Source: a virus. From it: a stretch of 27,333 nucleotides of DNA. The translations under genes and the position numbers were made by a program. Location: positions 1 to 27,333 of the IMG/VR virus record IMGVR_UViG_3300028198_000017, one strand, 5' to 3'. How positions within the stretch are numbered: the first letter of the stretch is position 1; each line of letters opens with the position of its first letter. The notes under the pieces are model-generated. The model saw only the letters and a program-made list of their open reading frames with translations, was not told where the DNA came from and ran no database searches. Shown here piece after piece: positions 1 through 27,333 of this stretch.

Positions 1-1130
1 TGGCAAAGGTGGCAGCCTCTATTAAGGAGTATGGGTTCAGGCAGCCTATCGTAGTGGACTCCGAAATGGTCGTGGTAGCGGGGCATACAAGGCTTGCAGC
101 AGCTTGGCAATTAAAACTTGGGAAAGTACCCGTGCATATTGCGGATAACTTGACCGATGCACAAATCCAAGCATACCGGATTATGGATAACCGCTCCCAT
201 GAAGAAGCGGAGTGGGATGACGAATTACTTGGCATTGAGCTTGCGGATTTAAGCGACCAAGACTTTGACCTAGAGCTTACGGGCTTTTCCGCAGCCGAGA
301 TTGAACAGTTAATGAACGACAAGTCTTTAGCCGGGGAGCTTGAGGGTGAGGACGATGCCCCGGAACTCCCGGCAGAGCCAACATCGAAGCGTGGCGAGAT
401 TTACCAGTTGGGAGAGCATCGATTGATGTGCGGGGACTCGACAAGCGAGGGGGATGTTGCCTTGCTGATGAACGGTCAAAAAGCGGACATGGTATTCACC
501 GACCCGCCTTACAACGTTAACTACTCTGGCAGGGGGAATAATAATCTTGGGAAGATAGAGAATGATGATTTATCAGGTGAGGCTTTTGATGTTTTTTTAA
601 CGCAAACTTTTTTTAATTACTTAAATTTTATGAAGGCACTTGGTTGCATCTATGTCTGCCATCCCGACTCTGCGTCTGCCCCAAAACTAGCGTTTGAAAA
701 GGCGTTTGCTGAACACTTTAAAAAGTCCTCAACGATAATTTGGGTAAAGCAATCGGGTGGTATGGGTTGGCAAGATTACCGGGTGCAGCATGAGCCAATT
801 TTATACGGTTGGAAAGAAGGTCAGGGCAAGCATTGGTTTTGCGGAGATAGAACCAAAACAACGGTTTGGAATATTAGTAGGGATGCAGCAACGTCCTACA
901 AGCACCCAACCCAAAAGCCTGTCGCTCTGGCGCAAGAGGCAATACTAAATAGCAGCAAGGGTGACGATATTGTCATGGATTTATTCGGTGGCTCCGGGTC
1001 TACCTTAGTCGCAGCCGAGAAGCTAAATCGCAAGTGCTACACGATGGAATTAGAACCAGGTTATTGCGATGTGATTATTGAGCGTTACGAAAAGTTGTTC
1101 GAGCGTAAAGCGGAGAAGCTGAATGCCTAA
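1..1130 (+). CDS. ParB-like nuclease domain / DNA methyltransferase fusion (5' partial)
   Basis: The frame is open from the first bases of the window. A GTG at position 9 is available, but it falls inside the ParB fold (just before AASIKEYGFRQPIVV), so the gene probably begins outside the window. The N-terminal ~100 residues are ParB/Srx-like, with the VVAGHTRLAAA motif at about 23-33. The rest is a DNA methylase of the N4/N6 family (PF01555 type): catalytic DPPY at about 165-168 and the SAM-binding FGGSGST at about 326-332. The order DPPY before FxGxGxT is typical of beta-class enzymes, which methylate adenine-N6 or cytosine-N4. This fusion is common in phages just upstream of terminase and may protect phage DNA or mark it for replication or packaging. 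Its last 8 nt overlap the next gene. The sequence recognised cannot be read from the gene. Confidence 0.9.
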   Translation, partial: AKVAASIKEYGFRQPIVVDSEMVVVAGHTRLAAAWQLKLGKVPVHIADNLTDAQIQAYRIMDNRSHEEAEWDDELLGIELADLSDQDFDLELTGFSAAEIEQLMNDKSLAGELEGEDDAPELPAEPTSKRGEIYQLGEHRLMCGDSTSEGDVALLMNGQKADMVFTDPPYNVNYSGRGNNNLGKIENDDLSGEAFDVFLTQTFFNYLNFMKALGCIYVCHPDSASAPKLAFEKAFAEHFKKSSTIIWVKQSGGMGWQDYRVQHEPILYGWKEGQGKHWFCGDRTKTTVWNISRDAATSYKHPTQKPVALAQEAILNSSKGDDIVMDLFGGSGSTLVAAEKLNRKCYTMELEPGYCDVIIERYEKLFERKAEKLNA

Positions 1131-1686
1131 AGTAACTTATCCCATAGACACGATTTGCAAGATGCTAGACCTGACTGATAGGCGGGTGCAGCAATTAGCT
1201 AAAGAGGGAGTGCTTCCTAAAACAGAGAAGGGGAAGTATGACCTAGTCGGGTGCGTTAGGGGTTATGTCCATTATTTAAGGGACAGGGCATTGGGCAAAG
1301 ACTCCGACCTTGATGGTTATCAATGGCGGGATCGAAAGTTAAAAGCCGAGGCATTAATGGCTGAGATGGAACTCAACGAGATGAGGGAAAGTCTTATCCG
1401 GGTTGAGAAGGTTGAAAACTATTTAGACAAATTGTTTACGGCTATCAAGCAGCATATTTTAGCAATGCCGACCAAGGTTGCTCCAATGGTTTTAGCCGAG
1501 GAAGCGGTAGAAGGGGTTGAGCTTGTGCTTCAAGGGGAAGCGCATGACATTTTAAACTTAATTGCAGATTATGAAATCAGCGACGATCCAGATGACGGAG
1601 ACTCAGATCATTCGGAATCTGATACAGAAATCTCAGGGGAAAGCAAGACCTCCGAAGAAACTAACGGTAACGGAGTGGGCGAGTAG
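1123..1686 (+). CDS. Terminase small subunit (Nu1-like)
   Basis: 187 aa. The N-terminal ~50 residues look like an excisionase/MerR-like winged helix (IDTICKMLDLTDRRVQQLAKEGVLP), the fold used by lambda Nu1 to bind the packaging site. A charged helical middle (about 65-125) would serve for oligomerisation, and the tail is very acidic and Ser/Thr-rich (about 150-187). The ATG overlaps the end of the methyltransferase gene, and the 3' end overlaps the large subunit by roughly 100 nt. Position directly before a GpA-type large terminase supports the call; sequence similarity alone would be weak. The acidic tail is the segment encoded in the overlap, so it may have arisen by overprinting rather than being a conserved domain. 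Confidence 0.75.
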   Translation: MPKVTYPIDTICKMLDLTDRRVQQLAKEGVLPKTEKGKYDLVGCVRGYVHYLRDRALGKDSDLDGYQWRDRKLKAEALMAEMELNEMRESLIRVEKVENYLDKLFTAIKQHILAMPTKVAPMVLAEEAVEGVELVLQGEAHDILNLIADYEISDDPDDGDSDHSESDTEISGESKTSEETNGNGVGE

Positions 1687-3427
1687 GTATCGTTGGCTCA
1701 GTTCTGAGGCTAGTTCCGAATCGGGGAAGTTTAATACTCTGAGAGCTTATTTCCAGAAGGGTTGGATGGATGCTTTTAGCGACCCCAAGGTGAAAGAGGT
1801 TGTCCTTATGGCATCGAGCCAAGTTGGTAAGACTGAATCTTTCGTTAACAACGTCATAGGATTTTATGTTCACCAAGACCCCGCTCCTATCTTGATGGTG
1901 CAGCCGAGCCTATCGATGGCACAAACTTGGTCAAAAGACAGATTCGCCCCCATGATACGGGACAGCAAAGCCCTGAAAGGTTTGATAAGAGAGCCGAGGG
2001 CAAAGAATTCAGAGAACACGATTCTCGCTAAGAGTTTTCCGGGTGGACGGTTAACGGTTATCGGTGCGAACTCTCCCGCATCGTTAGCATCCAGACCGAT
2101 CCGGGTTGTTTTATTAGATGAGCCTGATCGATACCCACCATCTGCGGGAACGGAAGGTGATCCGGTAAATCTAGCAAGGAAACGAACGACTACATTCTGG
2201 AACCGTAAAATTGGAACGTGCGGGACACCTACGGTCAAAGGATCGTCAAGGATTGAGGCTGCTTATCTGGAATCAGATCAGCGAAGGTATTTAGTCCCAT
2301 GTCCTCATTGCGAAACTTACCAGATTTTAAAATGGGCTAACTGTAGGTGGGACGAAGGGAAGCCAGATACCGCTCACATGGTTTGTGAAAGTTGCGACCA
2401 GGATATACAGGAACGAGATAAGGGACGAATGATTATAAAGGGTCGATGGAAGGCAGAGCAACCTTTCCGGGGCATAGCGGGTTTTCATTTAAATGAATTA
2501 TACAGCCCTTGGGTTAAGTGGTCAGAAATGGTTGCCAAGTTCTTAGAGGCTAAAAAATACCCGGAGACTTTAAAGGTCTGGATTAACACAAGCCTTGGGG
2601 AAAGTTGGGAAGAGGAAGGGAACACTCACGATGAAAATCAATTAATGGCAAGGCGGGAGATGTATCCAGAGAATCATTTACCCGAAGGCATCCTTGCAAT
2701 AACCACCGCAGTTGATGTTCAAGCGGATCGATTAGAGCTTGAATTTAGAGGGTGGGGTATAGGTGAGGAGACTTGGGGAATCGATTATGTGGTGATCCCC
2801 GGAAACCCCGCATCTATTGAACTATGGGAATCCCTAGACCAACACATTTCGAGGGAATTTAAAACGGTGGATGGAATAATTTTAAAGTCTGCCTGTACGG
2901 TAGTCGATTCAGGCGCATTTACTCAACACGTTTATGAGTACGGTCGCAAACACCAACCGGGAAGGGTTTACCCGATCAAGGGGGCATCTTCCAGAGGGTT
3001 GCCGATTATATCCAAACGCTCTCAGGATAAAAAGACCGGGGCAATATTTTATGTATTAGGCACGGACACAATTAAAGACACGGTTTTTGGACGTTTGGGG
3101 GTTGAGGATAAGGGAGCGGGTTACTGCCATTTCCCTTTAACTTACGGGGCAGAGTATTTCGATATGTTAACCGCAGAGCATTGTGTCACAAGATTTAATA
3201 AAGGCATCCCAAGGCGTGAGTGGGTAATGAAGAAAAACAAGAAACGCAACGAGGCACTCGATATTTTCGGATACAACTTTGCAGCTTTAAAAATACTCAA
3301 CCCGAATTTTGAGGGGATTGTTAAAACACTTCAAGACCGGGCAAAAGGGATTGAAACAAAACCAAGACAAACTAGACCCCGGAAGAATTTCAAAGGGGCA
3401 AACAATTTTGTTAGAGGATTCAGATAA
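1571..3427 (+). CDS. Terminase large subunit, GpA family
   Basis: Motor and nuclease that translocates and cuts DNA into the prohead. From the ATG at 1571 it has 618 aa. The GpA signature LTVTEWASRYRWLS lies near residues 31-44, a Walker A-like ASSQVGKT near 81-88, Walker B VVLLDEPDR near 179-187, two CxxC pairs (CPHC, CESC) near 244-275 that could bind zinc, and nuclease-domain segments AVDVQADRLELEFRGWG and VVDSGAF in the C-terminal half. The start is uncertain: TTG 1562, ATG 1571 and ATG 1592 are all in frame, none has a good Shine-Dalgarno, and no start codon lies between 1592 and the conserved region. All three start inside the small-subunit gene, so translation is probably coupled. The ATG of the next gene overlaps the stop. 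Confidence 0.93.
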   Translation: MKSATIQMTETQIIRNLIQKSQGKARPPKKLTVTEWASRYRWLSSEASSESGKFNTLRAYFQKGWMDAFSDPKVKEVVLMASSQVGKTESFVNNVIGFYVHQDPAPILMVQPSLSMAQTWSKDRFAPMIRDSKALKGLIREPRAKNSENTILAKSFPGGRLTVIGANSPASLASRPIRVVLLDEPDRYPPSAGTEGDPVNLARKRTTTFWNRKIGTCGTPTVKGSSRIEAAYLESDQRRYLVPCPHCETYQILKWANCRWDEGKPDTAHMVCESCDQDIQERDKGRMIIKGRWKAEQPFRGIAGFHLNELYSPWVKWSEMVAKFLEAKKYPETLKVWINTSLGESWEEEGNTHDENQLMARREMYPENHLPEGILAITTAVDVQADRLELEFRGWGIGEETWGIDYVVIPGNPASIELWESLDQHISREFKTVDGIILKSACTVVDSGAFTQHVYEYGRKHQPGRVYPIKGASSRGLPIISKRSQDKKTGAIFYVLGTDTIKDTVFGRLGVEDKGAGYCHFPLTYGAEYFDMLTAEHCVTRFNKGIPRREWVMKKNKKRNEALDIFGYNFAALKILNPNFEGIVKTLQDRAKGIETKPRQTRPRKNFKGANNFVRGFR

Positions 3428-4020
3428 TGGCTTTTGATGTACCTGATCCAAATACTCCCCCGGAATCGGAACCCTTAAAGTTTCATGCCGGGGAAACGGT
3501 GAAATGGAAGCGGACGGACTTATCAGATTTTCCCGCATCGACTTACACGCTTTATTACACTCTGGTTAAAGACGGGACAAGAATAATTTTTAACTCCTCA
3601 CAAGACGGAAGCACCGAAAATCATGCGGTGACTTTAGCGCATGGGACAACGGCAGCATACACGGTCGGTGTTTATAATTGGTCGGTTGAGGCGAGAAGTT
3701 CTTCTGAGGTTTACATAGTCGATAAAGGGGTGATGGAAATCCTGACCGATTATGCGGAGCAATCTTCCGGGGCAGACGAAAGATCGGTCGCTAAAAAAAT
3801 GGTCGATGCTTACGAGTCCTTATTTGCAAACCAGATTACCAACAAAACGATTGAGCAATTAAGTTATTCAATAGCCGGGAGGTCGATCAGCAAACTCTCA
3901 GCGGAGCAAATCAGGATGGAATATTTGAGATGGAAACGAATTTATGAATCGGAATTAGACAATGAGCGGATTAATAACGGTCTTGGAACTCGCAAGCGTA
4001 TCTTGACGAGGTTTTGCTAA
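3427..4020 (+). CDS. gpW-like head-tail connector with an Ig-like N-terminal extension
   Basis: 197 aa, in the same slot as lambda gpW between large terminase and portal. The C-terminal part (about 130-185) contains YSIAGRSISKLSAEQIRMEY followed by a charged helix, which resembles the gpW pattern of a short beta hairpin and a helix. gpW plugs the connector after packaging and is normally only about 70 aa. The extra N-terminal ~110 residues are beta-rich (FHAGETVKWKRTDLSDFPAS, YTLYYTLVKDG) and resemble a small Ig-like or beta-sandwich domain. The extension could be a separate decoration or adaptor domain; its function is unknown. ATG overlaps the TerL stop; the TAA abuts the portal ATG. Confidence 0.65.
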   Translation: MAFDVPDPNTPPESEPLKFHAGETVKWKRTDLSDFPASTYTLYYTLVKDGTRIIFNSSQDGSTENHAVTLAHGTTAAYTVGVYNWSVEARSSSEVYIVDKGVMEILTDYAEQSSGADERSVAKKMVDAYESLFANQITNKTIEQLSYSIAGRSISKLSAEQIRMEYLRWKRIYESELDNERINNGLGTRKRILTRFC

Positions 4021-5475
4021 ATGAAATTATTTGATTTTTTTAAAAGGAATAAAAAGCCGACTCGCAGACGTTCTTACGAAGCGGGAGCGATTAACCGCTT
4101 GTTAAACAATTGGACAACTACCCCCAAGACTGCGGACGAAGCAATAAAAGGCAACCTACGCAACATGAGGGCGAGATCAAGGGACTTGTCACGCAATAAC
4201 GATTATGCCCGCAAGTATGGCGAAATGGTTAAGACGAATGTTATTGGCACAAACGGGATTGTTATGCAGAGCAAGGCAAAGCGACCTGATGGGACTTTTG
4301 ACAAGCTAGATAATGAGTCGATTGAAAAAGCGTGGAAGCTATGGGGACGAAAACCTAATTGTTCAGCCAATGGCAAGCTCTCATGGATCGATATGCAAAG
4401 GTGCGTGGTTGAAACGGTGGCAAGGGATGGGGAAATTCTTATCAGGAAAATTCGAGGGGCTGATAACCCTTTCGGGTATGCGCTGCAATTAATTGAGTGC
4501 GACCACTTGGATGAGGATTTAAACAAGGATTTGCAAGGCGGGAACCGTATCAAGATGGGGGTCGAGATAAACCAATGGGAGAAGCCTGTTAATTATTGGT
4601 TGCTGCAAAATCATCCGGGCGAAAACACGACCTCTCTTTTCGGGAAACATTACAACAAAATCCCGGCTAAAGACATTATACATTTATTCGTAACAAACCG
4701 ACCCGGACAAACCAGAGGAGTCCCTTGGGTTGCCTCTGCTATGACCAGATTGCACCAACTGGGCGAATATGAAGAAGCGGAAGTGGTAGCAGCCCGTGTA
4801 TCGGCTTGCAAGATGGGATTTTTTAAGCCTGATTCGGGGGGCGAGGGATATATCGGGGACGATGTAGATTCTATGGGGAACACGGTATCGGAAGCTGCAC
4901 CCGGAACGATGGAGCTTTTACCTCCGGGAATGGACTTCCAGAGTTTCGATCCTAACCATCCAAGCGGTAATTTTTCTCCGTTTGTTAAATCCACGCTCCG
5001 GGGAATCGCATCCGGGTTGAATGTTTCTTATAACTCACTCGCCTCTGACTTAGAGGGTGTAAATTTTTCAAGCATTAGGTCGGGTGTATTGGAAGAACGA
5101 CAAAATTGGAGAATGGTTCAAAGTTGGTTGATAGAACATTTCCATCAAGACGTTTATTTAGAGTGGTTGCGGTTAGCGTTTATAAATGGGCAGCTTGGGT
5201 CTATTCCGCAGCAACGGTTTGATAAATTCTCAACCCCTAAATGGCAAGCAAGAGGGTGGGAATGGGTTGATCCATTAAAAGATGCCAAGGCTAACTTGCA
5301 AGAGATTCAGATGGGGACAAAATCCCGCTCCGATGTATTGGCTGAAAAGGGGAAAGATATTGAGGAAGTTTTTGACCAACTCAAAGCCGAGGCAGACATG
5401 GCAGAACGGGTTGGGATAGATATTAATCAAGTGAATCCACTCATAGAGGAAATGGCAAATGAACAAGACAATTGA
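4021..5475 (+). CDS. Portal protein, lambda family
   Basis: 484 aa, a usual length for lambda gpB-type portals, which form the dodecameric ring at the head vertex. Recognisable family segments include ARSRDLSRNNDYARKYGEMV near the N-terminus, the region around IIHLFVTNRPGQTRGVPW (about 220-237), and SYNSLASDLEGVNFSSIRSG (about 337-356), which is a strongly conserved portal motif. The C-terminal ~80 residues are helical and acidic. It starts immediately after the connector gene stop, and its last 17 nt overlap the protease/capsid gene, so head genes are translationally coupled. Confidence 0.93.
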   Translation: MKLFDFFKRNKKPTRRRSYEAGAINRLLNNWTTTPKTADEAIKGNLRNMRARSRDLSRNNDYARKYGEMVKTNVIGTNGIVMQSKAKRPDGTFDKLDNESIEKAWKLWGRKPNCSANGKLSWIDMQRCVVETVARDGEILIRKIRGADNPFGYALQLIECDHLDEDLNKDLQGGNRIKMGVEINQWEKPVNYWLLQNHPGENTTSLFGKHYNKIPAKDIIHLFVTNRPGQTRGVPWVASAMTRLHQLGEYEEAEVVAARVSACKMGFFKPDSGGEGYIGDDVDSMGNTVSEAAPGTMELLPPGMDFQSFDPNHPSGNFSPFVKSTLRGIASGLNVSYNSLASDLEGVNFSSIRSGVLEERQNWRMVQSWLIEHFHQDVYLEWLRLAFINGQLGSIPQQRFDKFSTPKWQARGWEWVDPLKDAKANLQEIQMGTKSRSDVLAEKGKDIEEVFDQLKAEADMAERVGIDINQVNPLIEEMANEQDN

Positions 5476-7288
5476 GACCCGCACTCTCTACCGTCAAGCC
5501 GAGGTCGGTGAGATAGAGCAAGAGGAGCGGACGATAAATCTAGCATTCAGTTCTGAGGAGCCAGTGGAAAGGCGATTCGGAATGGAAGTCCTTGACCATG
5601 ATCCCAAATCAATCAGGCTTGGTCGCTTGAGAGGTTCCGGGGCATTACTGGTCAATCATAACCCTGACGATTTAGTTGGGAAGGTTGAAAGTGTTGAGAT
5701 AGCAGACCGTGTGGCACGGGCAAAGGTCAGGTTCGGAAAATCTGATCGGGCTAACGAGATATTTCAAGATGTTCAAGACGGTATCAGATCGGGAGTTTCG
5801 GTCGGGTATCAAATTCATAAACTAACGGAAGAGGGTGAAAAAGATTCCTCTGTATTTCGGGCAACCGATTGGGAACCGATGGAGATCAGTCTAGTAGCAA
5901 TCCCGGCTGATTCAACGGTTGGCATAGGACGGTCGGAAGATGGGGAGGCTATCGAAACCTCTATCCAATATCTTGAAAGGGATATAAAAATGGCAGAAGA
6001 AATTAAAACGCCAGAGGCTCCCAAGGTTGATGTCGAAGCCGTAAAGAGTCAGGCACGTGATGCGGAAGTTAAGAGAATTCAGGAAGTCACAGCAATCGGT
6101 GAGCAGTTTGCTCAAGGTGATCTTGCTCGACAGATGGTTTCGTCTGGTCAGAGTGTTGATGTAATGCGTAAGGCAGTTTTAGAAAATATGCCTCAACCAA
6201 AACCAGAGGTTCAAACTCCTATCGATAACCTCGACATGGAGCCAAAAGAAAAAAGAGCTTATTCAATGTTTCGTGCTATCAACGCATCTGCATCAGGCAA
6301 CTGGAGTAATGCGGGACTAGAGCGAGAGGCATCGGATGAGATTGCCAAGCGTTTAGGTAAAGAGCCAAGAGGCTTTTTTACACCTAGCGACATTGATTGG
6401 GGAAAAAGAGACCTGACAATTGGTAGTGCGACAGCGGGTGGAAACCTCAAGGGAACTGACTTCATGGCTTCCGACTTTGTTGATGCTTTACGTCCTCAAT
6501 TGGTGCTTGCTTCTCTAGGGGCAAAAATGATGAATGGCTTACAAGGCGATGTTGCGATCCCGGCACTTAATGCCAAAACATCCACGTATTGGGTAGCCGA
6601 ATCAGCAGCCCCCACGGAAGGCGCACCGACAGTACGGCAGATCACAATGTCCCCTTCCACAGTTGGAGCTTATGTTGATATAAGCAGAAAATTGTCGAAA
6701 CAGAGCGACCCATCAGCCGAGAATCTATTCAGGAATGATATGGTTTCTCAGGTTGCCTCTGCAATTGATAGTGCGGGAATCCAAGGGTCTGGATCATCTA
6801 ATCAGCCAACCGGGATTCTAAACACATCAGGAATCGGATCGGTAGCTATCGGAACAAATGGTGGCGCACCGACTTGGGGAAGTGTTGTTGATAATATTTC
6901 TCAAGTGGCAATCGATAATGCACTTGGTGGAAACCTTGCATTTTTGACGAATCCTCAAGTGGTTGGAAAACTCAGGCAGACCGCAAAAGGTTCGGGCGAT
7001 AGCGTGATGATTATGAATGAGATGAACACCTTGATGGGTTATCAAGTTGCTCAAACCTCTAACGTGCCATCGACCTTGACTAAGGGTTCAACCTCTGGAA
7101 GTTGTTCAGCTTTGATATTCGGAAACTTTAACGACCTGATTATCGGTCAATGGGGTGGAACGGATGTTTTAGTTGATCCTTACACGGGTTCTTCTACAGG
7201 AACGATTCGAGTTGTAGTGTTCGCAGACATTGACATAGCAGTACGTCATGCTGAGAGCTTTAGTTCAACTCAGGATTACACTACCTGA
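5459..7288 (+). CDS. Prohead protease / HK97-type major capsid protein fusion
   Basis: 609 aa. Residues ~1-160 are an S78-like prohead protease: LLVNHN with the likely catalytic His at 67, SGVSVGY with the likely Ser at 114, and EPMEISLVAIPADSTVG at about 139-154. Residues ~178-270 are acidic and helical, like a scaffold or delta domain. Residues ~300-609 match the HK97 capsid fold (LVLASLGAKMMNGL, YWVAESAAPTEGAPT, NQPTGILNTSG). Protease and capsid are separate genes in many phages; here one frame encodes both, so the capsid must be released by self-cleavage and/or made from an internal start. An in-frame ATG at 5990, preceded by a purine-rich GAAAGGGA, is a candidate. AGAGGAAATGGCAA upstream of the ATG at 5459 is a good ribosome site inside the portal gene. 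Confidence 0.93.
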   Translation: MNKTIETRTLYRQAEVGEIEQEERTINLAFSSEEPVERRFGMEVLDHDPKSIRLGRLRGSGALLVNHNPDDLVGKVESVEIADRVARAKVRFGKSDRANEIFQDVQDGIRSGVSVGYQIHKLTEEGEKDSSVFRATDWEPMEISLVAIPADSTVGIGRSEDGEAIETSIQYLERDIKMAEEIKTPEAPKVDVEAVKSQARDAEVKRIQEVTAIGEQFAQGDLARQMVSSGQSVDVMRKAVLENMPQPKPEVQTPIDNLDMEPKEKRAYSMFRAINASASGNWSNAGLEREASDEIAKRLGKEPRGFFTPSDIDWGKRDLTIGSATAGGNLKGTDFMASDFVDALRPQLVLASLGAKMMNGLQGDVAIPALNAKTSTYWVAESAAPTEGAPTVRQITMSPSTVGAYVDISRKLSKQSDPSAENLFRNDMVSQVASAIDSAGIQGSGSSNQPTGILNTSGIGSVAIGTNGGAPTWGSVVDNISQVAIDNALGGNLAFLTNPQVVGKLRQTAKGSGDSVMIMNEMNTLMGYQVAQTSNVPSTLTKGSTSGSCSALIFGNFNDLIIGQWGGTDVLVDPYTGSSTGTIRVVVFADIDIAVRHAESFSSTQDYTT

Positions 7289-7306
7289 TAAGTTTACCGG
7301 GCAAGC

Positions 7307-7399
7307 GGGGGGTTTTTACCCCTCGCCCCTAGTTTTAGGGGGGTGCTAGCATATCAGTATCCCCGGAACAATGGCTCAGATCGGCATAGGTTAAGCCGA
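7307..7399 (+). promoter_or_regulatory. Structured intergenic region after the capsid gene (three short hairpins)
   Basis: The 134-nt gap after the capsid stop contains GGGG-tttta-CCCC (about 7309-7322), CCCCTA-GTTT-TAGGGG (7326-7341) and TCGGC-N9-GCCGA (7381-7399). The G-rich and C-rich blocks can also pair in other combinations, so alternative folds are possible. No T-tract follows, so this is not a standard intrinsic terminator. It may be a processing or partial attenuation site that keeps capsid mRNA abundant. The role is inference. Confidence 0.35.
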
Positions 7400-7422
7400 A
7401 ATTTTAAATAAACGGGGAAATT

Positions 7423-7587
7423 ATGAAAAAAATCAAAATAATGCGGAATATCTCAATCAAGGGCATTCACCACGCAGTCGGTAAAGTTGCAGAGGTGACC
7501 GAAGATGAGGCGCATAATTTAGTCGGCATGGGCAAGGCAGTTTATGACTCAGGCAAAGAAGAAGTTAAAAAGAAAAAGAAAAAATAA
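7423..7587 (+). CDS. Small head-tail region protein (54 aa)
   Basis: A short ORF (ATG 7423, TAA 7585-7587) preceded by CGGGGAAATT. The protein starts MKKIKIMRNISIKG, continues with an HAVGKVAEVTEDEAHNLV segment and ends in a run of lysines. Small proteins of this pattern (short strand, VxEV, EAxxLVxxGKAV) occur between capsid and head-tail joining genes in many siphoviruses, where they are annotated as hypothetical. Its stop codon directly abuts the ATG of the next gene. A capsid-decoration or connector accessory role is possible, but no function is established by the sequence. Confidence 0.7.
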   Translation: MKKIKIMRNISIKGIHHAVGKVAEVTEDEAHNLVGMGKAVYDSGKEEVKKKKKK

Positions 7588-7902
7588 ATGGCATTTACAG
7601 AAACACTAACTCAATTTTTTAATGACCGGGACTTTGCGGTTTCAGCGACCTTTACGGACGTTTCTGCCGGGACAAGTTCTACCGTTAAAGGAGTTTTTGA
7701 TAATGAATCTGCGCTTATTGAAGTCGGTGAGGTCGAGATTGATGAGACCGCTCCTCGTTTTTATTGTGCGTATGCGGATGTTAGTTCTGCGGTGGAAGAT
7801 GACACTCTTTTGGTTGATTCGGTCACCTATAAGATCGTGGGGTCGGTTATTAGAGATTCGTCAGGCAACGAGGCAACCTTAATCTTGAAGGATTCCTCAT
7901 GA
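7588..7902 (+). CDS. Head-tail joining protein (gpFII-like)
   Basis: 104 aa and beta-rich throughout, with VKGVFDNESALIEVGEVEI, then RFYCAYADVSSAVEDDTLLV and YKIVGSVIRDSSGNEATLIL. This order of strands, ending in DSSGxxxLxL, is the pattern of small gpFII/gp17-like joining proteins that link the head completion proteins to the tail terminator. Placement between the capsid gene and the tail terminator supports the assignment. The last 4 nt overlap the following gene (ATGA). Confidence 0.65.
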   Translation: MAFTETLTQFFNDRDFAVSATFTDVSAGTSSTVKGVFDNESALIEVGEVEIDETAPRFYCAYADVSSAVEDDTLLVDSVTYKIVGSVIRDSSGNEATLILKDSS

Positions 7903-8369
7903 CCGATCATGTAGCAAAGCAAGTTTTAGATGCAGTCGAGACAGCTTGCACCGGATTAACGACTACGGGGACGAAAGTTTACCGCTCCCGTGTTCATACG
8001 ATGGTGGAAACTAATCTCCCGGCTCTTTTGATTTACGCACGGGATGATGTGATGGAAGAGGAAATGCTAGGGCTGCAAACGGACGGGAAAAAAGGTTTGC
8101 ATTATCTTTTGACCGTCAGCATCGATGCCATCGAAAAGGATGCCTCTGAAACAACGGCAGAAAATAATTTATTCACTATCCGCAAGGAAGTCCAGACCGC
8201 TTTGGAAGCTGATCTTACTTTAGGCGGGAAGTGCAAAGACCTCTGGTTGGCAGAAGCGACCATTGAGGATCGAACCGGGTCTGGCGGGAGTCCCGTTTTA
8301 GCAATGCTAATGACTTGGCAGTTTAGGTATAGGGTCAAGCAAGGTGTACCGCAAACTGTTTTATCTTAG
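7899..8369 (+). CDS. Tail terminator / tail completion protein (gpU-like)
   Basis: 156 aa with an alternating alpha/beta pattern: an N-terminal helix (VAKQVLDAVETACTGLT), VYRSRVHTM, LPALLIYARDDVMEEE, then a strand and a long helix (FTIRKEVQTALEAD), and LMTWQFRYRV near the end. This fits the gpU/gpZ-like proteins that cap the tail tube and dock it to the head. The family assignment rests on fold pattern and gene order, not on a strong motif. Confidence 0.6.
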   Translation: MTDHVAKQVLDAVETACTGLTTTGTKVYRSRVHTMVETNLPALLIYARDDVMEEEMLGLQTDGKKGLHYLLTVSIDAIEKDASETTAENNLFTIRKEVQTALEADLTLGGKCKDLWLAEATIEDRTGSGGSPVLAMLMTWQFRYRVKQGVPQTVLS

Positions 8370-8417
8370 GGACAAAGTTGTACCTGATAGCACCAGGATT
8401 TTTTTTGAGAGGGAATT

Positions 8418-8582
8418 ATGGGAAACAAATCTATAACAGTATATCCACCGGGGGGCGGGGAGCCAGTTCATGCTTTACCACATACCCTTGATTATTATTT
8501 AGAGAATGGGTGGACTCAAGAACCAAAGGCTAAACCAGAAAAGCCAAAGGCTAATGGAAAGACTGATCGAAAGGCTAAATGA
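8418..8582 (+). CDS. Small hypothetical protein (54 aa)
   Basis: ATG 8418 follows GAGAGGGAATT, a good ribosome site, and the TGA is at 8580-8582. The protein begins MGNKSITVYPPGGGEPVHA and has an HTLDYYLENGW segment, ending in a Lys/Pro/Ala-rich tail (KPEKPKANGK). I do not recognise a family. It lies after a T8 run (about 8399-8406) that follows a weak 4-bp hairpin, and overlaps the next small ORF by 29 nt. Confidence 0.55.
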   Translation: MGNKSITVYPPGGGEPVHALPHTLDYYLENGWTQEPKAKPEKPKANGKTDRKAK

Positions 8583-8733
8583 GCTTTCCGGGGGGAATTT
8601 CTCCGGGACGGTCACGCTCTCATTTTATAAAGGGAGTCTTAGTAAAAAGATCAAACTTGAAGTAACAGAAAATTTAAAGCTAGACGAAAGTTTATTAGAG
8701 ACAAAGGGAACCAACTCGAAAGAGAAGTCCTAA
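8554..8733 (+). CDS. Small protein, DUF2292/YezD-like
   Basis: 59 aa from the ATG at 8554; an upstream in-frame start at 8506 is possible, but it would add 16 residues inside the previous gene. The sequence is a short helix (MERLIERLNELSG), a Gly-Asn-rich turn and two strands (GTVTLSFYKGSLSKKIKLEV). Helix followed by a G-x-V-x-x-x-F-x-x-G hairpin is the pattern of small DUF2292-like proteins. The likeness is weak and the role is unknown. It precedes a strong terminator. Confidence 0.5.
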   Translation: MERLIERLNELSGGNFSGTVTLSFYKGSLSKKIKLEVTENLKLDESLLETKGTNSKEKS

Positions 8734-8772
8734 GTCAAAATTAATAATCTAGGAACCAACGAATTACTCGAT

Positions 8773-8810
8773 GCCCTAGTTGTGCTTATGCACTAACGTG
8801 GGCTTTTTTT
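8773..8810 (+). terminator. Rho-independent terminator before the tail tube gene
   Basis: An interrupted stem: GCCC (8773-8776) pairs with GGGC (8800-8803), GTGC with GCAC around a TTAT loop, plus GTT with AAC across a bulge. It is followed directly by seven Ts (8804-8810). It sits 20 nt upstream of the tail tube ATG, so it would end or attenuate the head operon. The downstream gene would then need read-through or its own promoter, which I could not identify. Confidence 0.75.
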
Positions 8811-8829
8811 ATGCCCAGAAAGGTAAGAG

Positions 8830-9216
8830 ATGGCAAACCATAAAGGTTCGGAAGGAACCGTTCACGTTGGAACCGATGCTGTAGCAGAAATTAAAAGCTA
8901 CTCATTCAACGAAACGGCAAACACGATTGACGATACAACAATCGGAGATGCAGCTAAAACAGTTAAAGCGGGAACGACTCAATTTTCTGGATCGGTGGAC
9001 GTATTTTGGGACGAAGCTGATACCGCTCAAATCGCTATGACCGTTGGCAGCGAGATCACGATTAAATGGTATCCAGAGGGATCAACGACCGGGGATAAGT
9101 ATTATACCGGAACCGCAGTCGTAACCAGTATAGACCGATCCTCAACGATTGATGGAATGGTCGAAGCGAGTTATGGAGTAACGGGCAACGGTGCATTAAC
9201 TTTATCAACTGCGTGA
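8830..9216 (+). CDS. Major tail tube protein
   Basis: 128 aa, preceded by AAAGGTAAGAG. It is rich in Thr/Gly/Ser with alternating strands: GTVHVGTDAVAEIKSYSFNE at the N-terminus, then TQFSGSVDVFWDEADTAQ, GSEITIKWYPEGSTTGDKYY and a C-terminal VEASYGVTGNGALTLS. This is the pattern of the small single-domain tail tube proteins (lambda gpV N-domain, TP901-like), and it lies immediately before the tail chaperone pair and tape measure as expected. No extra Ig-like decoration domain is present. Confidence 0.8.
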   Translation: MANHKGSEGTVHVGTDAVAEIKSYSFNETANTIDDTTIGDAAKTVKAGTTQFSGSVDVFWDEADTAQIAMTVGSEITIKWYPEGSTTGDKYYTGTAVVTSIDRSSTIDGMVEASYGVTGNGALTLSTA

Positions 9217-9257
9217 TTATTACTAACTAGAACCACCACAAACGTGAGGTCTAAATT

Positions 9258-9596
9258 ATGAGCGAAAAAAACAAAGAGTTGATGGACAGGATCAAGGGGC
9301 ATTTTAGTGAACGGGAAAGGGTGCATTTTTATGTTGAAGAATGGGAACAAGATATTTACATGAGCCATTTGTCTTTGCGGGAGCAAGATCAAATCCATAA
9401 AAGAGCCAAGGATTCTCCCTATCAACTCGCTGTATATGCCTTGATATTAAAAGCGGAAGATGAGCAAGGAGAAAAGTTGTTTTCTTTGGATAATAAAACG
9501 ACTCTTTTGAACAATGTCAGTTTTCAGACGGTGGAAAAAATTATTGCTGCTATGTTTAGCCCGGAAGATGTATCTAACCCGGAAAAAAACTTATAG
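9258..9596 (+). CDS. Tail assembly chaperone, short form (G-like)
   Basis: 112 aa, acidic and mostly helical (ELMDRIKGHFSERERVHFYVEE, MSHLSLREQDQIHKRAKD), ending SNPEKNL and TAG at 9594-9596. The place between tail tube and tape measure is that of lambda G, whose product coats the tape measure during tail assembly. The last codons carry the slippery heptamer A AAA AAC, from which a longer G-T form can be made (see the following entries). ATG 9258 follows a purine stretch GTGAGGTC. Confidence 0.8.
   Translation: MSEKNKELMDRIKGHFSERERVHFYVEEWEQDIYMSHLSLREQDQIHKRAKDSPYQLAVYALILKAEDEQGEKLFSLDNKTTLLNNVSFQTVEKIIAAMFSPEDVSNPEKNL
9584..9590 (+). promoter_or_regulatory. -1 programmed frameshift site, A AAA AAC
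   Basis: In the zero frame the codons are GAA AAA AAC TTA TAG, so the heptamer A AAA AAC sits exactly in the X XXY YYZ register, two codons before the stop. Slipping by -1 joins the open frame that runs to 9733. A strong downstream stimulatory structure is not evident by eye; only a short CGG/CCG stem near 9617 was noticed. Confidence 0.85.
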
Positions 9597-9733
9597 CGGA
9601 TACGGATTTATTCGCCCGGTTTTATCTAGCCGAAAAATTGGGAAAAACAATGAGCGAAATTGTCGAAATAACCGTGTCCGAGTTCAATCATTGGATTGCA
9701 TATTTTAAAATTCAAAATGAGAAGTATAAATAA
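9590..9733 (+). CDS. Tail assembly chaperone T domain (C-terminal extension of the G-T fusion)
   Basis: After the -1 slip, 47 residues are read (LIADTDLFARFYLAEKLGKT, then MSEIVEITVSEFNHWIAYFK and a short tail), giving a G-T product of about 158 aa. The LAEKLGKT and SEFNHWIAYF segments resemble the end of tail chaperones. In the lambda model the T part recruits tail tube protein to the coated tape measure. An ATG at 9650 in this same frame could also give a 27-aa product, but the upstream part has no start, which favours the frameshift. The TAA overlaps the tape measure ATG at 9733. Confidence 0.8.
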   Translation, partial: LIADTDLFARFYLAEKLGKTMSEIVEITVSEFNHWIAYFKIQNEKYK

Positions 9734-11436
9734 TGGCTAAAAAGATAAGTGAGGCTCAGTTAGTAGTATCCGGTAAGGATAACACTAAGGCTGCATTTAA
9801 TTCAGTCCAAGGTCGGCTGAAACGGATGAAAGACGGTCTTTTATCGGTCAAAGGTGTAATGGCGGGAGTCACGGTTGCGGGTTTTGCAGCTATGGGCAAA
9901 CGGGCATTAGATACCGCAGATGCGATTGGCAAGTTTTCTGATCGGGCGGGCATATCGACCAAAAGTCTACAAGAGATGCACCACGCTTTTGATTTGGCGG
10001 GGGTCTCGACTGAGGCAGTCGATCAGTCCTTGATCGTTTTTGGAAAAAGGCTAGGCAAAGCGAGAGATGGGATCGGAGCGTTAGCGGGCGGGTTAAAAAA
10101 AGGGCAACTCCAATTATTAGAAAATCTAAACGCAACCAAGTCAAACGAGGAAGCCCTTCAACTTATTTTCAAAGCGATGGGCAACGCAAAAGATCAAGCC
10201 GAAAAACTTGCGATTGCCGATGCTGCATTTGGTGGGGCGGGTCTAAAGATGACCTCTGCTTTTAACGATGGGACTCTTGCGTTTGAATCAGCCAGAAAAG
10301 AAGCGAATGAACTTGGCATGGTTATGACTGAATCCGGGGTCAGAAGTGCGGAAAAATTAAATGATATGTTTACACGTTTGGGGGGGTCTATATCCGGGCA
10401 GCTTAATCAATCATTTTTAGAGTTGGCTCCGTTATTACTTGAGCATAAGGATTCGTTTATCAAGATGGCAAAGGTTATTGGTGAAACACTTGTCGGTGCG
10501 GTCAAGATTGCCATCCCGGTTATTCAGACTATAGCCGAAGGCTTCCAGTTAGCCGGGACGGGGATTGCTACTGTCGCAACGGGGGTTGATACAGCAATAA
10601 CGGGATTAGAGCGATTAGCAACCGAAGGCAAGGACTTTGTGAACCAGTTCGTTCAGGGTTTTGAGGCTCAATGGAACAAGGTTAAAGATAAGGTCGGGAA
10701 TTTGATTCCCGGTTGGATGCGGAAATACTTGGAACAAAAATCACCCGCAGAATTAGGGTCGCTAGATTCTAAAAAATGGGGTGGGCAAGTGCCTATGTTG
10801 TTCGCAGAGGGAATTGAAGAAAATCTTCCTAGCGTTCAAAATGCAGCAAAAAATATGGGTGATTCAATGAGCGAAAACATTGGGGGTGCGGTTAACAACC
10901 TAACAACTGATTTCGGATCATTTGCCGATGGAGTTTTTAGTTCGATGCAACGGGGAGAAAGCGCATTGGATTCTTTCAAGAATGCTGCGGTCAACTCGCT
11001 CCAAGAGGTTCAAAACGAAATGTTAAGGACAGCCGTTTTCGATCCAATAAAAAAAGCCGGGAGTAGTTTCTTATCAGGGATAGGGAAAACAATTGGCTCT
11101 GCAATTGGTGGGAGTTTTTTCGGGGGAAGCTCCGGGGGTGGGGATATGTACGACTACGAGTTTGCGGGTGGCGGGTTTTTACCCTCTGGTAAAACCGCTT
11201 TAGTCGGTGAGCGAGGCGCAGAGCTATTCCGACCGAGTTCCGGTGGAACGGTTGTCCCTAATAATCAACTAGGTGGCGGGTCGGTAAATGTAACTCTTAA
11301 TTTATCCACAGGAGTTCAATCTACAGTCAGAGCCGAGGTTATGGGCATGATGCCAATGATTTCGGCTAACGTGAAAAACGCAGTCGCAGAAGCCCGTCAA
11401 CGTGGCGGGGCTTTTAGTGAAGCAATGGGAGTTTAA
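9733..11436 (+). CDS. Tape measure protein
   Basis: 567 aa. The N-terminus is helical and polar (SEAQLVVSGKDNTKAAFNSV), then come Gly/Ala-rich hydrophobic stretches (GVMAGVTVAGFAAMGKRALD; VGAVKIAIPVIQTIAEGFQL) and long helical segments. The C-terminal GGGFLPSGKTALVGERGAEL followed by FRPSSGG (about 483-510) is a well-known ending of siphovirus tape measures. At roughly 0.15 nm per residue the tail would be about 85 nm, a short siphovirus tail. No lysozyme or peptidase domain is visible in it. Confidence 0.92.
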   Translation: MAKKISEAQLVVSGKDNTKAAFNSVQGRLKRMKDGLLSVKGVMAGVTVAGFAAMGKRALDTADAIGKFSDRAGISTKSLQEMHHAFDLAGVSTEAVDQSLIVFGKRLGKARDGIGALAGGLKKGQLQLLENLNATKSNEEALQLIFKAMGNAKDQAEKLAIADAAFGGAGLKMTSAFNDGTLAFESARKEANELGMVMTESGVRSAEKLNDMFTRLGGSISGQLNQSFLELAPLLLEHKDSFIKMAKVIGETLVGAVKIAIPVIQTIAEGFQLAGTGIATVATGVDTAITGLERLATEGKDFVNQFVQGFEAQWNKVKDKVGNLIPGWMRKYLEQKSPAELGSLDSKKWGGQVPMLFAEGIEENLPSVQNAAKNMGDSMSENIGGAVNNLTTDFGSFADGVFSSMQRGESALDSFKNAAVNSLQEVQNEMLRTAVFDPIKKAGSSFLSGIGKTIGSAIGGSFFGGSSGGGDMYDYEFAGGGFLPSGKTALVGERGAELFRPSSGGTVVPNNQLGGGSVNVTLNLSTGVQSTVRAEVMGMMPMISANVKNAVAEARQRGGAFSEAMGV

Positions 11437-11439
11437 TTA

Positions 11440-12060
11440 ATGGCAATAACGTATCCGCTTAGTTTACCAGACGTGACAAGCTACCGATCCGCAAGAATGA
11501 CCGCAAGAACGGTGGTGGGTGTAACTCGCTCCCCATTTACGGGGGCGCAACAAGTCCAAAAACACCAAGGTCAATGGTGGGAATTTGAAGCTGCACTTGT
11601 CCCAATGGCGAGAGTAAATGCAGAAGGATGGATTGCTTTTTTGCTTAGTTTAAATGGGATGCAAGGCACGTTTCTTTTAGGTGACCCATTGGGTAGTACC
11701 GCAAGGGGAATCGGGACAGGAACCCCTTTGGTTAACGGTGGGAGCCAAACAGGATCAAGTTTAATCACGGATGGTTGGACAGCAAGCCAAACCGGAATTT
11801 TAAAAGCCGGGGATTATTTTCAGCTTGGCACGGGGTCAAGTTCCAAACTTTATAAAGTGCTTGCGGATGCGAATTCAGACGGATCGGGGAACGCAACTTT
11901 TGACATTTTCCCCGAAATTAATACTGCGGTTGCCGATAATTCGGCATTGACGATTTCATCTGCAAGGGGGGTTTTTAGGCTTGCCACTAATGAAATGGGG
12001 TTTGAATTTAAACAGGCGCAGCAATACGGTCTAGCCTTTAGTGCGATAGGGGTGATTTGA
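11440..12060 (+). CDS. Distal tail / tail-tip adaptor protein
   Basis: 206 aa. The N-terminus has a WWEFEAALVPMARVNAEGWI segment and GTFLLGDPLG; the middle is Gly/Thr-rich (TGTPLVNGGSQTGSSL) and the C-terminus is EMGFEFKQAQQYGLAFSAIGV. Proteins of this size and pattern follow the tape measure in marine and GTA-like siphoviruses, where a distal tail (Dit/gpM-like) protein joins the tube to the hub. The exact family is not certain. Its stop TGA is overlapped by the TTG start of the lipoprotein gene. Confidence 0.65.
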   Translation: MAITYPLSLPDVTSYRSARMTARTVVGVTRSPFTGAQQVQKHQGQWWEFEAALVPMARVNAEGWIAFLLSLNGMQGTFLLGDPLGSTARGIGTGTPLVNGGSQTGSSLITDGWTASQTGILKAGDYFQLGTGSSSKLYKVLADANSDGSGNATFDIFPEINTAVADNSALTISSARGVFRLATNEMGFEFKQAQQYGLAFSAIGVI

Positions 12061-12224
12061 AAATAGTATCGATTTTTATAATTTTATTTTTGCTTGCGGG
12101 TTGTGCCGGGTTGGGGAGTGTAGCGATTGGAGTAGCGGGAAACGTGATAGGGGATTTTATAGTGGACGGGGTTAAAGAAAAGATAAAAGAGAACAAGGAG
12201 AAAGATGGCAAGGAATCTACATAG
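12057..12224 (+). CDS. Small phage lipoprotein (55 aa)
   Basis: Start TTG at 12057, in the sequence TTTGA that also contains the previous stop; stop TAG at 12222-12224. The protein has a lysine, a hydrophobic core (IVSIFIILFLL) and the lipobox LAGC with the modified Cys at 16. A Gly/Val/Ile-rich segment and a Lys/Glu-rich end follow. A signal peptidase II substrate anchored in a membrane is likely. In this tail position it could act in superinfection exclusion or lysis, but neither is shown. It overlaps the next gene by 20 nt. Confidence 0.7.
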   Translation: MKIVSIFIILFLLAGCAGLGSVAIGVAGNVIGDFIVDGVKEKIKENKEKDGKEST

Positions 12225-12771
12225 CGACTTCAATACCGCAGTCCAAGCAGCCGAGGTTCACCCGATTATGCTTTGCAAGGTCAATACATCGGGTGGTGAT
12301 GTTCTGGCTTGGACAGGGATCGGGGACTTGGTTTATGACGGGGATACTTATATCGGCACGGGAACCTTTGTCGGGGTGAGCCAAGTGAGTGAGCGGACTG
12401 ATTTATCTGCAAGCGGGGTGACTTTCAGTCTGTCAGGAGTCCCATCGGCACTTATTTCGACCGCATTAGGTCAAGTGGAACAGGGTCGACCTTGCCAGTT
12501 ATGGATGGCACTTTTAAACACCTCGACCGGGGCTTTAATCTCCGACCCTTATGAATTGTTTGCCGGGTTTTCGGATGTGACAACAATTACTGAGCAAGCG
12601 GAAACGTCAACCATAAGCATTCAGGCAGAAAATCGATTAGTCGATTTAGAGCGACCAAGGATTAGACGGTATACGGACGAAGATCAAAAGTCAGATACGG
12701 CAAACGCAGCGGATGTTGGCTTTGAGTTTGTTCCGGGATTGCAAGACAAGACTATTAAGTTTGGGGGTTGA
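12205..12771 (+). CDS. Tail hub protein, DUF2163/GTA-like
   Basis: 188 aa, preceded by GAACAAGGAGAAAG, an excellent ribosome site. Beta-rich segments LVYDGDTYIGTGTFVGVSQV, then SERTDLSASGVTFSLSGVPS and CQLWMALLNTSTGALI, and the C-terminal LVDLERPRIRRYTDEDQ, are those of the GTA-like hub component (DUF2163 type), which forms part of the ring between distal tail and the fibre-bearing hub. YTDEDQK...D, shortly before the end, is a recurrent motif in these proteins. Confidence 0.75.
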   Translation: MARNLHSDFNTAVQAAEVHPIMLCKVNTSGGDVLAWTGIGDLVYDGDTYIGTGTFVGVSQVSERTDLSASGVTFSLSGVPSALISTALGQVEQGRPCQLWMALLNTSTGALISDPYELFAGFSDVTTITEQAETSTISIQAENRLVDLERPRIRRYTDEDQKSDTANAADVGFEFVPGLQDKTIKFGG

Positions 12772-12881
12772 TGGCTAATTTAAGCGAAATATTGTTACAG
12801 GGAATTTCAAAAAAACTGGATCAGCTTTTAGATTTAGTTCGGCAGTTAATAAAAACATTGGGGCAGATAAGCAAAAAATAA
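12771..12881 (+). CDS. Small helical protein (36 aa)
   Basis: ATG at 12771 overlaps the previous stop (TGATG); TAA at 12879-12881 overlaps the next ATG. The sequence (ILLQGISKKLDQLLDLVRQL) is a single amphipathic helix with Leu/Ile spacing of a coiled coil. Tight overlaps on both sides suggest it is translated. No family recognised; it could pair with the membrane peptide encoded next. Confidence 0.45.
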   Translation: MANLSEILLQGISKKLDQLLDLVRQLIKTLGQISKK

Positions 12882-12961
12882 TGAGACTTGTATTTTATAT
12901 ATTCTTAATGCTCTTGGCACTTTGGTTTTTTGCGGAGCCTCCTGAATATGGAACGTATTGA
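12881..12961 (+). CDS. Tiny membrane protein (26 aa)
   Basis: ATG at 12881 overlaps the previous stop (TAATG); TGA at 12959-12961. It has one hydrophobic segment (LVFYIFLMLLALWFF) and a short polar end. Possibly a membrane-inserted moron peptide. It overlaps the next gene by 14 nt, which again suggests coupling. It is very short and may be a chance ORF. Confidence 0.35.
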   Translation: MRLVFYIFLMLLALWFFAEPPEYGTY

Positions 12962-13385
12962 GGGATGGGAGTTAAAACTGGATGATTTTATTAAGTCCCG
13001 GCAGAACGTAAAGTTTGAATGGGGCATCCATGATTGTGCGTTGTTTGCTTGCGATGCAATAAGAGAAATAACGGGGACAGACCCGGCTTATTATTTCAGG
13101 GGAAAGTATAAAACAAAGGATGAGGCTTATTTGCTGCTAAAAGAATTTGCGAGAGGTGGTCTTGAGGAAACGGTTGAGAAATTATCTTTGGAGTTTGGCT
13201 TTGACGAAATCAGCGATAAATTTGCGGGTCGGGGAGATTGGGTTTTATGCAACGTGCCAACGGTAATAAATGAGGAACTCCCCACGCTAGGAATTGTCGG
13301 AATGACTGAAATGATCCACATAGCGGGGACAAGGCAATTACAGATTTTTGAAAAAACAAGTGGAGTCAGGTTTTGGAAAGTTTAA
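12948..13385 (+). CDS. DUF6950-like protein, NlpC/P60-type cysteine peptidase candidate
   Basis: 145 aa. I use the ATG at 12948 behind GGAGCCTCC; a TTG at 12930 is in frame but less likely. The EWGIHDCALFACDAIREITG segment (about 23-42) resembles the NlpC/P60 nucleophile region, with Cys in HDCALF, and FRGKYKTKDEA and GGLEET follow, as in DUF6950 proteins. A later MIHIAG carries a candidate catalytic His. In GTA-like tails this slot (before the fibre hub) is occupied by a peptidoglycan-cutting peptidase. It is the only candidate for cell-wall hydrolysis seen in the window. The stop overlaps the next ATG (TAATG). Confidence 0.75.
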   Translation: MERIEGWELKLDDFIKSRQNVKFEWGIHDCALFACDAIREITGTDPAYYFRGKYKTKDEAYLLLKEFARGGLEETVEKLSLEFGFDEISDKFAGRGDWVLCNVPTVINEELPTLGIVGMTEMIHIAGTRQLQIFEKTSGVRFWKV

Positions 13386-13993
13386 TGAGAAATAATTGGG
13401 AGATCGTTAAAGGGTGCGAAAGGTTGACCCCCGGCTGCGACTCTTGCCCGTCTTATTGGCATTACTACCAGAACGGGATGGATTACACGGTTAAAACGCA
13501 AATGCAGAACCTAGACGTTCCTACAAATGATCTGTTTACCAAGATTTATTCGGTAGCTCACGGGAGCGACTTGTTCCATGAATCTGTTTCGATTGATGAT
13601 TTAAAGAGAATATTCAAAGTCATGAATAATACTCGCCATCATTGTTTTGAAATTGTAACCAAGAGAATTGAAAGAGCTTCATGTGTAGCGGATCAACTTG
13701 AGTGGACTGACAATATATATTTAGGGGTTGCGATAGAATCCGGGGAATATCGGTGGCGGGTCGATTACCTTAAAAAAATCCCCGCACAATATAAATTTAT
13801 TTCAGCTTGCCCGATCTTGGGTGCGTTTCCGCAGATGGATTTGAGCGGGATTAACCACGTTGGTGTAGTCGAGGAATCTTGGGGTTTTAAGAGATCAATG
13901 AGAAACGAGTGGGCAGAGGATTTAAAAGAACAATGCGAAGAACAAGAAGTGGAATTTACCGTCAACGATTCTTATTTGTGGGAGGCTAACTAA
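13385..13993 (+). CDS. DUF5131 (phage Gp37/Gp68, three-Cys motif) family protein
   Basis: 202 aa from the ATG at 13385, which overlaps the preceding stop. The N-terminus has NNWEIVKGCERLTPGCDSCP, giving Cys at a C-x6-C-x2-C spacing, and later segments (SVAHGSDLFHESVSIDDLKR, ..FEIVTKRIERA, IYLGVAIESGEYRWRVDYL) match the Gp37/Gp68 pattern, in which a TIM-barrel, radical-SAM-like fold with three Cys has been proposed. Its biochemical role is not established. Its place in the middle of the tail genes is odd for an enzyme and suggests a moron gene acquired by the phage. The last Asn in the stop context overlaps the hub ATG at 13993. Confidence 0.8.
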   Translation: MRNNWEIVKGCERLTPGCDSCPSYWHYYQNGMDYTVKTQMQNLDVPTNDLFTKIYSVAHGSDLFHESVSIDDLKRIFKVMNNTRHHCFEIVTKRIERASCVADQLEWTDNIYLGVAIESGEYRWRVDYLKKIPAQYKFISACPILGAFPQMDLSGINHVGVVEESWGFKRSMRNEWAEDLKEQCEEQEVEFTVNDSYLWEAN

Positions 13994-16857
13994 TGCCCGG
14001 TGCAGTAGCAGCAGCTGTTGGTTCAGCCGTAACAAGCGCAGTAGTCTCTGCGGGCTTCAGCGCAATGATCGGGGCGATAGTTGGCGGGATTGCAAGTTTT
14101 ATAACCTCCTATGTTATCTCCGCTGCATTTGGTTTAAATAAAAGTCCTAAACTGAGCGACCGGGGTGGGGGCGGGGTAACAAAAAGAAATCAAGACCGGA
14201 CTATTTCCATCAGGCAACCCGTTGCAGCCCACCGTGTAATCTACGGAGAAATCAGAGTCGGGGGGATTGTTACTTTCTTGCATACTACTGACGATAATCA
14301 ATATCTGCACCAACTGATTACCATAGCGGGGCATGAGGTCAATTCAATCGGGCAACTCTACTTAGACGATTTATCCGCAACGGTTGCTAGTAATGCGGTG
14401 ACTGATACCAAGTTCGCTGATTTTGTCGATGTTTACACAGGGGTAGGAACAACGTCCGGGGATTCTGCACTAAATTCAGCCATGCAGACCAATACCAGTT
14501 CTAAATGGACAACCTCCCACAAACAATCTGACCGAGCTAAAATTTACACGAGGTTTAAGTTCGACCAGGATACCTTTTCTGGGTCGCTTCCTAACGTCAC
14601 GGCACTAGTCCAAGGGAGAAAAGTATACGACCCTAGAGATGCCTCAACCTCATATTCAAATAATTCTGCGCTCTGCATTCGGGATTACTTAACAAATACC
14701 AGTTTTGGACTAGGTGAGCCGACCGCAAGGATCAACGAAACCTCTTTTAGTACCGCAGCGAATGTCTGCGATGAGAATGTTTCTCTAAGCGGGGGCGGGA
14801 CGGAGAACAGATACACTTGTAATGGAGCGTTTGAAACGAGCGAGGCTCCGAAAGATGTAATCAAGCAATTATTATCCTCATGTGCGGGTCGATTGGTTTA
14901 TCAGGGGGGGCAATGGTCGATCTATGCCGGGGCTTATGTTGCTCCGACTATTACGGTTGATGAGGACGATTTAGACGGTAGTTTGCAAGTAACTACCCAA
15001 GTGGGGCGCAGAAATATCTTTAATACAGTTAGGTCAGTTTATGTTGAGCCGAGTAATCTCTACCAACCTACCGATGCCCCGGTTATTAAAAACGCAACTT
15101 ATCTGGCTCAAGACCAGAGCGAGGAAATCGCACGGGATTTTGATTGGAGTTTTACGACCTCTTCCGCAACCGCTCAAAGGTTATCCAAGGTTGAATTGGA
15201 AAAAGTAAGGCAGCAAATCACCGTCTTAATGCCATTGAGTTTAAAGAGCGGGATGAGAGTCCAAGCGGGAGATACAATCAGCGTAACAAACACCCGCATG
15301 GGTTGGACTAGCAAGGTCTTTTTAATTGAGGAATGGGGTTTTGCCCAAAGAGGAGATGCCGAGTCCCCTACCCTTGGGGTTGATTTGGTATTGCGTGAAA
15401 CCGCATCGACTGTTTATACATGGTCAAGCGGAGAAGAAACAGCAGTCGACCCCGCTCCTGATACCGATTTACCTGATCCATTTACTGTAGCTGCACCAAC
15501 TAGCCTAACAATGGCAGAGGCTTTATATGTGACAACTAACGGGTCGGGAGTGAAAGTCAGGGCTAATTTAACGTGGGTCGCTTCCGCAGATAATTTTGTT
15601 CAGGAGTATGAAACAGAACACAAGCTCTCCTCCGCATCGACATGGATTCAAGATAGCAAGGTGTTAGGTGGAGCGGTGACAGTCCCGATTAACGATGTGG
15701 CAACTGGAACTTATGACTTTAGAGTCCGAGCGGTCAATACAATGGGAGTTCGATCCGCTTATGTGACAATCACAAGTCAATCGGTTGAAGGCTTAACAGC
15801 TAACCCCGCAGACGTTACAGGATTGAGTTTGGTTAGTTTGAATAACCAAGCTCATATCACTTGGGACTTACATCCTGACCTTGATGTAAGACACGGTGGG
15901 AAAATAAGATTCAGACATTCTAATCTTACTACTGGGGCGCAATGGTCAAGTTCTACTGACATAGGCGCATCCGTAGCGGGTCATAACTCTGATGCCGTTC
16001 TTCCATTGTTAAGCGGAACATATATGGCAAGGGCAGTTGACTCAACTGGCAACGAATCATTAAACGCAACATCCTTTGCGATTACTACCGTTCCCGATAT
16101 TACAAACATGAATGCGATCAGTACGGTATCAGCGCATCCAGATTTCACGGGAACACTTGTCGGCTTAGATGTTGTGGATGGAGTTTTAAAATTTGAGTCC
16201 ACAACAAACTTTGATGACCGAACCGATTTGTTAGATACATGGACATTTTGGGATTCTTATAGTTCGGGCGTGGATCAAGCGGGAACATTTGAGTTTGACG
16301 GTTTAGATTTGGGAGCGGTTTATACAAGTCGGTTGACTCATTCGATAACCTTTAGCACTTACGAGATTGGTGATTACATCGATGCACGTTCTACTTATAT
16401 CGATACATGGGATGACTTTGAGAATCCTCCCGCAGATTTGAATCTGGATTTGTATGTGGCAACGACTGACGATCAAGTAAGTGGATCACCAACATGGTCA
16501 CAATGGGCAAAATTTAAAGTGGGTGATTTTACTGCCAGAGGTTTTAAGTTCAAATTGGTTTGTTCGTCCTCCGATGCGGATCATCAATTTAATTTATCTG
16601 CTTTGAGCATCACCATTGATATGCCCGATCAGGTTAAAGGCGAAAAGGATATTACGTCAGGTGCGGGAACTAAGTCAGTCGCATTCGCATCAGCGTTTTA
16701 TACAACCCCATCGGTTGGGATTACTGCTAATAATATGGCAAGCGGAGATTATTTTTCCGTAGCAAATAAAACGGCTAGCGGGTTCGACATTACTTTTTAT
16801 AATTCTTCCGCAAGTGCGGTGGATCGGAATTTTAACTATCAAGCAAGAGGGTATTAA
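13993..16857 (+). CDS. Tail hub/host-specificity protein, gpJ-like with FnIII modules
   Basis: 954 aa. The N-terminal ~45 residues are Ala/Gly-rich and hydrophobic (GFSAMIGAIVGGIASFITSYV), as in gpJ-type proteins. Next comes a hub region (YGEIRVGGIVTFLHTTDD at about 85) and the phage-tail_3-like segment (LSSCAGRLVYQGGQWSIYAG at about 294-313). About 500-600 and 605-690 look like fibronectin III modules (YDFRVRAVNTMGVRSAYV; GTYMARAVDSTGNESL). The last ~70 residues (FASAFYTTPSVGITANNM, GFDITFYNSSASAVDRNFNY) resemble the H-type lectin-like end of fibres. It forms the tail tip and probably binds the host surface. GGGAGGCTAACTA before the ATG is a strong ribosome site. Confidence 0.88.
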   Translation: MPGAVAAAVGSAVTSAVVSAGFSAMIGAIVGGIASFITSYVISAAFGLNKSPKLSDRGGGGVTKRNQDRTISIRQPVAAHRVIYGEIRVGGIVTFLHTTDDNQYLHQLITIAGHEVNSIGQLYLDDLSATVASNAVTDTKFADFVDVYTGVGTTSGDSALNSAMQTNTSSKWTTSHKQSDRAKIYTRFKFDQDTFSGSLPNVTALVQGRKVYDPRDASTSYSNNSALCIRDYLTNTSFGLGEPTARINETSFSTAANVCDENVSLSGGGTENRYTCNGAFETSEAPKDVIKQLLSSCAGRLVYQGGQWSIYAGAYVAPTITVDEDDLDGSLQVTTQVGRRNIFNTVRSVYVEPSNLYQPTDAPVIKNATYLAQDQSEEIARDFDWSFTTSSATAQRLSKVELEKVRQQITVLMPLSLKSGMRVQAGDTISVTNTRMGWTSKVFLIEEWGFAQRGDAESPTLGVDLVLRETASTVYTWSSGEETAVDPAPDTDLPDPFTVAAPTSLTMAEALYVTTNGSGVKVRANLTWVASADNFVQEYETEHKLSSASTWIQDSKVLGGAVTVPINDVATGTYDFRVRAVNTMGVRSAYVTITSQSVEGLTANPADVTGLSLVSLNNQAHITWDLHPDLDVRHGGKIRFRHSNLTTGAQWSSSTDIGASVAGHNSDAVLPLLSGTYMARAVDSTGNESLNATSFAITTVPDITNMNAISTVSAHPDFTGTLVGLDVVDGVLKFESTTNFDDRTDLLDTWTFWDSYSSGVDQAGTFEFDGLDLGAVYTSRLTHSITFSTYEIGDYIDARSTYIDTWDDFENPPADLNLDLYVATTDDQVSGSPTWSQWAKFKVGDFTARGFKFKLVCSSSDADHQFNLSALSITIDMPDQVKGEKDITSGAGTKSVAFASAFYTTPSVGITANNMASGDYFSVANKTASGFDITFYNSSASAVDRNFNYQARGY

Positions 16858-16859
16858 CT

Positions 16860-17270
16860 ATGGCTACTGTCGCAGATGTAACTGTTAGTAATGATACAGG
16901 GGCTAACGTAAGAACTGATTTGAATAATATTTTTTCAGCGGTTGTTAGCCAATTTAGTAACACAACTGAACCCACAACAATGTACGCATATATGTGGTGG
17001 GCAGATACGACAACGGGTATTCTCAAGCAGAGGAATTCCGCAAATTCTGCATGGATCAGCATCCTAACTTTAGCAACGGGCGTTCCGATTGCGGGAGCGG
17101 GAGGACCTTCATTGGGCGTTGATTCGGTAATACGCACAAATGCAAAAACCATAACTGCTTCGATAACTTTTGCGGGGACTGAAAACGGAATGAGTGCGGG
17201 TCCTGTTTCGATTTCGGGTGCGGGTGTATCGGTTACGGTGACAAGCGGTTCCACATGGACAATAGTTTAA
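16860..17270 (+). CDS. Tail fibre-associated protein
   Basis: 136 aa, low-complexity Thr/Ser/Ala-rich. It starts TVADVTVSNDTGANVRTDLN, contains AYMWWADTTTGILKQRN, and ends in repetitive short strands (VSISGAGVSVTVTSGSTWTI). The WWADTTTGxLKxRN phrase is a small beta-structured unit often seen near the N-terminus of marine phage tail fibres. Here it forms a short stand-alone protein directly after the hub protein. I infer a structural fibre or adaptor role; the receptor cannot be told. Confidence 0.6.
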   Translation: MATVADVTVSNDTGANVRTDLNNIFSAVVSQFSNTTEPTTMYAYMWWADTTTGILKQRNSANSAWISILTLATGVPIAGAGGPSLGVDSVIRTNAKTITASITFAGTENGMSAGPVSISGAGVSVTVTSGSTWTIV

Positions 17271-17282
17271 GGAGATAATTTA

Positions 17283-17912
17283 ATGGCTTCAACTTTAAAA
17301 GTAACAAACATAGATACGCCCGATGGAACTGGCAACATAACAGTTGATCGCCCGTTGTCAGGATCGGGGGCAAGTTTAACAAGTTTACCCGCAGCAAATT
17401 TAACAGGAACACTTCCCGCTATTGACGGGAGTGCGTTGACGGGAGTTGGTGGTGGACTCTATGCATCGATAGCAATTATAGCTGACAGGAAGGCTTACGA
17501 TGCACAGGGGGGGACTGCTACTTCTGGTGCTTGGCGAACCAGAGATTTGAACACAGAACTTAGTGATGCGGATGGGATCGTGTCAATTAGTGCAAACCAA
17601 TTCACATTGCAAGCGGGGACATACACAATAGAGTGGTCAGCCCCGTGTTATATGGGTGGTAGGGGTTCGGCTAAACTTTACAATATTACTACTAGTGCTG
17701 ACGTTGGATATGGTAACACCCATTATACTTCCGCTTCTGCACAGAGTGACACTTTTGGTGCGTTAGTCACAACAATTTCAGGTGCAACTGTTTACGAAAT
17801 CCAACAAAGAGTTGAAACCACGAAAGCTGATTATGGTTTTGGTAATAGATTTAATTTAGATGCTACAGGGTACTCAATTTACACAATCGTAAACATTCTT
17901 AAACATTCTTAG
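17283..17912 (+). CDS. Tail fibre-like protein 1
   Basis: 209 aa preceded by AAGGAGATAATTTA, a strong ribosome site. The N-terminal ~58 residues (TDTPDG-like KVTNIDTPDGTGNITVDRPL, then GSGASLTSLPAANLTGTLPA) match the collagen-like or shaft repeats of short fibres; the C-terminal ~150 residues are beta-rich (IVSISANQFTLQAGTYTIEW, AKLYNITTSADVGYG), similar to a trimeric C1q-like knob. It probably carries receptor binding. A small protein follows, as in other fibre/assembly-factor pairs. The end of the gene has a 10-bp tandem duplication (AAACATTCTT twice, 17891-17910) that encodes KHS* and its predecessor. Confidence 0.7.
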   Translation: MASTLKVTNIDTPDGTGNITVDRPLSGSGASLTSLPAANLTGTLPAIDGSALTGVGGGLYASIAIIADRKAYDAQGGTATSGAWRTRDLNTELSDADGIVSISANQFTLQAGTYTIEWSAPCYMGGRGSAKLYNITTSADVGYGNTHYTSASAQSDTFGALVTTISGATVYEIQQRVETTKADYGFGNRFNLDATGYSIYTIVNILKHS

Positions 17913-17921
17913 AGAAAAAAA

Positions 17922-18224
17922 ATGGATATTAATTATTGCATAGATTATTTAAAGCTTAACGCTAACTCTTACAAACTGGATCAGTCTAACCCCCCTCATA
18001 AAATTACTTACTGGGATAATGCTAATCCCGATAAACAACCAACTGATGCAGAATTGAAAACAGCGTGGTTAAAAGCAAAAGTTAAGATGGATGCTGTAGA
18101 AGAAATAGAACGATTGGAATGCACGGTCACCCCAAGACGAATCAGAGAAATGACAACGGCTGATGGAGCTAAGTGGGTGGATGACGTTGAAAAATTAATT
18201 GCAATAGAACGAGCAAAACTTTAG
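17922..18224 (+). CDS. Small tail protein 1, XkdW-like fibre accessory
   Basis: 100 aa. The N-terminal half carries an ITYWDNANPDKQPTDAELKT segment, which resembles the short region shared by XkdW and similar small proteins following fibre genes; the C-terminal half is a charged helix (AVEEIERLECTVTPRRIREM, then VEKLIAIERAKL). A chaperone or clamp for the preceding fibre is likely from position but is not shown. A paralogue-like neighbour is found at 18959-19300. Confidence 0.5.
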   Translation: MDINYCIDYLKLNANSYKLDQSNPPHKITYWDNANPDKQPTDAELKTAWLKAKVKMDAVEEIERLECTVTPRRIREMTTADGAKWVDDVEKLIAIERAKL

Positions 18225-18236
18225 GAGAAATAAAAT

Positions 18237-18938
18237 ATGCCACAACTGGATTTTGACGGAGCGAATTCTAAAATCTCCGCAGATAAAATACAAGGACAGT
18301 CAGGAACCTCGGTCACCGTTCCTACTGGACATACGCTTGCGGGAACCGATGCCAACTCCATAACGATCAACGGAGTGAATGCGGTTGCTGTAGCTCCAAG
18401 TACGAGCGGGAATGTTTTAACAAGTACGGGATCAGCGTGGGCTAGTCAAGCTAGTGCGGGCGGGGGGAAGGTGCTTCAATGTGTACAAACGGTTTTGCTC
18501 ACTAACCCAACAACTACCTCAACCACTTATGCCGATGTTAGCGGATTTACGGTAACAACTGGGACTCTTGCATCAACCAGTAGTAAAATTTTATTAATCG
18601 TTCACGCACATGTTGGTACACAAACGAGTAATGCGGCTTATATGCAATTTGTGCGAGATTCGACTGTAATTTATTTAGGTACAGGCGGTAGTGGAAGTGG
18701 TGGCTCTCAAAATGCAACTCTCTTTGGGGCTTATAATTCGTCAAGCTCTGATGGTATTGCTAGCGATACAGGGGTTTTTTTGGATGATGGTGGCGGTGGA
18801 TTTAGTGACACTACTGCAAAAGTATATAAGGTTCAATGGAAGTCAAATAATTCATCGCAAGTAGTTTTGAATAAAAATTATAGTAGCGGTTATGGAAATG
18901 TACCATCTTCCATCACAGCTATAGAAATCGGTGCATAA
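18237..18938 (+). CDS. Tail fibre-like protein 2
   Basis: 233 aa behind TAGGAGAAATAAAAT. The N-terminal ~80 residues are a shaft-like region (FDGANSKISADKIQGQSGTS, TLAGTDANSITINGVNAVAV, STSGNVLTSTGSAW), typical of marine phage fibres. The C-terminal ~150 residues form strands with Gly/Ser-rich loops (IVHAHVGTQTSNAAYMQFV, DDGGGGFSDTTAKVYKVQW) like a C1q-like knob. The likely role is receptor binding. Together with the 17283-17912 gene it gives the phage two different fibre tips. Confidence 0.7.
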   Translation: MPQLDFDGANSKISADKIQGQSGTSVTVPTGHTLAGTDANSITINGVNAVAVAPSTSGNVLTSTGSAWASQASAGGGKVLQCVQTVLLTNPTTTSTTYADVSGFTVTTGTLASTSSKILLIVHAHVGTQTSNAAYMQFVRDSTVIYLGTGGSGSGGSQNATLFGAYNSSSSDGIASDTGVFLDDGGGGFSDTTAKVYKVQWKSNNSSQVVLNKNYSSGYGNVPSSITAIEIGA

Positions 18939-18958
18939 ACAATTTTAAGGAGTAAACG

Positions 18959-19300
18959 ATGCCAGATATTACACACGTTTTAGGAACTGACCCTGATTAC
19001 AAAGGTGCGGAATGGAGCTTGAACGGTTCGCCTACAAGTAAAGCGGAATTCGATACGGGTTTCACAATGCACAAACTTAACGGTAAAAAAAATCCCGTCT
19101 GGGCTGACTTGCAGAAAAAATTAAAAGTTATGCAAGCTGAACATGATGCGCTCGAATACCAGAGAACTCGAAAACCTCTTTACCCTACCATCGAAGATGT
19201 AACTGTCGCACTCGCTGAAAAAGCAGAAGGTGATTCAACAATGTGGGATGCGATTGCAAAGCAAAGAGCGGATGTTAAAAAAGCTCACCCGAAGCCGTAG
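18959..19300 (+). CDS. Small tail protein 2, XkdW-like fibre accessory
   Basis: 113 aa, ribosome site AAGGAGTAAACG. It has an N-terminal VLGTDPDYKGAEWSLNG segment, a helical middle (LQKKLKVMQAEHDALEYQRT) and the C-terminal KPLYPTIEDVTVALAEKAEG followed by a Trp-containing helix. YPTIEDQ-like helices are frequent in XkdW-type proteins following fibres in marine phages. Its function is inferred from neighbourhood. Confidence 0.5.
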   Translation: MPDITHVLGTDPDYKGAEWSLNGSPTSKAEFDTGFTMHKLNGKKNPVWADLQKKLKVMQAEHDALEYQRTRKPLYPTIEDVTVALAEKAEGDSTMWDAIAKQRADVKKAHPKP

Positions 19301-19423
19301 ATGGGTAAAGTTATCTTAACCATTTTATTATTCGCACATTTAATCGGCTGTAATTCTGCAATCGTGGGCTATGTGATCGGCTCGGTTAACACAAGCGATC
19401 AGGTTGTTCGGCAACTTCAATAA
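19301..19423 (+). CDS. Small lipoprotein (40 aa)
   Basis: ATG at 19301 follows the previous stop immediately, and the TAA at 19421-19423 overlaps the next ATG. The protein has a positive N-terminus, a hydrophobic segment (VILTILLFAHL) and LIGC, a lipobox with Cys at 17. The rest (NSAIVGYVIGSVNTSDQVV) is short. Together with the two membrane/coiled-coil proteins downstream it could belong to a lysis or membrane-modifying module, but no spanin hallmark such as a Pro-rich Rz1-like body is visible. Confidence 0.65.
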   Translation: MGKVILTILLFAHLIGCNSAIVGYVIGSVNTSDQVVRQLQ

Positions 19424-19773
19424 TGGATGAACAAGCACCGCATTTAATTTCGACTCTGATTTCCGAGGTTGGGCTACCCGTAGCTCTGCTCTTGGGGTCG
19501 GTGGGTTGTATTTATTTTTTGATTAAATATGTTCTTGGGCAAATTGTCAGGACTATCAACAAAACTCAAGATGAAACGAAACAGGAAATAAATATGCTCA
19601 ACTCAAATTTCGATAAGTCGCATGAAAATTTATATAGCATTCATGTTCAACTCATTAAACGAATCCACCGCATGGAAAATACTTTAATCAGGACAAACAC
19701 GGAATGCAGAATGCATTACGGCATGGAAATAGATAAAAATTCAATCGGGCAAGTTGAGGATGATGAAGGATGA
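19423..19773 (+). CDS. Membrane protein with a coiled-coil tail (holin-like candidate)
   Basis: 116 aa: one transmembrane segment (LPVALLLGSVGCIYFLIKYV, about 18-37), then a long charged coiled coil (QDETKQEINMLNSNFDKSHE onwards) and an acidic end. This pattern, single helix followed by a cytoplasmic coiled coil, is shared by XhlA-like and other phage membrane proteins encoded in the lysis region. A holin or lysis-regulator role is plausible. It overlaps the following gene by 4 nt (ATGA). Confidence 0.5.
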   Translation: MDEQAPHLISTLISEVGLPVALLLGSVGCIYFLIKYVLGQIVRTINKTQDETKQEINMLNSNFDKSHENLYSIHVQLIKRIHRMENTLIRTNTECRMHYGMEIDKNSIGQVEDDEG

Positions 19774-19994
19774 TAAAAGAATTTAACGAAGTATTTTTCG
19801 GAGTGGTCACGATTATGGCGGGCGCATTCGGATGGATAATAAAAAATATTAAGACAGATGCAACTGAGGCACACAAGCGGATCGATGCGATGGAACGTAG
19901 GATTGTTACTTACGAACAATTAGAAAACACGCTCCAACCCATTCGTGCAGATTTGACTTTAATCAAAGAGCATTTACTCAGCGATAAAAAATAA
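19770..19994 (+). CDS. Small membrane protein, XhlA-like candidate
   Basis: 74 aa: N-terminal hydrophobic segment (VFFGVVTIMAGAFGWIIKNI), then a helical polar domain (ATEAHKRIDAMERRIVTYEQ, LTLIKEHLLSDKK). Similar in size and layout to XhlA and holin-associated proteins. No endolysin gene follows; the late rightward operon ends here. Identification is by topology and position. Confidence 0.5.
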   Translation: MIKEFNEVFFGVVTIMAGAFGWIIKNIKTDATEAHKRIDAMERRIVTYEQLENTLQPIRADLTLIKEHLLSDKK

Positions 19995-20134
19995 CTCTCT
20001 AACTATATGCGTAATAAGGAGTTACCCCCCCCCCAATTTTAAGTGGCAATGTTGGCAGTTTTCGCAAGGCGTTATTCTTGTTCTCTTTTCTTTAAAACAT
20101 ACCCAACTATCAGAACCTTTATCAGCCCTCCCGA
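19995..20134 (+). other. Intergenic gap with a C10 homopolymer (convergent 3' ends)
   Basis: 140 nt between the end of the + strand late genes and the 3' end of the minus-strand repressor. It holds a run of ten Cs (20025-20034). I looked for a bidirectional terminator and found none; only a weak CGC-AAG-GCG hairpin near 20063. Nothing else identified. Confidence 0.55.
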
Positions 20135-20545
20135 TCAGGCTCCGTTTCCGCTTTTTTTGCGGGATCGTGGTGGAACTTTTGATAATAATTCCCTCAAGTC
20201 CTTATTCTCATCCTGTAGCTCAATGATTTTTTGTTGAGCCTTAATTAAATCTTTTAGCACTTGTTCCTCCTCTGCGTTGTTATCGCCCTCTTTTTTGGCA
20301 GCGGGCAAACCTATATCAATGTCATTAAAGTGCAATTTTACTGCCTTTGGTGCGGTTTTATTGCAGATTACGAGTAACCGCTTGAGTTGCCTTATAGGGG
20401 TGGCAACCTCACCTGATTCCCAAGTGCATATCGACCGGGGGGAGACCCCGACCAATTCAGCAAACTCGGATTGAATCAATCCCATTGCCTTTCTTAAAGC
20501 GCAAAGGTTCTGCGATATTTCACCTTTATTGCGATCTTTTTTCAT
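20135..20545 (-). CDS. XRE/Cro-CI family transcriptional regulator with coiled-coil tail
   Basis: 136 aa, the only credible minus-strand gene. Residues ~9-62 form a helix-turn-helix of the XRE type: NLCALRKAMGLIQSEFAELV, then VSPRSICTWESGEVATPIRQ. The remaining part is a charged coiled coil (VLKDLIKAQQKIIELQDENK) with a basic end. It is oriented away from the rightward early operon, with a 17-bp palindrome just upstream of its start, as expected for an autoregulating repressor of that operon. No C-terminal LexA-like peptidase domain, so induction would not work by self-cleavage. No strong Shine-Dalgarno precedes the ATG. Confidence 0.8.
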   Translation of the reverse strand: MKKDRNKGEISQNLCALRKAMGLIQSEFAELVGVSPRSICTWESGEVATPIRQLKRLLVICNKTAPKAVKLHFNDIDIGLPAAKKEGDNNAEEEQVLKDLIKAQQKIIELQDENKDLRELLSKVPPRSRKKSGNGA

Positions 20546-20551
20546 AAAAAA

Positions 20552-20568
20552 CTTGCAGAATATGCAAG
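20552..20568. promoter_or_regulatory. Palindromic operator candidate
   Basis: Perfect inverted repeat CTTGCA-N5-TGCAAG, immediately upstream of the repressor start and overlapping the -35 of the candidate rightward promoter. The symmetry and spacing suit a dimeric helix-turn-helix protein. Inferred ligand: the regulator at 20135-20545. Confidence 0.65.
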
Positions 20569-20579
20569 ATTGCTATAAA
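20553..20579 (+). promoter_or_regulatory. Rightward promoter candidate (early operon)
   Basis: TTGCAG at 20553-20558 (-35 like) and TATAAA at 20574-20579 (-10 like) are separated by 15 nt, a little short. The -35 lies inside the operator palindrome, so binding would block transcription of the genes from 20730 onward. Confidence 0.45.
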
Positions 20580-20729
20580 GTTGCGTATGTCATGAGTATT
20601 TCAAAATCATACCACAAAGAAAAAATTAAGCAAATCGAAGGGGCTGCCCTTGTGTCTCTCCACGATGCTCATGACACAGCTCTACCGCAAGGGTATGCCT
20701 TTTCTTATTTTCAAAAAAAGGAGAATGTC

Positions 20730-20990
20730 ATGGGCAAAAAAAATTGTTTACTGATCGGGTTTTTAGTTCTGACCGGGTGCAGCTTAACGCAGCCATACGT
20801 CACCAACATTTCCCCTGCGGGGAACCAAGGAATCCTGGTCGAAAAATGTAAGGTTCAGTTTAATTCGATCACCACGAAAATAAGCACCGAGGACTGCAAT
20901 ACCAGTTATGTATGGCTAGGCGGGTCTGGTAAAGCGGGCGGGAACGAGGACGGGACAAACCCAAACAACAACGTGATTACGATCAAATAA
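20730..20990 (+). CDS. Small lipoprotein (86 aa)
   Basis: Start chosen at ATG 20730, preceded by AAGGAG at 20718-20723. The frame is open further upstream, but the signal peptide begins here: MGKKNCLLIGFLVLTGC with lipobox LTGC (Cys at 17). The mature part contains two more Cys (EKCKVQF, TEDCNTSYVW) and a Gly/Asn-rich end (GGNEDGTNPNNN). A secreted or outer-leaflet lipoprotein expressed as the first gene of the early operon could act in superinfection exclusion, though no family is recognised. Its 185-nt leader carries an inverted repeat (TGTGTC 20651-20656 with GACACA 20673-20678). Confidence 0.65.
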   Translation: MGKKNCLLIGFLVLTGCSLTQPYVTNISPAGNQGILVEKCKVQFNSITTKISTEDCNTSYVWLGGSGKAGGNEDGTNPNNNVITIK

Positions 20991-21004
20991 CCGAGGCTAT
21001 CGAC

Positions 21005-21313
21005 ATGGCAGTAAAACAGACCTTAGATCAGCAAGTATGCGAGGCGGTTTATAAGGTTAATGGAGAAGCTCGGTTGAACATAGTCGCAAAGTTGAAAAAG
21101 TTGTCCGAGGAATATAACGACCTTGAAGATTTGGATTTTTTAAGCGATCCAATTGCGCTCAGGCGATACAACCAATTTGCGCTCAAATTCGAGGACATTA
21201 TTGTTGAACTTGGTTGCGTTAGGGACTCAATCATGACCGCTTGCGAGGAAAAAAAGCAATGGTTGCGGTTGACCTCTGTCCCAACCGATTTGGAGGAATT
21301 TAAAGATGTATGA
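21005..21313 (+). CDS. Hypothetical early protein (102 aa)
   Basis: Mostly helical and acidic; segments VCEAVYKVNGEARLNIVAKL, EEYNDLEDLDFLSDPIALRR and VELGCVRDSIMTACEEKKQW. No motif or family recognised. It is in an operon with the lipoprotein before it and a tiny membrane protein whose start is inside its last codons. Presumably expressed early with the recombination genes. Confidence 0.6.
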   Translation: MAVKQTLDQQVCEAVYKVNGEARLNIVAKLKKLSEEYNDLEDLDFLSDPIALRRYNQFALKFEDIIVELGCVRDSIMTACEEKKQWLRLTSVPTDLEEFKDV

Positions 21314-21431
21314 CCTAACAACCATATGGATCGGGTTCGGTATATGGGCGTTAATTTTTTTAGCATTCAGCCTACACCTTGCAGCCGATGACATAAAAAG
21401 GAGAGAGAGCGATGGAGATGATAACGTCTGA
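21306..21431 (+). CDS. Tiny membrane protein (41 aa)
   Basis: ATG at 21306 (overlapping the previous gene by 8 nt) and TGA at 21429-21431 (overlapping the ERF gene by 20 nt). The sequence starts MYDLTTIWIGFGIWALIFLA, a hydrophobic segment, and ends in charged residues (ADDIKRRESDGDDN). One membrane helix is predicted. The tight double overlap supports translation; function unknown. Confidence 0.5.
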   Translation: MYDLTTIWIGFGIWALIFLAFSLHLAADDIKRRESDGDDNV

Positions 21432-22068
21432 GAAACAGGATCAGATTGTCCCCGCCCTGATTGAAGCGAGAAAGAAAATCACCGGGGCAAAGGCAGATAA
21501 GGATAATCCATTTTTCAAATCCAAGTATGCCGACCTACCAAGTGTAATTGAATGCGTTAACGATGCCTTGCTAGAAAACGGGGTTTTAATTACGCAACCC
21601 ACGCAGATAATCGAAGGAAAAGTAATTTTAGTCACCGAGCTTATGCACGTTTCCGGTCAATGGAAGCGTGGATTTTTGCCAATTATCAACCGCAAGGGAG
21701 ATGACCAAGGGCAAGGATCGTCCATGACCTACACCCGGAGACAGGGTTTGTTATCGATGCTTTCGATCCCGACCTTGGACGATGATGCAGAGGCAACGGT
21801 CGACCCAAAAATCAGGAATAAGAAAAACGGGAGCAAGCCAAAGGTTGAGGATGATGTTCCTTATGGCGAGATTCCTACAAAGACAATAACCAAACCCCAA
21901 CAAAAAGCATTTATTTCCCACGTTAACAAATGCGGGGTGAAACAGGATGCAGCTATCAACCTTATAGGGTCGCATGGTTATGAAACGACTGCGGATATTC
22001 TAAAAGATGATCTTAAAAAGCTAGAGAAAGAAATAGCGGGCTTGGGCAAAATTATGGGGGCGAAATAA
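21412..22068 (+). CDS. ERF-family single-strand annealing recombinase
   Basis: 218 aa. The N-terminal 140 residues carry ERF family hallmarks: IVPALIEARKKITGAKADKD, then NPFFKSKYADLPSVIECVND and ALLENGVLI, with SSMTYTRRQGLLSMLSIPTL and DDDAEA further on. ERF proteins bind single strands and anneal complementary DNA, allowing circularisation or recombination of phage genomes. The C-terminal part (from about 160) is a small helical domain after a charged linker. Ribosome site AAAAGGAGAGAGAGCG. Followed immediately by a coiled-coil protein and SSB, a standard recombination cassette. Confidence 0.9.
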   Translation: MEMITSEKQDQIVPALIEARKKITGAKADKDNPFFKSKYADLPSVIECVNDALLENGVLITQPTQIIEGKVILVTELMHVSGQWKRGFLPIINRKGDDQGQGSSMTYTRRQGLLSMLSIPTLDDDAEATVDPKIRNKKNGSKPKVEDDVPYGEIPTKTITKPQQKAFISHVNKCGVKQDAAINLIGSHGYETTADILKDDLKKLEKEIAGLGKIMGAK

Positions 22069-22748
22069 TGACAGAAATTATTCTGGATTTAGTAAGGCGC
22101 ACCGATGGGCTGCTACAGGACTGCGATTTACTGGTAATCAAGGACGATGCCAGTTACGGGGATGCGGATAAGGGAATGAGCCGATCCTTGAATGTAGAAA
22201 AAGAGATCAAAAGTGAGTTTGAGAAAAAAAAAGAGGAGCCGAGGAACTTATTGAAGGCTTTGCAAGCTCAAGAAAAAATAATGCTCACAGCTATCGGTAA
22301 GGCTTGTTTAATTATCACCGGGAAAATGGCTGCCTACGAAACAGCCCGTGAGGAAATCGAAGAGGAAAAGCGGGAAGTTTACCAGAAGGAAATGGAAGAA
22401 AAAACTCTGCAAGATGCGTTCAGGCTAGCCGAAGAAGGGGTTCCTCAAAGCGTAATAGATCAGGTTGTCGACCAATCTAAAGAACGAATAGCGGTCACCT
22501 CAATCCCGGAACTCCGGGGAAAAACAAAATTCAATGTTGCTTACGAAGTCCAGATTATTGCCGGGGAGGAGGATTCGATCCCAAGCGAAATTTTATCTCC
22601 GACAAGTCCCGCAATAATTAAAGCGTTAGAGGCGAAAATTAAAGCAATGGTGAAATTAGAGGGCGAGGGCAAATTCAGGAAAAAGTACGAAGGGTCTAAT
22701 CAATGGTTAAAAATCACGCAAACCAAAACAGCTAGGAGGAGGGAATAA
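22068..22748 (+). CDS. Coiled-coil protein of the recombination cassette
   Basis: 226 aa. Residues ~45-130 form a long charged coiled coil (EKEIKSEFEKKKEEPRNLLK, EKEEKTL-type repeats), and the C-terminal ~70 residues form a small alpha/beta domain (RGKTKFNVAYEVQIIAGEED, SPAIIKALEAKIKAMVKLEG). Proteins of this layout, with helix-forming N-terminus and a W/F-V-x-D-like end, are found between ERF/RecT recombinases and SSB in many phages. Its molecular role is not defined. ATG overlaps the stop of ERF (TAATG), and the TAA overlaps the SSB ATG. Confidence 0.65.
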   Translation: MTEIILDLVRRTDGLLQDCDLLVIKDDASYGDADKGMSRSLNVEKEIKSEFEKKKEEPRNLLKALQAQEKIMLTAIGKACLIITGKMAAYETAREEIEEEKREVYQKEMEEKTLQDAFRLAEEGVPQSVIDQVVDQSKERIAVTSIPELRGKTKFNVAYEVQIIAGEEDSIPSEILSPTSPAIIKALEAKIKAMVKLEGEGKFRKKYEGSNQWLKITQTKTARRRE

Positions 22749-23092
22749 TGGCAGATTTTAATAAGGTCGTTTTGTTGGGGAATCTAACCCGCAGCCCGGA
22801 AGAACGACAAGTGGCGGGGGAAAGCTATGTTTATGAGTTCGGGCTAGCGATTAACCGTAAATATAAAAAAGACGGGGAATCGAAAGAGGAAGCCTGTTTT
22901 GTCGATGTTTCAGCTTGGGGGAGTTTAGGGAAAAATTGTTTCAAATACCTCGAAAAAGGAGACCCCGCATTAGTCGAGGGTTATTTGAAATTTAGTGAAT
23001 GGGAAAAAAACGGGGAGAAAAGATCAAAGTTGAGAGTCGTTGCTTTAAACGTCCAGTTTTTAAAACGGAAAGACGAAAAAATCCCCTTTTAA
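22748..23092 (+). CDS. ssb: Single-stranded DNA-binding protein
   Basis: 114 aa OB-fold: NKVVLLGNLTRSPEERQV, YEFGLAINRKYKKDGESKEE, then CFVDVSAWGSLGKNCFKYLE and VEGYLKFSEWEKNGEKRSKL. The acidic linker of bacterial SSBs is almost absent; only the tip DEKIPF remains, resembling the DDDIPF that binds host repair and replication proteins. It protects single-stranded DNA in replication and probably works with ERF. Ribosome site AGGAGGGAATA. Confidence 0.93.
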   Translation: MADFNKVVLLGNLTRSPEERQVAGESYVYEFGLAINRKYKKDGESKEEACFVDVSAWGSLGKNCFKYLEKGDPALVEGYLKFSEWEKNGEKRSKLRVVALNVQFLKRKDEKIPF

Positions 23093-23127
23093 ATTGGTTT
23101 TTATTTCAAGCTGAACCGGAGATACAG

Positions 23128-23955
23128 ATGTCAAAATATTCCCCGATCTACCAGAAAATATGGAAGGACAAAGATTTTTTAAAGTCCTCTAAGGATGCAA
23201 AATTAATTTTTCTATACCTGACCACTAACGATGCGATTCACATTAGTGGTGTTTATGAAATCCCTTTAAGCACAATTTCTTATGAAACTGGCATCCCATC
23301 AGCAACGGTTCGTCAAGTGTTGACCAACGGTTCAATCAAAAACGTGGTTTACGACTTGGAAAATGAAATGGTGTTTTTAGTAAATCGGCTGAAAAAATAT
23401 AGCCAAGGGGGGAACCCAACCCAAGTTGAGAGGGGTGTTATTTCCCAATTTTTAGAAAATGCCAAAACTCCGCTCTGGAATTTGTTTATAGAGGTTAACC
23501 CTTATTATAAAACACTTTTTTCAACCCTTGACCAACCCTTGCCCAAGGGTTCATTACCCTTACCCTTACCCTTACCCTTAAAAGATTTAAATAATAATGG
23601 AACAAACTCAAATTTAGTTGATGAAAATTTTCAGGAGGATTGGGGAAGGTATCCAAGGAAAGCGGGGAATAAGAAAAATGCTAATGCCCATTACAGAAAA
23701 TCGGTGGGGTTAGATAAAAGAAAAGCATTCTTAAAAAAAATGGATGCTTATGTTGCAAGTGTTAACGACCCCGAATATCTAAAACACGGGGAAACATTTT
23801 TCAAGAATTGGGAGGACTTGGAAGTTTCTGAATTTATCCCGCCTAAACAACCAAAAACAAGGGGAACCAAAAAGTTAGAGAAAATGAAAACCATTATGGA
23901 GTCAGCCGGGGAGCATGGTGGACTCCGACTAATAGGGGGTGGCAATGACTTATGA
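23128..23955 (+). CDS. Phage replisome organiser-like protein (winged helix)
   Basis: 275 aa from the ATG at 23128; an upstream frame is open to 22999 but overlaps SSB and lacks the family start. The N-terminal ~100 residues (KIWKDKDFLKSSKDAKLIFL, ISGVYEIPLSTISYETGIPS) match the winged helix of phage replisome organisers and DnaD/replication initiators. A proline-leucine linker (LPLPLPLPL) encoded by 4.5 TTACCC repeats separates it from a C-terminal part (WGRYPRKAGNKKNANAHYRK) rich in Lys/Asn. It likely binds the origin and recruits helicase loader; the next gene may take part. No origin was identified. Confidence 0.75.
   Translation: MSKYSPIYQKIWKDKDFLKSSKDAKLIFLYLTTNDAIHISGVYEIPLSTISYETGIPSATVRQVLTNGSIKNVVYDLENEMVFLVNRLKKYSQGGNPTQVERGVISQFLENAKTPLWNLFIEVNPYYKTLFSTLDQPLPKGSLPLPLPLPLKDLNNNGTNSNLVDENFQEDWGRYPRKAGNKKNANAHYRKSVGLDKRKAFLKKMDAYVASVNDPEYLKHGETFFKNWEDLEVSEFIPPKQPKTRGTKKLEKMKTIMESAGEHGGLRLIGGGNDL
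23554..23580. repeat. TTACCC microsatellite (4.5 copies)
   Basis: Tandem hexamers TTACCC from 23554, inside the replisome organiser gene, encoding the Pro-Leu linker. The complementary strand carries GGGTAA repeats, which could fold as a G-quadruplex. Length variation in multiples of 6 keeps the frame. Confidence 0.9.
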
Positions 23956-24355
23956 GCATTTTTTAAAAGGCATAGCTATTTTAATGGGCTATGGGTTAGA
24001 GGAAAAGGATAAGTGGGAGCTTGACCTATGGAAACGAACTCTCGAAAACGTAAGAATCTGCGGTCGCAATGAAAGAGGGGTTAGCCCGGACGAATATTTA
24101 TCTGCGATTGAATATATGGGAGAGCGGGAAGGTAGTTTTTGGGCAACGCTTAATATTCCCGCCCGTATTATTTCGATTGTCGAAACTCAGGTTGACGTAA
24201 AAAAACAGAACGCTTTTAAGGATCAGCTTTTATTAGCAAATAATCGGGAAAAGGATGAGGACGAAATGGCAAAAGAGTCTTGGGGTGGAACGGAAGAAGA
24301 GGCTATGAAAAACAAACAGAAAGTAAAAGAAATGTTGAGGGGAGTTTTTAGATGA
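23945..24355 (+). CDS. Hypothetical replication-region protein (136 aa)
   Basis: Start chosen at ATG 23945 behind GGGGGTGGCA; a GTG at 23939 is in frame. The protein is helical (HFLKGIAILMGYGLEEKDKW, YLSAIEYMGEREGSFWATLN, NIPARIISIVETQVD) with a charged C-terminal coiled coil. It follows the replisome organiser and overlaps its stop, so a replication role (for example a loader or accessory protein) is suggested by position only. No ATPase motif is seen, so it is not a DnaC-like ATPase. Confidence 0.6.
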   Translation: MTYEHFLKGIAILMGYGLEEKDKWELDLWKRTLENVRICGRNERGVSPDEYLSAIEYMGEREGSFWATLNIPARIISIVETQVDVKKQNAFKDQLLLANNREKDEDEMAKESWGGTEEEAMKNKQKVKEMLRGVFR

Positions 24356-24624
24356 ACGAAGCGGATGAAATCGTAAAACTAAGAGCGGGCGAGTATGGGG
24401 AACCGAAACGGTTTTTTAAGGCTTACGAGGCTATATGCAACGAGATGGACGGTTACAAGGCGAGTTCACCTTACCGGGTAGACGGTTGCCGAATCGTATT
24501 GCAAATGCTTGCCCTTAAATTACTGCGGTTGGTTTACAACCCGGCTCACAAGGATTCGATCAAGGATTTGAAAGGTTACACAAAAATCTTAGAGGACTTA
24601 GGAAATGACAGCAAAACAAAATAG
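24352..24624 (+). CDS. DUF6378-like protein
   Basis: 90 aa: VKLRAGEYGEPKRFFKAYEA, then a helical middle and LQMLALKLLRLVYNPAHKDS followed by IKDLKGYTKIL. The order (RAxEYG, LALKLxRL, DSxxDxxGY) is that of the DUF6378 family of small phage proteins whose function is unknown. ATG overlaps the previous stop (ATGA). Its 3' end overlaps the next gene by 20 nt. Confidence 0.7.
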   Translation: MNEADEIVKLRAGEYGEPKRFFKAYEAICNEMDGYKASSPYRVDGCRIVLQMLALKLLRLVYNPAHKDSIKDLKGYTKILEDLGNDSKTK

Positions 24625-24970
24625 TTTTGGCTTTAACGTCCCGATGCAAGTCCATGCGGATGACCCGCCTACCGTTTACGATGTTGCTGTAAAGGGAGCG
24701 AAGGACGGGATCAGGGATGCAAGTCTTGAGGCTTATCGGGAGCTTAAAGATTCCGGGCAGCTAGGCAAGCAAGAACTAATTATCTGCAATGCTTTAAACG
24801 GCAATCCACCCATGACCCTACAGGAAATTTGCAAGGCAACGGATATTCAGATCAATGCGGTAGCGGGGCGGGTAAACGGACTCAAGAAAAAACGAGTGTT
24901 AGTTGAAACAGAACGAAGGGTTTGCAAAATATCGGGTCGGATGGTGACCCCGGTGAGAGTTAATCGTTAA
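24605..24970 (+). CDS. Winged-helix DNA-binding protein
   Basis: 121 aa. After an N-terminal polar segment, residues ~50-105 (QELIICNALNGNPPMTLQEI, CKATDIQINAVAGRVNGLKK, KRVLVETERRVC) form a winged helix of the MarR/phage-regulator kind, with recognition helix INAVAGRVNGLKK and wing KRVLVETERRVCKI. It could regulate the downstream Tas/array segment or late genes, as it is the last gene before them; this is inference. Stop TAA at 24968-24970. Confidence 0.65.
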   Translation: MTAKQNSFGFNVPMQVHADDPPTVYDVAVKGAKDGIRDASLEAYRELKDSGQLGKQELIICNALNGNPPMTLQEICKATDIQINAVAGRVNGLKKKRVLVETERRVCKISGRMVTPVRVNR

Positions 24971-24975
24971 AAAAA

Positions 24976-24984
24976 GGGGGGGGG
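24976..24984 (+). promoter_or_regulatory. G9 tract as the ribosome site of the Tas gene
   Basis: Nine Gs follow seven As and stand 2 nt before the ATG at 24987. It is the only SD-like sequence for the gene; the spacing to the start is very short. A homopolymer can gain or lose bases, so its length may affect expression. Confidence 0.5.
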
Positions 24985-24986
24985 AA

Positions 24987-25841
24987 ATGTCAAACATAAA
25001 AACATTAGTGCGGGGTGCGTATGACATCCAGAAATTAAGAATCCAGATGGGGAACAGGATTGTTGGTAACTTCAAGGCGAAGCTAGGGCAAGAGCCAAGC
25101 AAGCCAGAGGCAGAAATTGATGCAAAGGGCAAAATGTTACTGAACCAGATCAGAGCCTCTTATAAAAAAATAACTGATGGGGTTAAGACCTTTCCAAGAC
25201 GGGCTGTTTTTAAGGGAGATGGGGTTATTGATGATTATACGGAGCTTTGTCTTGTATCGTCCTATGTGGGTCTTGAAAGGGAAGAAAAGCAGCATTTTAT
25301 TTTTTTAAAAAATGTTTTGGCAGATTATCCAATATATCAAAGTTTTTTGCTGCACGTTAAGGGAGTTGGTGCAGCTATGGGTGGGGTGATTGTGAGCGAG
25401 ATAGATATTAGTAAAGCAAAATATCCATCGAGCTTATGGATGTATGCGGGTCTTGATGTCGCACCTGATGGAGTTGGGCGATCACGCAAAAAAGAACATC
25501 TTGTCGAGACTGAATACATTTCTAAAGATGGCGAGGTTAAAAAGAAAAAAGGCATAACATTTAACCCGTTTTTAAAAACCAAATTAGTTGGTGTTCTAGG
25601 TTCATCTTTTTTAAAAGTTAAAGAAAGTCCATATAAAGATTCTTACTACCAGTATAAAGCGAGGCTAGAGAATCACCCTAACCACAAAGAGAAAACAAAA
25701 GGGCATCGTCATAATATGGCAATGCGTTATATCGTTAAATTATTTTTGATTGACTTGCATCGAGAGTGGAGATCGTTAGAAGGATTATCGGTAAGCACCC
25801 CATATAGCGAGGGCAAGTTAGGAATGAAGCACGGGAGTTAG
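24987..25841 (+). CDS. TasA-like Nop-domain protein of a TIGR-Tas system (IS110-like fold)
   Basis: 284 aa. Seen: the C-terminal half has the helix-hairpin-helix-like VKGVGAAMGGVIVSEID (124-140) and KYPSSLWMYAGLDV (145-158), as in the Transposase_20 part of IS110 recombinases and the Nop domain of box C/D proteins. A lysine-rich stretch lies at 165-190 and a long basic helix GHRHNMAMRYIVKLFLIDL (239-257) follows. The N-terminal half is helical (INDYTELC-like YVGLEREEKQHFIFLKNVL). No DEDD/RuvC or HNH motif is visible. Known: Tas proteins of TIGR-Tas systems are Nop-domain proteins related to IS110, and the nuclease-free kind is TasA. Inferred from the 36-nt array directly downstream, it binds processed dual-spacer guide RNAs. 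Without a nuclease domain it may bind and block targets or recruit a partner. Alternative: an IS110 remnant; the missing catalytic N-terminus and the array argue against that. Confidence 0.75.
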   Translation: MSNIKTLVRGAYDIQKLRIQMGNRIVGNFKAKLGQEPSKPEAEIDAKGKMLLNQIRASYKKITDGVKTFPRRAVFKGDGVIDDYTELCLVSSYVGLEREEKQHFIFLKNVLADYPIYQSFLLHVKGVGAAMGGVIVSEIDISKAKYPSSLWMYAGLDVAPDGVGRSRKKEHLVETEYISKDGEVKKKKGITFNPFLKTKLVGVLGSSFLKVKESPYKDSYYQYKARLENHPNHKEKTKGHRHNMAMRYIVKLFLIDLHREWRSLEGLSVSTPYSEGKLGMKHGS

Positions 25842-26376
25842 TCTGCGCCAGATAGAAAACCACTGCAACCAAGCGAGTCAATTCTATAGAGAAAACCGAT
25901 GGAAACGAGCGAGTCAGTTTGAAGAAGAAACCCACTCAACTTTAGCGAGTCAGGGGAAGGAAGAAACCCAAAATTAATCAGCGAGTCATATCGTTCGAGA
26001 AAACCACAGTATCACAGCGAGTCACTGACATTTAGAAAACCATGGAAGAAAAGCGGGTCAAGGGCGTTAAGAAAACCAAAGCTTGAAAGCGAGTCAACTT
26101 TGCGAAGAAACCCAAAGCGTGATAGCGAGTCAAGCAAGTTTAGTAAACCAAGACTAAAAAGCGAGTCATATCGTTCGAGAAAACCATGGAAGAAAAGCGA
26201 GTCAAGCAAGTTTAGTAAACCAAGACTAAAAAGCGAGTCAGTAGGGAAGATGAAAACCAAAGAGAATGAGCGAGTCAAGGATAACAAGAAAACCATGCAG
26301 TTTGAGCGAGTCAATTCTATAGAGAAAACCGGTGGGAACAAGCGAGTTAATCAGTATTAGAAAACCAATTTAAGGC
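25836..26376 (+). repeat. TIGR-type array: 15 units of 36 nt, two 9-nt boxes and two 9-nt spacers each
   Basis: Units begin at 25836, 25872, 25908, 25944, 25980, 26016, 26052, 26088, 26124, 26160, 26196, 26232, 26269, 26305 and 26341. Each is AGCGAGTCA, spacer A, AGAAAACCA, spacer B. The first box is degenerate (AGTTAGTCT, overlapping the Tas stop codon) but in phase. Spacer A in order: gcgccagat, attctatag, gtttgaaga, ggggaagga, tatcgttcg, ctgacattt, agggcgtta, actttgcga, agcaagttt, tatcgttcg, agcaagttt, gtagggaag, aggataaca, attctatag, atcagtatt. Spacer B: ctgcaacca, atggaaacg, ctcaacttt, aaattaatc, cagtatcac, tggaagaaa, aagcttgaa, aagcgtgat, agactaaaa, tggaagaaa, agactaaaa, aagagaatg, tgcagtttg, gtgggaaca, atttaaggc. 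Second-box variants: AGAAACCCA (third, fourth, eighth units), AGTAAACCA (ninth, eleventh), AGAAAACCG (second, fourteenth). The boxes do not pair with each other. No own promoter or terminator found; probably transcribed with the Tas gene. Confidence 0.9.
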
Positions 26377-26406
26377 AAGGAAAATTAATGGTCATGGAGG
26401 CATGCG

Positions 26407-26907
26407 ATGTACCCGGTAAAAATTTTTGACAGTAAAGGCAAACTGAAAATCGTGGTGAGTGGTGAGGAATGTTGTGACCGCTTTTGGCAGAAACTTGGGA
26501 GCGGTATGAATAACGAATTCACCGGGGCGAATATTACGAATGCAGAGCGGGGGAATGTCCCAAGGTCAATTAAGTGTATCAGGTGCGGGAAAGAGGCAAG
26601 TAAGAAGGCAGCCAACGCTTTGTATTGTTCTGCTTACTGCCGTAATACATCGACCAATAAACGATTAGCTGCGGAACGGTTGGCTAAAACTAAACCTAAA
26701 AAATGTGCATCTTGCGGGAAGGAATTCAGATCACCCCGCTCCGGGAGTAGATACTGCAACGCTCCATGTATAGCCCCATGCTTTCAACGAAAACCATTAA
26801 TCCTCCGGGATTGTGTTGAGTGCGGGAAACAGTTTAAAGCAAAGAATAACCAAAAACGGTGCAGCGAGGCTTGCGGATTAAATCAGGGGTGGATAAGTCG
26901 ATCATGA
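26407..26907 (+). CDS. Three-knuckle zinc-binding protein
   Basis: 166 aa behind ATGGAGGCATGCG, a strong ribosome site. Three similar Cys clusters: CIRCGKEASKK..YCSAYC (about 58-78), CASCGKEFRSP..YCNAPC (about 99-119) and CVECGKQFKAK..RCSEAC (about 137-156), each C-x2-C then C-x3-C, like treble-clef or MYND/FCS-type zinc knuckles. The N-terminal ~55 residues have no recognised motif. Such knuckles bind nucleic acid or proteins and often stand next to HNH or other nucleases in phages. It follows the array and overlaps a PD-(D/E)XK nuclease gene, so the two may act together. Confidence 0.75.
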   Translation: MYPVKIFDSKGKLKIVVSGEECCDRFWQKLGSGMNNEFTGANITNAERGNVPRSIKCIRCGKEASKKAANALYCSAYCRNTSTNKRLAAERLAKTKPKKCASCGKEFRSPRSGSRYCNAPCIAPCFQRKPLILRDCVECGKQFKAKNNQKRCSEACGLNQGWISRS

Positions 26908-27212
26908 GTCAACTTGAGGAAGATTTCGCATTCCAATTAAAAGCGGTCGGAGTTACTGACCCGGTGCGTGAGTACAAATTTCACCCAACCCGGAAATGGA
27001 GACTCGACTTTTACTGGGATACGGGGTGGGCAGTCGAAATCCAAGGTGGCGGGTGGGTACGGGGTGGGCATAACCGGAACGCTAAAACCATGTGGAAGGA
27101 TTACGAAAAGCTGAACGCTTGTCAGGAGCGAGGGATTAAAGTCCTCCAATTCACGGGGGATCAGGTTAAGGATGGAGAGGCAATTTCTCAAGTCATAAGA
27201 ATATTAAAATGA
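26904..27212 (+). CDS. Small PD-(D/E)XK endonuclease
   Basis: 102 aa from ATG 26904, which overlaps the previous stop (ATGA). The core is YKFHPTRKWRLDFYWDTGWA followed by VEIQGGGW: RxDFxW supplies the Asp and EIQGG the Glu-x-Gln/Lys of the PD-(D/E)XK signature. Then comes RNAKTMWKDYEKLNACQERG, the typical helix with a YxKLN motif, and VLQFTGDQV. Related small phage proteins are DUF559/VSR-like and may resolve branched DNA or nick DNA in recombination. A function as a nuclease partner for the nuclease-free Tas protein is speculative. Confidence 0.8.
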   Translation: MSQLEEDFAFQLKAVGVTDPVREYKFHPTRKWRLDFYWDTGWAVEIQGGGWVRGGHNRNAKTMWKDYEKLNACQERGIKVLQFTGDQVKDGEAISQVIRILK

Positions 27213-27333
27213 GTTCAACTCCTAAAATTCATGTGGTAACATTTCCCCAAAAACTAATGGGGGTGGAACCAATGCGAATGAGACTGAGGAAAGGTCGATG
27301 GTACACGAACTTGCGTAATCCGCTTGACCCTAG
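27209..27333 (+). CDS. 3'-truncated CDS, possible N-terminus of the ParB/methyltransferase
   Basis: ATG at 27209 overlaps the nuclease stop (ATGA), and the frame is open to the window end (41 codons). It begins MSSTPKIHVVTFPQKLMGVE and reads LRKGRWYTNLRNPLDP near the end. NPxxx... before VAKVAASIKEYGF is the usual ParB-like N-terminus, and exactly that continuation is the first in-frame sequence at the start of the window. If 2, 5, 8 or 11 bases were missing at the seam, the frames would join. I infer the two pieces may be one gene across a circular junction; alternatively it is an unrelated ORF cut by the window. Confidence 0.5.
   Translation, partial: MSSTPKIHVVTFPQKLMGVEPMRMRLRKGRWYTNLRNPLDP

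What the first reader, a model, noticed from the sequence alone, without database searches (positions are those of the whole stretch)
25836..26376. A TIGR-type guide array with 36-nt units beside an IS110/Nop-like gene in a phage
Fifteen units repeat with a 36-nt period (one 37), each with two different conserved 9-nt boxes and two variable 9-nt spacers. This is unlike CRISPR (repeats are not palindromic, two unlike boxes per unit, spacers too short) and unlike simple tandem repeats (spacers differ). It matches the published TIGR-Tas layout of 36-nt dual-spacer guides. The combination with a Nop-domain protein whose stop codon overlaps the first box argues for a functional pair.
Basis: partly seen in the sequence, partly recalled or inferred. 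Interest (0 to 1): 0.95.

Follow-up and report, generated by a model that had tools for sequence, protein, structure and literature searches.

The report
TIGR-TasA guide array in marine phage
A marine phage carries a small RNA-binding gene and, directly behind it, 15 units encoding dual-spacer guide RNAs: a nuclease-free member of the TIGR-Tas RNA-guided DNA-targeting family described in 2025, whose natural targets are still unknown.

Summary
Fifteen units lie at 25836-26376, fourteen of 36 nt and one of 37. Each has edge box AGCGAGTCA, a 9-nt spacer A, loop box AGAAAACCA and a 9-nt spacer B. The array starts on the stop codon of a 284-aa gene.

The gene product passes NCBI's curated TIGR-Tas model (117.9 bits, cut-off 100). 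Its predicted fold matches TasH and TasR, and no nuclease domain was found, so it is TasA. The boxes are almost those of the experimentally validated Salicola phage TIGR-TasH locus. I found 90 relatives, mostly viral contigs; 83 carry a same-strand array.

New comparative evidence: across 914 distinct units, the 3' half of each edge box pairs with the 5' half of the next edge box, that is, with the other end of the same 36-nt RNA. It does not pair within one box. This is a sequence footprint of mature tigRNAs.

Arrays evolve by point drift, unit gain and loss, and half-guide chimeras. One chimera is in the window.

I found no targets: no excess of spacer matches in the phages' own DNA, TasA-phage relatives or terminase relatives.

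Verdict: a well-supported new member of a known kind, with biological role open.

The parts
24987..25841 (+). tasA: 284-aa Nop/IS110-C-terminal-like TIGR-associated protein, no nuclease domain found
   Evidence: NCBIfam NF052498.1 117.9 bits vs cut-off 100; 9mty TasR 1.8e-13 and 2.9e-19 with profile; AF2 pTM 0.72, all-helical N-terminal part; Foldseek TasH/TasR about 1e-7
25836..26376 (+). TIGR array, 15 units (edge 9, spacer A 9, loop 9, spacer B 9)
25836..25844 (+). degenerate first edge box AGTTAGTCT containing the tasA stop codon TAG (25839-25841); same arrangement in L002 and L003
26232..26268 (+). the single 37-nt unit (one extra base in spacer A or loop)
26124..26159 (+). unit AGCAAGTTT/AGACTAAAA, identical to the unit at 26196-26231 (duplication)
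26160..26195 (+). chimeric unit: spacer A of unit 25980 (TATCGTTCG) joined to spacer B of unit 26016 (TGGAAGAAA)
26305..26340 (+). unit sharing spacer A (ATTCTATAG) with unit 25872; spacer B differs by 3 transitions
26377..26385 (+). degenerate 3'-terminal edge (AAGGAAAAT); no terminator-like site on the + strand follows in the window, and the next gene starts at 26407
26407..26907 (+). downstream gene, weak HNH-endonuclease/zinc-finger-like match (context; association with TasA not shown)
26859..27212 (+). downstream small protein, PHROG 503 and weak homing-endonuclease match (context only)

Best explanation
This is a TIGR-TasA locus. tasA and the array are transcribed as one message within the phage's rightward replication-gene region (inferred). 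The array RNA is cut once in the middle of each edge box into 36-nt tigRNAs (process shown by others for TIGR-Tas; supported here by covariation). Each tigRNA folds back so that edge positions 6-7 at its 5' end pair with positions 3-2 at its 3' end, with a G-C pair closing the loop box. A TasA dimer holds it through these box C/D-like motifs. Spacers A and B pair with opposite strands of an 18-bp DNA site (5'-A-rc(B)-3'), opening and bending it (inferred from TasR/TasH). As no nuclease is fused, TasA most likely blocks transcription or replication of foreign DNA (competing mobile elements) or of host genes rather than cutting. That biological role is the least certain step (I would give it about 0.4; the stated confidence is for family membership and RNA-guided binding).
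For: Membership: NCBIfam equivalog above cut-off; TasR/TasH hits by sequence and fold; boxes near-identical to the validated Salicola TIGR-TasH locus. Array: 84 of the 91 loci examined (window plus 90 relatives) have at least 3 units on the same strand as tas, 1379 units, 1269 with exactly 9+9 spacers. Mature-RNA footprint: edge 6 with next-edge 3 is Watson-Crick in 890/906 vs 852+-4 in within-array shuffles, 7 with 2 in 691/906 vs 668+-4, each 0/5000 shuffles; same-box pairing z 1.7 and 0.5, reversed control z -0.1 and -1.8; no other position pair shows it. Loop G2-C7 nearly invariant. Mechanism from Faure et al. 2025, PMC12045711. No nuclease domain found.
Against: No natural target found: no enrichment of composite sites in own DNA, in relatives or in terminase relatives. 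No convincing promoter or terminator beside the array. Expression, processing and DNA binding are untested for this locus. The published TasR did not block conjugation or phage infection in E. coli (PMC12045711).
Confidence: 0.85

Rival explanations
1. The array guides TasA onto the phage's own genome as a programmable regulator of phage genes (self-regulation).
For: TasA lacks a nuclease, so self-binding would be tolerated; the locus sits among replication genes.
Against: 2638 single spacers show no excess in own DNA on either strand; composite A/B sites in own contigs (4.6 million positions, four geometries, gaps 0-2) match permuted pairings.
Confidence: 0.05
2. TasA with tigRNAs acts on RNA (host rRNA or mRNA), like box C/D snoRNPs, rather than on DNA.
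For: Shared Nop fold and box C/D-like motifs; a small antisense excess to E. coli rRNA for 8-mers (222 vs 190+-15).
Against: The 9-mer excess is only 28 vs 23+-4, E. coli is not the host, and one of four tests at 2 sd is unremarkable; TasR had no activity on RNA (PMC12045711).
Confidence: 0.07
3. A former TIGR-Tas locus whose array is now drifting without function.
For: Point drift, chimeric units and a degenerate first box in the window.
Against: Compensatory end-pairing maintained across 57 independent array clusters; intact tasA with many invariant residues at 60-71% identity.
Confidence: 0.05
4. Ordinary minisatellite, or a gene for a 12-residue repeat protein.
For: The 36-nt period is a multiple of three; one frame is open over 83% of the window array.
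Against: Only 8 of 73 arrays are open in any frame; stop codons in spacers show no phase-specific depletion; a 37-nt unit breaks frame; box positions covary as RNA.
Confidence: 0.01
5. IS110-family transposon with bridge RNA.
For: Pfam Transposase_20 weak hit, below cut-off; remote fold similarity to ISCro4.
Against: No DEDD domain hit; NCBIfam gives TIGR-Tas and not IS110 for this protein; multi-unit dual-repeat array instead of a single bridge RNA.
Confidence: 0.01

Closest known systems
Salicola phage CGphi29 TIGR-TasH (SpTIGR), experimentally validated in PMC12045711
   Same: 36-nt dual-repeat array downstream of tas in a phage; edge AGCGAGCCA and loop AGACAACCA, nearly identical to the window's boxes; same NCBIfam model
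   Different: SpTas has an N-terminal HNH nuclease (per PMC12045711) and a terminator-like hairpin after the array; the window's protein has no nuclease and is only about 29% identical over 65% of its length
FpTasA (Flavonifractor plautii) TIGR-TasA, PMC12045711
   Same: Nop-only effector plus dual-repeat array giving 36-nt RNAs
   Different: Different host group; direct sequence comparison not done here
TaTasR (PDB 9mty)
   Same: Nop domain, tigRNA-binding region alignable over profile positions 96-279, box pair and an extra edge pair
   Different: TasR has an active RuvC domain and UG/CCA boxes; here the boxes begin with AG or AA and end with CA
Archaeal/eukaryal box C/D snoRNP and IS110 bridge-RNA recombinase
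   Same: Nop-type fold, tandem-spacer logic
   Different: No methylase or DEDD recombinase here; guides in a regular array

Membership tests
TIGR-Tas (TasA type) | Tas protein with Nop/IS110-C-terminal-like domain | tested here: met
   NF052498.1 117.9 bits, cut-off 100; PDB TasR/TasH hits; Foldseek
TIGR-Tas (TasA type) | Adjacent array of two alternating 8-12-nt repeats with about 9-nt spacers, 36-nt unit | tested here: met
TIGR-Tas (TasA type) | Box C/D-like motifs and edge-repeat base pairs supported by covariation | tested here: met
TIGR-Tas (TasA type) | No fused HNH or RuvC nuclease (TasA rather than TasH/TasR) | tested here: met
   no nuclease hit; AF2 model all-helical up to residue 172
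TIGR-Tas (TasA type) | Array processed into 36-nt tigRNAs bound by Tas | not testable with these tools
   only the sequence footprint
TIGR-Tas (TasA type) | Spacers direct tandem-strand DNA binding | not testable with these tools
   no targets found to test it indirectly
TIGR-Tas (TasA type) | 3' truncated edge followed by rho-independent terminator (described in the paper as typical, not defining) | tested here: not met
   no terminator-like site on the + strand after the array in the window; the array lies between closely spaced genes
CRISPR array | One repeat type of about 25-36 nt with spacers of similar size, cas genes | tested here: not met
   two unlike 9-nt boxes, 9-nt spacers; none of the six proteins scanned (TasA and five neighbours) hit a cas model
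IS110 transposon | DEDD catalytic domain plus Transposase_20 domain | tested here: not met
   no DEDD hit; Transposase_20 below cut-off; IS110 NCBIfam model not matched by this protein
Repeat-protein gene | Conserved open frame through the repeats | tested here: not met

The most novel reading that the evidence does not exclude
TIGR arrays in this phage clade make new dual guides without capturing DNA: unequal recombination at the short loop boxes joins spacer A of one unit to spacer B of another (16 events in 13 of 57 independent array clusters, about 0.6 expected by chance), and point drift then diversifies the halves. This would be a combinatorial, adaptation-gene-free way of generating guides, and would answer the open question of how TIGR arrays expand.
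Probability: 0.3. Interest if true: 0.7.

Novelty: new member of a known kind. Interest (0 to 1): 0.45.

Why it matters
TasA is the commonest Tas effector and its function is unknown; Faure et al. name natural targets, spacer origin and tigRNA maturation as open questions (PMC12045711). This clade gives 83 comparable related arrays. They show by covariation that the unit of selection is the RNA cut mid-edge. They argue against targeting of the phage's own genome, and they reveal half-guide chimeras. A cultured relative (Microcystis phage Mvi-JY20) has an unannotated TIGR locus that can be tested.

Tried and rejected
Composite spacer targets in four geometries with gaps against 1.15 Mb of TasA-phage loci, against own contigs and against 0.69 Mb of terminase relatives: no enrichment over permuted pairings. 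One IMG/VR scan with the duplicated window guide gave 4 hits (3 independent), judged chance from a rough estimate, as the collection's total size is not known to me. Seven composites (three from prophage locus L087, four from L090), searched in two host genomes with up to 2 mismatches, gave four matches in the array's own host and one in the other host; the best had 1 mismatch (a G-U wobble, G005:C79). I judge this too weak after seven patterns. rRNA complementarity: no convincing signal. No conserved neighbour as obligate partner: the commonest neighbour family is a DNA polymerase A in 22 of 61 loci, and VRR-NUC is in 11 of 61. Plasmid search: none. Rfam: no match.

Full report
Observation. 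The window holds 15 units at 25836-26376 with a 36-nt period and one 37-nt unit. Each unit is edge box AGCGAGTCA, 9-nt spacer A, loop box AGAAAACCA (with variants), 9-nt spacer B. The first edge box is degenerate (AGTTAGTCT) and contains the TAG stop codon of ORF 24987-25841; the same overlap is seen in relatives L002 and L003. In many other relatives the array starts within a few bases to about 45 bases of the stop; among the loci tabulated it lies downstream of tas in 61, upstream in 18 and on both sides in 5.

The protein. It has 284 aa. NCBIfam NF052498.1, 'TIGR-Tas system RNA-guided endonuclease', matches at 117.9 bits against a curated cut-off of 100. Pfam sees only a sub-threshold Transposase_20. 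By sequence the only PDB relatives are TasR 9mty (1.8e-13) and TasH 21kl (9.8e-7); with a family profile these become 2.9e-19 and 1.2e-13. An AlphaFold2 model (pLDDT 79.5, pTM 0.72) hits only TasH and TasR below E 0.001, followed by the IS110-family protein ISCro4 at 0.01. The model is all-helical up to residue 172 and no HNH, RuvC or DEDD domain is detected, so it is TasA. PHROGs labels the family 'transposase', which is misleading.

Relatives. Scans of IMG/VR and of GTDB genomes returned 90 related loci counted with the window set aside, mostly 47-71% identical; the second viral scan kept only the best 80 of 116. A consensus-based parser finds at least three units on the tas strand in all but six loci, 84 arrays in all with the window: 1379 units, 1269 with exactly 9+9 spacers. 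The parser missed L052, L055, L062, L069, L074 and L089; several of these are contigs cut close to tas. Two MAG loci (L087, L090) lie in contigs with host metabolic or signalling genes, so they are probably prophages. In the cultured-phage collection only four records match: two entries of Salicola phage CGphi29 (the published SpTIGR), Microcystis phage Mvi-JY20 and Arthrobacter phage Talia1610. The CGphi29 array has edge AGCGAGCCA and loop AGACAACCA, essentially the window's boxes. By terminase the nearest cultured phages are Roseobacter CRP phages, about 50% identical; no Tas match was found in them.

Footprint of the mature RNA. In the TasR structure the two ends of the processed tigRNA pair through the split edge repeat (PMC12045711). 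I tested this from sequence alone. In 914 distinct units, position 6 of edge n and position 3 of edge n+1 are Watson-Crick in 890 of 906 cases, against 852+-4 when partners are shuffled within arrays (z 9.6). Position 7 with position 2 gives 691 against 668+-4 (z 5.5). Neither was reached in 5000 shuffles. Pairing inside one edge box, which is what an unprocessed hairpin would need, is at z 1.7 and 0.5, and the reversed control is at -0.1 and -1.8. In an all-by-all position scan only these two pairs stand out. L065 is a clear example: AACGAATCA alternates with AGTGAGTCA, so C3-A6 fails within a box while A6-T3 and G6-C3 work across the unit. Simple linkage cannot explain this, because the linked positions are about 32 nt apart while positions 4 nt apart in one box are not linked. 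The parser scores both edges of a unit jointly, which should if anything oppose the A6-T3 association.

Array evolution. Between arrays that share units, aligned units are mostly identical or differ by 1-3 bases, with internal unit gains and losses. Half-guide chimeras, an identical spacer A with an unrelated B or the reverse, occur in 13 of 57 independent array clusters (16 events, about 0.6 expected from between-cluster identity). In the window, unit 26160 joins A of unit 25980 to B of unit 26016. Recombination between loop boxes is the simplest cause; this is inference. Whether chimeras are used or are debris is unknown.

Targets. The published geometry (8-nt 3' overhang, C-5 rule) implies a target 5'-A-(0-2)-rc(B)-3'; this is my deduction from the paper. 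With permuted pairings as control there is no excess of such sites, or of three other geometries, in relatives' DNA, own contigs or terminase relatives. Single spacers show no excess in own DNA. Seven composites, three from L087 and four from L090, searched in two host genomes gave a few 2-mismatch sites and one 1-mismatch site, not convincing after seven patterns (for context). So targeting of own genomes is disfavoured, and the true targets, likely other mobile elements or host loci, remain unknown.

Mechanism. Best reading: an RNA-guided DNA binder without its own nuclease, loaded with 36-nt tigRNAs, interfering with transcription or replication of target DNA. Shown here: family membership, array anatomy, conserved association, end-pairing covariation. 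Taken from the literature: 36-nt processing and tandem-strand DNA targeting for TasR/TasH, and 36-nt RNA binding for FpTasA. Inferred: co-transcription, DNA blocking, competition role.

Novelty. This is a new member, part of a large clade found mostly in environmental viral contigs, of the TIGR-Tas family published in 2025. Whether this clade is already in the supplementary tables of that paper could not be checked. 'Marine' for the window's phage is inferred from its marine phage relatives, not from a sample record.

Noticed in passing
L256:2782-3860 (Microcystis phage Mvi-JY20, PP438412.1 about 21367-22440): Unannotated TIGR locus in a cultured cyanophage: 241-aa Tas relative followed by a 36-nt dual-repeat array and a terminator-like hairpin; the genome record calls the protein hypothetical.
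   Followed up: partly
L013, L014, L063, L067, L068 (tas gene at 10001): TasA variants 314-383 aa long; in L013 and L014 the extra residues are inserted in the middle and C-terminal half. No Pfam domain was recognised in the inserts.
   Followed up: partly
window 3-1130: Incomplete gene at the contig start combining ParB-like and DNA-methyltransferase matches, next to the small terminase gene.
   Followed up: no
window 26859-27212: Small protein (PHROG 503, weak homing-endonuclease match) that looks like a PD-(D/E)XK-type nuclease, about 480 bp after the array; not a conserved neighbour in relatives.
   Followed up: partly
L005:9064-9450 and 12333-12764: Two regions near tas with repeats in multiples of 18 nt (36/54-nt periods) that look like hexapeptide-repeat protein genes.
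   Followed up: no
L068:16603-17000: A third TIGR array about 5 kb from tas on the same contig, so one locus can have several separate arrays.
   Followed up: no
window 23554-23580: Short tandem repeat (TTACCC x4.5) inside the DnaD-like replication gene.
   Followed up: no
L064:2584-2836, L065:1416-1596, L031:9055-9163, L026:8952-9060: Spacer A is re-used two units later with a different spacer B in several unrelated arrays; unit distance 2 is the commonest for half-sharing units (5 of 13 pairs, one array per cluster).
   Followed up: partly

What the first reader, a model, noticed from the sequence alone, without database searches (positions are those of the whole stretch)
24987..25841. Nuclease-free Tas protein: what does it do without a nuclease?
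The protein keeps the C-terminal IS110/Nop-like part and basic helix but shows no RuvC, DEDD or HNH motif. TIGR systems with nucleases cut DNA guided by both spacers; a phage TasA-like form may instead silence or mark targets (host, rival phage or its own genes), or work with a separate nuclease.
Basis: partly seen in the sequence, partly recalled or inferred. Interest (0 to 1): 0.85.

Follow-up and report, generated by a model that had tools for sequence, protein, structure and literature searches.

The report
Nuclease-free phage TIGR-TasA with guide array
A marine phage carries a small protein of the recently described TIGR-Tas family that lacks any DNA-cutting domain, next to an array of about fifteen paired guides; it most likely uses them to clamp chosen DNA without cutting it, perhaps to silence genes of rival phages.

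Summary
ORF 24987-25841 (+, 284 aa) is a TasA: NCBIfam TIGR-Tas model above cut-off, sequence match to solved TasR and TasH, and a model (pLDDT 83.7) that superposes along its whole length on the part of TasR, TasH and IS621 that follows their nuclease or DEDD domain. No RuvC/HNH/DEDD domain, and no serine in 44 of 44 relatives at the IS110 serine column. A 36-nt dual-repeat TIGR array (25836-26376) starts inside the tasA stop codon. TasA itself is published (PMC12045711), function unknown. New here: 84 of 90 TasA loci carry matching arrays (1370 units); edge repeats show A-U/G-C/G-U covariation; arrays hold families of near-identical guides; guides do not match their own or sibling phages beyond chance; no conserved partner nuclease. 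Two guide families exactly match conserved motifs in other viral contigs (RepA-like helicase RGHSSL, C5 methyltransferase RERVLFL), but hit numbers are at chance level, so targets remain suggestive. Best reading: non-cutting RNA-guided DNA binding against rival elements.

The parts
24987..25841 (+). tasA: solo Nop-domain Tas protein, 284 aa, no nuclease domain
25836..26376 (+). TIGR array: 14 complete units plus one partial; edge AGCGAGTCA, spacer A 9 nt, loop AGAAAACCA, spacer B 9 nt; the first, degenerate edge repeat (AGTTAGTCT, 25836-25844) contains the tasA stop codon
25872..25907 (+). tigRNA unit ATTCTATAG | ATGGAAACG, variant partner of the unit at 26305
26305..26340 (+). tigRNA unit ATTCTATAG | GTGGGAACA (same spacer A, spacer B 6/9 identical to the unit at 25872)
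26124..26231 (+). exact guide duplicate (AGCAAGTTT | AGACTAAAA at 26124 and 26196) flanking a unit (26160) that shares spacer A with 25980 and spacer B with 26016: internal recombination or duplication in the array
26407..26907 (+). zinc-finger/HNH-like protein 3' of the array; not conserved at other TasA loci (context, not part of the system)
26859..27212 (+). phrog_503 protein with weak homing-endonuclease match; not conserved at other TasA loci (context)

Best explanation
It is a phage-borne TIGR-TasA system. The array is transcribed with tasA (inferred: same strand, and the first edge repeat overlaps the tasA stop codon), cut into 36-nt tigRNAs (inferred from FpTasA), and a TasA dimer holding one tigRNA opens an 18-bp site, spacer A pairing with one strand and spacer B with the other (inferred from TasR and TasH). 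With no nuclease, serine or DEDD site it should not cut (shown by sequence and model, not by assay), so the bound complex acts as a programmable roadblock or DNA bend. The guides are not aimed at the phage's own held DNA, so the most likely use is to block transcription or replication of rival phages or other mobile elements in the same host cell.
For: Family and fold: (TasH Z 20.4 over 216 residues at 3.5 A; TasR Z 20.0 over 194 residues at 1.8 A; IS621/ISCro4 Z about 14). Missing catalysis. Array conserved in form: 84 of 90 TasA loci have at least 2 units, 1370 units in all. Edge-repeat pair box D2-box C1 is A-U in 44, G-C in 28, G-U in 11 and A-C in 0 of 83 arrays with at least 3 units, the kind of covariation described for TasR edge repeats, so the RNA looks selected. 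Guides evolve as families: 67 pairs of distinct guides differ at 1-3 of 18 positions against 0, 0 and 3 in three re-paired controls, and 26 of 66 pairs at 2-4 differences share a locus, as expected if guides follow a varying target. No self-match: 0 of 236 guides match their own locus with 2 or fewer mismatches; 977 guides give 9 matches at 1 or fewer mismatches (those in the pattern-retrieved sites set aside) in 1.43 Mb against 6-14 in six controls. Candidate targets: guide TAGAGGTCA|AGCGAACTA (L066-L070) matches exactly the RGHSSL codons of a RepA-like AAA_25 helicase in two contigs of one lineage, a motif intact in 79 of 79 homologues read; L045's guide TAAAAACAG|GAAAGAGTT matches exactly the ERVLFL codons of the conserved RERV motif of a C5 methyltransferase, in the frame written down beforehand.
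Against: No target of any window guide was identified: the window's variant guide family gave 8 IMG/VR stretches, none exact to either guide. Over five guide families 51 matching stretches were found for 52 18-mers, about what chance gives, and 9 of 29 coding lineages lay in the predicted frame. Tests that guide variants are synonymous codon changes were weak. The methyltransferase hit L225 lies on a 327-kb contig with no shown link to the phage that carries the guide. Whether binding blocks transcription or replication was not testable here.
Confidence: 0.55

Rival explanations
1. TasA regulates host genes for the phage's benefit, as an RNA-guided repressor like the phage-encoded TldR proteins that regulate host flagellin.
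For: Phage-borne RNA-guided transcription factors without cutting exist (PMC13418256, search listing and start of abstract only); a few TasA contigs carry an integrase (5 of 27 records).
Against: A regulator of fixed host genes should keep few, stable guides; here loci hold up to 43 units and 971 of 1268 guides are distinct. 22 of 27 records show no integrase, though many are fragments.
Confidence: 0.2
2. TasA is an RNA-guided DNA-bending aid to phage integration or recombination (suggested by Faure et al.).
For: TasR bends its target by about 180 degrees (PMC12045711, section read); in the window TasA sits in a replication/recombination module (Erf annealing protein, SSB, helicase-loader-like genes).
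Against: No integrase in the window record or in 22 of 27 TasA records in all (fragments); many diverse guides per array do not fit one att site.
Confidence: 0.08
3. TasA marks targets for a separate nuclease encoded nearby.
For: Two nuclease-like genes lie 3' of the array in the window; a family that I read by eye as VRR-NUC-like occurs at 16 of 90 loci.
Against: The window's two genes have no homologue at the other 89 loci and no other family recurs at most loci (the ORF caller grouped tasA itself at only 54 of 90 loci, so neighbour counts are lower bounds).
Confidence: 0.08
4. TasA guides set the phage's own gene regulation or copy number.
For: In the window the array and tasA lie next to the replication genes.
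Against: 0 of 236 guides match their own locus with up to 2 mismatches and none of 977 match the source locus with up to 1; but the window record is a fragment.
Confidence: 0.09

Closest known systems
TIGR-TasA (Faure et al. 2025, PMC12045711; e.g. FpTasA of Flavonifractor plautii)
   Same: Solo Nop domain, adjacent dual-repeat array, 36-nt units, 9-nt spacers, box C/box D ends in both repeats
   Different: A clade found mostly on phage contigs; box D reads AG/AA rather than the UG of TasR; array starts inside the tasA stop codon. Whether this clade is in that paper's tables was not checked (supplements not available)
TIGR-TasR (PDB 9mty) and TasH (PDB 9vzx, 9w02-9w04, 21kl)
   Same: Nop and coiled-coil parts superpose over the whole TasA model
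   Different: TasA lacks the N-terminal RuvC or HNH domain, and has a longer stretch with a basic beta-hairpin (about residues 160-192) than TasR
IS110-family recombinases (IS621, ISCro4)
   Same: C-terminal Nop-like part, Z about 14
   Different: No DEDD domain and no catalytic serine in TasA
Phage TldR and non-cutting CRISPR effectors (types IV, V-M)
   Same: Would work like them: RNA-guided DNA binding without cutting (analogy)
   Different: Different protein and a split two-spacer guide; the analogy comes from the PMC12045711 discussion and a search listing

Membership tests
TIGR-Tas (TasA type) | C-terminal Nop domain of the Tas family | tested here: met
   NCBIfam NF052498 117.9 bits vs cut-off 100; profile vs TasR 4.7e-24, TasH 1.2e-15; fold
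TIGR-Tas (TasA type) | Adjacent array of alternating edge and loop repeats with two short spacers per unit | tested here: met
   25836-26376, 14 complete units (13 of 36 nt, one of 37 nt) plus one partial
TIGR-Tas (TasA type) | Box C/box D motifs at both repeats with edge-pair covariation | tested here: met
   Loop AG..CCA; edge AG/AA..YCA; D2-C1 pair A-U/G-C/G-U in 83 of 83 arrays with at least 3 units
TIGR-Tas (TasA type) | No N-terminal nuclease domain (distinguishes TasA from TasR and TasH) | tested here: met
   Protein starts 4-12 residues before conserved V8 in 44 of 44; model aligns from TasR residue 112 and TasH 66 onwards
TIGR-Tas (TasA type) | Array processed into 36-nt tigRNAs bound by the protein | not testable with these tools
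   Shown for FpTasA in the literature, not for this protein
TIGR-Tas (TasA type) | Dual-spacer DNA targeting (A pairs one strand, B the other) | not testable with these tools
   Two exact genomic matches in that geometry are suggestive only
IS110 transposase | N-terminal DEDD/RuvC-like catalytic domain | tested here: not met
   Absent; TasA starts after it in the alignment and model
IS110 transposase | Catalytic serine in the C-terminal domain | tested here: not met
   Column holds no Ser in 44 of 44 TasA proteins
Box C/D snoRNP Nop5 | Nop fold | tested here: inconclusive
   Z about 7 at 3.5-5 A, within the range the tool calls uninformative for helical folds
Box C/D snoRNP Nop5 | Fibrillarin and L7Ae partners | not tested
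   no call

The most novel reading that the evidence does not exclude
TIGR-TasA is an inter-phage silencing system whose guides are aimed at codons of invariant protein motifs in rivals' DNA-replication and DNA-modification genes (RepA-like helicase RGHSSL, C5 methyltransferase RERV), and arrays keep several guide alleles that track synonymous variants of one target site; these would be the first natural TIGR targets.
Probability: 0.3. Interest if true: 0.9.

Novelty: new member of a known kind. Interest (0 to 1): 0.5.

Why it matters
TasA is described as the commonest Tas effector, and its function and targets are open (PMC12045711, section read). A set of 90 TasA loci with 1370 parsed guides, the lack of self-matches, guide families that vary within one array, and two named candidate target genes turn 'what does it do?' into specific binding and silencing tests. 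If confirmed it would be a phage-versus-phage, cut-free counterpart of CRISPR interference.

Tried and rejected
Self- or sibling-targeting: rejected on held DNA. Codon-phase test over guide pairs: within spacers p 0.023, across spacers not significant. Synonymy test on 67 pairs: z -1.6 (A+rcB, gap 0), -2.2 (gap 2), and -2.3 for the opposite order at gap 1, so it neither proves coding targets nor fixes the order. SPINY family: 30 IMG/VR stretches in 22 lineages, 3 of 14 coding ones in the predicted frame. AHGxL family: 6 stretches, 0 of 4 lineages in frame. Window family: 4 of 6 lineages in frame GN[AT]IE, but only 4 frames are free of stops and no hit is exact. ERVLFL family: 1 of 4 lineages in the written-down frame. 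RGHSSL: I chose that frame by eye before the scan but did not log it; a formal score made later ranks another frame (RTMTS) ahead, and only one of its four guide variants has an exact IMG/VR match. Other guides showed no excess in the 80 helicase-phage loci: 16 matches at 1 or fewer mismatches outside the RGHSSL family against 9-17 in five controls. Rows dropped: 6 of 90 TasA loci gave no units with the parser (L082, L085, L092, L099, L118, L119); guides with other than 9+9 spacers were left out, and the sets also required a parser score of at least 19. The parser's consensus was tuned on this family. The structure alignment A2 used 44 of the 90 TasA proteins. Host of the window: not settled; its terminase is nearest (about 50% identity) to roseophages. 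Hosts of other groups: no close isolate. TasA in INPHARED: only 4 distant records; in plasmids none. No Rfam match, and no + strand promoter excess and no + strand terminator found near the array. Of the papers, I saw PMC12045711 (abstract, passages, sections 4, 5, 6, 8, 10); all others only as search listings.

Full report
What is there. The ORF at 24987-25841 (+) is real, 284 aa. The window is a 27,333-base virus record with lambda-type terminase and portal genes and an Erf/SSB/helicase-loader-like replication module 5' of the gene. NCBIfam's TIGR-Tas model matches above its cut-off (117.9 vs 100 bits; the model's name says 'endonuclease', which does not fit this member); PHROGs files the same family as 'transposase' (phrog_4285, E 5.1e-36). 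By sequence the only solved relatives are TasR (9mty, 1.8e-13) and TasH (21kl, 9.8e-7); with a profile of 44 relatives 4.7e-24 and 1.2e-15.

No nuclease. AlphaFold2 with the 44-sequence alignment gave mean pLDDT 83.7. Against solved structures the model aligns from end to end with TasH residues 66-301 (Z 20.4, 216 residues, 3.5 A), TasR 112-318 (Z 20.0, 194 residues, 1.8 A) and IS621/ISCro4 126-322 (Z about 14): it is the part that follows the HNH, RuvC or DEDD domain in those proteins. Nop5/Nop56 chains score about 7, which the tool says can be a common helical arrangement. Only 4-12 residues precede conserved V8 in 44 of 44 relatives, and the column of the IS110 serine holds no Ser in 44 of 44 (alignments).

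The array. From 25836 to 26376 the DNA reads edge AGCGAGTCA - 9 nt - loop AGAAAACCA - 9 nt, period 36 (one unit is 37 nt), 14 complete units and a partial one. The first, degenerate edge repeat AGTTAGTCT contains the tasA stop codon, so array and gene very likely share a transcript (inference). One guide is exactly duplicated (26124, 26196); 26160 combines the spacer A of 25980 with the spacer B of 26016; 25872 and 26305 share spacer A and 6 of 9 bases of spacer B.

The family. The profile scan of IMG/VR found 116 relatives, of which the best 80 were kept, and 8 loci were found in bacterial MAGs. With the window and loci L002-L014, overlaps counted once, this gave 90 loci; 84 have at least two parsed units, 1370 in all. 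Of 83 arrays with three or more units, the second base of edge box D and the first of edge box C are A-U in 44, G-C in 28, G-U in 11 and A-C in none. Related loci are not independent, but the pattern matches the covariation reported for TasR edge repeats. No neighbour gene travels with tasA: the window's SSB is shared with 5 loci and its DUF6378 gene with 1, its other listed neighbours with none; the ORF caller grouped tasA at only 54 of 90 loci, so these are lower bounds. An integrase was found in 5 of 27 TasA records and a ParB_N domain in 5 of 27, the window among the latter through a ParB-like/methyltransferase gene at its left end.

Guides. Among 1268 units with 9+9 spacers 971 guides are distinct; 67 pairs differ at only 1-3 of 18 positions, against 0, 0 and 3 after re-pairing spacers. 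Of 66 pairs at 2-4 differences, 26 share a locus. Guides therefore exist as families of variants. They do not match their own phage: 0 of 236 within 2 mismatches in the first 14 loci, and 977 guides against 1.43 Mb give 9 matches at up to 1 mismatch (outside sites retrieved by pattern) against 6-14 in six controls.

Search for targets. Five guide families were searched in IMG/VR as A+revcomp(B), gap 0: 51 stretches for 52 18-mers, about one each, as chance would give. In 9 of 29 coding lineages the frame was the one suggested by the variants, not significant. Two hits stand out by meaning. (a) TAGAGGTCATAGTTCGCT, the guide of L066-L070, occurs only in L127 and L128 (one lineage), in the codons of RGHSSL of a 678-aa AAA_25 (RepA-like) helicase. 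The motif is intact in 79 of the 80 homologue loci, all those in which the site could be read; the three substitutions that distinguish the guide variants are all bases seen at those positions in natural alleles (about 6-7% by chance), and two arrays (L067, L070) hold two of the variants each. No RGHS-type helicase or C5-methyltransferase motif was seen in the TasA loci themselves (regular expression only). (b) TAAAAACAGAACTCTTTC, the guide of L045 (71% identical TasA, the closest found), lies in L225 in ERVLFL of YGVPQSRERVLFLG, a conserved motif (recalled as such) of a C5 cytosine methyltransferase (PF00145, 8.1e-64); this frame was written down before the scan. The caveats are in Tried and rejected: the first frame was not logged, a formal score prefers another, and a chance hit for a single 18-mer is expected in a collection of this size.

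Reading. Shown: a solo-Nop Tas protein without catalytic sites, with an intact, structurally conserved, fast-varying guide array. Inferred from TasR, TasH and FpTasA: dimer, 36-nt tigRNA, strand-opening binding of an 18-bp site. Inferred here: binding serves to block genes of other elements. This agrees with one option in Faure et al., who state that TasA function and TIGR targets are unknown; searches for TIGR-Tas, tigRNA and TasA with tigRNA in the held library found no later study of TasA targets (listings only). It is a new member of a known kind; the target leads are what could make it more.

Noticed in passing
L013:10001-11023, L014:10001-11149, L093, L097, L098: These TasA proteins are longer (314-383 aa); in L013 and L014 most of the extra residues sit at about window residue 160, near the basic beta-hairpin of the others, possibly an enlarged DNA wedge or an inserted domain.
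   Followed up: partly
window 3-1130: ParB-like N-terminal domain in one open frame with a DNA methyltransferase-like part; PF02195 over cut-off. Faure et al. report ParB-like genes next to some tasA genes.
   Followed up: partly
window 26100-26360 and 26012-26341: Open frames run through the TIGR array on both strands, helped by the period being a multiple of 3; they are unlikely to be genes.
   Followed up: partly
L005:8999-9555 and 12267-12856: A 142-kb phage with TasA flanked by genes coding 12-aa (36-nt) repeats (NAKVYG...), a beta-helix-like protein that mimics the array period but is not a TIGR array.
   Followed up: no
L143 and L203 (contig IMGVR_UViG_3300028025_001978): The same 41-kb contig holds two copies of the RepA-like helicase gene (84% and 85% identical to the L127 protein), perhaps a joined assembly of two related phages.
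   Followed up: no
window:24987-25841: Public models mislabel nuclease-free TasA: NCBIfam NF052498 'RNA-guided endonuclease', PHROG 4285 'transposase'.
   Followed up: yes
L021:4340-6856: An 838-aa podovirus-like protein has SAINY, the peptide predicted for guides of L009-L011, one mismatch from L010's guide; within chance.
   Followed up: partly
window 23554-23580: Short perfect TTACCC hexamer tandem (4.5 copies) inside a replication-initiator-like gene.
   Followed up: no
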